64,000 bases of DNA, taken from contig CAMVEM010000001.1 in the NCBI GenBank assembly GCA_947166515.1, positions 1 to 64,000 of the forward strand, in the 5' to 3' direction. The notes under the pieces are model-generated. The model was given only the letters and a program-made list of their open reading frames with translations, had not been told where the DNA came from and did not search any database. The DNA is from an uncultured Clostridia bacterium. Lineage in GTDB: Bacteria; Bacillota; Clostridia; Oscillospirales; Ruminococcaceae. Below, one piece after another: positions 1 to 64,000 of this stretch. Each line of letters opens with the position of its first letter. Within the stretch, counting starts at the first letter, position 1. Position numbers and translations under genes: made by a program.

Positions 1-486
1 ATCTGTGGGAACTCCGCATTCCGCGCACACTGCCGCGATAAGTTCGGGCGGCGTGACAGAAAGCGCTCTGACGGAAGCGGAGGGCTCCCTGTCGAATTTT
101 ACGCCTGCATCGAACCCGACTATCGAGACGATGTCCTTTCTTCTTGTGGAAAGTACCGGGTCGATGTAAAACCTGCCGAGCGGAACATCCTCAAATGTAT
201 CCTCCCCAGTGACTATGCCGTATGTGAGATCGGCGTATGCCCCGGCAAGATCAATCCCGAGCGCATCCGCAAGAAAAAAGCTGAATCTGAGCTTTGACAG
301 GCAGAAGGTACCGATACGGTATCTTCCGCTGCAAATCTCCTTTGTCAGCTTAAGAGTGTCCTTAACGAGGACGGTGTCATTTATCGCTATTTCCGTGCCG
401 CCGGAAAGCACGATCTTCCCGGTTATCCTGTCGGTACGCTTTCTGCTGCGTACCGCACTGAGATAGCTTTCAGTCACGCTGTACAT
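1..486 (-). CDS. Phage tail hub/baseplate-like protein (partial, runs off left edge)
   Basis: The open frame starts at an ATG preceded by GGGGGCGG and is still open at base 1, so only about 162 N-terminal residues are seen. It is not in the ORF track because it lacks a stop. The segment around 'VPLGRFYIDPV' followed by 'KDIVSIVGFDAGVKFDRE' resembles the N-terminal part of tail hub or minor structural proteins of Firmicutes siphoviruses, which often read 'PLGxFxV...xITAYDxxxKFDK'. It is last in the visible tail module, where hub/Tal genes normally sit. The family call is from memory of such proteins; the role in attaching a receptor-binding tip is inferred. Confidence 0.6.
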   Translation of the reverse strand, partial: MYSVTESYLSAVRSRKRTDRITGKIVLSGGTEIAINDTVLVKDTLKLTKEICSGRYRIGTFCLSKLRFSFFLADALGIDLAGAYADLTYGIVTGEDTFEDVPLGRFYIDPVLSTRRKDIVSIVGFDAGVKFDREPSASVRALSVTPPELIAAVCAECGVPTD

Positions 487-498
487 ACCGCCGCCCCC

Positions 499-864
499 TT
501 AATATTCAACGAGGCGGCAGCTTATCTCCCACCAGCTTGCCATCTCGCTTCCGTTCTGCTGCTGATAAAAATCCGCGCTTATACTCTCCGCGTACATATC
601 GCATTCGGTATATCCCGCCGAAGCCGGATCAAGCATACTTACGGAGAGAACCTCTCCGCCGAGCGCAGTATCCAGCGCTCCGAGCTGAGTCCCTGCGATC
701 TTCCATTTCACATTGCAGGTCTTCACGCCGCGCCTTATCCTGTTGCGGTGAACTACGCCTGTCTCATCATATCTGCCGCTGTCTGAGCTCATGATGTCCT
801 TTGATGTGACGGAATAGTAAGTCGGCGTCGGTAGCACAGTATTGTTTATTTTTATAAAATACAT
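499..864 (-). CDS. Small phage tail-module protein (DUF6711-like)
   Basis: 121 residues with a GGGAGAAAATT-ATG start. It has no signal peptide or membrane segment, and it contains a 'SSDSGRYDETG' loop and 'RGVKTCNVKWKI' strands. It lies between the tape-measure candidate and the hub gene, the position of distal-tail or DUF6711-type small proteins in lactococcal and clostridial siphophages. It may be a distal tail (Dit) analogue or an adaptor. Specific function unknown; that it belongs to the tail module rests on position. Confidence 0.5.
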   Translation of the reverse strand: MYFIKINNTVLPTPTYYSVTSKDIMSSDSGRYDETGVVHRNRIRRGVKTCNVKWKIAGTQLGALDTALGGEVLSVSMLDPASAGYTECDMYAESISADFYQQQNGSEMASWWEISCRLVEY

Positions 865-894
865 AATTTTCTCCCATATCCGGAATTCCGGACA

Positions 895-1410
895 TTATCT
901 GTCGAGTCCGTTCGTAATACGGTCTCTGCTCATAAAATACCGGTTCACCGATTCTCCGATCCTGTCGCCGTCGAGCTCGACCGATGTTGTGATCTCTATG
1001 GGGCGTCCGCTGTCCCGCAGGCTGCCGCTGACAGCTCCGACAACGGTATCCTCCGGGTCGAGCGAGAGCACGTTCGCAGTGCGCAGATTGGCGTTTTTGA
1101 AATTCTGCACTTCGGTGACCGACTGCACGGCATTTTTCGCAGCAGACTCTGACGACGTATTTTTCTGAGCGTTTCGCCTAATGAAGGACGGAAACTGCGG
1201 AATTGTCACCGATCCGCTATCATTTTTTGTATTGCCTCCGGACACCTCAGTTTCAACGTCAATGAGTCCTTTGAACGCCGATCTCACTTCGTTGCCGGCA
1301 GTCCTTGCGTATGTGCGGAGCTGTCCGAGCACCTTTATCGCGTTGGTCATACCGTTCACGAAATTATCCGAGTCTGCGGTTATCTTTATACTTAGTTCAT
1401 CTACTGTCAT
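895..1410 (-). CDS. Miniature tape-measure-like tail protein
   Basis: 171 residues, start supported by AAAGGAGAACAACC-ATG. The N-terminus 'VDELSIKITADSDNFVNGM' is of the type that opens many tape-measure proteins. The C-terminus 'PIEITTSVELDGDRIGESV' is like the end of the same family. The long central coiled coil is missing: usual lengths are above 600 residues. It follows the tail chaperone pair, exactly where the tape measure is expected, and overlaps the end of the frameshift product by 14 bases. No stop or frameshift interrupts it. Either an internal deletion joined the two ends, or it is a short tail-initiation protein. Confidence 0.5.
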   Translation of the reverse strand: MTVDELSIKITADSDNFVNGMTNAIKVLGQLRTYARTAGNEVRSAFKGLIDVETEVSGGNTKNDSGSVTIPQFPSFIRRNAQKNTSSESAAKNAVQSVTEVQNFKNANLRTANVLSLDPEDTVVGAVSGSLRDSGRPIEITTSVELDGDRIGESVNRYFMSRDRITNGLDR

Positions 1411-2094
1411 GGTTGTTCTCCTTTTTCCGGGGATCCGCCGTATATCCGTTCCTATCAGCCAGCCGCTTATTTATCTGACCGGCTATGTGCATCATATCAG
1501 CTTTTCCGCCGTCCGCCGGAACGCTGCGCCTTCCGAACGCAGCGTCCGGAGTCTGCGGGAATCTCTGCGGTGCGTTGAACGCAGCCAGAACGAGCGCGCC
1601 GATATTGAACGAAAGAAGCTCATACCCACGCGCCGCGTCCGCAGCCCGCCGCTTTCCCGCTTCGATCATCTCGCCGAGCTCGTATGCCGTAAGCTCCCAC
1701 ATACCGCGTATATCTCCCCCGTAAACAAGCGCTTCTCCGCGAAGCTTTTTTATCAGTTCCCGCGCTCCGGAGAAGCCTGACCGAAAAAACCGGAATTTTC
1801 AAGCGCCCCGGCAATTATCTTATTCAGCGAAGCTATCGTTCCACCCTCGCTGATGTAGTCGTCAATAAGGCTGTATGCGTCCTGCTTTGTGAATTCCGGC
1901 TTTAAGCTCTCGATCAGCGAGTACAGAAATTCCGAGACGATCTTTATCTCGTCGGATCTCTCTGCCGCCTTATATACCGACATTCCGAGGCGCTCCTCGA
2001 GTCTTGCCGCAGAAAGCGCCGAAAGTCTGAGCAGAAATATCTTTCCGCCCACGTTGAGCTCGGTATATGGAAGTCTTACTTTGCTGTCGTCCAT
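1397..2094 (-). CDS. Tail assembly chaperone, frameshifted long form (gpGT type)
   Basis: The second frame (1397-1702 in the ORF track, from an internal ATG) has no ribosome site of its own and is open upstream into the 3' end of the short chaperone gene. A perfect T-TTT-TTC heptamer lies in the zero frame at 1783-1789. A -1 slip there gives '...GF-F-RSGFSGARELIKK...' and continues through 'MWELTAYELGEMIEAGK' to the stop at 1397, about 232 residues in all. This arrangement between tail tube and tape measure is conserved in long-tailed phages. The frameshift product is inferred from the heptamer, the overlap and the gene order. Confidence 0.7.
1753..2094 (-). CDS. Tail assembly chaperone, short form (gpG type)
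   Basis: 113 residues, start GGAGGAAAATAAA-ATG. Mostly helical and soluble, with 'LSALSAARLEERLG' and 'YSLIDDYISEGGTIASLNKII', like short tail chaperones that coat the tape measure during assembly. It sits immediately after the tail tube gene (13-base gap) and carries the slippery heptamer near its 3' end. Most ribosomes would end at the TGA at 1753-1755; a minority would shift to make the long form. Confidence 0.7.
   Translation of the reverse strand: MDDSKVRLPYTELNVGGKIFLLRLSALSAARLEERLGMSVYKAAERSDEIKIVSEFLYSLIESLKPEFTKQDAYSLIDDYISEGGTIASLNKIIAGALENSGFFGQASPERGN
1783..1789 (-). promoter_or_regulatory. Slippery heptamer for -1 ribosomal frameshift
   Basis: Read on the minus strand the bases are T TTT TTC with the zero-frame codons TTT and TTC, which fits the X XXY YYZ rule. 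The slip leads into an open frame, whereas the zero frame ends 27 bases later at TGA-TAA. No clear pseudoknot was assessed. Confidence 0.7.
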
Positions 2095-2107
2095 TTTATT
2101 TTCCTCC

Positions 2108-2533
2108 TTAGCTGTCGGTGCTGTAAACGAGCGGAGTATTCGGTATCGACACTATGCTGAATTCCATTACACCGTCCGCATCCATTTTCTTTACTTTAGT
2201 GGCTACCTGACCGTTCCACGAGAAGTATGTCCCGTCGGGGAACACCACTCTCTGCGGCACCGAAGCGCCAGAGAGCTCGACAGCTCTCGCCGCTGCAAAT
2301 GCCGCCGCAGTCTGCCCTGCTGTGACATTCGGGTTCGTATCGCTGCTGTTATAATAAAAATCAAAGGTGAGATCATCGTACTTGTACAGTCCGGCAATAT
2401 ATCTGTGCGCCGTGTCAAGCAGATTTGTCACCTCTTTTTTCTCCCTTGTTCCGCCGAGCTCGGGAGTCGATCTGAGTCCGTAAAGGTTCTGCCCGTTGAG
2501 ATAATAGGCAGTTCCCGAAGAAAGCAGTTCCAT
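2108..2533 (-). CDS. Major tail tube protein
   Basis: 141 residues with a CAGGAGGAAAAACA-ATG start. It begins 'MELLSSGTAYYLNG', carries 'LTFDFYYNSSDTNPNV' and ends in a beta-rich stretch 'DGVMEFSIVSIPNTPLVY', as in the tail tube proteins of small siphoviruses from Gram-positive hosts. It lies directly before the tail chaperone pair, its invariant position. It should polymerise into the tail tube around the tape measure. The call rests on order, size and general likeness. Confidence 0.65.
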   Translation of the reverse strand: MELLSSGTAYYLNGQNLYGLRSTPELGGTREKKEVTNLLDTAHRYIAGLYKYDDLTFDFYYNSSDTNPNVTAGQTAAAFAAARAVELSGASVPQRVVFPDGTYFSWNGQVATKVKKMDADGVMEFSIVSIPNTPLVYSTDS

Positions 2534-2560
2534 TGTTTTTCCTCCTGTAATATTTTTCCG

Positions 2561-2625
2561 CCACCCCCAACCCCCTCCCCGTGGGGAGGGGGCTCTTTTT
2601 TTGTGGAGGGCTGCGCCCCACTCTG
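2561..2625 (+). repeat. C-rich hairpin repeat with T-run (family 1)
   Basis: CCCCCTCCCC and its complement GGGGAGGGGG form a strong hairpin followed on the plus strand by CTCTTTTTTT, then a second GTGGAGGGC/GCCCCAC hairpin. The T-run faces against the phage operon. The same two-hairpin unit recurs at about 16.3, 17.6, 35.5, 46.7, 53.1 and 61.7 kb, so it entered the phage genes from the host's repeat population. Confidence 0.7.
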
Positions 2626-2658
2626 CTTTTTACAGGGTGGGGTTACATTTAAACCCTA

Positions 2659-3015
2659 TCATATCGAGACGACTCTTCCGGTCTCCTCGTCTATGCCAAA
2701 ACGAAATCTCATACACACTCTCGGATATTTTTCATCCGTGATGAGCTGTGAAAAAGTCCGTCTCGCGCCTTTTTCCGTGAGTATCCGGCTCGCGGATACC
2801 GCGATATCACGCGCAGTCTGCGGGTCTTCGGCATAAACGTCTGCCTGTACGATTATGACGCTGTACCTGTCCTTTCCGCCAAGAACAACGGAGGCGGTAT
2901 TACCCGTCTCCGTTATCGTGATAAGCGGGAACGTCTCATTGCGCTCTGGGAACGCGAGCTCCGTTTCTGCCAGACCGCCGAGCAGCCACGCTATATCGGG
3001 TAAGATATCTTTCAT
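2659..3015 (-). CDS. Tail terminator / tail completion-like protein
   Basis: 118 residues, overlapping the preceding stop by four bases (translational coupling). The central beta-rich part 'YSVIIVQADVYAEDPQTARDIA' followed by a helix and 'RFRFGIDEETGRV' fits the tail completion fold found before the tail tube gene in siphoviruses. It would cap the growing tail and join it to the head. Recognised mainly by position, size and predicted pattern. Confidence 0.5.
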   Translation of the reverse strand: MKDILPDIAWLLGGLAETELAFPERNETFPLITITETGNTASVVLGGKDRYSVIIVQADVYAEDPQTARDIAVSASRILTEKGARRTFSQLITDEKYPRVCMRFRFGIDEETGRVVSI

Positions 3016-3323
3016 TTTCCGACACTTCCTCTCAGACAGGCGGACAGCACCAAAGGCGCCTGCGCCCTCGCATATTCGAGCGCATTGCCAAGAAAAGGCT
3101 TCGGACGCCTTCTGCTCCAGCCGAACTCGACTTTACCCGCATACGGCACGTTCGTCCATATCTTCGCCTTTTCGGTACCGGCAGCGCGGTCGGGGATCAT
3201 GGTAAGCGTGATGCTGCGCTTAAGCCTGCCCGTAACTACGGGACAGTGCTTCTTCGCGTGATCGTATGCCACCTTTCCGAGTTCCTTCACCACCGCGTTT
3301 ATCACTTCGTTATAATCTGTCAT
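3012..3323 (-). CDS. HK97 gp10-like head-tail protein
   Basis: I start this at the ATG at 3323, not the longer ORF at 3422, because CGGAGTTGTT precedes it and the longer start lies inside the neighbouring gene. The 103-residue product has 'HAKKHCPVVTGRLKRSI', the 'P..TG.L..S' signature of HK97 gp10-like proteins, and 'IWTNVPYAGKVEFG', also typical. It overlaps the gene before and after by four bases each, indicating coupled translation in the head-tail joining set. Confidence 0.75.
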   Translation of the reverse strand: MTDYNEVINAVVKELGKVAYDHAKKHCPVVTGRLKRSITLTMIPDRAAGTEKAKIWTNVPYAGKVEFGWSRRRPKPFLGNALEYARAQAPLVLSACLRGSVGK

Positions 3324-3613
3324 AACAACTCCGTTCTTGCCGATATGTGAGACGGATAGACCGCTACTTCGGTGACCCTGCTGTCGGGTGCATCCCCGAA
3401 TACACCCGCAAGGTCGCCGCACTTCACGCCCGCGTCACGGCGCAGTACGAGCACCGCGCCGGAATTCTCACGGCTCCCGCCGCGTTCGTCGGAAAGCGTG
3501 GTCTTATCCGGGAACACCTCCGCGTAAACGAATCCCACGGGTGAGGGCGTCACCTTTTTGCCGACATAGCCGCTGTCGGAAAGCGACGGCGAAAAGATAT
3601 TGACTTTCTTCAT
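3320..3613 (-). CDS. Head closure (stopper)-like protein
   Basis: The ATG at 3613, after GAGAGGTTC, is preferred over the longer ORF start at 3643, which would run into the upstream gene. The 97-residue product is beta-rich ('GFVYAEVFPDKTTL', 'GAVLVLRRDAGVKCGD') and sits between the connector and the gp10-like gene, the usual place of the head closure protein. Sequence alone does not prove the family. Confidence 0.5.
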   Translation of the reverse strand: MKKVNIFSPSLSDSGYVGKKVTPSPVGFVYAEVFPDKTTLSDERGGSRENSGAVLVLRRDAGVKCGDLAGVFGDAPDSRVTEVAVYPSHISARTELL

Positions 3614-3620
3614 GAACCTC

Positions 3621-3935
3621 TCAGTCAGCCGCATTGACAGCACCCGCCTTTCTCGGATAATTCTTGAGCCTTCGCTTCATATCGTCCGTAATGAGCGACG
3701 AGAACGACACCGAAATGCCGCCCTCGCCGCGCTTTGTCTCCCCCTCGTTACCGAGCCTGTTGAACATCATGACCGCAAGCTGAACTACCATATCGTTCAG
3801 CCTTTCCGGAAGCGTGTCCCTGCCGGTATAGTCGAGCAGCGTGTGCTCTGCCTGTTCAAGCAGTATCCCGAGCTTTATGTCTGATGTTTCATCATCCGGG
3901 GGAAGCATTATCCTCATAGCTTCGATGTTCGTCAT
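3621..3935 (-). CDS. Phage head-tail connector (gp6/adaptor-like)
   Basis: 104 residues, helical, with 'LLEQAEHTLLDYTGRDTLPERLNDMVVQLAVMM' (quoted in part) matching the general pattern of head-tail adaptor proteins that bind under the portal: a helix, a 'Y.gr...' turn, and a long helix containing 'V.qLAv...NR.g'. It follows the capsid gene by 13 bases. The ribosome site is weak (GGTGA), so coupling to the capsid message is likely. Its usual partner, the portal protein, is not in the window. Confidence 0.65.
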   Translation of the reverse strand: MTNIEAMRIMLPPDDETSDIKLGILLEQAEHTLLDYTGRDTLPERLNDMVVQLAVMMFNRLGNEGETKRGEGGISVSFSSLITDDMKRRLKNYPRKAGAVNAAD

Positions 3936-3948
3936 AGCGCGTCACCGA

Positions 3949-4800
3949 TCAGCCGTTGTTTTCCTCGGGCTCCTCACCGTCAAAGCATACCGCGACCGCC
4001 TTCTTTTTCTGATCGAAAACAAAGATGTCATGATAGAGCAGGCCTTCAACAAGTGTTCCGGCGATTCCGGGAGGATCACGGTGTATCTTGTATTCCTGGA
4101 GCTTCACGGGTGCGGGAGCGCACATCGGGTGAGTTATGATGAACGCGGTATCCTCAGGAAGTCTGCGCTTCGGAACAGCTATGATCGCCACGCCGTCACA
4201 GTCGCCTACCATGCCCTTGAATATCACTCTGTCCTGAGCGAGAGCAGTAGCCTTTGTAAATCCGCTGTCCTGCTTGAGCAGACGGATAAAGTCGTTCGAG
4301 CAGAACGCCACACGTCCCTCAACGGGAAATTCCTCGTCGGTGATCGCGGTGTTTGCTTCGACGAAGGTCTCATAAGCGTTCTCAGATGTGAGCTCGCGGT
4401 AGATCTTAGTGCCTGCCTTATCCGCAAGAACAGAGAAACGGTAGGTGTCTATTGCGGGGATTATCACCTGATCTATCTGTCTCTGGAGTGCCTTTCCGGC
4501 ATTTCTCACGCCCTCGGGCGAATCGGACTCGTATGTCTTGTCAATGGTGAAGGTGAACGCCTTCTGCTGTGTCATCTTCATCTCCTGAACAGTGTCCTCA
4601 AGCTCTGTGGGTGTGCCGTATCTGCTCATTCCCGCGGTGGGATCATAGTCGCCGAGCGGCGCGGTATCGAGCGAATATACCTTTACGGTACTCGCATTGC
4701 CGAACTCAACGTCATTGTTTGTGCCTGCTGTGGAAAGAAGTCCTCTTCTGATGACCTCGTCCACCTGTGTAGAATATTTTGTTGCAAGATTTACTGCCAT
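3949..4800 (-). CDS. Phage major capsid protein
   Basis: 283 residues, start AAAGGAGAAAAAACT-ATG. It opens 'MAVNLATKYSTQVDEVI', has an N-arm of 'TYESDSPEGVRNAGKAL' type and a central 'RVAFCSNDFIRLLKQDSGF' region, and ends in an acidic tail. This is the pattern of HK97-fold coat proteins found in Clostridia prophages downstream of a DUF4355 scaffold. The scaffold gene just before it supports the call. The frame is intact. Confidence 0.75.
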   Translation of the reverse strand: MAVNLATKYSTQVDEVIRRGLLSTAGTNNDVEFGNASTVKVYSLDTAPLGDYDPTAGMSRYGTPTELEDTVQEMKMTQQKAFTFTIDKTYESDSPEGVRNAGKALQRQIDQVIIPAIDTYRFSVLADKAGTKIYRELTSENAYETFVEANTAITDEEFPVEGRVAFCSNDFIRLLKQDSGFTKATALAQDRVIFKGMVGDCDGVAIIAVPKRRLPEDTAFIITHPMCAPAPVKLQEYKIHRDPPGIAGTLVEGLLYHDIFVFDQKKKAVAVCFDGEEPEENNG

Positions 4801-5144
4801 AGTTTTTTCTCCTTTGTTTCATTGTTTTTAGAACGAGACGCTTTAACACACCCTGTCAGAGGGGTTACGTTCCGCCTCTTCAAAGCGCCAACGGCGCTTT
4901 GATATTTTTTTGTGGGGCTGCGCCACACACCCCGCTGAACAACGTGAAAATAGGGGCTTTGCCCCTATAACCCTACCAGAGGGGCTGGCGCCACCCCTCT
5001 GGACTTCCGGCGCCAGCGTGGTCTGTCGGTCAGCCCTCTCTGTGGCTTTTGCTTTGCAAAAGCTCCACCTCGCCCGCTGCCGGGGAGATTACGCCGGACC
5101 CACTCGCGCTTCGCGCATTTTCTGCCAGATTGCGCTGCTGAATA
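4801..5144. repeat. Hairpin-rich intergenic stretch between scaffold and capsid genes
   Basis: No coding frame is convincing here. The stretch holds several GC-rich inverted pieces: GGGGCTTTGCCCC, a 'TTTTTTTGTGGGGCTGCGCC' unit like repeat family 1, and CTTTTGCTTTGCAAAAG. A capsid operon seldom has 340 untranslated bases here, so this looks like inserted host repeat DNA. It should still be transcribed with the phage genes. Confidence 0.6.
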
Positions 5145-5648
5145 TTAAGCGCCGTAAACTCCCAGCCCGTCCAGGAATGCGTCCTTCGCGCCGCCCGGAG
5201 CGAACTTCGGCGGGATACCTCTCATACGCTGATTTACCGCCGCTGTGAGCGATTCCTCAAATGCCCTGCCGACAATCTCCAGACTTCTGTCGCATTCATC
5301 TCTGCCGGAATAATCGAGGCATGCTGAAAGCTCCTTCGGAAGTCCCGCAGCGCTGAGCTTCTCCGCCGCCTCTGCGGCAAGCTCTCTCTTCGCAACAGCA
5401 GCCTCGCGCTCCGCAAGTGAACGTTCAAGCGTCTCCCTGCGGTGATCGTCGCGTTCACGCTCACTCATGGAAGCAAGCTTTTCCGCTTCGGCAAGTTTTT
5501 TCGCAAACTCCTCACGCTCGGCGACGAGAGCCTTTTCAAATTCTTCCTTAGTGTAGAGCTTTTCTTCCGTCACTGTCTCCCCGGCATTTTCGGACACGGT
5601 CTCCGAGCCGATTATTTCCTCACCCTGCGCAATTTCATTTTCCTGCAT
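5145..5648 (-). CDS. Phage capsid scaffolding protein (DUF4355-like)
   Basis: The ATG at 5648 follows AGAAGGTGTGTTG and is preferred to the ORF-track start twelve codons earlier. The product is 167 residues, acidic at the N-terminus, with a long charged coiled coil ('EEFEKALVAEREEFAKKLAE') and 'SMSERERDD' near the middle, the signature pattern of DUF4355 scaffolds ('ms..ek...'). The C-terminal 'PPKFAPGGAKDAFLDGLG' is a typical capsid-binding tail. It is the first phage gene on the minus strand; nothing phage-like lies upstream. Confidence 0.75.
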   Translation of the reverse strand: MQENEIAQGEEIIGSETVSENAGETVTEEKLYTKEEFEKALVAEREEFAKKLAEAEKLASMSERERDDHRRETLERSLAEREAAVAKRELAAEAAEKLSAAGLPKELSACLDYSGRDECDRSLEIVGRAFEESLTAAVNQRMRGIPPKFAPGGAKDAFLDGLGVYGA

Positions 5649-5954
5649 CAACACACCTTCTTTCTTTTGCAGACTGCAAAACAAAAGCGCCGTACATCCT
5701 GTGACATACAGCGCATATAAAAAGGTCAGCCGGAATTACTTTTCCGCATCTGACCTCAGTTTATATATTATCACGTTTTTTACGGACATACAAGGACATG
5801 TTTTTCCTGACGTATCCTGACCGCCCGGTTGAAAATGTAGAAACCGGTTGAAAGAAATGTTGAAAGCGTTGAAAACTCCTTTTCTCCGTCCGATCCGCCG
5901 GAACACAGTTGGTAAAAGTGCTGAAAACAGATGCTCCATACTTGCACAAATGAT

Positions 5955-5980
5955 ATAAAAAAAGGCGTGGGAGCGCCTAA
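5955..5980 (-). terminator. Orphan rho-independent terminator
   Basis: On the minus strand AGGCG-CTCCCA-CGCCT is followed by TTTTTTT. No minus-strand gene lies upstream within the window before the divergent kinase gene, so it may have ended a lost phage gene or it blocks antisense transcription. Confidence 0.55.
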
Positions 5981-5995
5981 TATGTATCGGCGATA

Positions 5996-6024
5996 TTGAC
6001 TTTTAATTTACGTTTTGTTATAAT
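5996..6024 (+). promoter_or_regulatory. Promoter of the Ser/Thr kinase gene
   Basis: TTGACT, a 17-base spacer and TATAAT, about 97 bases before the kinase start codon. Confidence 0.75.
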
Positions 6025-6120
6025 AAAAATAGTGTTCTATAGGCTATACACTTTTCTGAGGGATCCGGAGCGGCATAACAGCTGCGATATACATACCGGC
6101 TTCCCGGAACGGAGGAAAAA

Positions 6121-8325
6121 ATGGCTGATTATTGTCTTTACTGCATGTCAAAGCTCGAAGATAACGGATTCTGTCCGGTCGGAGGAGCAACACACAGCAG
6201 ATTCCCAAGCGAACCGCATCATATAAATCCCGGAACTGTCCTCGCCGACAGATATCTGACCGGACGCGTGCTCGGAGAAGGCGGCTTCAGCATAACTTAT
6301 ATCGCACTCGACCTGAAAACCGAAGTCAAATATGCGCTCAAGGAATATTATCCGAGAAATGTCGCAGCAAGAATTACCGGCTCAAACGTGATCTCCTTTT
6401 CCGGAAGCCGCGAGAACGCTGTGACATTTGAAAAGGGAAAACAAGCATTCCTCATCTCATCAAAGAACCTTGAAAACATATCTCTTCCCGGAAACATAAC
6501 CGCAGTCCGCGGACACTTTGAAGCGAACAACACCGCATACGCATTATCGGAATTTGCTCCCGGCGAATCTCTCGCTCAGGCGGTCGAAGCACGCGGCAAA
6601 CTTAAGCCCGAAGACGTTTTAAGAATGACAGGTCCGCTTTTCGACTCGATCGACGTAATGCACAGCGCCGGCGTGATACACCATGATATATCCCCCGAAA
6701 ATATTATAATAGAGAACGGCAAAGCAAGACTTGCCGACATCGGTATTGCAAGAGACCAGAAATATAACGGAAGCGACCCGGCTTCCGAAGCAAAGCATTA
6801 CTGCGCTTCACCGGAGCATTACAGCCCGACGCCGCAGACCGTAAAATCAGATATATACTCGCTTGCCGCAACCATATATTTCGCGCTGACCGGATACAAG
6901 CCCGAAAGAGCTCCGAAGCGCCTCGAAGCCGAGTGCCTCACACCGCCGACAAGATTCGGCGCAAGGATCTCCCCTCAGCAGGAAGAGGTCATTTTACAGG
7001 CAATGTCGCTCGCTCCCGAGAACAGATACGGATCGGCAGCGGAATTCCGCTCTGATTTTCTTGCAGCAGCCGCAAAACCGGCTCCCGTTCCGGTACGTCC
7101 TCCGGTACAGGCTGCACCCGTGCGTCCTGCCGATAACGGAAATAAAAAGAAGAAATTCATATTCATCGGAGCCGCAGCGGCGGTCGTAGTTATACTGATA
7201 ACAGTCCTTATAGCTACTTCCGGCGGCGGAAACAAGATAGAAACCGATCCCGGCAAACAGAGCACCAACACCTCCGCGTCTGCGGCCATTTCCGAGACCA
7301 CTTCTCCGGACAGTTCTTCGTCTTCATCGCAGCAGACGACGGTCACCAGTTTAGAGGATACGACCCGTCCGCCTGAACCCGATAACACCACTGTAAACCA
7401 TTCCGCTACTGACGGAAGCGAGACGGAAGAAACGGAGCCTGAAGAAACTTCCGAGACCGAACCCGCAGTTCCCGTTACCGCAGCAACCACCAAAAAGCCC
7501 TCCAACACCGGTAGCTCTGATTTCACCATACAGAACGGAGTGCTTGTAAGCTATCACGGAAGCGGCGGAGACCTGCTCATTCCGTCAACTATAACGTCTA
7601 TAGGCAACAATGCCTTCAAGAACTATAAATCGCTCTACTCGGTAACTATACCTTCAAGCGTCAAATCCATAGGATCATACGCATTCAGCAACTGTACAAA
7701 CCTTAAGACTATAATGATGAGCGACGGCATCACATCTATCGGCGAATACGCTTTCAGCAATTGTTCGTCGCTCAAAAAGATCACTATCCCTGCAAATGTA
7801 TCGAATATTGAAGCAACGATATTCTCAGGATGCACCGGAATGACCGAGATCAATGTCCAGAAAGGCAACAAATCATACACCTCGGTTGACGGTGTTCTGT
7901 TCAATGCAAACAAGACAGTGATCATATCTTATCCGAGAAATAAGGCCGGCAATTTCTACGACATTCCTTCCACCGTTACGAGGATCGAAGCAAACGCTTT
8001 CACAAGCTGCAAGAATCTTAAGGGAATCACTTTATCATCCGGCCTTAAGACGATCGGCGACTATGCGTTCTATAACTGCACATCCCTGACAACCATGAGA
8101 ATAGAAGGCAAGATAGTTTCTATAGGAAAATATTCTTTCTACAAGTGCTCAAATATATCAAATATCGTAATAGGCACAAATGTAACATCTATCGGCACCG
8201 GCGCTTTCAAGGACTGCGACAAGCTTACGCGTCTCAACTACAAAGGCACTCCGTCGGCATGGAAGAAAGTCAAGGTCGGCGATCTTGGAAAGACTCTCAA
8301 TATCATTTACAACTACGCACTGTAA
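6121..8325 (+). CDS. Membrane Ser/Thr protein kinase with BspA-like LRR ectodomain
   Basis: 734 residues, start CGGAGGAAAAA-ATG. Residues 5-18 hold CxxC and a further Cys, a degenerate zinc ribbon. A Hanks-type kinase follows: glycine loop 'LGEGGFSITY' at 51-60, Lys74 in 'ALKEYYP', catalytic loop 'HHDISPENIII' near 188 (HHD in place of HRD), 'ADIGIA' (DIG for DFG) and 'SPEHY'. Near 343-368 a basic stretch 'NKKKKF' leads into one membrane helix. A Ser/Thr/Glu-rich linker then carries at least six LRR_5 repeats ('ITSIGxxAFxxCxxLxxI'). The repeats should lie outside the cell and could sense a ligand, while the kinase works inside. The orphan histidine kinase follows by 42 bases. Confidence 0.85.
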   Translation: MADYCLYCMSKLEDNGFCPVGGATHSRFPSEPHHINPGTVLADRYLTGRVLGEGGFSITYIALDLKTEVKYALKEYYPRNVAARITGSNVISFSGSRENAVTFEKGKQAFLISSKNLENISLPGNITAVRGHFEANNTAYALSEFAPGESLAQAVEARGKLKPEDVLRMTGPLFDSIDVMHSAGVIHHDISPENIIIENGKARLADIGIARDQKYNGSDPASEAKHYCASPEHYSPTPQTVKSDIYSLAATIYFALTGYKPERAPKRLEAECLTPPTRFGARISPQQEEVILQAMSLAPENRYGSAAEFRSDFLAAAAKPAPVPVRPPVQAAPVRPADNGNKKKKFIFIGAAAAVVVILITVLIATSGGGNKIETDPGKQSTNTSASAAISETTSPDSSSSSSQQTTVTSLEDTTRPPEPDNTTVNHSATDGSETEETEPEETSETEPAVPVTAATTKKPSNTGSSDFTIQNGVLVSYHGSGGDLLIPSTITSIGNNAFKNYKSLYSVTIPSSVKSIGSYAFSNCTNLKTIMMSDGITSIGEYAFSNCSSLKKITIPANVSNIEATIFSGCTGMTEINVQKGNKSYTSVDGVLFNANKTVIISYPRNKAGNFYDIPSTVTRIEANAFTSCKNLKGITLSSGLKTIGDYAFYNCTSLTTMRIEGKIVSIGKYSFYKCSNISNIVIGTNVTSIGTGAFKDCDKLTRLNYKGTPSAWKKVKVGDLGKTLNIIYNYAL

Positions 8326-8367
8326 ACTGCGCATCGCAGCGATCTGCCGCGCAGGAACGAGGTAAAG

Positions 8368-9699
8368 ATGATCCGGAAACTTCGCAGAAATTTCATAATC
8401 GCAACGATGCTCTCGGTGATGTTAGTGCTTGCGGTAATAATGGCTGTGATAAATACCGCGAGCTTCATCAATTCCGACAACGAAGCTTCTGCGCTGCTCG
8501 CTCTGCTTGCCGACAACGGCGGAAGCTTTGGCAGAGCCATGAACGATGATGAACCGCCTCAACTCCCGGAAATAAACGGACAGTCCGGCGGCAGCAGCAC
8601 TCCGCCCCCCGAAAAACCCGGAAATGACAATGAGCTCAATCAGAACAGAAGGTTCGCCAACCGCGGAAATGGTATGCGAGACAATTTTACCGCTGAAACG
8701 CCGTATGAAACACGATTTTTCACGGTAGTGCTGAAAGAAAACGGCGATCTGTCTTCGGTAAACACCGGAATGATAGCGGCAGTAACCGCCGACGAAGCAA
8801 TAGAACTTGCGCAGACTGTCCGCTCAAAAGGCAACACTTCCGGCTATCAGCTGGAATATAAATACCTCGCGTCTGAAACCGACGAGGGTACCATGTACAT
8901 CTTCGTTGACCGGAGCCGTGCGTTAAGATCGGTCAGAGATTTCCTGACAATAAGTCTCCTTGTTGCTCTTGGCGCAGCGGTCGCGATATTCATACTAGTG
9001 TTCATTTTCTCCGGAATAGTGATAAAACCTATCGCGGAAAGCTATGAAAAACAGAAGAAATTCATCACCAACGCGGGTCACGAGCTCAAAACTCCGCTCG
9101 CCGTGATAAATTCCTGCACCGAAGTCATAGAGCTCGAACAGGGCGAGAGCAAATGGACATCCGGTATCACCGCTCAGACCAAACGCTTATCGGAGCTCAC
9201 CAACGAGCTTGTGGCTCTCGCAAGAATGGACGAGAACGGTACAAATCTCACCATAGAAGAATTCCCGCTTTCCGAAACGATAAGCGAGATACTCGACCCG
9301 TTCAGTCTCATGGCAGAACAGAAGGGACTCGGATTTGCGACCGAAATACAGCCGGATATAACATACAAAGGCGATAAGAGCTCAATAGCAAAGCTCTGCT
9401 CTATAATGGCCGACAATGCTGTAAAATATTGCACCGACGGCGGAAATATAAAGTTCACGCTCGCAAGAAAGAACCGCCGTATCGTTTTTTCATCTGAAAA
9501 TTCTGCGGACGGCACTGAAAAAGGCGCACATCCGGAGCTTTTCGACCGTTTCCACCGCGGCGACACTTCTCACAGCGGGGATATCCCCGGCTATGGCATA
9601 GGACTTTCAATGGCTCAGTCGATTGTCACCGCTCACGGAGGAAAGATCGAAGCTTTCAGCAAGGACGGAAAAAGCCTGACAATAACTGTAAAACTTTAG
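8368..9699 (+). CDS. Sensor histidine kinase (orphan)
   Basis: 443 residues, start CGAGGTAAAG-ATG. There are two membrane helices, near residues 9-30 and 193-215, around an extracytoplasmic region rich in Pro, Gly and Asn. No HAMP domain is evident. The dimerisation box 'GHELKTPLAVINS' has its His near 238, and the N box reads 'MADNAVKYC'. The G2 part 'GYGIGLSMAQSIV' is clear, and the segment before 'LFDRFHRGD' has an Asn-type box rather than DxGxG, as in other Firmicutes kinases. No response regulator adjoins it. It probably shares a message with the kinase-LRR gene upstream. Confidence 0.85.
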   Translation: MIRKLRRNFIIATMLSVMLVLAVIMAVINTASFINSDNEASALLALLADNGGSFGRAMNDDEPPQLPEINGQSGGSSTPPPEKPGNDNELNQNRRFANRGNGMRDNFTAETPYETRFFTVVLKENGDLSSVNTGMIAAVTADEAIELAQTVRSKGNTSGYQLEYKYLASETDEGTMYIFVDRSRALRSVRDFLTISLLVALGAAVAIFILVFIFSGIVIKPIAESYEKQKKFITNAGHELKTPLAVINSCTEVIELEQGESKWTSGITAQTKRLSELTNELVALARMDENGTNLTIEEFPLSETISEILDPFSLMAEQKGLGFATEIQPDITYKGDKSSIAKLCSIMADNAVKYCTDGGNIKFTLARKNRRIVFSSENSADGTEKGAHPELFDRFHRGDTSHSGDIPGYGIGLSMAQSIVTAHGGKIEAFSKDGKSLTITVKL

Positions 9700-9706
9700 A
9701 AATGAA

Positions 9707-9745
9707 AAACTCCCTTCCGGAATGTTTCCGGAAGGGAGTTTCAGT
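9707..9745. terminator. Bidirectional terminator
   Basis: AAACTCCCTTCCGG pairs with CCGGAAGGGAGTTT (14 bp) between the convergent histidine kinase and corA genes. Confidence 0.85.
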
Positions 9746-10671
9746 TATCTGAGGAATTTGCTTTTCAGCAGAATGAACGTCGCGACGCCCGCGAGTACCA
9801 CCGCAATGAGCAGCGCCACCCATGTGTATGGCAGCGGAAGATCGACATTCATGCCGTAGTACGCGAAAATAATGTTGGGGATCTGCAAAACGATCGTTAT
9901 GATAGTCAGAGCTTTCATAACGCGGTTCATGTTGTTTGAAATGATGTTTGAATAAGCGTCCATCGTGTTGGATAAGATGTTCGCATAAATATTCGACATC
10001 TCTATCGCCTGCTTGACTTCGACGAGTACGTCCTCAAGAAGCTCCTGATCTTCATCATAAAGCTTGATGACGCGCCCTCTGAGCAGCTTTTCAAGCACTG
10101 TCTCAGTGGATTTCAGCGAAGTCGAGAAATAAATCAACGATTTCTGCAGTCCGAGCAACTGGATCAGGTGCTCGTTCTTCATCGAAGTGTGAAGCTGCTT
10201 CTGAACGTAGTTGAAGATCTTTTCGATCTGCTTCAGGTATTGCAGATACTTCGCAGCGATGCGCAGAAGAATGCAGAATACGAACTGCGTCTTGAAGCGG
10301 GTGTTGACATTTTTCACAACACCTTTCGCAAAATCATCAATAATGGAATTCTGTGAGAGGCTTACCGACAGAACGTTCGAATCGGTAAGGATAATACCCA
10401 TAGGCAGGGTGGAGTATGAGAAGGTGTCGTCATCGTTCTTCTCAGCGACAGGATAGTCAAGGACTATAAGAGTTCTTCCGTCGTCGCTTTCGATACGCGA
10501 GGATTCCTCCTCGTCGAGTGCGGAGCGTATAAAATCGCGGTCAACAGAAAGCTCGGTCTCAAGCTTTGAAACTTCCACCTCCGAAGGTGCAACGGCGGAG
10601 ACCCAGCAGCCGGGCTCCAGTTCCTCGACCTCAGCGATGCCCGTATCAAGGGATCTGTAGATCTTTATCAT
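9745..10671 (-). CDS. corA: CorA-family divalent cation channel
   Basis: 308 residues. The N-terminal two-thirds is a soluble alpha/beta domain ending in long helices ('KQIEKIFNYVQKQL'). Two C-terminal membrane helices flank the signature 'YYGMNVDLPLP' (GMN near residue 272). The tail is short and basic ('LLKSKFLR'). CorA channels import Mg2+ (and Co2+) as pentamers. The gene is preceded by a strong promoter and a long structured leader, which suggests control by the ion. Upstream SD is AAGGAG. Confidence 0.9.
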   Translation of the reverse strand: MIKIYRSLDTGIAEVEELEPGCWVSAVAPSEVEVSKLETELSVDRDFIRSALDEEESSRIESDDGRTLIVLDYPVAEKNDDDTFSYSTLPMGIILTDSNVLSVSLSQNSIIDDFAKGVVKNVNTRFKTQFVFCILLRIAAKYLQYLKQIEKIFNYVQKQLHTSMKNEHLIQLLGLQKSLIYFSTSLKSTETVLEKLLRGRVIKLYDEDQELLEDVLVEVKQAIEMSNIYANILSNTMDAYSNIISNNMNRVMKALTIITIVLQIPNIIFAYYGMNVDLPLPYTWVALLIAVVLAGVATFILLKSKFLR

Positions 10672-10830
10672 AGCGTATTCTCCTTATGAGAGCTTGTCTC
10701 GGCGGGAGAACACGAAAGGCATTAAAATGCCTCGGGCAGCCTCCCGTCCGGTAAAAAGTATTGTCGTTTTCGCCCGTTGGGGTCAGCAGCCATAAAGATC
10801 TCACCTCTTTCGCCAAAAGATTTTTTATCC
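10672..10830 (-). ncRNA. Structured leader of corA, candidate Mg2+-responsive riboswitch
   Basis: About 150 bases of leader separate the promoter from the corA SD. On the minus strand it contains 'AAAGAGGTGAGATCTTT' (self-complementary ends), then 'GGCTGCTGACCCC'. A CGGGAG...CTCCCG stem follows that encloses the hairpin GAGGCATTTTAATGCCTT. 'AGGTGAG' and 'GCTGCTG-CCC' recall the conserved core of the M-box (ykoK) Mg2+ riboswitch, but the match is partial. A different or new class is possible. Confidence 0.45.
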
Positions 10831-10835
10831 TGTAT

Positions 10836-10864
10836 ATTTTATCACATATTTATACTCATGTCAA
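10836..10864 (-). promoter_or_regulatory. corA promoter
   Basis: Read on the minus strand: TTGACA, 17 bases, TAAAAT, ending just before the leader RNA. Confidence 0.8.
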
Positions 10865-10964
10865 GGCTTTTCGGGAACATATACAGAAGCCGATCAACAG
10901 GAAATTTCTTAACAGATCAAAAAGGCACATTGACAAAGGCACCCTGCCTCGAAACAATCCCGTC

Positions 10965-11080
10965 ACATGAGAGCGCGGGGGGTGCAGCCTATCACATGGG
11001 GGCATGGGGGCGCAGCCCCCGCAAATTATATCCCCCTCCCCACAGGGGAGGGGGCAGGGGGTGGGGCAATTATCCCGTGG
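10965..11080. repeat. GC-rich hairpin repeat (family 1 related)
   Basis: GGGGGCGCAGCCCCC and CCCCTCCCC-ACA-GGGGAGGGG hairpins, with no T-run, in the gap between corA and the lipoprotein gene. No gene is seen here. Confidence 0.6.
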
Positions 11081-11151
11081 TCAAAATATATCTAAAGTAT
11101 TCTTAATTGAGCAGGGCGATTGTCTAATGTGCCGAATGATGAAAAAAACTG

Positions 11152-11179
11152 TTGACTTGACATTTATTTCGTGTATAAT
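11152..11179 (+). promoter_or_regulatory. Lipoprotein gene promoter
   Basis: TTGACT, 16 bases, TATAAT, about 75 bases before the start codon. Confidence 0.7.
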
Positions 11180-11255
11180 ATATTGATGTAAAGAAACAAT
11201 AACATGGCGGTATATATAAGCCGCCGCAGAATTCCCGCAAGGGACGGAGGTAAAT

Positions 11256-12050
11256 ATGAAAAAAAAGATCATAGCAGCACTGCTTGCATCGGCACTCGTG
11301 ATCACAGCGGCAGCTTGCGGCAATAACGAGAAGAAGGAAGAAACCAAGCAGACCACCACAACTGCAGCAACAACAGTAGCAGCAGAATCCAACGTAAAGG
11401 TAATGAGCTACGCTGATTTCAAGGCAGCAGCACTTGAATCCGAAGTTACTGTCGAGACATATATCCAGGCAAAACAGGGCTGGTGGGAAAATGAAGGCGT
11501 AGGTAACGCAACATTCTACACCCAGAACGAAGAGGGCGCATACTTCCTTTACAATATGCCCTGCTCGAAGGAAGATTACGACAAGCTCACACAGGGAACA
11601 AAGATAAGAGTTACCGGTCATAAGGCTGAATGGTCCGGCGAAGTTGAAATAATGGATGCCACTTATGAGATCATCGACGGAAACTTCGTAGCACAGCCCG
11701 AGGACGTTACAGCACTTCTCGGCAAGGACGAGCTCGCAGATCATATGAACAAGTTTGTTTCGTTCAAGGGACTTACAGTTGTAGCTATTACTGACAAGGA
11801 CAAAGCTGAACACAGCTTCCTCTACAGCTATGACGGTTCCGGAACAGAAGGCGATGACCTTTACTTCAAAGTATCGAACGGCACTGATACTTTCCAGTTC
11901 ACTGTTGAATCCTACCTCTGCGGTAAGGACACCGACGTTTACAAGGCTGTCAAGGAGCTCAAAATCGGCGACAAGATAGATCTGGAAGGCTTCCTCTACT
12001 GGTACAACGGAGCTAACCCGCACATCACATCTGTAAAAGCTGCTCAGTAA
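11256..12050 (+). CDS. Secreted lipoprotein with OB-fold-like repeats
   Basis: 264 residues, start GGACGGAGGTAAAT-ATG. The signal peptide 'MKKKIIAALLASALVITAAAC' ends in a lipobox (TAAAC), then a Lys/Thr-rich linker. Two beta-rich modules of about 95 residues follow, each shaped like 'AxxxSxVTVETYIQ...G(T)KIRVTGH' and 'FxxFKGLTVVAI...GDKIDLEGFL', patterns seen in extracytoplasmic OB-fold domains. It is anchored outside the membrane; ligand unknown. It is a single-gene unit with its own promoter and terminator. The lipoprotein at 41.6-43.2 kb has a similar first module. Confidence 0.65.
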   Translation: MKKKIIAALLASALVITAAACGNNEKKEETKQTTTTAATTVAAESNVKVMSYADFKAAALESEVTVETYIQAKQGWWENEGVGNATFYTQNEEGAYFLYNMPCSKEDYDKLTQGTKIRVTGHKAEWSGEVEIMDATYEIIDGNFVAQPEDVTALLGKDELADHMNKFVSFKGLTVVAITDKDKAEHSFLYSYDGSGTEGDDLYFKVSNGTDTFQFTVESYLCGKDTDVYKAVKELKIGDKIDLEGFLYWYNGANPHITSVKAAQ

Positions 12051-12070
12051 TTCAGTATTCAAGAATAATA

Positions 12071-12105
12071 AAAGTGCGATCCCGCGGGACCGCACTTTTT
12101 TAGTT
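12071..12105. terminator. Bidirectional terminator
   Basis: AAAGTGCG-ATCCCGCGGGAC-CGCACTTT followed by a T-run, between the lipoprotein gene and the convergent LytTR gene. Confidence 0.85.
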
Positions 12106-12107
12106 TT

Positions 12108-12833
12108 TTATTTCATCTCAAAACGCTCATAACATCTGTGGACTTCATTGATATGCCGCCTGCTTATGGGAACATTCACGCCGTTCGACATCTGTGCGCT
12201 TGAAGTTCTAAGCGTGCGGATACAGCTTACATTGGCAATGAATGATTTGTGAGTCTGAACAAATCTTCCCGATGCGAGAAGCGGCTCAAAGAATTTCTCA
12301 AATGAGATGTTCCGGCGGGTGCCGTTGACGACCTCTCCGTTCTTCATCACATATTTCATGCTGCGGACATTGTTTTCTATGTAGATAACATTATCAACAC
12401 TTATGCTGGTGACAGCGCCGGGAAGTCTGACGGTCAGCTTACTGCCGGGAAGCGCACGGTGCACAAAGCACGCAAATTCCAAAGCAGATGCAAGCTCGCC
12501 GGCGTCAACCGGTTTCAGCAGATAGCGCAGAGCTCCGACAGTGTAGGCTTCATAAGCATAATTCTTGGTTCGCGTAACATAGATTATAGGGGCGTCGGGA
12601 GCCCTTACTCTTAGCTGTTTGCCGAGCTCGATGCCGTGGTTTGAGATGCCGAGCAGATATATATCGAAGCTCTTGCCTGCTGTGATCTGCTCTCTGAGAG
12701 CAGCGGGATCTGAAAAAAGAAATGTCTCGATCGGCTGTTCCGAAACAGCAGACCATTCCTTTATCATATTATCGAGCTTTGTGATATCGTTTCTGTCGCT
12801 GTCACACAAAGCTGCCCGGATAATATCAGGCAT
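12108..12833 (-). CDS. LytTR-family response regulator lacking the phospho-acceptor Asp
   Basis: 241 residues, start AAGGAGGTGCCGGT-ATG. Receiver domain (1-125): the acidic pair is present in 'LCDSDRND', the Thr in 'IIYVTRTK' and the Lys in 'RYLLKPV'. The strand that normally reads 'FLDI' reads 'DIYLLGIS', so Gly replaces the phosphorylated Asp. Residues 140-240 form a LytTR DNA-binding domain ('VIYIENNVRSMKYVM', 'FVQTHKSFIANV'). No histidine kinase adjoins it. It probably acts without phosphorylation, or through protein binding or dimerisation. Confidence 0.8.
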   Translation of the reverse strand: MPDIIRAALCDSDRNDITKLDNMIKEWSAVSEQPIETFLFSDPAALREQITAGKSFDIYLLGISNHGIELGKQLRVRAPDAPIIYVTRTKNYAYEAYTVGALRYLLKPVDAGELASALEFACFVHRALPGSKLTVRLPGAVTSISVDNVIYIENNVRSMKYVMKNGEVVNGTRRNISFEKFFEPLLASGRFVQTHKSFIANVSCIRTLRTSSAQMSNGVNVPISRRHINEVHRCYERFEMK

Positions 12834-12868
12834 ACCGGCACCTCCTTATAAAAAATCTGACACACTGC

Positions 12869-12900
12869 GGAAAATAAAATTCCTCACGAACCATGAGGAA
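12869..12900 (-). terminator. Terminator of tRNA-Leu(CAA)
   Basis: Minus strand TTCCTCA-TGGTTCG-TGAGGAA then TTTTATTTT, 21 bases after the tRNA. Confidence 0.7.
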
Positions 12901-12920
12901 CCTCCGGGGTTGTTTTATTT

Positions 12921-13007
12921 TGGTGCCGGCGGCGGGGGTCGAACCCGCACGGTATCGCTACCACCGGATTTTGAGTCCGGCACGTCTGCCAATTCCATCA
13001 CGCCGGC
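12921..13007 (-). tRNA. tRNA-Leu (anticodon CAA)
   Basis: 87 bases including an encoded CCA. The acceptor stem GCCGGCG pairs with CGCCGGC. The anticodon stem-loop is CCGGA-CTCAAAA-TCCGG, giving CAA. A long variable arm and a GGGTTCGACCC T arm identify a class II leucine tRNA. Confidence 0.95.
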
Positions 13008-13558
13008 AGGCTTTTTTCCGGATACGGAAAGTGATGTGAAAAAATTTCCCGCATTAACTTTCGCGGGCAAATAACGAATATAGTATATCATATTATATGA
13101 CTTCCGTCAATAAGATGATAAAAATTTTTATAAAAATATCAAAAAATACCTTGACATTTCGTTAAAAATGTATTAAACTTAATATTGTGAATAAGTCTGT
13201 ATGAAAATACATTTCCGTGCCGTCGCAAAAAACGGCGCAATACAGCTATTTATCATTATTACCAGTCTTGGTTTACATATTATTTCCCCGTACAGATCAA
13301 AATTTAATTTTTATTATCTTTTCGTTTTGTGCCGTAATTAGCGCAATATACCGCGCAGCACAGCAAATACATTATTGCGGAATGCTTGCTGCCCTGCGGA
13401 CAGCACAGCTTTAATAGAAGTTATATTTTATATTTGAACGCCCGGAGCAGCGGTTTTAAGCGCATAAGTCCTGCCTTGAAACTGCCTTCCGTTTTCGTCT
13501 GTCCTGTATGGTGGAACTATGGCAAATCGGGAATTTGACGAAAAGGAGGGAAGATTTC
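13008..13558. other. Intergenic region upstream of rny, no gene
   Basis: AT-rich. It holds a TTGACA-N17-TAAACT promoter at 13151-13179 on the plus strand, which would give rny a leader of about 370 bases with a small GCCGT/ACGGC hairpin at 13218-13235. The 65-residue ORF at 13217 has no ribosome site or recognisable feature and is not called. Confidence 0.6.
13151..13179 (+). promoter_or_regulatory. Candidate rny promoter
   Basis: TTGACA, 17 bases, TAAACT. It is the best match in the 550-base gap, but lies far from the gene. Confidence 0.5.
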
Positions 13559-15169
13559 ATGGAATTATGGGTCGCAGTTGTGCTTATAGCCGCTGCTTTT
13601 CTCATAGGTGCCGCCGCAGCGGGTCTGATAATATACAGGATCGCGTTCAACAAAGGCGTTGAGCACCGGAAGAAAGACGCAGAAGCACAGATTGAGTCCG
13701 CCGAAAAAGAAGCCGAGAGGATCGTTACCGAAGCGAAGGAAAAAGCCGAAACAGCAAAGAAGACCAGACTCGTCGAGGCAAAAGACGAGATATACAAGCT
13801 GAGAGGACAGGCGGAAAAAGAGATCCAGAAAATGAAATCAGAGACAGAGCGCGAACTGAAAGAGCGCCGCGCAGAAGTCTCAAGATCTGAACGCAGATTA
13901 CAGCAGAAAGAAGAAAATCTCGACAAAAAGAACGACAAGATCGAAAAGCTCGAAGAAAGCCTGAACAACAAGAACAAGAAAGCCGAGGAAAAACTCGCGG
14001 AAGCAGAGAAGATCAAGAGCAGCCAGCTTGAAATTCTCGAACGCATTTCCGGCTTCACGAGCGAACAGGCAAAAGAACACCTGCTCATGATGCTCGACAC
14101 CGAGCTCGATCACGAAAAGGCTCTGCGCATCAACGCGTACGAGCAGAAGCTCAAAGACGAATGTGACGAAAGAGCAAGAAACCAGATCGCGGTTGCGATC
14201 TCCCGTCTTGCCGCCGAGACCGTATCCGAAATGACGGTATCGGTAGTATCACTCCCGAACGACGAAATGAAAGGCCGCATAATCGGACGCGAGGGAAGAA
14301 ATATCCGCACGCTCGAACAGCTCACCGGCGTCGATCTGATTATCGACGATACGCCCGAAGCAATAACGCTTTCGAGCCACGACAAGGTGCGCAGAGAGAT
14401 AGCGAGAATAGCGCTCGAAAGACTGATACAGGACGGCCGTATCCACCCGACGCGCATCGAAGAGACAGTAGAACGCGCAAAGAAAGAAGTCGAGCAGAAG
14501 ATCAAGCACGAAGGCGAGAGAGCGCTGCTCGCAACGAATACAAGCAATATGAACCCGGAGCTCGTAAAGCTCATAGGTCGTCTATATTACCGTACATCGT
14601 ACAGCCAGAACGTCCTCGACCACTCGATAGAGGTAGCTCACCTTGCAGGAATGATGGCGGACGAGCTCGGAGTAGATGCCGCAATGGCACGCCGCGCGGG
14701 ATTGCTGCATGACGTCGGAAAGGCACTCAGCGAGGAGATCGAAGGCTCGCATGTACAGATCGGCGTTGACGTCTGCCGCAAGTATAAAGAGAATCCCGAG
14801 ATCATACACGCTATCGAAGCTCATCACGGCGATGTTGAGGCAAGAACAGTCATCGCGTGTCTTGTCAAGGCTGCCGACGCGATAAGCGCCGCACGTCCCG
14901 CCGCAAGAAGCGAAAACTTCGAGAATTATATCAAGCGCCTCCAGAAGCTCGAAGAGATATGCTCGTCCTACAACGGCGTCGAGAAGACATACGCTATACA
15001 GGCAGGCCGCGAGGTTCGCGTAATGATAAAGCCCGAAGCGATGAACGACGACAAGATGGTAGTCCTCGCACGCGAGATCGCCAAGAAGATCGAAGGCGAA
15101 ATGGAATATCCGGGCCAGATCAAGGTCAACCTGATTCGCGAGAGCAGAGCGGTAGAATACGCAAAATAA
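13559..15169 (+). CDS. rny: Ribonuclease Y
   Basis: I use the ATG at 13559, after AAGGAGGGAAGATTTC, instead of the ORF-track start 17 codons earlier, because it places the membrane helix '[20 protein letters not shown]' at the N-terminus as in known RNase Y. The 536 residues then show a long coiled coil (about 35-200), a KH domain with '[19 protein letters not shown]' and an HD domain with 'LLHDVGKA' and 'EAHHGD'. This membrane-bound endonuclease starts mRNA decay. Length is normal (about 520). Confidence 0.96.
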
Positions 15170-15174
15170 CAGTT

Positions 15175-15220
15175 TCCGCATACGCCCATCAGGAGTGTAT
15201 GCGGAATAATTTTTATAACG
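15175..15220 (+). terminator. rny terminator
   Basis: TTCCGCATACGCCC...TGTATGCGGAA followed by TAATTTTT. Confidence 0.7.
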
Positions 15221-15260
15221 GCTGAAAAACCGGCGTAAATATCCGAACAGGAGGGATATA

Positions 15261-16265
15261 ATGTTAATTCTGCATATTATTCTAACATGGGCTGCTCTTT
15301 TGTGCTCAATATGGCTCATAGGGCTCATTGATCTGATATGCGGACTTCTGATCGCCCCGCGTGTCGGTATGCAGGTATCCAGTATATCATTTTTCGGAAA
15401 CAATTTCGTTAAGAACATGAACGGAAAATGGAACCACAGCAGAGGACGTTTCTCGCTCTTGTTAAATAATCGTGTCACCATTGATCTGAATAACACGAAA
15501 AACCCGTTCAGGCAGGAAAAAAAGTGGACTGTCGTCACGATCGAGACAATAATAATGACGATAATATCACTGGCGCTTGTCTATTTTTTTCTGCCGTCGG
15601 TCTACAGATGCTTTCATTTTGAGGGGTCTTATCTTGATACTTTTCTCGCGATGCTCGGAATAGTCCCGCTGATCTGTACTATAGTCGTCGTGCTCCACAC
15701 CGTGTCTCAAAGATCAAAAGACGGGAAATCGCTCGAATGGTACATCGATGTGCTTCTCCAGCGCGTACGCGACGGCGAGCCGTTTTCGTCGCTCGATCTG
15801 CGGCCGATAGACCAGCTTCCCTACAAGACATCATCGACCCGCACAAGAGACCTTTACAACCGCCTGTATATGATGTACCTTATATGGGAGCGCCGCACCG
15901 AAGAAATGCCGATACCGATGAACGATATGACAGCGAATATGCGCGCATCGAAGTCATTTTCTTTAGCGGATACCGGAACATTCTATACTCTTGTGTTCTA
16001 TTATTCGAGATATAAGTATGATCCTGTACTCGCAAAGGAATTCCTTGACAGAGTAAGAGACCGCATAGCCGCCGACTCAGACGCAAATGCGCGGCGTATT
16101 CTCGCATACTATGCATACTGTATAGAGGGAGACCGTCAGAAAGCCCGGGTATTTCTCAATCAGGCGGCAAAGGTCGCAGACATTTTCTCAGTCGGCTCCG
16201 AGCGCGAGCTTGAAAAGCGCCTTATCGCGGAACTCGACCTTACTTTGAAGGAAGAAGGATTTTAG
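15261..16265 (+). CDS. Uncharacterised membrane protein with helical C-terminal domain
   Basis: 334 residues, start AGGAGGGATATA-ATG. A hydrophobic N-terminus (about 1-35) is followed by a soluble stretch containing 'GMQVSSISFFGNNFVKN' and 'RFSLLLNNRVTIDL'. Two more membrane helices lie near 91-115 and 128-152. The C-terminal 170 residues are soluble helices ending in a TPR-like segment ('ARRILAYYAYCIEGDRQKAR'). The 'G.xV..ISxFGxxF.K' start vaguely recalls proteins with an M50-like N-terminus, but no HExxH is present. Function not recognised. The rny terminator separates it from rny. Confidence 0.7.
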   Translation: MLILHIILTWAALLCSIWLIGLIDLICGLLIAPRVGMQVSSISFFGNNFVKNMNGKWNHSRGRFSLLLNNRVTIDLNNTKNPFRQEKKWTVVTIETIIMTIISLALVYFFLPSVYRCFHFEGSYLDTFLAMLGIVPLICTIVVVLHTVSQRSKDGKSLEWYIDVLLQRVRDGEPFSSLDLRPIDQLPYKTSSTRTRDLYNRLYMMYLIWERRTEEMPIPMNDMTANMRASKSFSLADTGTFYTLVFYYSRYKYDPVLAKEFLDRVRDRIAADSDANARRILAYYAYCIEGDRQKARVFLNQAAKVADIFSVGSERELEKRLIAELDLTLKEEGF

Positions 16266-16448
16266 CCCTACCCCCGGCCCCTCCCCTAAAGGGGAGGGGA
16301 GAACTATTCCTATATGTGGGGAGCAGAGCTCCCCACACCCCACCTGTTATCGGCTCCGCACCCGAAGGGGGTTCGGGGGGCGATCGGAAAGCCCCCCGAA
16401 AACAGGGGCGTGGGGACGGAGTCCCCACAATAAAGTGTTCCCACAAAT
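16263..16448. repeat. Composite hairpin repeat (family 1)
   Basis: CCCCTCCCC-TAAA-GGGGAGGGG, then the 36-base unit at 16313-16348 (starts TATGTGGGGAGCAGAGCTCC) that is identical to 17667-17702, then GGGGGGCG/CGCCCCCC-like pieces. It lies between convergent genes and could end transcription of both. Confidence 0.75.
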
Positions 16449-16462
16449 TATGATTTATCAGA

Positions 16463-17011
16463 TCAAATCAACAACAACCGCACAGATACTGCACTTACAA
16501 CAGCACAAACAAAGTCCCCGATAAGCGCCGCAAAAAGCGCATATCGGGTCTTTTTTGCCTTTACCGCTGCAAAATACACTGAGAGCGTATAAAAGGTCGT
16601 CTCGCTGCTCCCGAGAAGCACCGAAGCCACGCTTCCCGCATAACTGTCCGGACCGCTCGTTTTCAGTATATTCTCATAGATCGCAATAGCACCGCTCCCC
16701 GAAAAAGGCCGCAGGATCATAAGATTCCCGCATTCGTACGGAAATCCGAGCAAGTCCAGCAGCGGCGAGATAAGCGTGGTTATCAGCTCCGCGCCTCCCG
16801 ATGTGCGAAACGCCGCCACAGTCACCACAAGACAGAACAGCGACGGAAAAATATCATATATAGTATGAAGACCCTCTTTCACGCCGGCGGTAAATTCCGA
16901 GAAAACGTCCGTTTTCATGCAGAGAGCGTATATCATCACACCCGCGAAGATCACCGGGATAATTATGTCCGAAAAGCTCACAGCCGCTTCCTCCGGGATA
17001 TTCTTCCGCAT
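16463..17011 (-). CDS. spmB: Spore maturation protein B
   Basis: 182 residues, integral membrane, with 'FSDIIIPVIFAGVMIYAL' at the start, 'VKEGLHTIYDIFPSLFCLV' and 'MILRPFSGSGAIAIYENIL', all typical of the SpmB/nucleoside-recognition (Gate) fold. In Bacillus it aids spore core dehydration together with SpmA. The gene overlaps spmA by 34 bases, which indicates coupled expression, and is normal in length. Confidence 0.9.
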   Translation of the reverse strand: MRKNIPEEAAVSFSDIIIPVIFAGVMIYALCMKTDVFSEFTAGVKEGLHTIYDIFPSLFCLVVTVAAFRTSGGAELITTLISPLLDLLGFPYECGNLMILRPFSGSGAIAIYENILKTSGPDSYAGSVASVLLGSSETTFYTLSVYFAAVKAKKTRYALFAALIGDFVCAVVSAVSVRLLLI

Positions 17012-17574
17012 ATCTTAACAGCGGCGACAGCCGCCGCAAGCGCGCAGACGGACGTTATCCACACAGCGGGAAGTATCTCCATCGGCGCTTCCGAGCCGTA
17101 TCTTAGTCTCAGCGCGGCAGCGGTCGTCGGTACAAGCTGAAGACTCGCAGTATTCAGCACGGTCAGCATTATCATATTATCCGAAGCGATATCATGCCGC
17201 GGACTGTTCTCTTCATTCTCGATCTCACGCATAGCCGCGATGCCGAAAGGCGTTGATGCATTCCCGAGACCGAGTATATTCGCAGTGATGTTAAGCGTTA
17301 TGTACTGCATTGCCTTTCCGCTCTTTTTAAGCCCTCTGAACAGCAAAGACAATATAGGCGCGGATATTTTCGCCAGCTTCTCGGTGAGCCCCGACGACTG
17401 TGCGACCCGCATTATCCCGCTCCAGAGGCATATCATTCCGGTAAGCGTCAGAGCGAGCTGCACAGCGCCGCCGCATTCTTCGAGAAGTGCCGTCGAAAGC
17501 TCGCCCATTCTGCCGTTTATCGCGGCAAACATCGCGGAAATTATCATCATTCCTGCGACTATCCATTTCATCAT
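16978..17574 (-). CDS. spmA: Spore maturation protein A
   Basis: About 198 residues. The ATG at 17574 is preferred over the GTG at 17583 because GAGGTGG then lies seven bases upstream. Hallmarks of SpmA are 'GLTEKLAKISAPILSLLFRG', 'LGLGNASTPFGIAAM' and 'SLQLVPTTAAALRLRYGS'. It is an inner membrane protein of the nucleoside-recognition family working with SpmB late in sporulation. Upstream lies a repeat cluster rather than an obvious housekeeping promoter; a sporulation sigma factor site was not resolved. Confidence 0.92.
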   Translation of the reverse strand: MMKWIVAGMMIISAMFAAINGRMGELSTALLEECGGAVQLALTLTGMICLWSGIMRVAQSSGLTEKLAKISAPILSLLFRGLKKSGKAMQYITLNITANILGLGNASTPFGIAAMREIENEENSPRHDIASDNMIMLTVLNTASLQLVPTTAAALRLRYGSEAPMEILPAVWITSVCALAAAVAAVKICGRISRRKRL

Positions 17575-17616
17575 AAATACCACCTCGTGCTATTTTATGA
17601 TAAGATCCGTCAGGAT

Positions 17617-17715
17617 TATGCCCACCCCCAACCCCCTCCCAAAGGGAGGGGGCTAATTTGTTTTTCTATGTGGGGAGCAGAGCTCCCCACACCCCACCTG
17701 TTTTCGGAAGCAACA
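17617..17715. repeat. Composite hairpin repeat (family 1)
   Basis: CCCCCTCCC-AAA-GGGAGGGGG followed by the 36-base unit shared exactly with 16313-16348. It lies between the divergently placed ends of spmA (upstream side) and clpC (downstream side). Confidence 0.75.
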
Positions 17716-17756
17716 ACGCTCAACCTGTTTTTGCGAGCCCCAACACCGCACCTTTC

Positions 17757-20132
17757 TCAAATATCTTCCTCATCAAATCTCACGCATTTAAGCGACGGAT
17801 CGCTGAGGATAAGCTCCGCAAGTTTATCCTCAACATGCTTTACTATTGTCCGGTACATACTGCGGGCGCCGTACTTGTCGCTGTGACCGAGCCGTGCGAG
17901 CTTTTTCACCGCGCTGTCGGTAACTTCAAGCTCTATGCCGCGCTCCGAAACGCGATTTATGAGATCATCAAGCATAATGCGGCAGATCTTCCCGGTTTCC
18001 GCTTCTCCGAGCGGTGAGAATACCGCTGTCTCGTCCACACGGTTGATAAATTCCGGCCGCAAAGCCTTTCTGAGCTCCGCCATTACCGTATCGCTCATCA
18101 AAGCGCCGCTTTCACGGGCAAATCCCACCGGTGCGGAACGCTCCGTCATCTGCCGCGCTCCGATGTTGGTGGTCATTATGACGATACAGTTCTTAACACT
18201 CACTCTTACGCCGTCCGCAGACGTTATATGCCCCTCGTCGAGCACCTGCAGCAGCAGGTCGAGCACGTCCGGATGCGCTTTTTCAATCTCATCAAACAGC
18301 AGCACGCTGTACGGGTGACGCTTTACCGCTCCGATAAGCCTACCGCCGTCCTCATAGCCCACATATCCCGCAGGCGCGCCGATAAGCCCGGAAACACTGT
18401 GTTTTTCCATATATTCCGACATATCGAATCGTATCATCGCGTCTTCCCTGCCAAATAATGCGCAGGTCAGAGCTTTTGACAGTTCCGTCTTTCCGACTCC
18501 GGTAGGTCCCGCAAATATGAAGCTTCCGAGCGGGCGGTCACGCCGCGATATCCCCGCTCTGCTGCGCTTTATCGCCGCCGCCACCGCATGAACGGCATTG
18601 TCCTGTCCGATTATCCGCTGTTTCAGCTCATCTTCAAGGTGAAGAATACGCTCGGCGTCGCTCCTGCCGATCTCAGCCACGCTTATTCCCGTAATATCCG
18701 CTGCGGCGCGGGCGATATCCTCCGCAGTTATAACGCAGGATCTGCATTTGTCCGCGCATTCGGATATCCGCTGCTCATACTGTGCAGCAAGCGCCTTTTC
18801 CTTGTCGCGTATCTCAGCGGCAAGCTCAAAATCCTGCGCGAGGACAGCGTTCTCCTTTTCCCCAGACAGCTTTTCGATGCGCTTTTTCAGCTCCGCAGAA
18901 CCGTCATTATCCGGGCATTCCGCAAGCCGCGCTGCCGAGCAGCTCTCATCTATCAGATCGATCGCCTTGTCGGGGAGCCTTCTGTCCTCAATATACCGCA
19001 CAGAGAGCTTAACAGCCGCTTCTATCGCATCGTCCGACAGCGTGACTCCGTGGTGCTCCTCATATTTTTCTTTGATACCTTTAAGAATATCTATAGCAGC
19101 GCTCTCGTCCGGTTCTTCGACATAAACAGCGCGAAAGCGGCGTGAAAGCGCGGCGTCCTTCTCTATGAAACGCCTGTACTCGTCGGCGGTCGTCGCACCG
19201 ATCACCCTTATCTCGCCGCGCGCGAGAACCGGCTTAAGGATATTCGCTGCGTCGATAGCGCCTTCCGCCGCACCGGCGCCGACTATCGTGTGGATCTCAT
19301 CAACAAACAGTATCGTATCCCGGCTTCCGCGCACCTCATCGATCACAGAGCGTATGCGCTCCTCAAAATCTCCGCGGTATTTTGCGCCGGCAACCATAGC
19401 GGCCAGATCAAGGCTGAATATCCGCGCATTTCTGAGCTCTCCGGGAGCCTCTCCGCCTGCGCAGAGAAGCGCTATTCCCTCCGCAATAGCAGTCTTTCCG
19501 ACGCCGCTTTCGCCGATAAGACACGGATTGTTCCTTCTGCGGCGCATCAGTATGCGTACAGCCGCGTTTATCTCGCTGTCACGCGCAATAACCGGGTCGA
19601 TCCTGCCGGCACGCGCCATAGCTGTCAGATCGCGTCCGTAACGCTCTATGGCCGTGCTTCTGTATTCGCGGTCGGGAGCATTCGCTATACCGCAGTTGTG
19701 CGGCGCGGAAGCGCATTCTCTCACGATACGGCCGGTATCTGCGCCAAGCTCTCTGAGGAATACCGCACCGCTGCATTTTTCATCCCCGATGACCGACATC
19801 AGGATATGCTCTGTGCCGGCGAAGTTTTTCCCGCTGCTGCGCGAATCCCTGAACGCGTTGTCAAGTATCTTCCTGCTGCGAGGTGTGATATCCGCGGCAG
19901 TCAGTCGGGTGACAGTCCCTCTGCCTATGACGGTCTCCATTTTGTGAAGGATATCCCTGCCGGTGATGCCATATTTCCACAGAGCAGCATAAGCCGCGCT
20001 GTTTTCCTCGCAGAGCAGGCCGTAGAGAATATGCTCGCTGCCGATATAGGTATGTCCGAGCTCCATTGCAGCTTCGACCGCTTTATTCAGCGCCGAGTTT
20101 GCCTTTTCGGTAAATCCCTTGAATTCTATCAC
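17757..20132 (-). CDS. clpC: ClpC-type AAA+ unfoldase
   Basis: The start is the GTG at 20132, after GGAGGAAAAATC, giving 791 residues. The ORF-track start 90 codons earlier only reads through a repeat. It has Clp N repeats ('MIEFKGFTEKANSALNKAVE', 'LGHTYIGSEHILYGLL'), first ATPase 'GESGVGKT'/'ILFVDEIHTI', a UVR middle segment 'QDFELAAEIRDKEKAL', second ATPase 'GPTGVGKTELSKAL'/'LLFDEIEKAH', and 'VGF' in the ClpP-binding loop. It unfolds substrates for ClpP. There is no ctsR or mcsAB next to it, unlike Bacillus. Confidence 0.93.
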   Translation of the reverse strand: MIEFKGFTEKANSALNKAVEAAMELGHTYIGSEHILYGLLCEENSAAYAALWKYGITGRDILHKMETVIGRGTVTRLTAADITPRSRKILDNAFRDSRSSGKNFAGTEHILMSVIGDEKCSGAVFLRELGADTGRIVRECASAPHNCGIANAPDREYRSTAIERYGRDLTAMARAGRIDPVIARDSEINAAVRILMRRRRNNPCLIGESGVGKTAIAEGIALLCAGGEAPGELRNARIFSLDLAAMVAGAKYRGDFEERIRSVIDEVRGSRDTILFVDEIHTIVGAGAAEGAIDAANILKPVLARGEIRVIGATTADEYRRFIEKDAALSRRFRAVYVEEPDESAAIDILKGIKEKYEEHHGVTLSDDAIEAAVKLSVRYIEDRRLPDKAIDLIDESCSAARLAECPDNDGSAELKKRIEKLSGEKENAVLAQDFELAAEIRDKEKALAAQYEQRISECADKCRSCVITAEDIARAAADITGISVAEIGRSDAERILHLEDELKQRIIGQDNAVHAVAAAIKRSRAGISRRDRPLGSFIFAGPTGVGKTELSKALTCALFGREDAMIRFDMSEYMEKHSVSGLIGAPAGYVGYEDGGRLIGAVKRHPYSVLLFDEIEKAHPDVLDLLLQVLDEGHITSADGVRVSVKNCIVIMTTNIGARQMTERSAPVGFARESGALMSDTVMAELRKALRPEFINRVDETAVFSPLGEAETGKICRIMLDDLINRVSERGIELEVTDSAVKKLARLGHSDKYGARSMYRTIVKHVEDKLAELILSDPSLKCVRFDEEDI

Positions 20133-20190
20133 GATTTTTCCTCCGTATTTGATAAAGATAACGCTTCGCTTTAGAGCAGGGCTCTGCTTT

Positions 20191-20232
20191 GCCTGCTTTA
20201 TTAGCGCACCTTGTGTGCGCTTTTTGGCGGGC
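20191..20232 (-). repeat. Covarying hairpin repeat, copy D (family 2)
   Basis: On the minus strand GCCCGCC-AAAAAGCGCACACAAGG...TAAAG-CAGGC: an outer stem (GCCCGC with GCAGGC, one G-T pair) around an inner GCGCAC/GTGCGC hairpin. It has the same plan as copies at 35907, 38613 and 46830, and here lies in the clpC leader. Confidence 0.6.
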
Positions 20233-20412
20233 ATTCGCTGCATCATGCAGCGACCCAAACCCCAGCGGCTCGCTTCGCGGTAAGATCCCAATGCTCCTGC
20301 ATTTCCCCGGGAAGCACAAACAATAGGGAAAGTCCCGACAAAAACCAATCCTGCTGTACAAGCCAAAATTTTCCTTTGCGGTAACATTTTTCCTTCTGCC
20401 ACATATATTATA

Positions 20413-20430
20413 TTATGAAACGTTTCATAA
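20413..20430. promoter_or_regulatory. Perfect 18-base palindrome, probable operator
   Basis: TTATGAAACGTTTCATAA, centred 34 bases before the start codon of the Cys-rich gene. The GAAACGTTTC core is of the kind bound by LacI-family repressors. The cognate regulator is unknown. Confidence 0.55.
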
Positions 20431-20455
20431 ATAATTAATCAGGAGGAAACATACT

Positions 20456-20605
20456 ATGTGCGGAAATAACAACTGCTCAATAGCGATCATCATCATTCTC
20501 TTGCTTCTCTGCTGCGGAAACGGCGGCGGCATTCTCGGCGGCTGCGGCTGCGGAAACAACGGCTGCGGCAATGACTGCGGCTGCAACAACAACTGCGGAT
20601 GCTGA
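20456..20605 (+). CDS. Cys/Gly/Asn-rich 49-residue protein (chorion/HCB-like)
   Basis: Too short for the ORF track. ATG at 20456 after AGGAGGAAACATACT. It begins 'MCGNNNCSIAIIIILLLLCC', a short hydrophobic segment of eleven residues, and ends in a run of GC, GCG, NNGCG and CNNNCGC with eleven Cys in the second half. Small proteins of this type in Clostridia are often labelled chorion class high-cysteine proteins. Some are spore-coat or metal-binding candidates, but the function is unknown. It has its own SD, upstream palindrome and terminator, and is not a shadow of anything on the other strand. Confidence 0.75.
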   Translation: MCGNNNCSIAIIIILLLLCCGNGGGILGGCGCGNNGCGNDCGCNNNCGC

Positions 20606-20611
20606 AACAAA

Positions 20612-20645
20612 AAACAAGGGGGCTGAAAAGCTCCCTTGTTTCGTT
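20612..20645 (+). terminator. Terminator of the Cys-rich gene
   Basis: AACAAGGGGGC-TGAAAA-GCTCCCTTGTT followed by TCGTTT, six bases after the stop codon. Confidence 0.75.
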
Positions 20646-20669
20646 TGCTGAAAAAACACTACCCACACA

Positions 20670-20702
20670 GAAAAACCCCGCTCCGGAAAACCCGGAACGG
20701 GG
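20670..20702 (-). terminator. Terminator of tRNA-Leu(CAG)
   Basis: Minus strand CCCCGTTCCGGGTTTTCCGGAGCGGGG then TTTTT; 22 bases after the tRNA. Confidence 0.8.
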
Positions 20703-20723
20703 ACTCGGCGTGGCCGTCGCCAC

Positions 20724-20810
20724 TGGTGCGGATGACGGGACTTGAACCCACATGAAATTGCTTTCACTGGCACCTGAAGCCAGCGCGTCTGCCAATTCCG
20801 CCACATCCGC
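20724..20810 (-). tRNA. tRNA-Leu (anticodon CAG)
   Basis: 87 bases including encoded CCA. Acceptor GCGGATG pairs with CATCCGC. Anticodon stem-loop CTGGC-TTCAGGT-GCCAG gives CAG. A long variable arm (TGAAAGCAATTTCA) and a GGGTTCAAGTCCC T arm are present. Confidence 0.95.
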
Positions 20811-21201
20811 ATATCAGCGAAACACTGTAAGAGGTATTATATCATACTTGAACAGAAAAATCAAGTATTTTTTCAAAAAATATTTATTTTGCCCGAGTAA
20901 GGATTTTTTCAACCTGTCATGTATGCAATTTTCATAATAATAAATATTAATAGTATATCCGGCAGCAAGTCAGAATATATCATTATCACCAAACAGCTCG
21001 GTTGAATTCTGATATTTTTATAGCAGACCCGGTTACATTTCGGGCTTCATTTTGCGGTTACAGTTTCCGTATTTTAATTCTTTGCAATTAAATATATCCT
21101 TATTAGTAACCATAGATTGTCAATGTGCAGTAAAAAAAACAATTTCATTTATATAAACCTAATAAATTTAGAATTTTTTGATTATTTTTTTAAAAAAACA
21201 C

Positions 21202-21230
21202 TTGCAATTTCAAATGAAATGAGATATACT
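21202..21230 (+). promoter_or_regulatory. Prepilin cluster promoter
   Basis: TTGCAA, 17 bases, TATACT. A transcript from here would start just before the first leader hairpin. Confidence 0.7.
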
Positions 21231-21236
21231 GTAATT

Positions 21237-21306
21237 ACAGAAGAGGGAGAGTCCTCTTCTGAACCGTATATAACCCTGATGGGGTTATAATAAAAAAATT
21301 TTTTAC
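21237..21306 (+). promoter_or_regulatory. Two leader hairpins, the second terminator-like
   Basis: CAGAAGAGG-GAGAGT-CCTCTTCTG starts at the expected 5' end of the transcript. Then TATAACCC-TGAT-GGGGTTATA is followed by ATAAAAAAATTTTTT and, eight bases later, the SD GGAGG. The first could shield the 5' end; the second resembles an attenuator. Confidence 0.55.
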
Positions 21307-21322
21307 AAAGGAGGAATATACA

Positions 21323-21976
21323 ATGATAAAGTATATTCAGAAGCTCAAGGCTAGAAAGGGCTTCACACTCGTTGAGCTGATAGTTGTTATCGCTATCATC
21401 GGCGTACTCGCAGCTATCCTGATCCCTGTAATGCTTGGCTATGTTACAGACTCTCGTATCACATCTTGTGATACAACAGCTGAACAGCTCAAGAATTCTC
21501 TGAACAACTACATCGCTGACATGGATGCTAAGAACGCTTCCGTTAAGAGAGACAGCACAATCAGAGAAATCCTTCTTACAAGCACAGGTGCAGAAGTAGA
21601 AGGCATCACACTTGACGATACCAACTTAACTGGTGACGATGGACTTCTCACAGACGGCGCTATGAAGTACGGCAACGTTGAAGATGGTTCCAAGTGGGTC
21701 GAAGGTTTCGAGACAAAGATCTACAACGACTATGGCAAGAAGAAATTCACAGCTTGGCTCTATGTTAAGAACGGTCTTACAATAGGCTGCGCTTACTATG
21801 CTGGCGAAGCTGATGCAGAGACTTTTGTTCATCCTGTTGGCGACAACTTCATCTCTGGCAAGTACAGCGGATGGAAGACCGACAAGGACGGTATCGTAGA
21901 GTCTTCTGGTGAAATCGTTGGAACAAACCCGAAGCTCGTTTATGCAGAAGACGACGCTCCTGCAGGTGATGATTAA
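21323..21976 (+). CDS. Prepilin-like protein 1 (type IV pilin/pseudopilin)
   Basis: 217 residues, start AAGGAGGAATATACA-ATG. The leader 'MIKYIQKLKARKG' precedes 'FTLVELIVVIAIIGVLAAIL', the class III prepilin signal with Gly at -1 and Glu at +5. The following 'IPVMLGYVTDSRITSCDTTAEQ' is shared with the later prepilins, as is the 'EIVGTNP' near the C-terminus. The mature head is acidic. As first gene behind a strong promoter with optimal codons, it is probably the most abundant subunit. Similar Pil-type proteins of Ruminococcus albus take part in adhesion to cellulose; here the role is inferred. Confidence 0.88.
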   Translation: MIKYIQKLKARKGFTLVELIVVIAIIGVLAAILIPVMLGYVTDSRITSCDTTAEQLKNSLNNYIADMDAKNASVKRDSTIREILLTSTGAEVEGITLDDTNLTGDDGLLTDGAMKYGNVEDGSKWVEGFETKIYNDYGKKKFTAWLYVKNGLTIGCAYYAGEADAETFVHPVGDNFISGKYSGWKTDKDGIVESSGEIVGTNPKLVYAEDDAPAGDD

Positions 21977-22105
21977 TTCCTTGAACTTCTGAAAAGAAAC
22001 AAACACTATTTTCCCCGGCGGGTATTCCCTCCGGGGAAATAAGTGATTTTAGGGTTTAGTTATCATTAACCTTAAAATGACTTATTTCAAAATCGGATTT
22101 CATAA

Positions 22106-23068
22106 ATGGACAGCGAAAACAAAAAAAACTCCGCAAAATCAGGAATAATAAAAATTTTGATACTTGTGCTGATCTTTGCCGCAATTACAGGTATAATAAT
22201 ATTTGAGCTCTTTTATTTCGGCGTTCTGGGTTATGAGCCCCATTATCTTGACTTGACATCCGATCAGCTCGGGTCTGCGAAAAAGCTTGAAGGCCGAACC
22301 GCTATGGTGACCATTTTCGCAAGTGACAAAAAAAGCAAATGGGACTTCACACAGGAAGAATGTATAGCAAAGCGAAGAAGATTTCTTGACAGCACTAAAG
22401 TCGCGGCGGACTGGCTCATTGAACAGGGAAAGAATTACGACAAAACGCTTGAGTTCTGTTATGCTGCCGATGAAAATGACGAGCTGCTTTATTATGAGCA
22501 TGATTTCGGCGGCATCTGCTTATTCGACACATTTACCCAGAAATTAAGATCTTATAAAGCTCCCGATGAATGGGATTTCATAGAAAACAACATAGACAGT
22601 GAGCTGATAAAAGAAAAGCTTGGCTGCGATAACGTAGCATATTATTTTTACCTTAATTATGGCGAAAATAACAAGTATGGCTGTGCAATGCTCATGGTCA
22701 AGACGATTCCCAATCAGAAGCCCTATGAGATCGTCTGGGCACCTTATCAGCAGAAAGAAAGAATAAAAGATCCCCTGAGCATAGCTCATGAGACTCTTCA
22801 TCTTTTTGGCGCTATAGACCTTTATATTGGGGAAAAAGGATACAATACATTTAACGTTCCGGAGGAGATGCCAGATTACGCAAGAACTCACTGTCCTACG
22901 GATATAATGTATATTTCAGGCGGAATCCTTGACAGAACGATATCATTTGACAAAATTGATGCCGAAATAACCGACATAACAGCATATTATCTCGGCTGGA
23001 CAGAAAAAGCACCTTCAGTTGTCGATTGGTACAGAATGTACCGGAGCCAGTTTGACAGAAAAAAATAA
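22106..23068 (+). CDS. Membrane-anchored metzincin-like zinc protease
   Basis: 320 residues. No strong SD is seen before the ATG at 22106, so translation may be weak. One membrane helix near residues 13-38 leaves a large extracytoplasmic domain. It contains 'AHETLHLFGAIDLY', that is HExxHxxGxxD (His228, Glu229, His232, Asp238), followed about 30 residues later by 'CPTDIMYISGG', a Met-turn near 268. This is the metzincin arrangement with Asp as third zinc ligand, as in snapalysins. It lies between prepilin genes 1 and 2, so processing or trimming of surface pilins is a reasonable guess. It is not a PilD-type prepilin peptidase. Confidence 0.75.
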   Translation: MDSENKKNSAKSGIIKILILVLIFAAITGIIIFELFYFGVLGYEPHYLDLTSDQLGSAKKLEGRTAMVTIFASDKKSKWDFTQEECIAKRRRFLDSTKVAADWLIEQGKNYDKTLEFCYAADENDELLYYEHDFGGICLFDTFTQKLRSYKAPDEWDFIENNIDSELIKEKLGCDNVAYYFYLNYGENNKYGCAMLMVKTIPNQKPYEIVWAPYQQKERIKDPLSIAHETLHLFGAIDLYIGEKGYNTFNVPEEMPDYARTHCPTDIMYISGGILDRTISFDKIDAEITDITAYYLGWTEKAPSVVDWYRMYRSQFDRKK

Positions 23069-23142
23069 ACGGTTTGGAGAAAAACAACAAAAGCGGGACA
23101 ACGGATTGACCCGCGCGCAAAACAGCAAAGGAGGGCATTGTC

Positions 23143-23916
23143 ATGATCAGATATTTACAGAAATTAAAAAACAAAAAAGCATTTACACTCATTGAAGTGG
23201 TAATTGTCGTAGTTATCATCGGTGTTATTGCTGCAATTCTTATACCTGTATCACTTGGATATGTAACAAGAGCCCGTATTACATCGGCGAACGCTTCCGC
23301 AACTCTTATCAGAAAGAATGTCGAAGCATTCATGATGGATCTGAATTTCAAAGGCGTAGGATTAAAGATCGGAAAAGATAAGATAGCACAAATAATCCTC
23401 ATGATAAAGGACGGCAAATGGACTGCAAAAGCAGAGAGCAAACCATGGGATTATAAAAAGAACAAAAAAATACAAGACAGCGACGGCTCGTATGTCTTCT
23501 ATGATCACAAGAACTGGTGGAAGAGGAGCCAGAATTTTGAACTTACAGACGATATAACCAGAAGTGATCCGAATCATCTGCTTGCGCTCACAAGAGTCGT
23601 GGCTGACGTCCTGGGAGACCTGAAAACCGGAATGGTAATGATATATTTCTGCGACCAGAAATGTGACGGCGTAATCTATATCCCCCAGTGCGATTATATC
23701 TGGCCCGGCACATACGGCGGAGAAGCCGGTACCAAGCGTCCGTGTATAGTAAACAATCCGAGCGATAAAAATCGTCCCGGAATGAAGGAGTACTGGCAGT
23801 ATAAAGGCGTATGGCCTAACGAAGCGGATGAAAAGATATGGCCTACCGGCATGGCCGGCGTTGACAGGGACGGCTTTGTAGTAGGAACAGCACCGGTCAT
23901 AGACCTTAAGGTCTGA
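23143..23916 (+). CDS. Prepilin-like protein 2
   Basis: 257 residues, start AAAGGAGGGCATTGTC-ATG. The prepilin signal reads 'KNKKAFTLIEVVIVVVIIGV', with Ala rather than Gly at -1, which prepilin peptidases tolerate less well. It has 'ILIPVSLGYVTRARITSANAS' like prepilins 1 and 4, a Trp-rich middle ('KNWWKRSQ', 'IWPGTYGG'), and the C-terminal 'FVVGTAPVIDL'. Two Cys pairs (CDQKC and later Cys) could form disulfides. Same operon as prepilin 1. Confidence 0.85.
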   Translation: MIRYLQKLKNKKAFTLIEVVIVVVIIGVIAAILIPVSLGYVTRARITSANASATLIRKNVEAFMMDLNFKGVGLKIGKDKIAQIILMIKDGKWTAKAESKPWDYKKNKKIQDSDGSYVFYDHKNWWKRSQNFELTDDITRSDPNHLLALTRVVADVLGDLKTGMVMIYFCDQKCDGVIYIPQCDYIWPGTYGGEAGTKRPCIVNNPSDKNRPGMKEYWQYKGVWPNEADEKIWPTGMAGVDRDGFVVGTAPVIDLKV

Positions 23917-24038
23917 ATTAATGTTTATAAAGGAGTAAAGCGGATCCTTTCCTGCTGCGGCAGGAAGTCGCAATGCGATTTAATTTTTTTAACACCCGCA
24001 ATACTCCTTTTAAAATAAATAAAAGGAGGAACCCAGAA

Positions 24039-24638
24039 ATGTTTTCTTATTTCGCCCGCTTGCGGGCAAAAAAAGGCTTTACGCTGTTTGAACTGATTGT
24101 GGTTATTGCAATAATCGGCATACTCACAGCTATGGTACTGCCGAATTTCCTTTACGACAAACGTCCTTCAATGGGAAGAGCAATGTCAAAGGATCTTTAC
24201 TATAATCTTCAGGATGTTCTTACCAGCGCAAAGATCGCACATCCCAACGAGATCCCGGACGGTGAAAAAGTATATTATTATTTGTCGATCACCAATACCG
24301 GTATGATTACTGCTTCCGGGAGAATTGAGGTGAGCGGAGGTTCATATACCACCAAACCTTATAAAACGGATGACAATGATAAAATTATTTTCCTCGACAG
24401 CAAGGTAAAGTATGCTTTGGAGAATTACACAACCGATAAGGATCAGATGGAAGGAATGCTTTATGTAGCTGTTGACAGCAACTACAGAGTATGTGCAGCA
24501 TATTGGTCCAACGAGGCTTTATCCACAATGCAGAGCTCAACAATACGTGAAAGCTGTGTCCTGACCAGTGGATATTACCTTTGCTCTTATCCTGTGAAGT
24601 ATTGTGAAACTGTCGGCTTGAAATTATTTGACCTGTAA
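24039..24638 (+). CDS. Prepilin-like protein 3
   Basis: Start at the ATG at 24039 after AAAAGGAGGAACCCAGAA, not 22 codons earlier as in the ORF track. 199 residues. Signal 'LRAKKG-FTLFELIVVIAIIGI' has Gly at -1 and Glu at +5. After the helix it reads 'MVLPNFLYDKRPSMGRAMSKDLYYNLQDVL', unlike the other three, and it lacks the 'VGTxP' ending. It is a minor or structurally distinct pseudopilin of the same cluster, with four Cys in the C-terminal half. Confidence 0.85.
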   Translation: MFSYFARLRAKKGFTLFELIVVIAIIGILTAMVLPNFLYDKRPSMGRAMSKDLYYNLQDVLTSAKIAHPNEIPDGEKVYYYLSITNTGMITASGRIEVSGGSYTTKPYKTDDNDKIIFLDSKVKYALENYTTDKDQMEGMLYVAVDSNYRVCAAYWSNEALSTMQSSTIRESCVLTSGYYLCSYPVKYCETVGLKLFDL

Positions 24639-24725
24639 TGGTATGTAAATTGCCCCGAAAGCACATTTTCCAAGACTCATAACAAGGATATATGCAGCTT
24701 GGGGATAAAATTGGGTGTTAAAAAA

Positions 24726-25361
24726 ATGAGAAAATTTAATAAAAAAGGTTTTACGCTTGTTGAACTTATAGTTGTAATAACCGTACTGGCAGTTCTTGCT
24801 GCCATACTTGTCCCGATGATGGTAGGGTATATCCTTCATTCCAGGATAGCTGCGGCAAATTCCGGCGCAGGCAGGATCAGGGACAGTATAACTTATTTTC
24901 TGACTCAGGCAGACTGCAAAGGATACGGTATGGGCTTGTCCAAGAGTGTTTCATGCGAACTTGAGATCGTCATTGACGATACCGGAGAATGGCAGATCAC
25001 AGTTTCCGACCCCACTGTTTTCTCGGAGACAGAAGAAATAAAATGGGAATCTACCGGAAGAGCGACTGCTTCGATCGATTTGGGAGGAAGCGCAAACGCA
25101 ACTGAAAGACTTGCATATCATCTTGCATCGACATTCCCGGGTGAACATTTCGGATATGTGAAAACAAGATTTATAGGCGGCGTGTGCGACGCACTTTATT
25201 ACACCAAAGATCAGAACACCGCAGTAGATAATTTCCCCGATTTCGGAGAATACAATGGCTGGGAAGTTCCCGATTTTGAATGGCTCAATGCAGAACAGGG
25301 ACTGTACAATCTCGGTATAGTTGTCGGAACGTCTCCCGTTCTTCCGCTTACTGATGTATAA
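24726..25361 (+). CDS. Prepilin-like protein 4
   Basis: 211 residues from the ATG at 24726; a TTG at 24699 in the same frame, with AAGGATAT upstream, is the alternative start. Signal 'FNKKG-FTLVELIVVITVLAVL' has Gly -1 and Glu +5. 'ILVPMMVGYILHSRIAAANSG' and the C-terminal 'GIVVGTSPVLPL' make it a paralogue of prepilins 1 and 2. It is last in the cluster, followed at once by a terminator. No pilus ATPase, platform or prepilin peptidase gene is nearby. Confidence 0.85.
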   Translation: MRKFNKKGFTLVELIVVITVLAVLAAILVPMMVGYILHSRIAAANSGAGRIRDSITYFLTQADCKGYGMGLSKSVSCELEIVIDDTGEWQITVSDPTVFSETEEIKWESTGRATASIDLGGSANATERLAYHLASTFPGEHFGYVKTRFIGGVCDALYYTKDQNTAVDNFPDFGEYNGWEVPDFEWLNAEQGLYNLGIVVGTSPVLPLTDV

Positions 25362-25368
25362 AGATCCT

Positions 25369-25410
25369 AAAAGACCGACATTCAGATGAATGCCGGTCTT
25401 TATTTTTATC
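25369..25410 (+). terminator. Terminator of the prepilin cluster
   Basis: AAAGACCGACATTC-AGAT-GAATGCCGGTCTTT followed by ATTTTT. Confidence 0.85.
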
Positions 25411-25482
25411 CCGACCGGCAGAACATCCGCCTCTGAGTGCCTGTTCCGATAAATGCGGACGGCATAAAAAGCGGTGAAAATA

Positions 25483-25511
25483 TTGACATATCCGTAAAAA
25501 AGTAGTATAAT
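25483..25511 (+). promoter_or_regulatory. Ter operon promoter
   Basis: TTGACA, 17 bases, TATAAT, 51 bases before the YceG-like start codon. Confidence 0.85.
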
Positions 25512-25562
25512 AAAATTTAATGTGACGAAGTATATTCAAAAATGATCCGGAGAGGTCAGACT

Positions 25563-27836
25563 ATGATCGCCAGAGGAAAGATAACCGATATAAATGATTT
25601 CTTCCTGCCGCCCGGAGAACGAAGCGGCGGATGCACATATTTCTGCAGAGCGACCGGCTGTTCGGAGAGCTTCGGGGCGTTTATCGGAAGATACCTTGAC
25701 GAAGCGCAGAAGTGCGGAGTCGTCCTTGAAGGCGGCATAAAAAATCCCACACAGGGAAATATCGAATATTACAACGAGATGCTCGGCGGCCAGTATAAAA
25801 AAGACGCCGACTTTATCAGCGGAGAACTTTCTAAGTGGATGCCGAGACTTGAACCGGCACAGAATAAGACCTGCTCCGAAGCGATATACGAAACGATGTG
25901 TCTGCTCGAAGCGGACGGAAAAAACGAAAATATGCAGAAAAGCACATACATAAAGTTCATGTGCTGGCTGTACTATAAATTTGAACCGGTAGTCAGGCGC
26001 ATAGGAAGCGGCATATACCCCAAAATATTGTATGAGAACGACAGCGTATCGCTGCACGAGCTTATGCTGATGACCGCGCTGTGCGGCTGCGGCTGTGACG
26101 TGCTGATGCTGGAATACGACGGCGGACAGGCATACCTTAAGACCGACCCGGCATCAAAATATTCCGACAAGCTTGAAATACCCGGTATATCAGACTTTCC
26201 GCAGGGCTTCTCGATAGCGGAACTCAGACGCCAGAATGAAGAAAAAGAGCGCCTCAGCAGAATATACGGCGGAGAACCGGAAAAGCGCATAGTCTGCAAC
26301 AAATGGGGAAGCGGAAAGCCTTTTGAGGACGTTATCCGCCCCGCTGTAAAAAGACAGAACACCGATGGTGAGCTCCACACCTGCTTCTACCTCGTAAGAG
26401 GAACGGAAGACAAGATAAACTGCGCGCGTGATCTGTATGATCTGAGCAAAGCAATAAAAACGAACGACAGACAGCTCCATATCGAAAACGGACATCTCCC
26501 CGTTCCGGAAAACGAGGAGATCGCTGCGATAAAACGCTCGCCGTTCCGGACGCTCGAACAGCTCGCCGCAGAGCTCTCTAAAAATCTCGCATTTGTCACC
26601 GACCCGGGATTGAGAAATATATTCGGAAGATCATTCGTTGATACGCTTCTTCCGGTATATGAGCAGGACAGCAATCTGAATAAGCTCTCGGCTAAGGGAG
26701 TATATATACTCTGCTGGCTGAAAAGAATATATAAAGATCTGTACAGAAACTATAAAAGCGGAAATATCGGCTGCTTCATTTTTCTCGGCAGAGAACTCAC
26801 CGTAAACGAAGATCTGTTCATTCGCTTCCTTGCGGGAACTCCGGTCGATGTGCTGATACTGATGCCGGATCTTAACGGAAAGATAGTCATTACCGATGAG
26901 CGCTGCATATCCGTGAACCTTAATGAAAGCTCTGATATAGCGGAATTCCCCACAGATGAAACAATGCGCAGGATCGGTACTGTAGCGTACCACGCAGAAA
27001 AAGAGCTCGACACCATGCTCTACAGCAATTCCGGTCTGTACCGTGACCGCCAGTACGGCAGAGCAAAGACCGTCCTGCTCGAAACCATATATGAGGAGAT
27101 CGGTGTGCTCTGGGACACGGAGCTCAAATATCGTGCAGGATTCTCTTCCGACAGCGGCTCTATCACGATACCGACCATATTTGCGAAGGTATCTGGCGTA
27201 AAAAACGGAGATACCGAGGATTACTGGCGCAGGATAAAGAAGCTTCTGACTCCGGACACCGTTCTGATAAAAAGCGCGCCGTATATCGTACCGGAACAGC
27301 AGTTCCCCGTTATGTCAGGAGCAGTGAGATTCGTGAAAAACGGAAAGCTGCGGCGTGACGAGATAAAATCGGACAAAGAGTATCAGTACGGATTTCTGCG
27401 CGAGGAGATGCAGGAGCATATACTTGACAAGATACAGCTGCTGCTTGACAGCGGAGTCATAAAGGATGCAACGCTCAACGGACGCGAATACCGCATACTA
27501 AGCGTTTGTCTTTCGCTTAACAAACCGCTCGTCCGCATGATACAGAATTTCGACTTCACGAAGAAGAACCCGAAGATCGTATATATAATAACCGGAGAAA
27601 CGGCGATCTCGCTCGAAGACACGATAACGCTAACTCTGCTGAGTTACATCGGCTTTGACGTGATATTCTTCGTGCCGACGGGATATATGTGCTGTGAGAA
27701 ATATTACGCGACAGTGCCTTTTATCGAACACCAGACCGGCGAGTATAAATATGATCTGAAGATACCCGATTTTGACAAGATAAACCCAGAACCCAAAAAA
27801 ACATTCTGGAACGGTCTGTTTGGAAAAAAGCAATAA
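25563..27836 (+). CDS. YceG-like protein of the Ter stress system
   Basis: Start at the ATG at 25563, behind GGAGAGGTCAGACT; the ORF-track ATG seven codons earlier lies inside the SD region. 757 residues, soluble. It resembles Bacillus YceG (YceG_bac family): an N-terminal part with 'KSTYIKFMCWLYYKFEPVVRR', and 'PKILYEN...LMLMTALCGCGCDVLML', an arrangement repeated at the C-terminus as 'PKIVYIITG...LTLLSYIGFDVIFFVPTGY'. The two halves thus look like an internal duplication. It leads the telA-terD operon. YceG proteins belong to the predicted biosynthetic module of Ter systems; the reaction is unknown. Confidence 0.8.
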   Translation: MIARGKITDINDFFLPPGERSGGCTYFCRATGCSESFGAFIGRYLDEAQKCGVVLEGGIKNPTQGNIEYYNEMLGGQYKKDADFISGELSKWMPRLEPAQNKTCSEAIYETMCLLEADGKNENMQKSTYIKFMCWLYYKFEPVVRRIGSGIYPKILYENDSVSLHELMLMTALCGCGCDVLMLEYDGGQAYLKTDPASKYSDKLEIPGISDFPQGFSIAELRRQNEEKERLSRIYGGEPEKRIVCNKWGSGKPFEDVIRPAVKRQNTDGELHTCFYLVRGTEDKINCARDLYDLSKAIKTNDRQLHIENGHLPVPENEEIAAIKRSPFRTLEQLAAELSKNLAFVTDPGLRNIFGRSFVDTLLPVYEQDSNLNKLSAKGVYILCWLKRIYKDLYRNYKSGNIGCFIFLGRELTVNEDLFIRFLAGTPVDVLILMPDLNGKIVITDERCISVNLNESSDIAEFPTDETMRRIGTVAYHAEKELDTMLYSNSGLYRDRQYGRAKTVLLETIYEEIGVLWDTELKYRAGFSSDSGSITIPTIFAKVSGVKNGDTEDYWRRIKKLLTPDTVLIKSAPYIVPEQQFPVMSGAVRFVKNGKLRRDEIKSDKEYQYGFLREEMQEHILDKIQLLLDSGVIKDATLNGREYRILSVCLSLNKPLVRMIQNFDFTKKNPKIVYIITGETAISLEDTITLTLLSYIGFDVIFFVPTGYMCCEKYYATVPFIEHQTGEYKYDLKIPDFDKINPEPKKTFWNGLFGKKQ

Positions 27837-27839
27837 GAA

Positions 27840-27925
27840 TTGAACAAAAGCGAAGCGAGTCGCTTTCGCTTCCTTTCGCGTACGAAAGGAAGCGGGGACC
27901 GGGACGGAGCCCCGGTCTCCAGCGC
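27840..27925. repeat. Operon-internal hairpin repeat (family 3)
   Basis: GCTTCCTTTCG-CGTA-CGAAAGGAAGC (27868-27893) followed by GGACCGGGA/GCCCCGGTC-type pairing, flanked by GCGAAGCGA/TCGCTTTCGC. A sister copy lies between grpE and dnaK (56630-56700). Confidence 0.65.
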
Positions 27926-27972
27926 AGCGACAGAATCTCAAGCGAAGCGACAAAAACAGGAGGTCTTAGAAA

Positions 27973-29172
27973 ATGGGACTTGATTTCAGCAAGGCGGCGA
28001 GCCTTCAGCAAAATCCCGGAGCGCAGGAAGGTGCTCCGCAGGTGGTGACAGTAACGGCGGAACCGCAGGAAAAACCGGTGATCGAAGTTAAGGAAGAAGT
28101 CGCAAATTATGACATTGTTGCAGACAGAGAACAGATGACCACCGCGCTCGTAAATTCTGCGGAAGTCGATGCGCTTGTAAGCACTATCGAAGTCACCGAC
28201 ATGAACTCCATCGTATCTTTCGGCGCAGAAGCTGCGGATGAGATCTCAAAGGTGTCCGATCTTGTGCTACGTAACGTCAATACCGCGCAGATGACCGGCA
28301 CGAGCGCAATGATGAACACGCTTACGAAGATAATGTCGAAATTCGACATCAAGGAGATCAAGGACGAGCCCAAGGGCCTCGGAAAAGTGTTCGGAAAAGC
28401 AAAGAACCAGCTTGAAAAGATACTCGCCAAATACCACACAATGGGCGACGAGGTCGATAAGATATATGTCGAACTCAGAAAATACGAGACCGAGATCAAA
28501 GAATCCAACCGCAGTCTCGACAGTATGTTCGAAGCCAACGTCAACTATTATCACGAGCTCGTGAAGTATATCCTCGCGGGCGAACAGGCAACACAGGAAG
28601 TTCAGAACTACATCGACAAGCGCGTCGCGGATATGGAAGCTACCGGCGACAACTCGATACAGTTCGAGATCCAGAGCTTACAGCAGGCAAAAATGCTCCT
28701 CGAACAGAGAACACAGGATCTTCGATGCGCGGAAAGCGTGGCTATGCAGTCTATACCGATGATAAAGACAATGGAGTTCAGCAATATGAACCTTGTCAGA
28801 AAGATCAATTCGGCATTCATCGTAACGCTGCCGGTATTCAAACAGGCTCTCGCACAGGCTATAATGTTAAAACAGCAGAAGGTCATGGCGGAAGGAATGG
28901 CGGCTCTCGATGAAAAGACTAACGAAATGCTCATCAAGAACGCCCAGAACACTGTAAATCAGGCGAAGATGACCACACAGCTCGCGTCCGGAAGCTCTAT
29001 AAAGGCGGAAACGCTCGAAACAACGTGGAGAACGATCGTCAACGGCATCGAGGAAACAAAGCGCGTTCAGGACGAAGCAAGCAAGAAGCGCCTCGAAGAC
29101 AAAACACGTCTCGAAAACATCAAGAACGACTTCAACAGAATGTACCACGTTCCGCAGAAGAAGCTGACATGA
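27973..29172 (+). CDS. telA: TelA/toxic anion resistance family protein
   Basis: 399 residues, start AGGAGGTCTTAGAAA-ATG. Almost wholly helical and soluble, with the family segments 'AADEISKVSDLVL', 'KGLGKVFGKAKNQLEKILAKY' (partly quoted) and 'AESVAMQSIPMIKTMEFSN'. It matches Bacillus YceH/TelA in length and order. It sits between the YceG-like and TerD genes. TelA proteins are linked to tellurite, toxic anion and envelope stress; the mechanism is not known. Confidence 0.92.
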   Translation: MGLDFSKAASLQQNPGAQEGAPQVVTVTAEPQEKPVIEVKEEVANYDIVADREQMTTALVNSAEVDALVSTIEVTDMNSIVSFGAEAADEISKVSDLVLRNVNTAQMTGTSAMMNTLTKIMSKFDIKEIKDEPKGLGKVFGKAKNQLEKILAKYHTMGDEVDKIYVELRKYETEIKESNRSLDSMFEANVNYYHELVKYILAGEQATQEVQNYIDKRVADMEATGDNSIQFEIQSLQQAKMLLEQRTQDLRCAESVAMQSIPMIKTMEFSNMNLVRKINSAFIVTLPVFKQALAQAIMLKQQKVMAEGMAALDEKTNEMLIKNAQNTVNQAKMTTQLASGSSIKAETLETTWRTIVNGIEETKRVQDEASKKRLEDKTRLENIKNDFNRMYHVPQKKLT

Positions 29173-29214
29173 CAATTAAAAATTAACAATTATATTGAAC
29201 CGGAGGTTTATATC

Positions 29215-29796
29215 ATGGCTATAAGTTTATCAAAAGGACAGAAAGTCGATCTTACAAAAGGCAATCCCTCGCTGAAAAACATCATAGTCGGACTCGGCTG
29301 GGATACAAACGCATACGATTCCGGCGGAGATTTCGACCTCGACGCGGCAGTATTCATGCTCGGCGAGAACGGCAGATGCCCTACTGAGAAGGAATTCATC
29401 TTCTACGGAAATCTCGCACACAGCAGCGAGTCGGTAGTTCACCTCGGCGATAACAGAACAGGCGCCGGCGAAGGCGATGACGAGCAGATAAAGGTCGATC
29501 TCACCAGGGTCCCTGCAAATATAGCAAGAATAGCGTTCACCGTAACGATCTATGACGCCGATAAGCGCCGTCAGAACTTCGGTCAGGTTTCCAATGCGTT
29601 CATCAGAATAGTTGACGCTTCAAATGATACCGAAATGATAAGATACGATCTCGGCGAAGACTTTTCAATCGAGACCGCAGTCGTAGTCGGCGAGCTTTAC
29701 CGCCATAACGGCGAGTGGAAGTTCAACGCGATAGGAAGCGGATATTCCGGAGGACTTGCCGCACTCTGCGCTTCCTACGGCATCGACGCAGAATAA
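29215..29796 (+). CDS. terD: TerD-family Ca2+-binding stress protein (copy 1)
   Basis: 193 residues, start CCGGAGGTTTATATC-ATG. A canonical TerD: '[20 protein letters not shown]' at the start, the Ca2+-binding '[17 protein letters not shown]', '[19 protein letters not shown]' and '[20 protein letters not shown]' near the end. TerD proteins bind Ca2+ through the acidic loops and act in tellurite and envelope stress. Cytosolic. Forty-two bases after telA. Confidence 0.95.
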
Positions 29797-29816
29797 CATC
29801 AAAGGGAGACTGATAT

Positions 29817-30404
29817 ATGTCAGTAAATCTGAAAAAAGGACAGAAAGTCAGCCTGACCAAAGAGAGCGCCGGGCTGTCAAAGGTAATAGTCGGACTTGGC
29901 TGGGACGAAGCTGAACAGAAAAGATCATTCTTCGCCCCTAAGCCTCAGCCGATAGACTGCGATGCGTCCGCGCTGCTCCTGACAAACGGCAGGATAGCGG
30001 ACAACTCTGACATCGTGTATTACAACGCGCTGCGCCACCCGTCGGGAGCGGTAGTTCATCAGGGCGACAACCTTACAGGTGCCGGAGAGGGCGACGACGA
30101 GCAGATAATCGTTGATCTGAACAGCGTTCCACCCAGATATGACCGCATCATATTCGCAGTGAACATCTATAAAGCGTATGAGCGGAACCAGCAGTTCGGA
30201 ATGATAAACAACGCGTTTATAAGACTTGTTGACGCGAGAAACGGAAGCGAGATATGCAGATATGATCTTTCCGAAAATTACAGCGGAATGACCGCAATGA
30301 TATTCGGCGAGATATACCGCCATGATGGCGAGTGGAAGTTCAACGCCATAGGTCAGGCAACACGCGACGCTTCTTTGACTGAGACGGTCAAAAGATATGT
30401 ATAA
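29817..30404 (+). CDS. TerD-family protein (copy 2)
   Basis: 195 residues, start AAGGGAGACTGATAT-ATG, 20 bases after copy 1. It has 'VIVGLGWDEAEQKRSFFAPK', an insertion before the first acidic loop, which reads 'PIDCDASALLLTNG' in place of 'DFDLDAxxF'. '[19 protein letters not shown]' and the C-terminal '[16 protein letters not shown]' are kept. The changed first loop suggests altered Ca2+ binding, as in TerZ/YceC-type paralogues. Confidence 0.92.
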   Translation: MSVNLKKGQKVSLTKESAGLSKVIVGLGWDEAEQKRSFFAPKPQPIDCDASALLLTNGRIADNSDIVYYNALRHPSGAVVHQGDNLTGAGEGDDEQIIVDLNSVPPRYDRIIFAVNIYKAYERNQQFGMINNAFIRLVDARNGSEICRYDLSENYSGMTAMIFGEIYRHDGEWKFNAIGQATRDASLTETVKRYV

Positions 30405-30485
30405 ACCGGCGGATATTCCGGAACTGAGGCAATGCGTTTATTCCGGGATTTTGCTGTGTAAAAAAATAAGTGGAGGAATAAAAAA

Positions 30486-33218
30486 ATGGAGATCAAAGGT
30501 CTGAACGACAAACAGGTCGCGGAATCAAGGGAAAAATATGGTTCGAACCAGATACCCGATTCTGAGCCTACCACGTTCTGGCAGGAATTCATCGAGACAT
30601 TCAAAGACCCGATGATAATCGTACTTTGTGTTATCGCCGCAATAATGATCGTAATGGCAATATTCGGTATGGCTACTATCTATGAGCCTATCGGTACAAT
30701 AGTCGCCATACTCATCGTTGCTTTCGTATCCGCAAAGACCGGAGTCGCAAGCGATACAAAGTACAGAGAACTCAAAGACAGCACCAAGAAAGACACCTGT
30801 AAGGCAATGAGAAACGATCTCGTAGTCGTTATCGACGTCGATGACGTTGTTGTAGGCGATAAGATAATCTTACAGTCCGGCGACAAGGTTCCTGCCGACG
30901 GCGTGCTTATTTCCGGAAACCTGAATGTCGATAACTCGGCACTCAACGGCGAAGCTGAGGAATGTAAGAAAAAAGCCGCGCCCGACGGGTTTGAACTTCC
31001 CGAGAACATAACCGGCGACGTGTTCGTTGACGAACACTCTCTGTTCAGAGGAGCGGTCGTATTCGACGGCGAAGGCGTTCTTGATGTCAAAAAGGTCGGA
31101 CTTAAGACCATGATGGGCAGAATGGCGGAGGAAATGCAGGAGGACGAACCCGATTCCCCGCTGAAAGTAAAGCTTGCGAAGCTCGCAAAGCAGATATCTA
31201 CATTCGGCTACATCGGCGCTATCACAATAGCCGTGCTCTATATCGCATACTTCATCTTCTTCCAGCCCATAATCGGCGCTGACGGGACATCGCTCGGCGC
31301 AGGCCCCGCAGTATTCTTCTCGCAGGAGATCGGAGATATTATCCACAAGTTTGTTGAAGCCGTATCCCTCGCGGTAGTTATCATAGTATGTGCTGTGCCG
31401 GAAGGTCTGCCGCTGATGATCTCGCTGGTACTGATGCAGAACACAAGCAAGATGCTCGACCACAACGTCCTCGTAAGAAAGGCGGAAGGTATCGAGACAG
31501 CCGGTTCGCTCAACATTCTTTTCAGCGATAAGACAGGTACTATCACAAAGGGCAAGCTCGAAGTCATAGACTTCTTCACAGCGGACGGCGAGTCGATACC
31601 GCTCGGCGACCTCTCGAAGCACAGCGCAGTAAAATCGCTCGTCGATATAGCGATAGGAAAGAACACGCTCTCAATGTTTGATGCTTCTCATAATGTTGTC
31701 GGCGGTAACATGACCGACCAGGCACTCATGAAGTTCATCGGCGAGGACACGTTCAATATGCTCCAGCAGAGAACAGAGTATGTCATCACAGACAGCCAGA
31801 GCTTCAACTCGGCGAACAAGTTCAGCCAGAGCCGCATAGATAATCTCGGCAAGACTTTCTATAAGGGCGCTCCCGAAAGACTTCTCGCGAAGGCGACAAA
31901 ATATCTTGACAGCGATGGCAATATAAAGGATATTGACCTCGATAAGCTCAACAAGAAGATCGACGAACTCGCTGCAAGATCTATACGCGTACTTTCGTTC
32001 GGCTATTCCGAAAAGGAAATGGTCCAGAACCAGATAAACGATGACGTCGTACTTATCGGACTCGTCGGAATAAGAGACGATGTACGTCCCGAAGCGAAGA
32101 TCGCTATCAAAGAAGTTCGTGAAGCCGGAATCCAGGTAGTTATGATAACCGGTGACCGTCTTGAAACTGCAAAGGCTATCGCAATTGACTGCGGACTTAT
32201 CACGACCGACACCGATGTTGCTCTTTCGTCCGCACAGCTCAATGAAATGAGCGATGAAGAAGTAAAGAAGATAATCCCGAACATCCGTGTTATAGCGCGC
32301 GCGCTTCCTACCGATAAATCGAGAATGGTACGTCTCTGCCAGGAACTCAACTTAGTTGTCGGAATGACAGGCGACGGCGTAAACGACTCCCCTGCCCTCA
32401 AGCGCGCAGATGTCGGCTTTGCAATGGGAAGCGGTACAGAAGCCGCGAAGGAAGCCGGAAAGATCGTTATCCTCGACGACAACTTCAAGTCGATAAAGGA
32501 CGCTATCTGGTACGGAAGAACTATCTACCACAACATTCTCAAGTTCTGCGTATTCCAGCTCGTTATCAATGTTACAGCGGTAATAGTCAGCGCTGTCGCT
32601 CCGTTCCTCGGAGTTGAGGAGCCGCTGAAGGTAACTCACCTTCTGTTCGTAAACCTCGTTATGGACTCTCTCGGCGCTATCATGCTCGGCAACGAGCCCG
32701 CCCTCGAAAAGTATATGCACGAAAAGCCGCGCCGCCGCGACGAGAGCATCATCAGCAAGCAGATGGCAACGCGCATAGTTACCATGGGTCTGTGGCTCAC
32801 GATAGTAAGCTTCTTCTTCCTGATGTTCGAACCTATCAAGGGATTTTTCAACGCCCTTGTGATACCCGAAAACGTAACTCAGGCGCAGGCAAACACCGAC
32901 GCTCACCTTACCGGATATTTCGTCCTGTTTATCTGGGCGGCGCTGTTCAACGGCTTCAATGTCCGTGACGACGGATTCAATATCTTCGCAAGACTTAAAG
33001 AGAACATGAACTTCATCAAGGTATTCTTCGCGATCATACTGATCCAGGCGCTTATCGTGTGCGCATCTCTCATTCCGGGACTCACATTCCTCGGTGAGAT
33101 GTTCAGCTGCATACCGTTCAACCCGATAGGCTGGCTCATAATCCTCGGCTTCGCTGTGACGATGATACCGATCGACCTTTTAAGAAAAGCGCTCACAGGT
33201 GCCAACAAAACAAAATAA
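30486..33218 (+). CDS. Calcium-type P-type ATPase
   Basis: 910 residues, start AAGTGGAGGAATAAAAAA-ATG. It has a cation-ATPase N-terminus, 'VPEGLPLMISLVLM' (PEGL, helix 4), phosphorylation site 'FSDKTGTITKG' near residue 346, 'KGAPERLL' (nucleotide binding), and 'GDGVNDSPALKRADVGFAMG' (hinge). C-terminal helices follow, with 'NLVMDSLGAIMLGNEP'. These are P2-type Ca2+ pump features; it should export or sequester Ca2+. Ter operons of Clostridia often carry such a pump, which fits with the Ca2+-binding TerD proteins upstream. Confidence 0.9.
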   Translation: MEIKGLNDKQVAESREKYGSNQIPDSEPTTFWQEFIETFKDPMIIVLCVIAAIMIVMAIFGMATIYEPIGTIVAILIVAFVSAKTGVASDTKYRELKDSTKKDTCKAMRNDLVVVIDVDDVVVGDKIILQSGDKVPADGVLISGNLNVDNSALNGEAEECKKKAAPDGFELPENITGDVFVDEHSLFRGAVVFDGEGVLDVKKVGLKTMMGRMAEEMQEDEPDSPLKVKLAKLAKQISTFGYIGAITIAVLYIAYFIFFQPIIGADGTSLGAGPAVFFSQEIGDIIHKFVEAVSLAVVIIVCAVPEGLPLMISLVLMQNTSKMLDHNVLVRKAEGIETAGSLNILFSDKTGTITKGKLEVIDFFTADGESIPLGDLSKHSAVKSLVDIAIGKNTLSMFDASHNVVGGNMTDQALMKFIGEDTFNMLQQRTEYVITDSQSFNSANKFSQSRIDNLGKTFYKGAPERLLAKATKYLDSDGNIKDIDLDKLNKKIDELAARSIRVLSFGYSEKEMVQNQINDDVVLIGLVGIRDDVRPEAKIAIKEVREAGIQVVMITGDRLETAKAIAIDCGLITTDTDVALSSAQLNEMSDEEVKKIIPNIRVIARALPTDKSRMVRLCQELNLVVGMTGDGVNDSPALKRADVGFAMGSGTEAAKEAGKIVILDDNFKSIKDAIWYGRTIYHNILKFCVFQLVINVTAVIVSAVAPFLGVEEPLKVTHLLFVNLVMDSLGAIMLGNEPALEKYMHEKPRRRDESIISKQMATRIVTMGLWLTIVSFFFLMFEPIKGFFNALVIPENVTQAQANTDAHLTGYFVLFIWAALFNGFNVRDDGFNIFARLKENMNFIKVFFAIILIQALIVCASLIPGLTFLGEMFSCIPFNPIGWLIILGFAVTMIPIDLLRKALTGANKTK

Positions 33219-33248
33219 TAAACAGACAGAGAAAATAAAAGATAACCG

Positions 33249-33292
33249 TGCCTTTCCCCTGCCGGAGGCTGAGGAAAGGCACGATTTTTATC
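33249..33292 (+). terminator. Terminator after the Ca2+ ATPase gene
   Basis: CGTGCCTTTCC...GGAAAGGCACG followed by ATTTTT. Confidence 0.8.
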
Positions 33293-33307
33293 CGAAAGAG
33301 ACATATT

Positions 33308-34057
33308 ATGGAGACGAAATCACATCGCTTCAATAAAGCCATATCATGGCTCATACTCGCCTATTTCGTTATACTTTTCGCAGAAAGAGCGCAAAGCATA
33401 ATACGAATACTGGTCGATGACACGATCGGACTTTTCCACACGGGATTTGACATATACGCAAATGTACTGACCGTACTATCAGTCTCCGCAGCAATATTCA
33501 TGCTTATAGTATATAATGAAGACTTCTTCCGCTCGCTGTACGACGGGAAGACCTTTCCGGACTATTCCATGCTGTCGGTAACATCGGGCGTTTTGCTGGT
33601 CAGCGGTATGGTGCATACCGAATTCACGATAGCGCCGATACAGTTCGGAGCATACGGAGCACTTATCGTGGCAATGATACTGCGCACAGTCGAAACAGCG
33701 CCCGAAGCGAAGAACAAGTTTAAACTGTGGTATTCGCTTGCATTCCTTACAGTTTTCTCAATGGCGATACCGGTAATGTATCACACATATATCGAACAGG
33801 CTGTGCTGTTTCATATCATAGCTGCGCTGACAGCGCTCGTTCTCGTGTTTTTCTTCACGCTTATGATGCGCAGAGTATTTATCGGTAAAGCGGAGGATCT
33901 TCTGCTTTTTGTCCCGACTGTCCTTATGGCGGGACTCGATTCCGTGGTGATAATAATGCGGTGGAATGAGGAAATAAACGCGTTCGCGATGATATTCGCG
34001 ATACTTTCTGTCATAATGTATATAGCAGGAAAGATTATTTTCACTGTAAAAAAATAG
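33308..34057 (+). CDS. Uncharacterised polytopic membrane protein
   Basis: The ATG at 33308, after GAAAGAGACATATT, is preferred; the earlier ORF-track start lies in the terminator hairpin. 249 residues with about seven membrane helices ('WLILAYFVILFAERA', 'YANVLTVLSVSAAIFMLIV', 'LFHIIAALTALVLVFFFTLM' and others), and few charged loops. No family was recognised. It lies after the terminator of the Ter operon and 28 bases before the NSS symporter gene, with which it is probably expressed. Confidence 0.7.
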   Translation: METKSHRFNKAISWLILAYFVILFAERAQSIIRILVDDTIGLFHTGFDIYANVLTVLSVSAAIFMLIVYNEDFFRSLYDGKTFPDYSMLSVTSGVLLVSGMVHTEFTIAPIQFGAYGALIVAMILRTVETAPEAKNKFKLWYSLAFLTVFSMAIPVMYHTYIEQAVLFHIIAALTALVLVFFFTLMMRRVFIGKAEDLLLFVPTVLMAGLDSVVIIMRWNEEINAFAMIFAILSVIMYIAGKIIFTVKK

Positions 34058-34085
34058 AGGACCCCAAAGAGAGGAAATAAACAAA

Positions 34086-35519
34086 ATGGAAACCAATGAA
34101 AACAAGCATGAACAGAAAAATACCCACGAGGGTGCAGGTTTCGGAAGCAGGATAGGATTTATCCTCGCGGCTGCCGGCTCGGCGGTAGGACTCGGAAACA
34201 TCTGGAGATTCCCCTATCTTGCGGCTAAATACGGCGGGGGCCTGTTCCTGCTGATATACCTGATACTTACCGTGACATTCGGCTTCACGCTGATGCTCAC
34301 CGAGATAGCGATCGGCAGACGCACCGGAAAGAGCGTGATCGGTGCATATAAGGCAGTACATAAGAACTTCGGCTTCATGGGCTGGGCAGCGGCGATAATC
34401 CCTGCGCTCATACTTCCCTACTATTGCGTAATAGGCGGCTGGGTGCTCAGATATACGACTGCGTTCGTCACGGGAGCCGGAGCCGACACCGCGCACAGCA
34501 TCGCTTCGGCGGCGGGCGAGGAAACTCCGTTCTTCGTTGACTTCATAAGTCATTCTATGGAACCGACGATATTCTTCGTGATATTCGTCGTGCTCAATGT
34601 TGTGGTAATAATGCTCGGCGTACAGAAGGGCATAGAGCTTGTCAGCAAGTTCCTGATGCCGGTGCTTGTAGTGCTTATCGTAGCGATATGCATTTACACA
34701 TTTACACTTGAAGGCGCTATGGATGGTGTAAAATATTATCTTCTGCCAAACTTCGACAGCCTCATTACCGAAAAAGGATTTGACGCAGGAATGCTGTTCA
34801 AAACATTTGCCGCTGCGACCAGCCAGCTTTTCTACTCAATGTCTATAGCAATGGGAATTCTCGTAACCTACGGCTCGTATATGAGAAAACAGGATTCTCT
34901 TGAAAACTCGGTAAGACACATTGAGTTCTTCGATACCGGTATCGCGGTCATCGCGGGACTTATAATAGTTCCTGCCGTCTTTGTTTTCACAGGAGGAGAC
35001 AAAGCTGCGGTAAATGCAGGTCCCGGACTTATGTTCATAACGCTGCCCATGGTATTTGAGTCTATGCCGGGCGGTCAGTTAGTCGGTGCTGCATTTTTCG
35101 TGCTCGTATCTCTTGCTGCGCTGACATCGTCCATATCGCTCATGGAAACGGTCGTTTCCGCTGTCATGGAAAAGTTCAGACTTACGAGAATAAAGAGCTG
35201 CATAGCTGTGATAATAATTACGATAGCGCTTGGTATGCTCTCGGTGCTCGGATACAGCGACTGGTCGGAAGTCACGATCTTCGGAATGCAGTTCCTTGAT
35301 TTCTTCGACTTTATCACCAACTCTGTAATGATGCCGGTACTTGCGTTCCTGACCTGTGTGCTTATCGGCTGGATCGTCAAAACAAAATATGTTGAAGAGG
35401 AAGTGCTCTGCGGAGAGAAAAAATTCAGAGCGCAGCTTCTGTACAGGATAATGATACGTTTTATCTGTCCTGTCTGCATGATAATGGTCCTTGTTACGCC
35501 GTTCTTCACAACTTTGTAA
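34086..35519 (+). CDS. Sodium-dependent symporter, NSS/SNF family
   Basis: 477 residues, start AGAGAGGAAATAAACAAA-ATG. The N-terminal signature 'GFILAAAGSAVGLGNIWRFP' (Na+ and substrate site in helix 1), 'NGGGAF'-like 'YGGGLFLLIYL', 'MLTEIAIGRRTGKS', and helix 6 'FAAATSQLFYSMSIAMGIL' are the family hallmarks. About eleven helices, as in many bacterial NSS proteins. These take up amino acids or related amines with Na+. Substrate not predictable here. Confidence 0.93.
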   Translation: METNENKHEQKNTHEGAGFGSRIGFILAAAGSAVGLGNIWRFPYLAAKYGGGLFLLIYLILTVTFGFTLMLTEIAIGRRTGKSVIGAYKAVHKNFGFMGWAAAIIPALILPYYCVIGGWVLRYTTAFVTGAGADTAHSIASAAGEETPFFVDFISHSMEPTIFFVIFVVLNVVVIMLGVQKGIELVSKFLMPVLVVLIVAICIYTFTLEGAMDGVKYYLLPNFDSLITEKGFDAGMLFKTFAAATSQLFYSMSIAMGILVTYGSYMRKQDSLENSVRHIEFFDTGIAVIAGLIIVPAVFVFTGGDKAAVNAGPGLMFITLPMVFESMPGGQLVGAAFFVLVSLAALTSSISLMETVVSAVMEKFRLTRIKSCIAVIIITIALGMLSVLGYSDWSEVTIFGMQFLDFFDFITNSVMMPVLAFLTCVLIGWIVKTKYVEEEVLCGEKKFRAQLLYRIMIRFICPVCMIMVLVTPFFTTL

Positions 35520-35522
35520 TAC

Positions 35523-35590
35523 TCACCCCCAGCCCCCTCCCATTGGGAGGGGGCTATTTTTTCTTATGTGGGGCTTCGAGTCTGTTGATT
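35523..35590 (+). terminator. Terminator / family 1 repeat after the NSS gene
   Basis: CCCCCTCCC-ATT-GGGAGGGGG then CTATTTTTTCTT, followed by a TATGTGGGGCTTCG unit. Confidence 0.75.
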
Positions 35591-35655
35591 CCCCATAAAG
35601 AAGTCCTCGCCGACCGCATCAGACAACCCGCGGCAACTATTCAATTCAACAACTT

Positions 35656-35694
35656 AAAGAATACCACAGATTTTCGGAATCTGTGGTATTCTTT
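35656..35694. repeat. 17-bp perfect inverted repeat
   Basis: AAAGAATACCACAGATT, loop TTCGG, AATCTGTGGTATTCTTT. No mismatch. The UUCG-type loop and flanking A/T runs would make a very stable bidirectional terminator, though neighbours already have their own. Confidence 0.7.
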
Positions 35695-35906
35695 CAGTGT
35701 TTCTTTGTCATTTTTAACAAACGGATTCTGAGTGCGGACTTAAGTGCCTTAAAGGAAGGCTTCATCAAACTATATATTTCCAATTTTCATTCGTTCGGGC
35801 TGTTTTCAGACGGATTCCTGCTTAAAAAGGGGGCTTTGTCAACAGGACCGGGACGAAGTCCCCACAAACCCGAAGGGGTGCAGGGGGCGCTGCACGATGC
35901 AGCGAT

Positions 35907-35950
35907 TGACCGCCCAAAAGAGCGCATGATGCGCGCATAAAAGGCGGTCA
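35907..35950. repeat. Covarying hairpin repeat, copy A (family 2)
   Basis: Outer stem TGACCGCC/GGCGGTCA around CAAAAGAGCGCATGATGCGCGCATAA. Inner part matches copies B and C; outer stem differs but still pairs fully. Confidence 0.65.
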
Positions 35951-36035
35951 TAGGCGACTACGGAAAGCCCTCCGCAAATTCCCCCACAAATTATGATTTG
36001 TTGAATTTAAAAACCAGGCAAAAAAAGCACGGGGT

Positions 36036-37649
36036 TCAGGATTCCGTGCTTTTTTTATTTCGTTTTATCCGCATTATTACAGCCTTTATGGAAACAAAGG
36101 CTATTATCGCTGTCCAGACTGTAATCAAAGACACTATAAGGACTACCGCCGTTGCGGGAAGGCTTCCGAGTTCCGCTTTGCCGGTCGCTGAAATGCTGTC
36201 CAGCCGGTAGAGCGAGCTTGTATCCTTGTAAAGCTTGTCAAAATACTCGTCGTTTATCGTTTCTTTACGGCGTGTGGATTTTGCCGTGCTCTCTATGAGA
36301 TGTCCCGCCGCATTGCGGAGAGATGCCGAGCCGTTGAACACCGCTGTCACAAATGTGTGCTGTATATTGTTCAGCAACATCTTTGTGGCGTCAAGCTTGA
36401 CCGAATAGTGAAGGTCGTTGTCGGTGCCGCCGAGTGAAAGATATTCTTTATATTCGGGCGAGTTCTGCGCTTTAGATGTTACCGGGATATAGCCTTCCGT
36501 CTCCGCATACGCGGTCTGCACCTCGTTTGTCAGCAGGAACTGCATAAACAGCCACGAGGCGAGGACTTCCTGCGGGTCGCTCTTATAGAACAGGCATATC
36601 GACGGACCCTGCGAGATCATATATGGCTCTGACGGGTCATACTGCGGTATCGGCTTGACGACTGTCTCGAACTCGACTATGCTGTCCTCGGCTATATCGT
36701 GATGACTTGCGTGGCTTCCCATCCATGTCGCGCCGGCGGTGGAATCAATCGCGAAAATACACTGTCCCGCATTAAGGAAGTTTCCGGGATAGCTCGATAT
36801 CTTGAACGTTGAGAACGAGCCGTTACGGACGTGCTCCGAAACCTCGTAGAGTATCTTGCGCGTGGTATCGCTGAATATGCCTATGTTTCCGGCAGGGTCT
36901 GAATAATCCGCGCCAAGCTGTTTCAGCATCTGTATCATCATATTGTCCGTGGATTTATATATGAACGGTATCAGCACCTTCTGGCCGTTCACCTTGTATG
37001 TGCCGTCATCGTTCTTTGCCATTGCGGCGTCGGAGACTTCCCAGATGAAATCCCACGTCAGGTCTTCGGGGATCTCATAGCCGAGCTTCTCGACCATATC
37101 CTTGTTGATATAGCACGCTTCGGATGACCGCATGTACGGGAGCGCGTAATACTCTCCCGAGAGCTGACATTCGCCGATATACTGAGGTATCAGCTCGTCA
37201 AATGACGGTGAATCGAATTTCACCAGACTTCCGCCGAGGCCGTATTCCGGGTCGTTCATCAACTCGTCAAGCTTCACGACGGTGTTTTCTCCCGTCATAT
37301 ATGTTGCGATATGGTCGGGATAGGTGATGCATACGTTCGGTGTTGTCTGGGTCGGGATATTCGTGATGACGTCGTTGTATATCTTGCCGTAATCGGTATA
37401 AAGGCGCAGATCGACCGTTATGTTCGGATATAACGCCTGAAAATCGGCAATTGCTTTGCGGTAGATATCCGTCTGGGTCTTGTTTGTGTCGTTCTTCGCC
37501 CAGAAGGTTATCTCGGTGTGCCGGCTCTCGTCAAAGCCGGAGGGCATCTCAAATGCCTCGGTCCTACGTGAGCCGTGACAGCCGGAAAGCCCGCTTATCA
37601 GAACAGCGCAGGCGGCTGTAAGAGCCGCAGCTTTTTTTATGGCTCTCAT
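36036..37649 (-). CDS. ABC sugar-type substrate-binding lipoprotein with C-terminal membrane anchor
   Basis: 537 residues. The lipobox signal 'AACAVLISGLSGC' precedes a family 1 solute-binding fold ('TEITFWAKNDTNKTQTDIY', 'FQALYPNITVDLRLYTDYG', 'YALPYMRSSEACYINKDMVEKLGY'). Unusually, the C-terminus adds 'LPATAVVLIVSLITVWTAIIAF' and a basic tail, a clear membrane helix. The protein would be held at both ends. Last gene of the importer; its start overlaps the end of the MalG-type permease gene by four bases. Likely ligand an oligosaccharide or glycerophosphodiester; not determinable. Confidence 0.85.
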   Translation of the reverse strand: MRAIKKAAALTAACAVLISGLSGCHGSRRTEAFEMPSGFDESRHTEITFWAKNDTNKTQTDIYRKAIADFQALYPNITVDLRLYTDYGKIYNDVITNIPTQTTPNVCITYPDHIATYMTGENTVVKLDELMNDPEYGLGGSLVKFDSPSFDELIPQYIGECQLSGEYYALPYMRSSEACYINKDMVEKLGYEIPEDLTWDFIWEVSDAAMAKNDDGTYKVNGQKVLIPFIYKSTDNMMIQMLKQLGADYSDPAGNIGIFSDTTRKILYEVSEHVRNGSFSTFKISSYPGNFLNAGQCIFAIDSTAGATWMGSHASHHDIAEDSIVEFETVVKPIPQYDPSEPYMISQGPSICLFYKSDPQEVLASWLFMQFLLTNEVQTAYAETEGYIPVTSKAQNSPEYKEYLSLGGTDNDLHYSVKLDATKMLLNNIQHTFVTAVFNGSASLRNAAGHLIESTAKSTRRKETINDEYFDKLYKDTSSLYRLDSISATGKAELGSLPATAVVLIVSLITVWTAIIAFVSIKAVIMRIKRNKKSTES

Positions 37650-38512
37650 CCTTTTGTTCCTCCGGTCGAAACGCCTTCCATTATCTTCTTTCTGAATATT
37701 ATGAATATCACGATCAGCGGTATCGAGATAACGACCACCGCTGCCATCATCGCGGGGATATTCTCACGCCCGAAGCCGTTTTCGCGTATCTCCTGTATGC
37801 CGTTGGATACGAGGAAGTATGCACTGTCATCGGTTATCAGGCGCGGCCATACATAAGAGTTCCAGCACTCTATCACTTTGAGTATCATTATCGTGATTAT
37901 TGTCGGCCGGCATATCGGTACCATGACTTTGACCAGATATTTGAGGTCGGACGTTCCGTCAACTTTTGCAGCTTTGTAGAGCTCATCTGGTATCTGCTCG
38001 AAGTTTTCTTTCAAAAGATAGATGTAGAACACCGAAGTCACCGACGGCAGGATAAGACCGCTGAATGTATTGCGCATACCCATGTCGGTGATCGTCTGGA
38101 AATTCGTGATAATCACGAGCTCGTTCGGTATCATCATAAGCGACAGGAACAGCGTGAACACGAGGTTCTTACCTCTGAATGAGAGGCGTGAGAACGCGAA
38201 TGCTGCCGGAACTATCACTATCATCATGAGCACGGTCGTTATCACCGTGAATATTATCGTATTCAGAAAATACTGTGCGAGCGGCACTGCGGTGAATGCT
38301 TCGGTATAGTTTTCGAGTGTAGGCTCGGTCGTTATGAATTTGGGGACATATTCCGAGTTGTATGAGCCGTAGCTTTTGACCGATGTCAGAAGCATCCAGT
38401 AAAACGGGAATACCACGATTATTGCCCATATCGACAGCAGAATATATACTATCACCGCGGTCACATGATGTGAGCCGGTCTTTCTTCTTTTTTTCTTTAT
38501 TTCTTGTTCCAT
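37646..38512 (-). CDS. ABC importer permease, MalG/UgpE type
   Basis: 288 residues with six membrane helices. It opens with a basic stretch 'KKKRRKTGSHHVTAVIVYIL', has 'FPFYWMLLTSVKS' and the EAA loop 'EIPDELYKAAKVDGTSDLKYLVKVMVPICRPTI' (quoted in part). This loop contacts the ATPase. Its start is 190 bases after the other permease gene, the gap holding a repeat. It forms the channel with the 38.7-39.6 kb product. Confidence 0.93.
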   Translation of the reverse strand: MEQEIKKKRRKTGSHHVTAVIVYILLSIWAIIVVFPFYWMLLTSVKSYGSYNSEYVPKFITTEPTLENYTEAFTAVPLAQYFLNTIIFTVITTVLMMIVIVPAAFAFSRLSFRGKNLVFTLFLSLMMIPNELVIITNFQTITDMGMRNTFSGLILPSVTSVFYIYLLKENFEQIPDELYKAAKVDGTSDLKYLVKVMVPICRPTIITIMILKVIECWNSYVWPRLITDDSAYFLVSNGIQEIRENGFGRENIPAMMAAVVVISIPLIVIFIIFRKKIMEGVSTGGTKG

Positions 38513-38612
38513 AATATCACCTGATAATGCAGAAACGTTTTTTCGTCAGTGAGTAAAGTTTTTTGGAAAGTGGGTCGTGGAATACCCTTTTGTTCCGCTA
38601 GGAGGTGGTAAA

Positions 38613-38660
38613 GAAGTTTTCCAAAAGCGCGCACGACGCGCGCATAAAGGAGAAAACTTC
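38613..38660. repeat. Covarying hairpin repeat, copy B (family 2)
   Basis: GAAGTTTTC ... GAAAACTTC outer stem around CAAAAGCGCGCACGACGCGC. It sits inside the importer operon, between the two permease genes. Confidence 0.7.
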
Positions 38661-38703
38661 GAGTCACAAAAGGTTTTCCCCGATCTCAAGCGTGAGCGGC
38701 AGT

Positions 38704-39594
38704 CTAATAATGCACTTTCTTCTTGCTTATAAGCAGGTTAATGACCGTTATCGTGAGCACTATCACGAACAGTATCAGCGCTGCCGCCGACGCGTAGGAC
38801 GGATATCCGCCGCTGTCGCCGTACAGCATATCATAGATATATCCGACTATCGTGTTCATTCCCGCAGCGTTGAGGTTTGTCCCGAACAAAGCCACAGCAT
38901 CGCTGTACGCTTTGAACGCGCCGATAAATCCCGTTATCACCAGATAGAAGATCATCGGCGAGATCATCGGGAGCGTTATCCTCGTGAACATTCTGAAGCG
39001 TGATGTTCCGTCTATCCGAGCGGCTTTGTAATATGTGTCGTTCACGGACGCGAGCGCGCTCGTCAGTATCAGTATCTTGAACGGGAGCACCACCCATATC
39101 GTGTAGAAGCACAGCACGAACATCTTCGCCCAGTAAGGCCCGTCTATGAAATCCACCGATTCGCCGCCGAAAATGTTTATCAGCACATTCACAAGGCCGT
39201 CCGAATAAGCGGTCTTCTTGAACAGTATCATAAAAACGAGTCCTACCGCGAGCGTGTTCGTCACATACGGCAGAAAATATACCGTTTGGAACAGGTTGCG
39301 GAGTTTCTTTATCGAGCTCAGCCCAAGCGATATCAGAAGCGCCGTTATGGTGGAAAGCGGGACCGTTATTATAACGAGCAGGAACGTGTTTCTCAGCGCC
39401 TGCAGGAAGTACGGATCGTGCAGAACATACTCATAGTTGTATGTTCCCACATCGAAATATGTCTGGGACGCGGAATTATATCCCTCTTCAAACGAATAAA
39501 TAAGTACGTCTATCAGCGGATATACCATGAAAACTCCGAGGAAGGCTATCGCGGGGAGCAGGTACAGCCACGCCTTGAGACCGTTTTTTTTCAT
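38704..39594 (-). CDS. ABC importer permease, MalF/UgpA type
   Basis: 296 residues, six helices, start about six bases after the SD AAAGGTGACTGACAG. It begins 'MKKNGLKAWLYLLPAIAFL' and has 'FMVYPLIDVLIYSF' and the EAA loop 'YYKAARIDGTSRFRMFTRITLPMISPMIFY' (part). Pairs with the MalG-type permease. The order ATPase, MalF-type, MalG-type, binding protein is common in such importers, though the binding protein is more often first. Confidence 0.93.
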   Translation of the reverse strand: MKKNGLKAWLYLLPAIAFLGVFMVYPLIDVLIYSFEEGYNSASQTYFDVGTYNYEYVLHDPYFLQALRNTFLLVIITVPLSTITALLISLGLSSIKKLRNLFQTVYFLPYVTNTLAVGLVFMILFKKTAYSDGLVNVLINIFGGESVDFIDGPYWAKMFVLCFYTIWVVLPFKILILTSALASVNDTYYKAARIDGTSRFRMFTRITLPMISPMIFYLVITGFIGAFKAYSDAVALFGTNLNAAGMNTIVGYIYDMLYGDSGGYPSYASAAALILFVIVLTITVINLLISKKKVHY

Positions 39595-39608
39595 CTGTCA
39601 GTCACCTT

Positions 39609-40715
39609 TCATTCTTTCGCGGCTTCAAAATCCACTCTTTCTTCGGTCTCTTTATCAAACAGATAGACCTTGTTTGGTTTGAGTGAGAAACGTACCTCTT
39701 TCGCACTCTCGTCAATGTTTATGTCGGAATCTATTATCGAGCGTATCGTTTCGCCTATGCCGGCGTAATGTGTTGACACGATGCTCTTGTCGCGGCCTGT
39801 GACCTCGACCGCGCGGAGCTTGCAATTAAGTCCGCCGTTTTCGTCGGGAATGAAACCTTCGGGGCGGATACCGATGTAAACATTGCGGTTTTCCTGCGGT
39901 TTTATCTTCATGACCTCGTCGTCGCCGATGAACACGCGGTCTTTTTTTACGCTTCCTACAAATACGTTTATAGCGGGAGTTCCGAGGAATTTCGCTACAA
40001 AAAGATTTTTCGGGTCGTCATAAACGCGCTGCGGCTTATCTATCTGCTGTATCTTTCCGTCCTTCATCACTACGATAAGGTCGGAAATGCTCATGGCTTC
40101 TTCCTGATCGTGGGTAACAAATATCGTGGTTACTCCCGTTTCGCGCTGTATGCGGCGTATCTCCTCGCGCGTCTGTAATCTGAGCCTTGCGTCAAGATTG
40201 GAGAGCGGTTCGTCGAGAAGCAGCACTCTCGGCGTCTTGACGAGCGCTCTTGCGATAGCGACACGCTGCTGCTGACCGCCGGAGAGCTCGCTCGGACGGC
40301 GCTCCATTAGTCCGTCTATCTGCACGAGCTTAGCGGCTTCGTATGCACGCTCCTGCATTTCGAGCTTGGACATCTTTTTATCGCCCTTGAAATTTTCGAG
40401 CGGGAACGTGATATTCTTCATTACAGTCAGGTGCGGATAGAGGGCGTAGTTCTGAAATACGAGTCCCACGCCGCGGTTTTCCGGCGGAAGATCGGTAACG
40501 TCCTCATCGTCGAAGAATATCTGCCCTTCAGTTGGCTCTTCAAGTCCCGATATCAGATTGAGGCAGGTGCTCTTTCCGCAGCCGGAGGGTCCGAGAAGTC
40601 CTATAAGCTGTCCGCTCGGTATCTCGAAATCGAAATTATCGACAGCGGTAACATCTGCGCCTTTTTTGCTGCGGCTCGGAAATTTTTTTGTCAGGTTTTT
40701 AAGAATTATTTTCAT
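39609..40715 (-). CDS. ABC importer ATPase, MsmX/UgpC type
   Basis: 368 residues. Walker A 'GPSGCGKSTCLN', Q-loop 'VFQNYALYPHLTV', signature 'LSGGQQQRVAIARAL', Walker B 'VLLLDEPLSNLDARLR' and switch His in 'FVTHDQEEAMSISD'. The C-terminal third forms the regulatory OB-like domain of the MalK group ('NVYIGIRPEGF'). It drives the two permeases encoded downstream. Its start lies 17 bases inside the end of the FRG gene. Confidence 0.95.
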   Translation of the reverse strand: MKIILKNLTKKFPSRSKKGADVTAVDNFDFEIPSGQLIGLLGPSGCGKSTCLNLISGLEEPTEGQIFFDDEDVTDLPPENRGVGLVFQNYALYPHLTVMKNITFPLENFKGDKKMSKLEMQERAYEAAKLVQIDGLMERRPSELSGGQQQRVAIARALVKTPRVLLLDEPLSNLDARLRLQTREEIRRIQRETGVTTIFVTHDQEEAMSISDLIVVMKDGKIQQIDKPQRVYDDPKNLFVAKFLGTPAINVFVGSVKKDRVFIGDDEVMKIKPQENRNVYIGIRPEGFIPDENGGLNCKLRAVEVTGRDKSIVSTHYAGIGETIRSIIDSDINIDESAKEVRFSLKPNKVYLFDKETEERVDFEAAKE

Positions 40716-41532
40716 TTTCTGTCCCCTGTTTTTTTCTTACGAAATAATGTCTTGCAAGTGAGCGTGACAGTCCGTCGAGTCCCGGATAAAGTATTCGCTC
40801 GCTGATATTGAACTGGTCGAGCAGATCTCTTACCTGCCAGCGTATCTCCTTTTTGATTATGTACCGCATCGTGCAGTCGGTGCGTCTTTCGAGGAAATCC
40901 TCAATGTCGGAGATGCCGGACGGGATTATGGAGAAGAAAGAATACTGGTTGATTATGCGCTGATCTACCGACGGCGGCTCGATGTTCACGAACGCGTCCG
41001 CGCCCATATCTATATCGTACTGCTCGATGCTGTCCACCACAGAAGTCAGCGTATCTACCGTGAACACGAACATTCCGCCGCGTTTGAGCGCTTCGGTATA
41101 GCGCCGGGGGAGGTTCTTGTTCGCCGCCTTCATGTCGAAGCGCCATAAGACGCAGTCGCGTTTGTCGAGCTTGTCGAAGTTGTTTTCGGTGCAGGCAAAA
41201 TGCAGCGCTATCAGCGGGGAATATGTCCAGTCGAGCAGGCGCGTCGGGAGGCCGTGGTGCTGGCCTATCATCATCTGTTTCCAGACGGACGCGCTTATCG
41301 AGGGGTCGTCTATGCAGGCGTATTTGGCAAAATTGCGGAGTATTGACGGTTCAAGCTCGCGGTGGAGCTCCTTGCAGTTAAGGCGCAGAGAAGTCGTCAG
41401 TCTGTATGAAGCGTCCGGCATACCGCGGTAGAAGTACGGGCTTCTGAGGCGGTTTATATCCTGGTTGAACTTCTGCTCTGAGATCAGCTTCATCACGCCG
41501 TCTATGCTGTCTATTACCACTGTTTCTATCAT
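40699..41532 (-). CDS. FRG-domain protein
   Basis: 277 residues, soluble. The FRG signature is plain: 'SPYFYRGMPDASYRLTTSL' near residue 31 and 'GQHHGLPTRLLDWTYSPLIALHFA' (part) near 88. The domain is found in many stand-alone and phage-associated proteins and in defence loci. Its chemistry is unknown; some members are thought to bind or modify nucleotides. It overlaps the ABC ATPase gene, so the two are co-translated. The ribosome site is weak. Confidence 0.85.
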   Translation of the reverse strand: MIETVVIDSIDGVMKLISEQKFNQDINRLRSPYFYRGMPDASYRLTTSLRLNCKELHRELEPSILRNFAKYACIDDPSISASVWKQMMIGQHHGLPTRLLDWTYSPLIALHFACTENNFDKLDKRDCVLWRFDMKAANKNLPRRYTEALKRGGMFVFTVDTLTSVVDSIEQYDIDMGADAFVNIEPPSVDQRIINQYSFFSIIPSGISDIEDFLERRTDCTMRYIIKKEIRWQVRDLLDQFNISERILYPGLDGLSRSLARHYFVRKKQGTENENNS

Positions 41533-41586
41533 ACTAACACCAGTTTTCGTATATATTATCGGGGATCATCAAGGACATTAACAGGT

Positions 41587-43218
41587 TCATCCTCTCGGCG
41601 TATTGTCCGTTGTTGCGAGCTTGCTGTAATCTGTAAAGTCCTTGATCTTCTTTCCGGCAGCGTTCCTGGTAACTACCGAGCCGTCATTACCGCTGATCGA
41701 CGGGCTCCACTCAAATGAATTGCCGTCTGTGTCGGTAATTGTGATGATCACATCAGGCATTATCTCACTTACGTTGCACTTGACCAGAATCGGGCAGCCG
41801 TCGCCGCTGTAAACCGTATCTCCTTTTTTGAGCGTTGCGGTAGTTTCGTCAAGGGTGGCCTTGCTGACCTCGATCTTCATATCCTGCGAAACGGGAATTA
41901 TCATGTACAGCTCTGTACCGTCTCCGGTCGTGAAGAAGTTCTGCTTTATCATCTCGTCCGTAAAATATATCTCGGTTGATGCGCCGGTGAGCTGAAGCAG
42001 GTCATGTATATAAGTTTCGTACTCAGCGGGATCGTTCGCGTCGCTCTGGATATAGCCGAGGAATCTTACGCCCAATACGGCGTCCTCTTTTCTCATTGCA
42101 CTGCGCTGTACAAAGTAGTTGTCAAGCTGGGCTCCCTCATACGGTTTAAGATCGACTGTCTCGCCGTTCATATCTGTTCCGGCGGCTGTGAAGCGGTCAA
42201 CGTCTATCCAATAGTCGCCGGGGGTATTGTCGCTTCCGATATAGCTGAAATGCACCTTTATCGTCTTGTCGGGGTTTATTTCGGCTTCACCGTCTCCCGG
42301 CATGAGATCTTTTGTTTTTGCAAAATATACTCTCGCCATTTCGATAAGCTCGTAATTGCTGTAGAATCTGAAGCCTTCATCTGTACCGTAGTATGTGAGA
42401 GTTTCCTTATTGCCGTTATCCCATGTGAAAACGCACTCGTTCTCGTTTGTCATGGTTACACCGGTGGTGATGAAATTGCCGGCTTCTGCCATTTCAAACT
42501 TACAGCTGTTCTCACCGAATTCATAGTTAAAACCGACGCCTATGCCCACATCCTGAGAGAGCACGGTGCCTGTGCCGTCGTTTTTGAATGTGTAATAGCT
42601 GTCTCCGTTGGCTCCTGTGGACCACCACACGCCGGTCTTGAGGCTGATCTTCGACGCTTCGGAGCTGCTGCCCGAGCCGGACTTTATCACAACATTTTCG
42701 GGAAGGACATAGAGATATCTTACGTCATACTCGCCCTTGCCGACTATACCGGTGATCTCGGCCTGAGCGTCCTCCGGGGGATAGTCATTCGCATCGGTCG
42801 AATCCACTATGTACCATGTAAATCCGCGCTTGGTGCCGTCGTCCTGGACCTGCATCATTGCGTTGCCGTTCATGCGTCTGCTCGTGATGCCCTCGCACTT
42901 TACGATCTTGCCGTCATACTTTCCCGACTGCATATCGTTCGTGAAATCGACTATCTGCGAGCCGCTCCCGAACGGTATAGTTACATCGACCTTGCTGTAG
43001 TCAGCTGTTTTCGGGTCGATATCAGAAGCTGCCGAAGCCGGAGCATCGTCCGGAGCAATGCTTCCGGATTCGTTCTGAGACGCGGGAGCCGCTGTTGTGC
43101 TGCTGTCGGCGCCGCCGGACTTTGTTTCGTTGGAGCTGCACGCCGAAGCACCGCAGATCACAGCTGCTGACACCAATGCGGCAAGCATTTTTCTGTTGAT
43201 TTTTTCTGTCTTTTTCAT
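41587..43218 (-). CDS. Large secreted lipoprotein
   Basis: 543 residues, start CAGGAGGCAGCA-ATG. Signal peptide 'AALVSAAVICGASAC' with lipobox, then a Ser/Ala/Asp-rich linker. The first module (about 75-180) is OB-like ('KIVKCEGITSRRMNGNAMMQ', 'AEITGIVGKGEYDVRYLYV'). The middle part 'GDSYYTFKNDGTGTV' is a beta fold seen in other ruminococcal lipoproteins, and the rest is unrecognised. It lies between the NfeD-like and FRG genes on one strand with short gaps. Function unknown; outer surface. Confidence 0.7.
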   Translation of the reverse strand: MKKTEKINRKMLAALVSAAVICGASACSSNETKSGGADSSTTAAPASQNESGSIAPDDAPASAASDIDPKTADYSKVDVTIPFGSGSQIVDFTNDMQSGKYDGKIVKCEGITSRRMNGNAMMQVQDDGTKRGFTWYIVDSTDANDYPPEDAQAEITGIVGKGEYDVRYLYVLPENVVIKSGSGSSSEASKISLKTGVWWSTGANGDSYYTFKNDGTGTVLSQDVGIGVGFNYEFGENSCKFEMAEAGNFITTGVTMTNENECVFTWDNGNKETLTYYGTDEGFRFYSNYELIEMARVYFAKTKDLMPGDGEAEINPDKTIKVHFSYIGSDNTPGDYWIDVDRFTAAGTDMNGETVDLKPYEGAQLDNYFVQRSAMRKEDAVLGVRFLGYIQSDANDPAEYETYIHDLLQLTGASTEIYFTDEMIKQNFFTTGDGTELYMIIPVSQDMKIEVSKATLDETTATLKKGDTVYSGDGCPILVKCNVSEIMPDVIITITDTDGNSFEWSPSISGNDGSVVTRNAAGKKIKDFTDYSKLATTDNTPRG

Positions 43219-43246
43219 TGCTGCCTCCTGTTGTTCTATGGCGTTT

Positions 43247-43819
43247 TTATTCTTTTTCGTTTATAATGTCGGTGATCTCGCTCTGCTTCTCTACGAAGCA
43301 CAGGCCGTCCTCGCGATAAAGGACATACACCGGATCATTCTTCTCGATATCGGTATCATTTGCCGATACTGCATCAAAATCGTACTTTTTTCCTTTATAT
43401 ACAAGCTCTATTCGTCCGTAATCGTCACCGCCGATGCGCTCGGTGCAGACTGCCTCCATTCCGCCTATGTCAGTTTTTTCGTCAAGCTCATCGCCCGATA
43501 TTCCGACAAAGAACGGCTTTATAAAATGCATCACGGTGAAATTCACGATACAGCCGAACATGACGCTCATCGGAAAGCTTACGAAAGGGTGGAGCCCGAG
43601 CAGCTTCATCACGATCCCGAAAATGCCGAACGCCGAGCCGTATATCGTCAGCATAGTTATGTTGTGCGGTATAAAATCTTCTATCGGTATAGTTTTACCT
43701 TTGATGTTATGCAGCCGCTCTTCCATTCCGAACGAGCGTATTTTCTCCATATACCGCAGTATCATATCCGCGGCGAACGATACTATGGAAATGACCGTTA
43801 TCACGATATAGAAAGTCAT
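43247..43819 (-). CDS. NfeD/YuaF-like membrane protein
   Basis: 190 residues; start ATG overlaps the stop of the upstream gene. Three membrane helices ('FYIVITVISIVSFAADMIL', 'ITMLTIYGSAFGIFGIVMKLLG', 'FPMSVMFGCIVNFTVM') are followed by an OB-type domain: 'DIGGMEAVCTERIGGDDYGRI' and 'ANDTDIEKNDPVYVLYR'. This is the layout of YuaF/NfeD proteins, which partner with flotillins in membrane organisation. No flotillin gene is in the window. Confidence 0.7.
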   Translation of the reverse strand: MTFYIVITVISIVSFAADMILRYMEKIRSFGMEERLHNIKGKTIPIEDFIPHNITMLTIYGSAFGIFGIVMKLLGLHPFVSFPMSVMFGCIVNFTVMHFIKPFFVGISGDELDEKTDIGGMEAVCTERIGGDDYGRIELVYKGKKYDFDAVSANDTDIEKNDPVYVLYREDGLCFVEKQSEITDIINEKE

Positions 43820-45090
43820 TTTCCGCCGTCCTCTTTTTCGTCGGGATCATCCTTTATCTCGAACCTCAGCTTTCCGATGCGAAGGTCGTCGAGTGACTTT
43901 ACGGTTATGAGAAAATCATCGGTCTCGATAGTATCTCCCTCTTTCGGTATCCGTCCGAACAGTTCGTATATCCAGCCGCCTATCGTGTTGCTGTCCGATT
44001 TTATCTCAAAGCGATCCTCAAAATAGCGGTTGAAGTCGTTCTGCGAGACTTCACCGCTCGTTTCGAACACTTTATCGTTTATGAACCTTATCGGCCTTTT
44101 TACCTCGTCGTTCTCGTCCCAGATCTCGCCGACAAGCTCCTCGATTATGTCCTCAAGTGTGACTATGCCCTCTGTGCCGCCGTACTGATCGACGACTACC
44201 GCGAGATGTATTTTTCTGCGCTGCATCTGACGAAGCACATCCGGTATCTTCATCAGTCCGGGCACAAATATCGTTTCCTCCGTCATATCGCGGACATAGA
44301 ATGTTTCGCCCGACGCAAGGCGCTCGAAAAAGTCCTTGTGACGGACTATTCCTACTATGTGGTCTATGGACTTTTCGTACACGGGTATTCTGGAATATCC
44401 TTCCTTTAAAAACAGCTCGCGCATTTCATCTATGCCGGTGTTTATATCCGCTGCAACAATATTAACGCGCGGGGTTATAACTGCGGAAACGAGCGTTTCG
44501 TCGAATTCGAGCGCACTGCGTACAAGCTCGCTTTCCTGTTCTTCAAGCACTCCCTCGTCTTCGATCTCGTCGATGATCTGCATAAGTTCCTGCTCAGTCA
44601 TGCTGACTTCTTCGCCCTTGCCGCGGAACAGGAATGACACGCCCTTCTGTATCAGCAGGAAGACTGCGGAGAAAGGCGTGAAAAGCAGCATCAGAACTGT
44701 CATGATGCCGCTCACCGCACACGCGAAATTCTCTGCGTGCAGTTTGGAAACAGTCTTCGGAAGTATCTCGCCGAAGATCAGAACTATCACCGTTACTGCA
44801 ACTGTAGATATGAGTGTTCCTCTGCTTCCGAACAGCTCTATGCACAATACGGTAGCGAGCGATGAGGTGAGGATATTAACGATATTGTTGCCGATAAGTA
44901 TAGTGGTCAGCGTCTTGTCGTAGCGTCCGATTATTTTCAGCGCGCGCTCAGCCCTCTTTGAACCGTTTTCAGCACGGCTCCTGAGACGGATCTTGTTTGC
45001 GCCGGTGTAAGCAGTTTCGGCTGCGGAAAAGAACGCTGATGTGAAAACAAGTATTATAAGAATGACTAACGTTCGTATGTGGTCTTCCAT
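43816..45090 (-). CDS. CNNM/CorC-like membrane protein (DUF21, CBS pair, CorC_HlyC)
   Basis: 424 residues. The N-terminal DUF21 domain has 'FTSAFFSAAETAYTGANKIR', 'ILIGNNIVNILTSSLATVL' and 'FGEILPKTVSKLHAE'. A CBS pair follows ('VITPRVNIVAADINTGIDEM', 'VVDQYGGTEGIVTLEDIIEELVGEI', the latter quoted in part), then a C-terminal CorC_HlyC domain. Family members are Mg2+ (and Co2+) exporters or regulators of divalent cations. First gene of the long minus-strand unit, with a promoter at 45160-45188. Confidence 0.93.
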   Translation of the reverse strand: MEDHIRTLVILIILVFTSAFFSAAETAYTGANKIRLRSRAENGSKRAERALKIIGRYDKTLTTILIGNNIVNILTSSLATVLCIELFGSRGTLISTVAVTVIVLIFGEILPKTVSKLHAENFACAVSGIMTVLMLLFTPFSAVFLLIQKGVSFLFRGKGEEVSMTEQELMQIIDEIEDEGVLEEQESELVRSALEFDETLVSAVITPRVNIVAADINTGIDEMRELFLKEGYSRIPVYEKSIDHIVGIVRHKDFFERLASGETFYVRDMTEETIFVPGLMKIPDVLRQMQRRKIHLAVVVDQYGGTEGIVTLEDIIEELVGEIWDENDEVKRPIRFINDKVFETSGEVSQNDFNRYFEDRFEIKSDSNTIGGWIYELFGRIPKEGDTIETDDFLITVKSLDDLRIGKLRFEIKDDPDEKEDGGK

Positions 45091-45159
45091 TTTATTTCCC
45101 TTAAAAATATCTTTTTTGACCTCGACATGGGAGTCAAAAGTGCAAAATCATACTTTAAT

Positions 45160-45188
45160 ATTATACCACATAACTGTCTGAAAGTCAA
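45160..45188 (-). promoter_or_regulatory. Promoter of the CNNM-like gene and following operon
   Basis: Minus strand TTGACT, 17 bases, TATAAT, about 70 bases before the start codon. Confidence 0.75.
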
Positions 45189-45254
45189 TACTTGCGCGGT
45201 TGTGCGGCAGCACGGGCGGACTTTTCAAAATTAAAATCTGTCGCATTAAAGTGG

Positions 45255-45284
45255 TTGACAAGCAGCGCTTTTATGTGTTATAAT
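45255..45284 (+). promoter_or_regulatory. trpB2 promoter
   Basis: TTGACA, 18 bases, TATAAT; divergent from the CNNM promoter. Confidence 0.8.
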
Positions 45285-45337
45285 ACATAGGTAAAAAAAT
45301 CAACCCCTTTTCAATGTTAATCAGAAAGGATAAAAAA

Positions 45338-46702
45338 ATGAGCGAGATCCCTTACAAAACCTATCTTAACGAAGACGAGATGCCTAAACAGTGGTACAAT
45401 ATGCGTGCCGACATGAAGAACAAGCCCGCACCGCTGCTCAATCCCGGCACTCACCAACCCATGAGCGTCGAGGAGCTCTCCGGCGTGTTCTGCACAGAAC
45501 TCGCAAAGCAGGAGCTCAACGATACCGACCCGTTTATCGACATTCCCGACGAGATACTGAGTTTCTACAAAATGTACCGTCCCTCGCCGCTTGTAAGAGC
45601 GTACTGCCTTGAAAAAGCACTCGGTACTCCCGCTAAGATATACTATAAATTCGAGGGAAACAACACCTCCGGAAGCCACAAGCTCAACAGTGCTATAGCA
45701 CAGGCTTACTATGCTAAAAAGCAGGGCCTGAAAGGCGTTACTACCGAGACCGGAGCAGGTCAGTGGGGGACCGCGCTTTCAATGGCGTGCGCGTATCTCG
45801 GACTTGACTGCAAGGTATACATGGTAAAGGTTTCCTACGAGCAGAAGCCGTTCAGACGCGAGGTTATGAGGACCTACGGTGCTTCCGTTACCCCGTCGCC
45901 TTCACCGACAACAAATATAGGCAAGAAAATACTTGAAGAATTTCCCGGCACTACCGGAAGTCTCGGCTGCGCTATTTCTGAAGCGGTCGAAGTTGCTACA
46001 AGCACAGAGGGATACCGCTATGTGCTCGGCTCGGTGCTCAACCAGGTACTGCTGCATCAGTCGATAATCGGACTTGAAGCAAAAGCTGCGTTTGACAAGC
46101 TCGGCGTTAAGCCTGACGTAATCATAGGCTGCGCAGGCGGCGGCTCTAACCTCGGCGGACTTATTGCTCCGTTCATGGGTCAGAAGCTCCGCGGGGAAGC
46201 AGATTACAGATTCATTGCTGTAGAGCCCGCGAGCTGCCCGAGCTTCACAAGAGGCAAGTATGCGTATGACTTCTGCGATACCGGAAAGGTTTGCCCGCTC
46301 GCTAAGATGTACACTCTCGGAAGCGGATTCATCCCGTCTGCGAACCATGCGGGCGGTCTGCGCTATCACGGCATGAGCAGCACTCTCTCGCAGCTTTATG
46401 ACGATAAGCTCATGGAGGCTGTTTCCGTTGAGCAGACAAGCGTATTTGAAGCCGCTCAGAAGTTTGCGAGAACAGAGGGAATACTCCCCGCACCGGAGAG
46501 CAGCCATGCTATTAAGGTCGCTATGGACGAGGCGATGAAATGCAAGGAGACCGGCGAAGCGAAGACAATTCTCTTCGGCCTTACCGGTACAGGTTATTTC
46601 GATATGGTCGCTTATCAGAAGTTCAACGACGGCGAGATGACCGATTATATCCCGACAGATGAAGGGCTCGCAAAGAGCTTTGCAACTCTCCCGCAGATGT
46701 AA
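45338..46702 (+). CDS. Tryptophan synthase beta-like protein, TrpB2 type
   Basis: Start at the ATG at 45338 after AGAAAGGATAAAAAA; the ORF-track start lies eight codons before. 454 residues, longer than the usual 390-400 of TrpB1, with the TrpB2 N-terminal extension ('YLNEDEMPKQWYNMRADM'). The PLP lysine is in 'NNTSGSHKLNSAIAQAYY', then 'ETGAGQWGTALSMACAYLG' and the phosphate loop 'CAGGGSNLGG'. Stand-alone TrpB2 makes tryptophan from indole and serine or salvages indole. No trpA or other trp gene is near, which supports salvage. Confidence 0.93.
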   Translation: MSEIPYKTYLNEDEMPKQWYNMRADMKNKPAPLLNPGTHQPMSVEELSGVFCTELAKQELNDTDPFIDIPDEILSFYKMYRPSPLVRAYCLEKALGTPAKIYYKFEGNNTSGSHKLNSAIAQAYYAKKQGLKGVTTETGAGQWGTALSMACAYLGLDCKVYMVKVSYEQKPFRREVMRTYGASVTPSPSPTTNIGKKILEEFPGTTGSLGCAISEAVEVATSTEGYRYVLGSVLNQVLLHQSIIGLEAKAAFDKLGVKPDVIIGCAGGGSNLGGLIAPFMGQKLRGEADYRFIAVEPASCPSFTRGKYAYDFCDTGKVCPLAKMYTLGSGFIPSANHAGGLRYHGMSSTLSQLYDDKLMEAVSVEQTSVFEAAQKFARTEGILPAPESSHAIKVAMDEAMKCKETGEAKTILFGLTGTGYFDMVAYQKFNDGEMTDYIPTDEGLAKSFATLPQM

Positions 46703-46711
46703 TCAAGATCA

Positions 46712-46800
46712 CCAAACCCCCAACCCCCTTCCCTCAAGGGAAGGGGGTTATTTTTGTTTTTTATGTGGGGAGCAAAGCTCCCCACTTATAGGAATAATTC
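46712..46800 (+). terminator. Terminator / family 1 repeat after trpB2
   Basis: CCCCCTTCCC-TCAA-GGGAAGGGGG then TTATTTTTGTTTTTT, followed by TATGTGGGGAGCAAAGCTCC, the family 1 second hairpin. Confidence 0.8.
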
Positions 46801-46829
46801 TCCCCTTCCCTACGGCAGGAAGCCGTACA

Positions 46830-46875
46830 GAAGGTTTCCAAAAGCGCGCACGATGCGCGCATCAGAGAAACCTTC
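46830..46875. repeat. Covarying hairpin repeat, copy C (family 2)
   Basis: GAAGGTTTC ... GAAACCTTC outer stem around CAAAAGCGCGCACGATGCGC. Compared with copy B, two base pairs of the outer stem are changed on both sides together. Confidence 0.7.
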
Positions 46876-46912
46876 GATTTAGTGGGAGGGGCCGGGGGTA
46901 GGGCTCTGCAAA

Positions 46913-49900
46913 TTATGATTTGATTGTAATATTCGAGCGTTCGCACTTGCCCCATTCGCCTTTGGTATAATCATACGTAACGGCGCTTTCGACAACATAA
47001 TTTCCGGAAACATTCGCGCTGAACATATATGAAGCGTTTCCGTCCTTGTCGGTGTAGATACGTACAAGCTGACCCTCGTTCGAGCACCAGCCGTTTACGC
47101 TCTTCGCAAATCTTCCGCAGCACGGGATAACATCATACACAAGGCTGTACGGCGCCGCGTGGATCGTAACCGTCATTTCCGAACCTGCGGTGCTGCTGCC
47201 GGTAATCTGCTTTGTTACGCTGAGCGTGGGAGTCTTGCTGTTCTCGCTGATCTTTCCGATATAGCGCACAAGCGTGTATACCGAGCCGGATGTTACTTCA
47301 AAGCCTGCGTTTCTGAACTGCTTCTCGGTCATCACTATCGTGGTCGGGAAGTGTCTGTTCAGCTTTACAGTCTGTTTTGCGCCGTTCAGCATGTATGAAA
47401 CTACTGCGTCGCCCTGTACCGAAGGAACATAGTTCCTGAGATAAACAACAAGCTGCAGCGCGTAGAGATCATACTTTGTAGCATCCGATGTCAGATATCT
47501 CGCAAAGCATTCAGCCTCGGGAAGATCTATCACGGAAGCTGTGATGAGAGCTGCCGCGGTGAGCTTCTGGCCGCCGTCGGCGTCTATCCACGCCTTTATT
47601 TTTCCGTCTGCGTCCTTTTCGGTCTTTATCTCGGGAACATACTTCATATAGACTTCGTATGCTCCTCTGTAATCGCCGCTCAGAGCGAACGCCGCCGACA
47701 GATATATACCGCTTTCGGCAGTCTCGACCTTGCCACTGTTATAGAGAGCATTCAGCTCACCGAGCACAGGCTCGCCAAGTGCTGCAAGCGCCATATAATC
47801 CATGCAGATGTCAGTCATGGAAGCGTTTCCGGCAAGCTCTGCATAGAAAGCGTCCTTTACTGCATACCTGCTCACCGCTTCGGGAAGCGCCGCACATATC
47901 AGCGCGGTGATCTCGTTGTCCTGAGCCGCTGCAGGAAGCTGTTTTGCGAAACCCTCGGACGTTTCTCCGATGAACGCGCGCACAAGATCTTCTTCCGTAA
48001 TGTACCCGAGTTCCATTTCCGCAAACGCCGAAGCCATTCTCATGTCGAGGCTGTCGCCGTAATAGCACATCAGATCATAAAGTATCTCGGTGCAGAACAT
48101 ATATTCCTTATCAAAGAATGACAGACGTATCGGGTATTTCGTAGGTTCAATGCCGGAAAGCTCATTTATCTCCGCACCCTTTACGATGTATGTTTCAAGA
48201 AGGGTGTCAGTAACTGTTATCGGCATTTCCACAGCGTCCGAGCCGCCCGAGTTGGAAGCTCTGAACGTAACGGTATAGCTGCCCTTTTCGAGCTTGCCGA
48301 AATTCGCAGTCTCCTTGGGCGAGATGCTCTTTGTCTGTTCCACGCCGTTTCCGGTGAGCTTAACGCTGATCTTTCCGCCGCTTTCGAGTCCCGCGCAGTT
48401 CGCAGATACCGCTATATCATCGCCCTCAACGAATTCCTTCTGCATTATGGGCGTGATGAACAGAGAACGTGTCGTAACTATCGGCATCTTCGCAGTACCC
48501 GCGTACAGGCGTTCGCTTCCGTCATCGTACAGCGCAAGCATCGTCACACGCCATGTTGTGAGATTGTCGGGCATCTCTATCGTGAATACCGCGTTTCCGT
48601 TATTGTCGGTGACTGCACTTTCAAAGAAGGCTGTATCACGGAAATCACGTCTTACCGAATCAGAGCCTCCGCCGCCCTTCGCTCCGTCGTTCATTTCGTC
48701 CGAAGCGTGCTGTATATAGCTTATATACTGTGTAACTTCCGGATAATCTATATATGCATAGATGCCCTTCAGTATATTGACATACTGATCTTCTATCGCA
48801 AAAGCAGCCTCGTCAACAATGCTCATGTGTACGACAGCGTTGCTCAGTGCCTTTCCGTCCTTGTCGGTCGCTTTCACCGTTATCTTCACGGTGTCGCCCG
48901 CGTCATATTTGTCTTCATCGCTCGACGCTTCAAGCGTTATATTGCGCTCGTCCGGGTCGAATTCCAGCACGCCGGTGACAAGCCTGTAAACGTGCTTGCC
49001 GTCAAAATATGCTCCCGCATACTTTGCGTCAGGTATAAGGTCTCTTGTCCCGTCGATCGTAACAATGGTATTGTCGTCAACGGACTTCACGCTGCACGAT
49101 ACGAAATCGCTCTTGTATATAGCCAGCAGGAGCTGTCCGTTCACAGATGTATCCGGGTCACTGCATACAAGCTTGAAGTTCTTATTCTCACCCTCGGTGA
49201 AATATACAGTGCCGCCGTACCACGCAGTATAGTCATTCTCACTCTCCGAATCGAGCATGAACATCTTTGCTCCGGCCTGTATGCGGTAATAGTAGAGATC
49301 CGAGTTCTCCTTGTATCCGGGCGCATACAGAGTGAGTTCCATTTTAACATCTCTGTAGCTGGAGTCCTTATACTTGATCGTTACCTGATAATATCCGTTC
49401 GTGTCGTCTATCGGAAGATTTTCAAGGATAGCGCCGTTCGCGCCCGTGCTTACACGATAAGACCCAACGAACGCTTCTTTGTACTCATAGTTATAGATCG
49501 GAACATTCTTCTTTTCGATGTAGTCATAATACGAATCGACTTCGGTCCTTTCCGACCAGTGATGCGTTATTGAAACATCGACCTTGGCGTCACATGCGGC
49601 ACCTTTGAGTATCTCATAGCTGTCGTCGCCGGGGCCGCTGTACCAGTATTCATAATCCTTGCCCTTGCGGTACTTAAGGAACTCCTCTGTTTTGCTGAGA
49701 TCCATTTTGTACGCGTTCAGCTTTAGCGTGCGGTTATCCTTGTCGTAGTCGTACTGGAGCATAACATCTCTGTAGAACGCAGGAATAGATTTGTAAACAT
49801 AACCGTATGTGTTCTCAATGCCGGTTATCATGTAGTAGAACGAAGCCGAGCTGAGATGCCAGTCTGACGAGTCGCTGCCCGAAAGCACTTCTGTTTTGAC

Positions 49901-51976
49901 AGTGCCGTCCTTTCCGGTGGTCAGATATTCGTCGGAATCGTATTTGCTGCCGTCCTTCAGTTTGATTCCCTCTGCGGGAGTTCCCTCATAGAACGACGCC
50001 TTCAGAGTTATCGGAACAGGAGTCTCCTGCGGGAACAGCACATAGTCCGGCGTCTCCATATCGAGAACGTAAGTGGGCTTCTCATATTCCCTTATTGAGA
50101 TATAAGTGTCCTTGAGCACATATTCGTCACACAGGAGCGATAATCTCCACGCAGAGCCGTGATCCTTGAGTTTTATCTCCGTCGAGAAAGTACCGTCAGC
50201 CGCGAGTACAACATCCGTTATCTCGCTCTCCGAAAGTCTGACCGCTACTCCGTCCGGAAGAGGCGTATTGTAGGATCTCGGTATGACCGCACCCCAGACA
50301 TGTATTGTATCGGTAGGAAGATATGCCGATCTGTCAGTATAGATATATGAATAATACAGATCTTCATATTTCATGTCTTCGGTTCCCGAAAGCACTATGC
50401 AGTCTATATATCTGCTGCTGCCGTTCTCAATGCTCAGAACGGATCTGCCTCCCTCACCGGCTGTATTTATTTTTACTGTGCCGTCGCTGCCGACTTTTCC
50501 GGAATATTTCTTCCCGGATACTTCGAGCGTGACGGAAGCGCCTTCTGCCGGCTTTCCGGTCTCAGTGCTGTTCACGAAGAATATGTTCTCCTCGCCGAGG
50601 CTCATAGCATATACCGACAGAGGCGAAACTTCGAGCAGATACTGCAGCGACTCGCGTGAACCGGCGAGCGTTATATCCGCGACATAATACCCTTGCGCAA
50701 GATCATCCGGCAGGAGTATGTAGCTTTCTGTCGAACCTTCGCGTGTAAACGGCTGTTCTTTCGACGAGAACACCTCGGTAAGTCCGGAAACATCGGTTTT
50801 CGCGTCATCGAACCTTCCTGCATCGGCGCGCGCCTTGACAGCGGCATAATATGCGTCAGCACCGGCGAAGCTGTAAAGGTGTGTCTCAAATGTCGGGAAA
50901 TTCTCAAGAAGCTCCCACGAAAGCTCTATCTGCACGCACGCCTTGTCGTCGGGAATGAACGACTCAGAGAAGCCGCTCGACGAGCTCTGCGTATAGAACG
51001 AAGCGCCGTCATTCACCGAGCCGGTGCTGAACGAGAAGGTATAGTCCTCGACAAGCTCTTTTCCGAGCGCAGACTTAAGCCCCTTCTTCACAGAAACGGT
51101 ATAGATCTGTTCGTACTTCATACCTTCCGTCGGAATAAAGTAGAGCGTTTTGCCGCGCGTCTCTACCTTTCCGCTTACGTTCGGCGCTACGGAAATGAAC
51201 TTATCAATTCCGTTTTCCGCTATCGCTTCTGTAAATGTTATCTCAATACCTGTTTCGGGATTAACATACTGTTCCCCATCTGCGGGATAAACCTTATCAA
51301 TGACAAATTCCTGCTCTGTCTCAAAAGCCCAGCTGTCGCAGACGTTGCCCTCATTGTCAAGCGCGAGGAATTTCACGACAACTCCCGATTCTACCGGCTT
51401 TTCGCTTCTGAGGACAAACGAACCGGCGGACTGTTTTTCAAGAGTAAATGCGTTGATATCAGTGAGCCTGATATGCTCTCTGAGTTCGCTCTCATCTATA
51501 TCCTTCGAGGTGCTTAACTTAAGTTTCAGTATTCCTCTGCTCTGCGTCTCATCGTCACTTATCTTCTCGGCGGCGGAAACTATGCTGTTTCCGGCCAGAT
51601 AACGCTTCACACTGCCCTGTTCAGGCATCGGCATATCCGGTGCAGTACCCGTGACACCTGTTACGCCTGGCTGTTCTGATATCGTTGCAGCAGCTGTTGT
51701 GGTGGTAATATCAGGATCTGATGTAACGACATTGTTCTGTCCAATAAGCTTAGGCAGAAAAATAACACCAGCTACGGCTGCGGCGATCAGCGCCGCTCCG
51801 GAAACTATACCGGCTATCATTCTGGCAGGTTTCTTTTTGACCGGGACGGGCGCTGCGGGAGCCTGACCGTCCGCTGCGGGAGCATTCCCCGCAGAAGCCG
51901 AGCGCCTTGCGGCTGCCTCTTCAATAATATCGGCATCTACACCGCTGAGAGCGTCGGATATATCTTCTTTTCTCAT
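46913..51976 (-). CDS. Anti-sigma-like N-terminus fused to an alpha-2-macroglobulin-type ectodomain
   Basis: 1687 residues, start AAGGAGGAAGAAT-ATG, 12 bases after the sigma gene. Residues 1-25 ('MRKEDISDALSGVDADIIEE') look like the short sigma-binding segment found in proteins encoded next to clostridial ECF factors. A membrane helix (about 53-77) leads to a huge extracellular part: a Big_5-like domain near 228-325, MG domains with 'TDRSAYLPTDTIHVWGAV' near 548, and an A2M domain 'DNLTTWRVTMLALYDDGSERL' (part) near 1135. There is also a helical thioester-type domain without CxEQ. Related to MagD-type bacterial A2M proteins that trap proteases, but here the fusion suggests surface sensing. 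Confidence 0.8.
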   Translation of the reverse strand: MRKEDISDALSGVDADIIEEAAARRSASAGNAPAADGQAPAAPVPVKKKPARMIAGIVSGAALIAAAVAGVIFLPKLIGQNNVVTSDPDITTTTAAATISEQPGVTGVTGTAPDMPMPEQGSVKRYLAGNSIVSAAEKISDDETQSRGILKLKLSTSKDIDESELREHIRLTDINAFTLEKQSAGSFVLRSEKPVESGVVVKFLALDNEGNVCDSWAFETEQEFVIDKVYPADGEQYVNPETGIEITFTEAIAENGIDKFISVAPNVSGKVETRGKTLYFIPTEGMKYEQIYTVSVKKGLKSALGKELVEDYTFSFSTGSVNDGASFYTQSSSSGFSESFIPDDKACVQIELSWELLENFPTFETHLYSFAGADAYYAAVKARADAGRFDDAKTDVSGLTEVFSSKEQPFTREGSTESYILLPDDLAQGYYVADITLAGSRESLQYLLEVSPLSVYAMSLGEENIFFVNSTETGKPAEGASVTLEVSGKKYSGKVGSDGTVKINTAGEGGRSVLSIENGSSRYIDCIVLSGTEDMKYEDLYYSYIYTDRSAYLPTDTIHVWGAVIPRSYNTPLPDGVAVRLSESEITDVVLAADGTFSTEIKLKDHGSAWRLSLLCDEYVLKDTYISIREYEKPTYVLDMETPDYVLFPQETPVPITLKASFYEGTPAEGIKLKDGSKYDSDEYLTTGKDGTVKTEVLSGSDSSDWHLSSASFYYMITGIENTYGYVYKSIPAFYRDVMLQYDYDKDNRTLKLNAYKMDLSKTEEFLKYRKGKDYEYWYSGPGDDSYEILKGAACDAKVDVSITHHWSERTEVDSYYDYIEKKNVPIYNYEYKEAFVGSYRVSTGANGAILENLPIDDTNGYYQVTIKYKDSSYRDVKMELTLYAPGYKENSDLYYYRIQAGAKMFMLDSESENDYTAWYGGTVYFTEGENKNFKLVCSDPDTSVNGQLLLAIYKSDFVSCSVKSVDDNTIVTIDGTRDLIPDAKYAGAYFDGKHVYRLVTGVLEFDPDERNITLEASSDEDKYDAGDTVKITVKATDKDGKALSNAVVHMSIVDEAAFAIEDQYVNILKGIYAYIDYPEVTQYISYIQHASDEMNDGAKGGGGSDSVRRDFRDTAFFESAVTDNNGNAVFTIEMPDNLTTWRVTMLALYDDGSERLYAGTAKMPIVTTRSLFITPIMQKEFVEGDDIAVSANCAGLESGGKISVKLTGNGVEQTKSISPKETANFGKLEKGSYTVTFRASNSGGSDAVEMPITVTDTLLETYIVKGAEINELSGIEPTKYPIRLSFFDKEYMFCTEILYDLMCYYGDSLDMRMASAFAEMELGYITEEDLVRAFIGETSEGFAKQLPAAAQDNEITALICAALPEAVSRYAVKDAFYAELAGNASMTDICMDYMALAALGEPVLGELNALYNSGKVETAESGIYLSAAFALSGDYRGAYEVYMKYVPEIKTEKDADGKIKAWIDADGGQKLTAAALITASVIDLPEAECFARYLTSDATKYDLYALQLVVYLRNYVPSVQGDAVVSYMLNGAKQTVKLNRHFPTTIVMTEKQFRNAGFEVTSGSVYTLVRYIGKISENSKTPTLSVTKQITGSSTAGSEMTVTIHAAPYSLVYDVIPCCGRFAKSVNGWCSNEGQLVRIYTDKDGNASYMFSANVSGNYVVESAVTYDYTKGEWGKCERSNITIKS

Positions 51977-51988
51977 ATTCTTCCTCCT

Positions 51989-52549
51989 TCAGACTTTGAA
52001 GCCCTGATCTTCAAGATATTTTTTCAATCCTTTTCTTGTACGTAAAAGCGAGCTCTTGATCTTTGACTCCGTATAACCGAAGTCAGCGGCTATCTCACTT
52101 ATAGAGTCACCGAAATAATATCTGCACATGAATATGCTTCGCGCTTCCTGCTTTACAGTGCGAAGATATGCGCTGATTGTGCCGGCGAGCAGCCCGAGAT
52201 CTACATGCTGCTCCACGGTATCGGAAGACGAGACGCAATCCGCAAGCTCGTCGAGCGACATTGCGTACTGCGAGGGCGCACGCATTTCGGCGTTGCGCTT
52301 TCTGAGCAGAGTGATAGAGATGTTGCGGACAAGCGCTCCGAGATAAGTCGAAAGCTTTGACGGAACAGCAGGCGGGATCGACTCCCACGCTTTATAATAT
52401 GTATCATTCACACATTCTGCGCTGTCCTCTCCGCTTCCGAGGATATTACAGGCTATCTTATACAGATAAGCGCCATACTTGTTCTGCGTTTCGCGCAGAG
52501 CATTCTCGTTCCGAGACATAAACATGGATATTATTTCATTGTCTTCCAT
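51989..52549 (-). CDS. ECF-type RNA polymerase sigma factor
   Basis: 186 residues, start TATGGAGGAAAATAT-ATG. Region 2 reads 'YKIACNILGSGEDSAECVNDTYYKAWESIP' (part), with a typical 'D..D..Q' variant, and region 4 'FMCRYYFGDSISEIAADFGYTESKIKSSL' (part) is a helix-turn-helix. It is followed directly by the A2M-anti-sigma gene, the usual partner arrangement. It probably controls its own operon and envelope genes. Confidence 0.92.
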   Translation of the reverse strand: MEDNEIISMFMSRNENALRETQNKYGAYLYKIACNILGSGEDSAECVNDTYYKAWESIPPAVPSKLSTYLGALVRNISITLLRKRNAEMRAPSQYAMSLDELADCVSSSDTVEQHVDLGLLAGTISAYLRTVKQEARSIFMCRYYFGDSISEIAADFGYTESKIKSSLLRTRKGLKKYLEDQGFKV

Positions 52550-52686
52550 ATATTTTCCTCCATATATATAAACGTAAAAAATTGCGTCAGGTCGCGCGGC
52601 AGAGAAAATTTTTCTTTGTTTTTTCCGGATATTTCTATACCTTTCATATTATAGCATTATTCTAATCAGATTTCAATACATACAGA

Positions 52687-52722
52687 CAAAAACAGCGGAC
52701 ATTCGATCTGTCCGCTGTTTCT
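52687..52722 (-). terminator. Terminator of the spoVA operon
   Basis: Minus strand AACAGCGGACA-GATCGAA-TGTCCGCTGTT followed by TTTGTC. Confidence 0.85.
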
Positions 52723-52724
52723 TG

Positions 52725-53093
52725 TCACATAACCCTCGCGGTCTTATCGCCGCGGTGAAATATCAGCGCGACCAGAAGCGCGAATATAACCGCCGCAGTT
52801 ATACCGCCTGCGCAGGCTTCAAGACCGCCTGTCATCGCGCCGATAAGTCCGTCGCGCGTTACGGCTTCTCTCACGCCTTTAGCAAGATTATATCCGAATC
52901 CCGTCAGCGGGACCGTTGCACCTGCGCCCGCAAATTCCACGAGCGGCTCATATACGCCGACCGCTCCGAGCACGACTCCCGACACCACGTATGTTACAAG
53001 GATCCTTGCCGGAGTCATCGCCGTCAGGTCGATCAGTAACTGTCCAATGGCGCAGAGAGCACCGCCTATCAGAAATGCCCATAAATAGCTCAT
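52725..53093 (-). CDS. spoVAE: Stage V sporulation protein AE
   Basis: 122 residues, four membrane helices. 'FLIGGALCAIGQLLIDLT', 'ARILVTYVVSGVVLGAVG' and 'EFAGAGATVPLTGFGYNLAKG' match SpoVAE (SpoVAEb). With SpoVAC and SpoVAD it forms the channel that moves dipicolinic acid into the forespore. It lies 123 bases after spoVAD; the gap holds a family 1 repeat. Confidence 0.93.
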   Translation of the reverse strand: MSYLWAFLIGGALCAIGQLLIDLTAMTPARILVTYVVSGVVLGAVGVYEPLVEFAGAGATVPLTGFGYNLAKGVREAVTRDGLIGAMTGGLEACAGGITAAVIFALLVALIFHRGDKTARVM

Positions 53094-53097
53094 TTTT

Positions 53098-53170
53098 TCA
53101 CCCCTCCCCCTGCCCCTCCCCTTGAGGGGAGGGGGGCTTTTTTGAGGGGGCTTCGCCCCCTCAAACTCCC
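53098..53170. repeat. Family 1 hairpin repeat within the spoVA operon
   Basis: CCCCTCCCC-TTGA-GGGGAGGGG followed by GCTTTTTTGA and GGGGGCTTCGCCCCC. The T-run is on the plus strand, opposite to the operon. Confidence 0.7.
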
Positions 53171-53215
53171 CGCTTTACCGCATCGGAGTCATTTTTTGAA
53201 ATACTTGCTCCACTA

Positions 53216-54232
53216 TTACGTCTGATTCCCGCATATCCACACAGCATGCGAGATACCGGGAATACTCTCTCCCTGCTGCACCAGCGTGGTTGACATAAGA
53301 GCACCTGTAGCCGCGAACAGCACATTCTTCAGCGCCCCGCTTTTTATCTGCGGAAGTATGTGTCCGCAAAGCACCGACGCGCTGCACCCGCAGCCGGAAC
53401 CGCCTGCGTGAACATCCTGCCTTTCACGGTCGAAGATCATCATTCCGCAGTCGTTTGCACGTTCTCCGAGGTCGACACCGTCCTGCATGAACAGGTCGCG
53501 CAGAAGTCCGCTGCCGACATATCCGAGATCGCCTGTCAGTATGAGGTCATAATCTTCGGGGGCTGTGCCGGTATTCTCAAAATGCGTTTTTATAGTATCG
53601 TACGCCGCGGGAGCCATTGCAGCTCCCATATTGTTAGCGTCCTTTATGCCCATATCAATGACCGTGCCTATCGTTACCGCTTTCACATACGGCGGTCCGG
53701 CATGATCTCCGACTATTGCGCAGCCGCTCGCGGTTGCAGTCCACTGGGAAGTCGGGGGACGCTGCCCGCCGTAGGTCTCCGGGAATCTGAACTGCCGCTC
53801 CGCCGAGCAGAAATGCGACGATGTCATAGCAAGATCAAGCGTTCCCGGGTGGTCGTCGGCAAACACCGACGCGAGCGCGAGTGATTCCGCCATAGTTGAA
53901 CACGCTCCGTACAGTCCGAGAAAACGTATGCCGTTGTTTCGCATATTGTATGCCGAGCTTGTACACTGATTGAGCAGGTCCCCCGCAAACGCAAAAGTGA
54001 TGTCGCTTATCGAAAGTCTGCCCTTTATGAGAGCCTGTTCCATCGCACGCTGCTGCAGCCGGCTCTCGGACTTCTCCCATGTTCCCTCGCCGAAGGTCGA
54101 ATCTTCGCTGACATAGTCGAAGCAGCTCCCGAGAGGGCCCTCGCCCTCCATTCGCCCGGCAGCCGAGCCGTATGCGACTATCGACGGCATAGTATCAAGC
54201 ATTATTGTTCCGTTTTTCAAGAATCTGCTCAT
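53216..54232 (-). CDS. spoVAD: Stage V sporulation protein AD
   Basis: Start at the ATG at 54232 after AAAGGAACCGAA, 11 codons inside the ORF-track start. 338 residues with a thiolase-like fold: 'GPLGSCFDYVSEDSTFGEGTWEKSESRL' (part), 'AGDLLNQCTSSAYNMR', 'FLGLYGACSTMAE' (the position of the thiolase Cys) and 'GGSGCGCSASVLCGHI'. SpoVAD binds dipicolinic acid in Bacillus. Fourteen bases separate it from spoVAC. Confidence 0.95.
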   Translation of the reverse strand: MSRFLKNGTIMLDTMPSIVAYGSAAGRMEGEGPLGSCFDYVSEDSTFGEGTWEKSESRLQQRAMEQALIKGRLSISDITFAFAGDLLNQCTSSAYNMRNNGIRFLGLYGACSTMAESLALASVFADDHPGTLDLAMTSSHFCSAERQFRFPETYGGQRPPTSQWTATASGCAIVGDHAGPPYVKAVTIGTVIDMGIKDANNMGAAMAPAAYDTIKTHFENTGTAPEDYDLILTGDLGYVGSGLLRDLFMQDGVDLGERANDCGMMIFDRERQDVHAGGSGCGCSASVLCGHILPQIKSGALKNVLFAATGALMSTTLVQQGESIPGISHAVWICGNQT

Positions 54233-54245
54233 TTCGGTTCCTTTC

Positions 54246-54689
54246 TCAGCCGTTCTGCACCGCAAAAAGTATTATCCCGTATATCGCCGATGCGGCAAGA
54301 CCGTAAACTATCACCGGTCCCGCGATTATGAATATCTTCGCTCCGACGCCGAGAACATATCCCTCTGTCTTGAATTCAAGCGCCGGCGACACCACAGCGT
54401 TTGCAAATCCGGTTATAGGTACGAGGGTCCCCGCGCCGGCGTGCTTTGCGAGCTTGTCGTACAATCCGAATCCTGTGAGCACCGCACTTAAGAACACCAG
54501 CGTCACAGATGTCAGCGTTCCCGCGATCGCCTCATCTCCGGTAAGATATTTATAAGCGTCAAGCAGCCCCTGACCGGCGCAGCAGATAAGACCGCCTACC
54601 AGAAACGCCATAGGCACTGTCCTGTACATTTTCGTATTCGGCGAATGCAGCTTTGTGAGCCTGCTATATTCGTTTTCCGTCATTTTCAT
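54246..54689 (-). CDS. spoVAC: Stage V sporulation protein AC
   Basis: Start at the ATG at 54689 after AAAGGAAATGATGTT; the ORF-track start is 32 codons too early. 147 residues with 'MAFLVGGLICCAGQGLLDAY', 'FGLYDKLAKHAGAGTLVPITGFANAVVSPALEFKTEGYVLG' (part) and two or three more helices. It is the mechanosensitive-channel-like member of the SpoVA complex. First gene of the operon; no forespore sigma promoter was resolved with confidence. Confidence 0.95.
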   Translation of the reverse strand: MKMTENEYSRLTKLHSPNTKMYRTVPMAFLVGGLICCAGQGLLDAYKYLTGDEAIAGTLTSVTLVFLSAVLTGFGLYDKLAKHAGAGTLVPITGFANAVVSPALEFKTEGYVLGVGAKIFIIAGPVIVYGLAASAIYGIILFAVQNG

Positions 54690-54876
54690 AACATCATTTC
54701 CTTTCATTCCGGAATGTTGTATCGTTATTTTCTGCGATAAACACGGATTTATAAAAGGAAAAAGTTTGAAAATATGTTTACCCACCCCGCGCCCCTCATG
54801 TTAGCTGCCGAACCCTCATTTTTCGGTCTTCCGAAGCCGCTCTGTATGCCGATGACAAAAAAATTTTAAAAAACTA

Positions 54877-54905
54877 TTGACAACAGAGAAAAAAAGTGAT
54901 ATATT
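54877..54905 (+). promoter_or_regulatory. Heat-shock operon promoter
   Basis: TTGACA, 17 bases, TATATT, just upstream of CIRCE. Confidence 0.85.
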
Positions 54906-54909
54906 ATGT

Positions 54910-54936
54910 TTAGCACTCAAAGAGATAGAGTGCTAA
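54910..54936 (+). promoter_or_regulatory. CIRCE operator
   Basis: TTAGCACTC, nine bases, GAGTGCTAA: a perfect consensus. HrcA bound here would block the promoter; the operon it controls begins with hrcA itself. Confidence 0.97.
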
Positions 54937-54991
54937 CACTCAGACAACAAGACTGCTAAAAGTTCAGGATATTCCGAAAGAGGGCGGTGGA

Positions 54992-56056
54992 ATGGAGAAG
55001 CGTGCGTACAAAATACTTGATATAATAGTTGACGAGTATATCCGTACCGGCGAGCCTATCGGTTCAAAGACCGTGCAGGAGCTGCTCGACGTGAAAGTCT
55101 CCTCCGCTACCGTCAGAAACGAAATGGCGTCGCTCGAACAGCAGGGACTGCTCGAACACCCGCACACATCGGCAGGAAGAGTCCCCACATATAAGGGGCT
55201 CCGGCTGTATATAAGCCGCCTTGCACAGCAGCAGCTGCCAGAAGAGGATAAACAGAAAATAGACGACATCTTTGAAGAATTCGATGGCATGACCGACGAG
55301 GTCATAATCGAAAACGCGGCAAGAGCACTGTCCGAGTTCACGAACTGCGCAATAGTTTCCGCAAACGATTCAAACAAATTCTCGGTGATAACAAAGGTCG
55401 AAGTCATACCGACCGGACGCAGAATGTACGTTCTGATGATGATGACATCCGGCGGCGGCGTAAAGAACCGCGTATGCAGACTATCATTTGACCTGACGAA
55501 CGATCAGGTCGATTTCTTCCGCGATTTCGTCAATAAGAACCTCGAAGGCGTGAATATCAGCGAACTGTCGGACGAATATATCGATAACCTGTCCGCAGCG
55601 CTCGGAAGCTACGTTATGACGCTCTCTCCCCTGCTCAAAGGAATAGCTGATCTCTCTGCGGATATGATAAGCGAGAGAGTCCATATCGAGGGCGAGGAAA
55701 ACCTTATAGAATGCCCCGAGCTCAAAGGCAACGAGATAGCTAAGGTGCTGAGGCAGAAAGAAGCGCTCACAGCGGCGTTTGACAATACGTTCTCCGGAAT
55801 AAACGTGCTGTTCGGAGAAGAGAGCGAAACGTTCGTCATCTCGAATTCGAGCATGATAACCGGAACATTCAGCAAGGACGGAGAAAACGCAGGCGGATTC
55901 GGCGCAATAGGCCCGATGAGGCTCGAATACAAGAAGATAATCCCTTATATAGAATATTTCACTAATAAAGTTTCGGATATGATCTCAAGAGATCGCGGCT
56001 GTCCGGAAGGAGATGATATAAATGAAACTAAGGAGGAAAAGAAAGATGGGTCATGA
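54992..56056 (+). CDS. hrcA: Heat-inducible transcription repressor HrcA
   Basis: 354 residues, start AGGGCGGTGGA-ATG. The winged helix begins 'RAYKILDIIVDEYIRTGEPIGSKTV' (part) with 'VSSATVRNEMASLEQQGLLEHPHTSAGRVPT' (part), followed by the GAF-like dimerisation domain. It binds the CIRCE element 56 bases upstream and is kept active by GroE chaperonin. Length and order are normal for Firmicutes. Confidence 0.96.
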   Translation: MEKRAYKILDIIVDEYIRTGEPIGSKTVQELLDVKVSSATVRNEMASLEQQGLLEHPHTSAGRVPTYKGLRLYISRLAQQQLPEEDKQKIDDIFEEFDGMTDEVIIENAARALSEFTNCAIVSANDSNKFSVITKVEVIPTGRRMYVLMMMTSGGGVKNRVCRLSFDLTNDQVDFFRDFVNKNLEGVNISELSDEYIDNLSAALGSYVMTLSPLLKGIADLSADMISERVHIEGEENLIECPELKGNEIAKVLRQKEALTAAFDNTFSGINVLFGEESETFVISNSSMITGTFSKDGENAGGFGAIGPMRLEYKKIIPYIEYFTNKVSDMISRDRGCPEGDDINETKEEKKDGS

Positions 56057-56603
56057 AAAAAATGAAGACGAGTTATTAGAAGAAAAAGAAGAAGGACTTC
56101 CGGAAAATGACAAAGACGAAGACAAGGACAGCGAAAGCGCATCCGATAATCAGTCAGTCGAAGTCATAGAGCCGGAGAAAGAAAAGAAAGAAGACGAAGC
56201 CGCAAAGCTGAAAGATCAGCTTATGCGCACAATGGCGGAGTACGACAACTACCGAAAGCGTACCGCGAAGGAAAAGACCGAGATGATGCCGGATATCACG
56301 GCAAGAGTGGTCACGGAGTTTCTTCCGGTGCTCGACAACCTCGAAAGAGCGCTTGCCGCGGACTGCTCGGACGAGAGCTACAAAAAAGGCGTGCAGATGA
56401 TATATGATTCGTTCATCGAAACACTCGACAAGCTCGGTGTCGAAAAGGTCCCGACAGAGGATTTCGACCCCTCGATGCATCAGGCGGTACAGCAGGTCCA
56501 GAGCGACGACCACGATACCGGAAAGATCGTCACAGTGTTCCAGAACGGCTACCGTCTCGGAACAAAAGTGCTGAGATTTGCAATGGTATCAGTCGCACAG
56601 TAG
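56046..56603 (+). CDS. grpE: Nucleotide exchange factor GrpE
   Basis: 185 residues from the ATG at 56046 (AAGGAGGAAAAGAAAG before it); the ATG at 56022 with its own AAGGAG is an alternative. The acidic, disordered N-terminus is followed by the coiled coil and 'AEYDNYRKRTAKEK', then 'FLPVLDNLERAL' and the C-terminal 'HQAVQQVQSDDHDTGKIVTV' (part). It releases ADP from DnaK. It overlaps the end of hrcA by 11 bases. Confidence 0.95.
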   Translation: MGHEKNEDELLEEKEEGLPENDKDEDKDSESASDNQSVEVIEPEKEKKEDEAAKLKDQLMRTMAEYDNYRKRTAKEKTEMMPDITARVVTEFLPVLDNLERALAADCSDESYKKGVQMIYDSFIETLDKLGVEKVPTEDFDPSMHQAVQQVQSDDHDTGKIVTVFQNGYRLGTKVLRFAMVSVAQ

Positions 56604-56627
56604 CAGTGAGATTTGTCGCTGACGCTT

Positions 56628-56715
56628 GAGATTTGGGGCTCCGCCCCAAACCCCGCTCCTTTTCGAACGCGAAAAGGAGCAAAAGCGAATCGCTTCGCAA
56701 TTTATACGCGAAGTC
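56628..56715. repeat. Operon-internal hairpin repeat (family 3)
   Basis: GGGGCTCCGCCCC, then GCTCCTTTTCG-AACG-CGAAAAGGAGC (56655-56680) and AAAGCGAATCGCTTCGC. It is the sister of the unit between the YceG-like and telA genes. Also inside an operon, between grpE and dnaK. Confidence 0.65.
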
Positions 56716-56768
56716 AAATCTTAAAAGACATTTCAATAATAAAAATAAATCTTTAGGAGGCAATTATT

Positions 56769-58613
56769 ATGGGAAAGATCATAGGCATAGACCTCGGAAC
56801 CACTAACTCGTGCGTATCCGTTATAGAAGGCGGCGAAGCCACCGTCATCACAAACAGCGAAGGAAGCAGAACAACTCCTTCCGTAGTAGCGTTCACAAAG
56901 GATGGCGAGAGACTCGTAGGTCAGCTCGCAAAGAACCAGGCTGTAACCAACCCGGAAAGAACGATAATCTCCATCAAGCGCCACATGGGAAGCGACTATA
57001 AGGTAGATATCGACGGCAAGAAGTATACACCTCAGGAAATATCCGCGATGATACTCCAGAAGCTGAAAGCAGAGGCAGAAAGCTACCTCGGCGAAAAAGT
57101 AACCGATGCGGTAATAACCGTTCCTGCTTACTTCACCGACTCGCAGAGACAGGCAACAAAGGATGCCGGCCAGATCGCAGGACTGAAAGTTGACAGAATC
57201 ATAAACGAGCCTACAGCTGCAGCTCTCGCATACGGCATAGACAAGGAAAACGATCAGAAGATCGTCGTATATGACCTTGGCGGCGGTACATTCGATGTGT
57301 CCGTTATCGAAATAGGCGACGGCGTTCAGGAAGTTCTCGCTACCGCCGGAAACAACCACCTCGGCGGCGACGACTTCGACCAGAGAGTTATCGACTACCT
57401 CGTATCCGAGTTCAAGAAATCAGACGGAACAGACCTGCGCAACGACAAGTTCGCTATGCAGAGACTGAAAGATGAAGCTGAAAAGGCGAAGATAGCACTT
57501 TCCAACTCCACTTCCGTAAATATCAATATCCCTTATATCACAGCAGACGCTACCGGTCCGAAGCACCTGAACGTATCTCTCACAAGAGCTAAGTTCAACG
57601 AGCTCACCGCAGACCTCGTAGAAGCAACAATGGGACCGCTGAAACAGGCGGTAAGCGACAGCGGACTCAAGCTCAGCGAGATAGATAAGATCCTGCTCGT
57701 CGGCGGTTCTACAAGAATACCCGCAGTTCAGGAAGCAGTAAAGAGTTACCTCGGCAAAGAGCCGTTCAAGGGCATCAACCCCGATGAGTGCGTTGCAATG
57801 GGCGCAGCTCTCCAGGGCGGCGTTCTGAACAAGGAAGTGACCGGACTCCTGCTGCTCGATGTTACGCCTCTGTCACTCGGTATCGAGACTCTCGGCGGTG
57901 TATGCACGAGAATGATCGAGAGAAACACAACTATCCCTACCAAGAAGACTCAGGTATATTCCACCGCAGTAGATAATCAGCCCAGTGTTGATATCAACAT
58001 TTTACAGGGCGAGCGTGAATTCGCAAAGGACAACAAGTCCATAGGCACATTCCGTCTCGACGGCATCGCTCCCGCTCCGAGAGGAGTTCCTCAGATCGAG
58101 GTAACATTCGATATTGACGCGAACGGTATCGTAAATGTTTCCGCAAAGGACCTCGGCACAGGCAAGGAGCAGCATATAAGCATCACGGCTTCCTCCAACA
58201 TGAGCAAGGAAGATATCGACCGCGCAGTTAAGGATGCCGAAGCGTATGCTGCAGAGGACGCCAAGAAGAAGGAAGAGATCGACACCCGCAACGAAGCCGA
58301 TCAGATGGTATATCAGGTCGAGAAGTCGATGAACGATTTTGGCGATAAGGTAACACAGTCCGACAAGGATGCCGTTAACCCGAAGCTCGACGCGCTGAAG
58401 GAAGCTCTCAAGGGCAGCGACATCAACGCGATCAAGAATGCGAAGGAAGAACTCCAGAAGGCGTTCTACGAAGTCGCTCAGAAGGTATATCAGCAGACAG
58501 GCGCACAGCCGGGCGCAGCTCCCGAGCCGGACGTTTCCGGACAGGGCTCTTCAATGGGCGGCGGCTCAAACGATGACAACATCGTTGACGCTGACTATAA
58601 GGACGCGAATTAA
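56769..58613 (+). CDS. dnaK: Chaperone DnaK (Hsp70)
   Basis: 614 residues, start TAGGAGGCAATTATT-ATG. ATPase domain '[19 protein letters not shown]', '[17 protein letters not shown]', '[18 protein letters not shown]' and '[13 protein letters not shown]'. The linker and substrate domain begin near '[18 protein letters not shown]'. It ends '[11 protein letters not shown]' after a glycine-rich tail, as usual in Firmicutes. Codons are strongly biased, consistent with high expression. Confidence 0.98.
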
Positions 58614-58748
58614 GCGGAACTCAACAGAAATAATGTATAATGAAAAGCACGGTGCTGCCGGGAAATTCCCGACAGCACAATGCTGTAATTTAAAGGCAGA
58701 ATATTTTCTGCCCGTCCGGAGCATAAACTTCGGAGCAAGGGGGTAAGT

Positions 58749-59942
58749 ATGGCAGAAAAACGTGATTATTATGAGGTCCTGGGAATACAGAAGGGCGCGT
58801 CTGACGAAGAGATAAAGAAAGCATACCGCCAGATGGCGAAGAAGTATCACCCCGATCTGCACCCCGACGACCCTGAAGCTGCCGAAAAGTTCAAAGAAGT
58901 GAACGAGGCGAACGACGTTCTGTCCGATCCTCAGAAGCGTCAGAGATACGACCAGTTCGGTCACGCAGGCGTTGACCCGTCATACGGAGCGGGCGCCGGC
59001 GGCTACGGCGGCGGATTCGGCGGGTTCGGCGGATTTTCGTCCGGCGACGGCATCGACCTCGGTGATATATTCGATTCATTCTTCGGCGGCGGAATGGGAA
59101 GCCGTTCGTCGTCATCGAACCCGAACGGACCAAAACGCGGCTCCGATATCTCAACAAGCTACACATTGAATTTCATGCAGGCGTGCAAGGGTTACTCCGC
59201 GTCTATCGATGTCAGCCGCTCCGAAGTCTGCGACACCTGCAACGGCAGCGGCGCCAAGCCGGGAACTACCGCAAAAACGTGTACGGAGTGCAACGGCACC
59301 GGTACGATACGCTTCAACCAGAGAACACTTTTCGGAACAATGGCCTCAACGCGCCCGTGTACAAAATGCTCCGGCAAGGGCAAGATAATAACCGACCCCT
59401 GCCAGACCTGCCGCGGCACGGGCCGCGTACAGAAGCGCCAGACGATCAATGTCAATATCCCCGCCGGTATAGACGACGGCCAGATACTCCGCGTCGCCGG
59501 GCAGGGCAACATGGGTCAGAACGGCGGTCAGCGCGGTGATCTCAACGTCCGCATAAGCGTAAAGAAGGACCCGCTGTTCGAGAGAAAGGGATTTGATGTC
59601 TGGACAGAAATTCCGATAACATATTCTCAGGCAGTGCTCGGAGATGAGATAACCGTTCCGACAATAGACGGCAATGTTACTTATACGGTACCGCCGGGAA
59701 CACAGCCCGATACGGTGTTCAGACTCCGCGGAAAGGGCATACAGAAGCTCCAGCGCGAGGGCAGAGGCGACCAGCTCGTAAAAGTAACGCTCGAAGTCCC
59801 CAAAAATCTGAACAAGAAGCAGAAGGATGCGCTCGTGGCGTTTTCCGAACAGCTCACCGAAAAGAACTACGAAAAACAGACCGGCTTTGTGAACAGACTC
59901 AAAAAGTTCACAGAAGATCTGAAAAAAGGCTTCGGCATGTGA
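58749..59942 (+). CDS. dnaJ: Co-chaperone DnaJ
   Basis: 397 residues, start AGCAAGGGGGTAAGT-ATG. J domain with '[11 protein letters not shown]' (HPD), Gly/Phe region, four zinc motifs ('CDTCNGSG', 'CTECNGTG', 'CTKCSGKG', 'CQTCRGTG') and the C-terminal substrate domains. It stimulates DnaK ATPase. The 135-base gap after dnaK has a GTGCTG...CAGCAC hairpin (58651-58679) that may tune the ratio of the two. Confidence 0.97.
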
Positions 59943-59965
59943 GATTTTGCCGCTGCGCTCGAGAC

Positions 59966-60003
59966 TGGGGGAACCCTTTTCTGAAGAAAATGTTCTCCCC
60001 CAG
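59966..60003 (+). terminator. Hairpin after dnaJ
   Basis: TGGGGGAAC-CCTTTTCTGAAGAAAAT-GTTCTCCCCCA; a host repeat-like unit that may end the heat-shock transcript. Confidence 0.55.
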
Positions 60004-60076
60004 ACCCTTTTCCAAAAAACTTTACATATTATTTCTTATCACAGAAAAGACTATAATCTTTTCGGAATATAACAAC

Positions 60077-60108
60077 AAAGCCCGCACAGCTGATCTGTGC
60101 GGGCTTTC
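60077..60108. terminator. Bidirectional terminator
   Basis: AAAGCCCGCACAG-CTGAT-CTGTGCGGGCTTT between dnaJ and the convergent phage-like regulator gene. Confidence 0.85.
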
Positions 60109-60109
60109 A

Positions 60110-60547
60110 TTATGCTATCTTTTCGGTTTTATCGCCGTATATCTCTTCAAGATCACTTATAGCTGCGTTATGCAGCCTTGTGATGTGGCGCGAGGTATAT
60201 CCGAGCTTGTCCGCTATCTGCTCCCAGGTCTCATGCAGTATGTATCGGCGCTCAATGACCGCGCGGCTGGTATTGTCTTTGAGCAAAGCGGCTATGCCCA
60301 TTATCTGTTCCTTAAGATCAACAAGTCTGTCTATCTCCTTGTCGATACGGATCTCAAGATCAGCTATCTTCGCTGCATTTTTCCCCACCTTGTCGGAATA
60401 GGTCCCCTTCGGGCGGGAAATATCGTTTCCGCTTATCCGCGCCGTGCATTTCTCGGACAGTGCCCTGAGCTGGGCTATCTCTTCAAGATACAGGTTGATC
60501 CTGTCGTCGATCTCCCTGTGCGACGCAAGAAGTTTTTTAACGTCCAT
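60110..60547 (-). CDS. Phage-type transcription regulator (DUF1492/ArpU-like, sigma region 4-like)
   Basis: Start at the ATG at 60547 after GGAGAGGAAATT. 145 residues. A long coiled coil (about 10-90) is followed by 'SRAVIERRYILHETWEQIADKLGYTSRHITRLHNAAI' (part), a sigma-70 region 4 type helix-turn-helix. Such proteins (DUF1492, ArpU, RinA) activate late genes in Firmicutes prophages and usually stand just before the terminase. Here no terminase follows; a terminator and dnaJ do. Confidence 0.75.
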   Translation of the reverse strand: MDVKKLLASHREIDDRINLYLEEIAQLRALSEKCTARISGNDISRPKGTYSDKVGKNAAKIADLEIRIDKEIDRLVDLKEQIMGIAALLKDNTSRAVIERRYILHETWEQIADKLGYTSRHITRLHNAAISDLEEIYGDKTEKIA

Positions 60548-60569
60548 AATTTCCTCTCCTGACATTAAG

Positions 60570-60794
60570 TTAAATTGTTACTTTCACGACACATAAGGGA
60601 CAGATCAGAAGATCTCCCGCCTCGTATGCCGAATCGCCGTCGTACAGCTCTCTTCCGCATATCCTGCACACCGCTCGCATCACTGCGATGTCGCTGCTCC
60701 GGCAGCTTCCGCATATATCGGACGAGATACAGTCGGGCTCATACATCCTCGACGGCTCTTCTCCGTAATGTCCGCAATTTCTGCACCTGTACAA
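60570..60794 (-). CDS. Small zinc-ribbon protein
   Basis: 74 residues, start GGAAAGGAGGATGCTTGTAC-ATG. Four Cys pairs: 'CRNCGHYG', 'CGSC', 'CRICG' and 'CPLC', enough for two zinc knuckles. The first half resembles a rubredoxin-type knuckle and the second 'GRELYDGDSAYEAGDLLIC' resembles YqaJ/phage small zinc proteins. It is the first gene of the minus-strand pair divergent from the repressor, 22 bases before the regulator gene. Confidence 0.7.
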   Translation of the reverse strand: MYRCRNCGHYGEEPSRMYEPDCISSDICGSCRSSDIAVMRAVCRICGRELYDGDSAYEAGDLLICPLCVVKVTI

Positions 60795-60844
60795 GCATCC
60801 TCCTTTCCGTTTCTATCGGGGTGTCGAAACTTCGTTGCATTTCT

Positions 60845-60884
60845 GGGACAATCTCATAATAGCACTAATTGTCCCGAAAGTCAA
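60845..60884 (-). promoter_or_regulatory. Promoter of the phage-type pair with palindromic operator
   Basis: Minus strand TTGACT (60879-60884), 17 bases, TATTAT (60856-60861). GGGACAAT (60845-60852) and ATTGTCCC (60868-60875) form an exact inverted repeat around the -10 box, a likely binding site of the adjacent repressor. Confidence 0.65.
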
Positions 60885-60923
60885 CCATTTAAACAAGATT
60901 TTTTTAAAACTTGTCGATTGTTG

Positions 60924-60952
60924 TTGCATTTTTGGGATATATGTGTTATAAT
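60924..60952 (+). promoter_or_regulatory. Promoter of the S24 repressor gene
   Basis: TTGCAT, 17 bases, TATAAT. GTTGCATTTTTGGGA here resembles GTTGCATTTCTGGGA at 60834, so the repressor may bind both. Confidence 0.7.
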
Positions 60953-61079
60953 AGCGACAGACAAGCGTAATGAGCACTAATACAGCGTTTCTGCACGATC
61001 CGGTAGGGCCAGGGTGAATGAAAAGCCAAAAGATCCCTCCGCCTTTGAGGAAACGGGGCAATAGGTAAGGTGATATACT

Positions 61080-61706
61080 ATGAATAAAATACTCGCATCT
61101 GACAGGATAAGTCTTCGCAGAAAAGAACTCAGGCTCTCATATCAGGAGCTTGCCGACAGAACGGGCATCAGCAAATCAACTCTCCAGCGCTATGAGACCG
61201 GCGGTATAAAGAACATACCGCTCGAAAAGCTCGGCGTACTTGCAAAAGCGCTCGAAACCACGGAAATGTACATTCTCGGCAAGCCCGAATCCGGGAACGC
61301 CGAGCCTATAAGCACAGGCGTATATGAAATACCCGTATTCGACAGCGTGAGCGCGGGCTTCGGGGCGTATGCTGACAGTCAGATCGTGTGCTTTATCCCG
61401 ACATATATAGATCGTCCGGCTGAACACGGCGAATATCTGTGGATAAACGTCCGCGGCGACAGTATGTCGCCGAAGATCGAGGACGGCGACCGTATACTCG
61501 TCCGGCGGCTTGACAGTGTGGAAAGCGGAAGCGTTGCTGTCGTGATGATAGATGACGAAGCGTTCGTCAAGAAGATAAAGTACGGCAAAAACTGGATAGA
61601 ACTCCACTCGTTCAATCCTTATTATCCCGTAAGGCGGCTCGAAGACGAGGAAGCCGAGCGCGTGCGCGTGGTCGGACTTGTGGTCGAAGTCAGCAAAAAG
61701 CTGTGA
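61080..61706 (+). CDS. CI/LexA-like repressor with S24 peptidase domain
   Basis: 208 residues, start TAAGGTGATATACT-ATG. N-terminal HTH_3 'LSYQELADRTGISKSTLQRYE' (part). C-terminal S24 domain with self-cleavage site 'VSAGFGA' (Ala-Gly), nucleophile Ser in 'VRGDSMSPKIEDGDRILV' and Lys in 'AFVKKIKY'. Typical of temperate phage repressors that respond to RecA. The divergent gene pair across the operator region has phage-type products, but no integrase or structural gene is near. Confidence 0.92.
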   Translation: MNKILASDRISLRRKELRLSYQELADRTGISKSTLQRYETGGIKNIPLEKLGVLAKALETTEMYILGKPESGNAEPISTGVYEIPVFDSVSAGFGAYADSQIVCFIPTYIDRPAEHGEYLWINVRGDSMSPKIEDGDRILVRRLDSVESGSVAVVMIDDEAFVKKIKYGKNWIELHSFNPYYPVRRLEDEEAERVRVVGLVVEVSKKL

Positions 61707-61714
61707 TTTTCGCC

Positions 61715-61800
61715 ATACCCCCTGCCCCCTCCCCGAAGGAGAGGGGGTTCTTTTTCCTTTATGTGGTGCTTCGCCCCACACCCCGACTGTTCCGAGGCCT
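61715..61800 (+). repeat. Family 1 hairpin repeat after the repressor gene
   Basis: CCCCCTCCCC-GAAGG-AGAGGGGG then TTCTTTTTCCTTT, followed by TATGTGGTGCTTCGCCCCAC. It also works as a terminator. Confidence 0.7.
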
Positions 61801-61831
61801 TAACGTCGCCTGTTTTGAGGCCTTTACCAAC

Positions 61832-61861
61832 GAAAAATCCCCCACGAAGATCGTGGGGGAT
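61832..61861 (-). terminator. Terminator
   Basis: Minus strand ATCCCCCACG-ATCTT-CGTGGGGGAT then TTTTCG, just after the stop codon of the next gene. Confidence 0.8.
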
Positions 61862-61869
61862 AAAACATT

Positions 61870-63249
61870 TCATGTTCTCTTACGGTCAAGTCCTGCAAGA
61901 ATATCATCTATATTGTACCCGTTATCGCTGTCATCACTCAGAAGAGCGTCAAGCCTCGGTATAGAAGTGGTGGTACTCGTATTCTTTCGCGGAGTGTATT
62001 GACGTATCGTTTCCTCCGGCTCAGGAGCGGGACGCGGACGGCGGTTCTGCTGACCTGAGCCCGGTCTGAGCAGCTGAGGCCGCTGTGAATTCTGGGACTG
62101 CTGCGATCTTGCCTGCTGTGCGGCTGCGCGCGCGGCAGCTTCAGTAATATCGGAGGTCTTCTGCCTTGAAAGCTCTCCGAATACCGCAGTCTTGGATATA
62201 TCGGAAGTCTTTCTGGCTGCCTTTCTAATCAGTTTTTCACTCTGCTCGAATTCCTTTTCGGCAGCTATCGCAGCGCCGCGTGTTTTCTGGATATCCTTTA
62301 CGACCTGCTCGCGCATTTTCTTCATATCTTCAAGCTCGTGAGCGGCTTTTGTCTCCTCGATAGCCTCATTGAGCTTCTTCTGCGAAAGCGGCATGGTGCT
62401 GCGCTGTTTTACAGGCTGCTGAGTCTGCTTCTGCGAGCGCGTGGGAGCCGTGAAAAGCGGATTAGGCTGCTGACGGCTGCGCGCAGCGGCAAGCTCGGCA
62501 TACTCGTTCTTCGGATCGGGAGTTGACTTTCTTCCGGTTGCAACATCGCTTGATCCGGTATCGTAAATGCCTATGCTGCTGTCGAGTGACGCCGTCCTGT
62601 ACGCTTTGGCAGCCTCTGCGGTGCCGCGGCGCTCACGCGTGGGAATATTAGCGTCCGGAACATAAGTGGGGACCTCATATTGCTTCTTGACAGTTTCTAT
62701 CTCCGGCGCAGGCATGATCCTTGCCGCATATTTCACAATCTCCAGAGCAACTATTATAAGGCTCGGCGCGATCGCGATAAGAAGCATTCCGACCGGTGAA
62801 ACCGCAAAGCTGATGAGCGCTCCCCAGAAATATGAGTAGCTCATGCCTTTTGCAACTATCTGGCTCTGCGACAGTGTTATTGCCGCGCCGCTCTCGGTTA
62901 TCGCGTCAAAGCTGTAAACGCCGTCAAGCAGATCGCTGCGCTCGACCTTTGCAAGTGCCGGTTTACCGTTTTCAAGGCGGAATATGACAATATTCCCCTG
63001 CTCTATCTCCGAAAAAGCGACCTGTTTTCCCATGAGCGCGGTGCCTTTTTTCAGGTCCTCGAAGACGGTGTTCCCGTCATCGAATACTAGGTCGGACTTT
63101 ATAAGATAAACATTGGAGCCGAAGATGTTAGGAGTACCGTCACCCGCTGCATAAACGATTGCGGTCACACTCAGAAAAAGTGCCAAAACAAGAAATGCGG
63201 CGCATATGACTTTTAGTATTATATTGAAAATTTTATTTTTCGGACTCAT
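61870..63249 (-). CDS. Membrane protein with degenerate S26 (signal peptidase-like) core
   Basis: Start at the ATG at 63249 after AGAGGAACGAAAAAA; the ORF-track start is 23 codons early. 459 residues. A signal-anchor helix ('VICAAFLVLALFLSVTAIVYA') leads to an outer domain with 'FSEIEQGNIVIFRLENGKPALAKVER' (part), close in layout to the 'GDIVVF...VHRV' strand pair of SipW-type peptidases. No catalytic Ser-Met or Lys is visible. A second helix near 165-190 is followed by a long cytosolic tail rich in Gln, Ser, Arg and Ala with a charged coiled coil ('AHELEDMKKMREQVVKDIQK'). Role unknown. Confidence 0.65.
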   Translation of the reverse strand: MSPKNKIFNIILKVICAAFLVLALFLSVTAIVYAAGDGTPNIFGSNVYLIKSDLVFDDGNTVFEDLKKGTALMGKQVAFSEIEQGNIVIFRLENGKPALAKVERSDLLDGVYSFDAITESGAAITLSQSQIVAKGMSYSYFWGALISFAVSPVGMLLIAIAPSLIIVALEIVKYAARIMPAPEIETVKKQYEVPTYVPDANIPTRERRGTAEAAKAYRTASLDSSIGIYDTGSSDVATGRKSTPDPKNEYAELAAARSRQQPNPLFTAPTRSQKQTQQPVKQRSTMPLSQKKLNEAIEETKAAHELEDMKKMREQVVKDIQKTRGAAIAAEKEFEQSEKLIRKAARKTSDISKTAVFGELSRQKTSDITEAAARAAAQQARSQQSQNSQRPQLLRPGSGQQNRRPRPAPEPEETIRQYTPRKNTSTTTSIPRLDALLSDDSDNGYNIDDILAGLDRKRT

Positions 63250-63482
63250 TTTTTTCGTTCCTCTCTTGACAAAAGCGAAAAAATGTGTATAATTAATAAG
63301 GTGATATTCAACACACATTTATTTTATCACATTTTTTTTGAATTTGCAATAGTTTTTCACAATATTTATCTTTTTTTCGTATATTCATGCACAATATGTT
63401 GTATATGTCGGTACAGCAGCCGCACGACGCGTACATATAAAAGCAAATTCGAATCAGCCCGGAAACAAAAACATAGCCTTAC

Positions 63483-63542
63483 AAAATTTAATATGCTGGT
63501 GTAGCTCAGTCGGTAGAGCAGCGCATTCGTAATGCGCAGGTC
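63483..63542 (+). repeat. 60-base direct repeat, left copy
   Basis: Identical to 63603-63662 at an offset of 120 bases. It covers the 5' half of tRNA-Thr plus 12 bases upstream. Confidence 0.95.
63495..63542 (+). pseudogene. Truncated tRNA-Thr(CGT)
   Basis: Acceptor 5' strand, D arm and the full anticodon arm GCGCA-TTCGTAA-TGCGC are present, then the sequence leaves the tRNA after CAGGTC. There is no T arm or 3' acceptor strand, so it cannot fold into a tRNA. Confidence 0.9.
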
Positions 63543-63614
63543 ATGGAGTACCGATAAAGTGACGCATCGGTCGGATCAAAACGTAGACTTTACAAATTTT
63601 CTAAAATTTAATAT

Positions 63615-63690
63615 GCTGGTGTAGCTCAGTCGGTAGAGCAGCGCATTCGTAATGCGCAGGTCGGGGGTTCGAGTCCGTTCACCAGCTCCA
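63615..63690 (+). tRNA. tRNA-Thr (anticodon CGT)
   Basis: 76 bases with encoded CCA. Acceptor GCTGGTG/CACCAGC; anticodon loop TTCGTAA gives CGT; T arm GGGTTCGAGTCC. Confidence 0.93.
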
Positions 63691-63718
63691 GCCGAGAAGC
63701 CTCGGCACACAATACTAG

Positions 63719-63755
63719 CTTAACCACGCGGTTTTGACTGCGTGGTTAATTTCAT
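63719..63755 (+). terminator. tRNA-Thr terminator
   Basis: TTAACCACGC-GGTTTTGACT-GCGTGGTTAA then TTTCAT. Confidence 0.7.
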
Positions 63756-63789
63756 AATATGTATTATTTGTAACAATTGCTGATTTATA

Positions 63790-63818
63790 TTGAAATAAAA
63801 TTCAGATTGTGGTATAAT
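63790..63818 (+). promoter_or_regulatory. Promoter of the methyltransferase gene
   Basis: TTGAAA, 17 bases, TATAAT, 27 bases before the start codon. Confidence 0.8.
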
Positions 63819-63845
63819 ATGTATATAAATACTGTGGAGGCGGCT

Positions 63846-64000
63846 ATGATCAGGGATATTATTGCGGAAAACGAAAACGTAACACCAAACGGAAACGAGA
63901 TTGAATTATTAAAAGCACATTTTCCATCATGCTTCAGAGCTGACGGTTCATTTGATATCGAGCGATTCAAAGAGTATCTTTCTGATAAGGTGACGATAAA
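63846..64000 (+). CDS. Type III DNA methyltransferase (Mod), N-terminal fragment cut by window edge
   Basis: ATG at 63846 after GTGGAGGCGGCT; about 51 codons seen, not in the ORF track. 'NEIELLKAHFPSCFRADGSF' and 'DIERFKEYLSDKV' match the conserved N-terminus of type III restriction-modification Mod subunits ('LLKexFPqCFdkdGkfD'). If complete it would be followed by res. Its AT content is higher than that of the neighbouring genes, in line with a transferred defence locus next to a tRNA. Confidence 0.75.
   Translation, partial: MIRDIIAENENVTPNGNEIELLKAHFPSCFRADGSFDIERFKEYLSDKVTI

Follow-up and report, generated by a model that had tools for sequence, protein, structure and literature searches.

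A centre-less tape measure in mostly ruminant-gut Clostridia belongs to a dispersed, vertically inherited phage-derived system, probably a gene transfer agent

Introduction

The length of a phage tail amounts to about 0.15 nm per residue of its tape-measure protein. At the edge of a 64,000-nucleotide stretch of DNA from an uncultured bacterium of the Ruminococcaceae (the window), a preliminary description had pointed out a tape-measure candidate of 171 residues that seemed to consist of two tape-measure ends in a clean reading frame, with the centre missing. Two readings were offered: a functional particle with a miniature tail, or a decaying prophage in which the gene had undergone an in-frame deletion. 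Is the protein a tape measure at all, and if so, what kind of element would keep it?

Results

The gene lies in a cassette that spans positions 1-5800 of the window, position 1 coinciding with the end of an assembly contig, and that continues on C67, another contig of this draft genome (Table 1). From position 5684 downwards, the genes run in the order scaffold, capsid, connector, head closure, neck, terminator, tube, chaperone, small gene, tape measure, distal tail and tip. Host-type genes border the cassette on both ends. It holds no terminase, portal, integrase, replication or lysogeny genes, and a search of the cassette with Pfam and PHROGs found no recognisable contractile-tail genes.

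Table 1. Features of the two loci in the genome of the window
Feature	Location	Strand	Basis or remark
Tail-tip/fibre protein, N-terminal 162 aa	1..486	-	phrog_6616; gene cut by contig end
Distal-tail-like protein (DUF6711)	499..864	-	PF20458; phrog_1194 E=2e-18
Mini tape-measure protein, 171 aa	895..1410	-	phrog_2854 weak; end-specific HMMs; profile comparison; family 121-201 aa
Small conserved protein between chaperone and tape measure	1397..1702	-	phrog_2066 E=7e-5
Tail assembly chaperone	1753..2094	-	phrog_183 E=3e-10; DUF6096 below cut-off
Major tail (tube) protein	2108..2533	-	phrog_158 E=2e-10
Tail terminator	2659..3015	-	phrog_78 E=2e-8
HK97 gp10-like neck or tail-completion protein	3012..3422	-	PF04883; phrog_5 E=9e-16
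Probable head closure protein	3320..3643	-	position and conservation; no clear family match
Head-tail connector, gp6-like	3621..3935	-	PF05135 E=5e-12
Major capsid protein	3949..4800	-	phrog_422 E=1e-55
Scaffold-like protein	5145..5684	-	ATG start probably 5648; directly before capsid gene in all related loci
Promoter of locus 1	5765..5798	-	TGTCCTTGTATGTC at 5785-5798; fixed spacing; extended -10 TGATAATAT at about 5765-5773
Tail-tip/fibre remainder	contig C67, L009:2-1756		Peptidase_G2 domain
NlpC/P60-like lysin	contig C67, L009:5435-6193		after holin-like and small genes
TerL-portal pair (locus 2)	C27:15758-18516		

The reading frame at 895-1410 (minus strand) starts with ATG, runs for 171 codons without an internal stop and is placed between a tail assembly chaperone gene and a distal-tail gene, as tape-measure genes are. 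A Pfam scan of the protein gave no match, and the PHROGs match, to the N-terminus of phrog_2854, was weak (residues 5-107 on profile positions 8-102 of 855, E=0.0011). We then built HMMs specific to each end, from the first 48 and the last 42 residues of 19 aligned mini-proteins, and searched related loci (3,186 ORFs) with them. The N-terminal HMM matched only residues 2-47 of a 718-residue tape measure (E 9e-7) and residues 1-44 of an 858-residue one (E 3e-6), while the C-terminal HMM matched residues 688-717 of the 718-residue protein (E 7e-6), the next match having an E of 0.13. Both full-length genes are syntenic with the short one, being flanked by tail chaperone and distal-tail genes. 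Comparison of mini and full-length tape measures with hhalign supported the N-terminus (E 5e-5, probability 66%), and when one mini-protein was aligned to one full-length protein by BLASTP, the two best segments were exactly the two ends. In a genome of the same genus that lacks the cassette (G359), both ends match the mini-profile about 2 kb apart in a single 871-residue ORF (E 6e-9 and 1e-4). Judged by these alignments, the 171-residue protein is a tape measure whose central part is absent. The proposed two ends without a centre are thus borne out by HMM searches on either side, for about the first 47 and the last 30 residues (E about 1e-6 and 1e-5), and the gene showed no homology to another tail protein family.

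As a query, the tape-measure protein had no match in IMG/VR, because it evolves fast, and among 299 family genomes it found just the window itself and one weak match. The capsid was used instead, against IMG/VR and 84,980 genomes. This search recovered the cassette from two metagenomic contigs and from about twenty genomes, labelled Ruminiclostridium sp., uncultured Ruminococcus and similar and mostly obtained from ruminant guts; below these, similarity fell off sharply to ordinary phages. Within the genus of the window, sampled with one genome for each of 71 species, 21 species carry the cassette as a single copy with capsid identities of 77-90%; each carrier examined is a draft genome, and most are MAGs. 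Of the 21, 17 have the tape-measure gene assembled, and in 17/17 it is short and its frame open (121-201 residues, the two metagenomic contigs included). The reading frame is therefore not a product of chance, and the claim that it is clean holds well beyond the window. No cassette assembled in one piece contained a full-length tape measure. When 398 family genomes were searched with the mini-profile, only the window was found, plus (at E<=0.001) portions of long ORFs of 710-1082 aa; this sample thus contains no second lineage of mini tape measures. Under the rule given above, 121-201 residues predict a tail of 18-30 nm. For the mini tape measure, AlphaFold predicts a helix at 3-45, a disordered middle and a second helix at 148-167, with low confidence (pLDDT 56, pTM 0.22), and although the outline of this model recalls the tape measure of the gene transfer agent RcGTA, at that confidence the likeness proves nothing.

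Long versions of the gene, which the preliminary description had suggested looking for, exist in the same genus. Four genomes hold an additional capsid relative, 65-69% identical, that belongs to full-length phages, and the tape measures of these phages comprise 821-858 aa where whole. Gene order is shared with the cassette. In contrast to it, the phages (L029, L030, L309, L310) combine a linked TerS with HTH, TerL, portal and MuF with the long tape measure, and in those read TerL, portal and MuF lie upstream. Capsid length differs among the carriers: basal ones (L140, L141, L142, L143, L004) keep the C-terminal extension of the full-length phage (354-366 aa), whereas most others have about 282-311 aa, which reads as stepwise trimming. 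C-terminal fragments of MuF, beginning at the HPFCRC motif and bearing variable extensions, were also encountered, one of which (L017:8186-8938) lies immediately before a cassette; they have the appearance of remnants or of polymorphic MuF domains. MuF as a universal cargo was considered and rejected, most carriers having no match or fragments only.

The neighbours of the cassette (locus 1) vary between species and stay constant within subclades. In the window, a serine/threonine kinase fused to leucine-rich-repeat-like sequence (6121-8325) adjoins it; other species have another neighbour at this place. No integrase was found near locus 1 in 7 of the 9 genomes checked. Of the remaining two, one has an intact tyrosine integrase beside a tRNA gene (G328:C163:10873-11427), with the locus 1 promoter about 0.4 kb downstream, and the other a fragment of 61 integrase residues at a similar place (G344).

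Loss of portal and terminase was considered and rejected, as both are present at a second locus. Using the portal and TerL of a full-length phage with 65-69% capsid identity as queries, we found a separate TerL in 21/21 cassette genomes (55-61% identical to that of the phage; one cut by a contig end, one split) and a portal in 20/21 (49-53% identical), the exception stopping at a contig edge. The split TerL consists of two overlapping ORFs (L161, G350:C83:346-1546), probably a sequencing or assembly error. Among 50 non-carriers, one has a comparable TerL-portal pair; it comes with a full-length TerS and is an ordinary prophage. The association between cassette and TerL-portal pair is strong (Fisher p=4e-17). 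The proteins of locus 2 are a Terminase_3 with nuclease domain and an SPP1_portal. On long contigs the two loci are unlinked, lying on C1 (619 kb) and C7 (212 kb) in G355 and on C8 (207 kb) and C3 (97 kb) in G299. The left side of locus 2 is formed by the same host genes (ClpC-like, FabG-like, MurD-like and others) in at least nine other species, so this locus is fixed in the chromosome. The setting of the tape-measure gene is not one of decay, with terminase and portal intact elsewhere, and the word prophage does not fit it in its ordinary sense: the gene sits in one locus of a dispersed system.

TerL is preceded by an ORF of 66-75 residues in every carrier in which the region is assembled. 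This carrier TerS aligns only to the C-terminal parts of three phage or prophage TerS of the genus, the N-terminal region being gone. In the one phage or prophage TerS scanned, the Terminase_2 match falls in the N-terminal region, whereas the two carrier TerS scanned gave no match. On these comparisons, the carrier TerS has lost its N-terminal DNA-binding region, as has that of RcGTA, whose authors propose the lack of this domain as a mark of GTA-type terminases (PMC6854486). FpGTA, the gene transfer agent of Faecalibacterium prausnitzii, is likewise described with a TerS that has no obvious DNA-binding domain (PMC12946183).

Both loci share a promoter motif. In 22 of 23 cassettes, the scaffold gene is preceded by TGTCMTTGWWTGTC, or by a version that differs in one letter, with an extended -10 at fixed spacing. 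The motif is made up of direct ATGTCC repeats with a 10-bp period, in three copies in some cases, and at locus 2 the same element stands before TerS in every case in which this stretch is assembled. Genome-wide, 90 sites were counted in the 21 carriers (4.3 per genome) versus 12 in the 50 non-carriers (0.24); the reversed pattern gave 6 sites in all 71 genomes. Several sites within or antisense to host genes, which have no -10, were excluded as regulon members. The motif is likewise found before packaging genes in other prophages of the genus (HNH-terminase-portal or TerS genes in L304, L303 and L163), so it is not specific to the carrier system and is probably descended from a phage late promoter.

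Further genes stand behind copies of the motif. DUF6291 genes follow good copies in many carriers, and DUF6291 is present in 14/21 carriers versus 4/50 other genomes. Its start lies about 67 bp past the motif copy (L255, L256, L270, L279, L280, L282, L289, L291), in several carriers twice per genome. In G345, a VapE-like gene stands behind a good copy. Such phage-replication-type genes behind the motif are unexpected for a classical gene transfer agent. One basal carrier, G325 (L264, L265), has a fibre locus and a locus with a holin and a glycosyl-hydrolase-like lysin, each with its own motif copy, which suggests further splitting of the system.

Finally, we asked how the two loci are inherited. 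In an rpoB tree of 59 genomes, 13/13 carriers with rpoB group in a single clade (support 100/96) that includes no non-carrier; the eight carriers without a usable rpoB fragment were left out. For capsid, TerL, portal, tube and tape measure, amino-acid distances correlate with those of rpoB (Mantel r 0.81-0.89, p<=0.002) and also track each other. Median dN/dS was 0.08 for the capsid, 0.08 for the tail tube, 0.11 for TerL, 0.12 for the portal and 0.40 for the tape measure; these are rough figures, taken from pairs with dS<1.5, many of which are near saturation. As read from the tree, the distances and dN/dS, both loci are vertically inherited and under purifying selection, with one gain and zero losses among the 13 species on the tree.

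Discussion

Several findings expected of a gene transfer agent (GTA) come together in these genomes. The structural and packaging genes of a tailed phage are intact, and they are dispersed, so that the element is unable to package itself as a unit. The small terminase is without the N-terminal DNA-binding domain that the TerS of phages of the same genus has, and the whole is inherited vertically under purifying selection in the host lineage. With the dispersed loci, the cut-down TerS, the intact packaging genes, a lysis gene, vertical inheritance and selection, a GTA fits better than other known kinds of element. Gene content, split loci, shared motif, shortened TerS and tape measure, mode of inheritance and selection can be read from the genomes themselves, and on this basis we put the probability at roughly three in four that the 171-residue protein belongs to a domesticated, vertically inherited phage-derived particle encoded at at least two loci, most likely a GTA. 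A search of the open-access literature found no report on this system or clade. With somewhat less confidence, we think it probable that it is an undescribed, independently domesticated siphovirus-type GTA, clade-wide in mostly ruminant-gut Clostridia, with genes at two, possibly more, loci that share one promoter motif derived from phage late promoters, and with a tape measure below that of RcGTA in length.

From the genes, by which the system is known here, we infer that particles form with a short tail, that they take up random host DNA, and that after lysis they carry it to other cells, along the following lines. A putative activator would read the one promoter motif at both loci. Locus 1 (window and C67) would make the capsid, the neck, a very short non-contractile tail, the tail tip and the lysin, and locus 2 (contig C27) would provide TerS, TerL and the SPP1-type portal. 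TerL, together with a TerS lacking the DNA-binding region, might cut host DNA and pump it through the portal without sequence preference, while the tail tube, its length dictated by the mini tape measure, would consist of a few discs and measure roughly 20-30 nm. Cells would then lyse, and the particles could bring DNA to relatives.

The main rival is a particle like PBSX of Bacillus subtilis, an element of myovirus type that occupies one locus and has a contractile tail. Such a particle would package host DNA or nothing, bind to related strains and kill them, and deliver no genes. Fibre and tail-tip genes are retained here, the fibre region shows signs of variability (Tal pn/ps 0.48), and conservation and vertical inheritance would be expected to be the same. 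We nevertheless regard this reading as unlikely: TerL and portal are strongly constrained, the truncation of TerS is a known feature of GTAs and no contractile-tail genes are recognisable in the cassette.

Far less probable is a phage satellite, for which the related full-length phage would serve as packaging helper. All four genomes with a full-length phage (L029, L030, L120-L123, L309, L310) also carry the mini cassette (4/4, chance p=0.006), a co-occurrence that could stem from superinfection, exchange or host range. It may merely mirror the host range of the phage, however, and carriers own a TerL and a portal, inherit the system vertically and, in seven of nine genomes checked, have no integrase near the cassette. 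A similarly small chance attaches to a protein-filled or empty nanoparticle that no longer serves to package DNA; the unlinking of capsid and packaging genes would suit it, as would the MuF C-terminal fragments that lie near or far from the cassette in some carriers, but an unused TerL and portal would not remain under purifying selection. As for the decaying prophage with an in-frame tape-measure deletion, which a cassette without terminase, portal, replication and lysogeny genes might bring to mind, it is refuted by clade-wide conservation, 17/17 species having the same form with open frames and a dN/dS of about 0.1 while the packaging genes are intact elsewhere and inherited in parallel. 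Of the two original readings, it is therefore the functional mini-tail particle that finds support; the decay reading fails on a gene that is clade-wide, selected and vertically inherited.

A GTA of this kind would carry an unusually clean evolutionary signature: a single gain, parallel unlinked loci, an RcGTA-like TerS cut and full-length phage relatives in the same genus. With such close phage relatives at hand, the transition from phage to GTA becomes directly testable. The mini tape measures also offer a natural series (121-201 residues versus 821-858 in the phage) for the question of minimal tail length, and if active, the system would be a route for gene flow between ruminant-gut bacteria. 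To our knowledge, very few GTAs are known outside Alphaproteobacteria. The first in gut Clostridia was described only in January 2026 (PMC12946183).

Among known systems, RcGTA has a tape measure of about 216 residues (113+83+20), five tube discs and a tail of 49 nm overall (PMC7296036). Set against these discs and this tail, it is reasonable that an estimate of about 25 nm for 171 residues would apply to the tube alone. RcGTA and the present system, the latter seen from genes alone, are alike as domesticated siphovirus-type particles with a short tape measure, a short tail and a TerS without DNA-binding domain. They differ in host, RcGTA being from Alphaproteobacteria, and, as RcGTA is described, in the SPP1-type portal and Terminase_3 TerL found here; the tape measure is shorter here (121-201 aa) and the packaging genes are unlinked from the capsid genes.

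The remaining comparisons draw on one report (Nat Commun, January 2026; PMC12946183). It cites PBSX as a conserved phage-like element of a Gram-positive host that packages host DNA, and it describes for Ruminococcus callidus, a gut Clostridium, the packaging of small and uniform 4.6 kb host fragments in particles, with no locus named in the sections consulted. FpGTA, as described there, is podovirus-like and encoded by two unlinked operons, one with terminase, portal, scaffold and capsid, the other with baseplate, fibre and lysis genes (PMC12946183). It shares with the present system a host among the gut Clostridia, two unlinked loci, a TerS of the kind discussed above and lysis genes in one operon, and it is the closest published system in layout. 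Unlike in FpGTA, capsid, neck, tail and lysis genes stand together here while TerS, TerL and portal stand apart, and neck and tail are of siphovirus type, a comparison made by layout only. By the descriptions given of both RcGTA and FpGTA, the system reported here is distinct from either in its layout.
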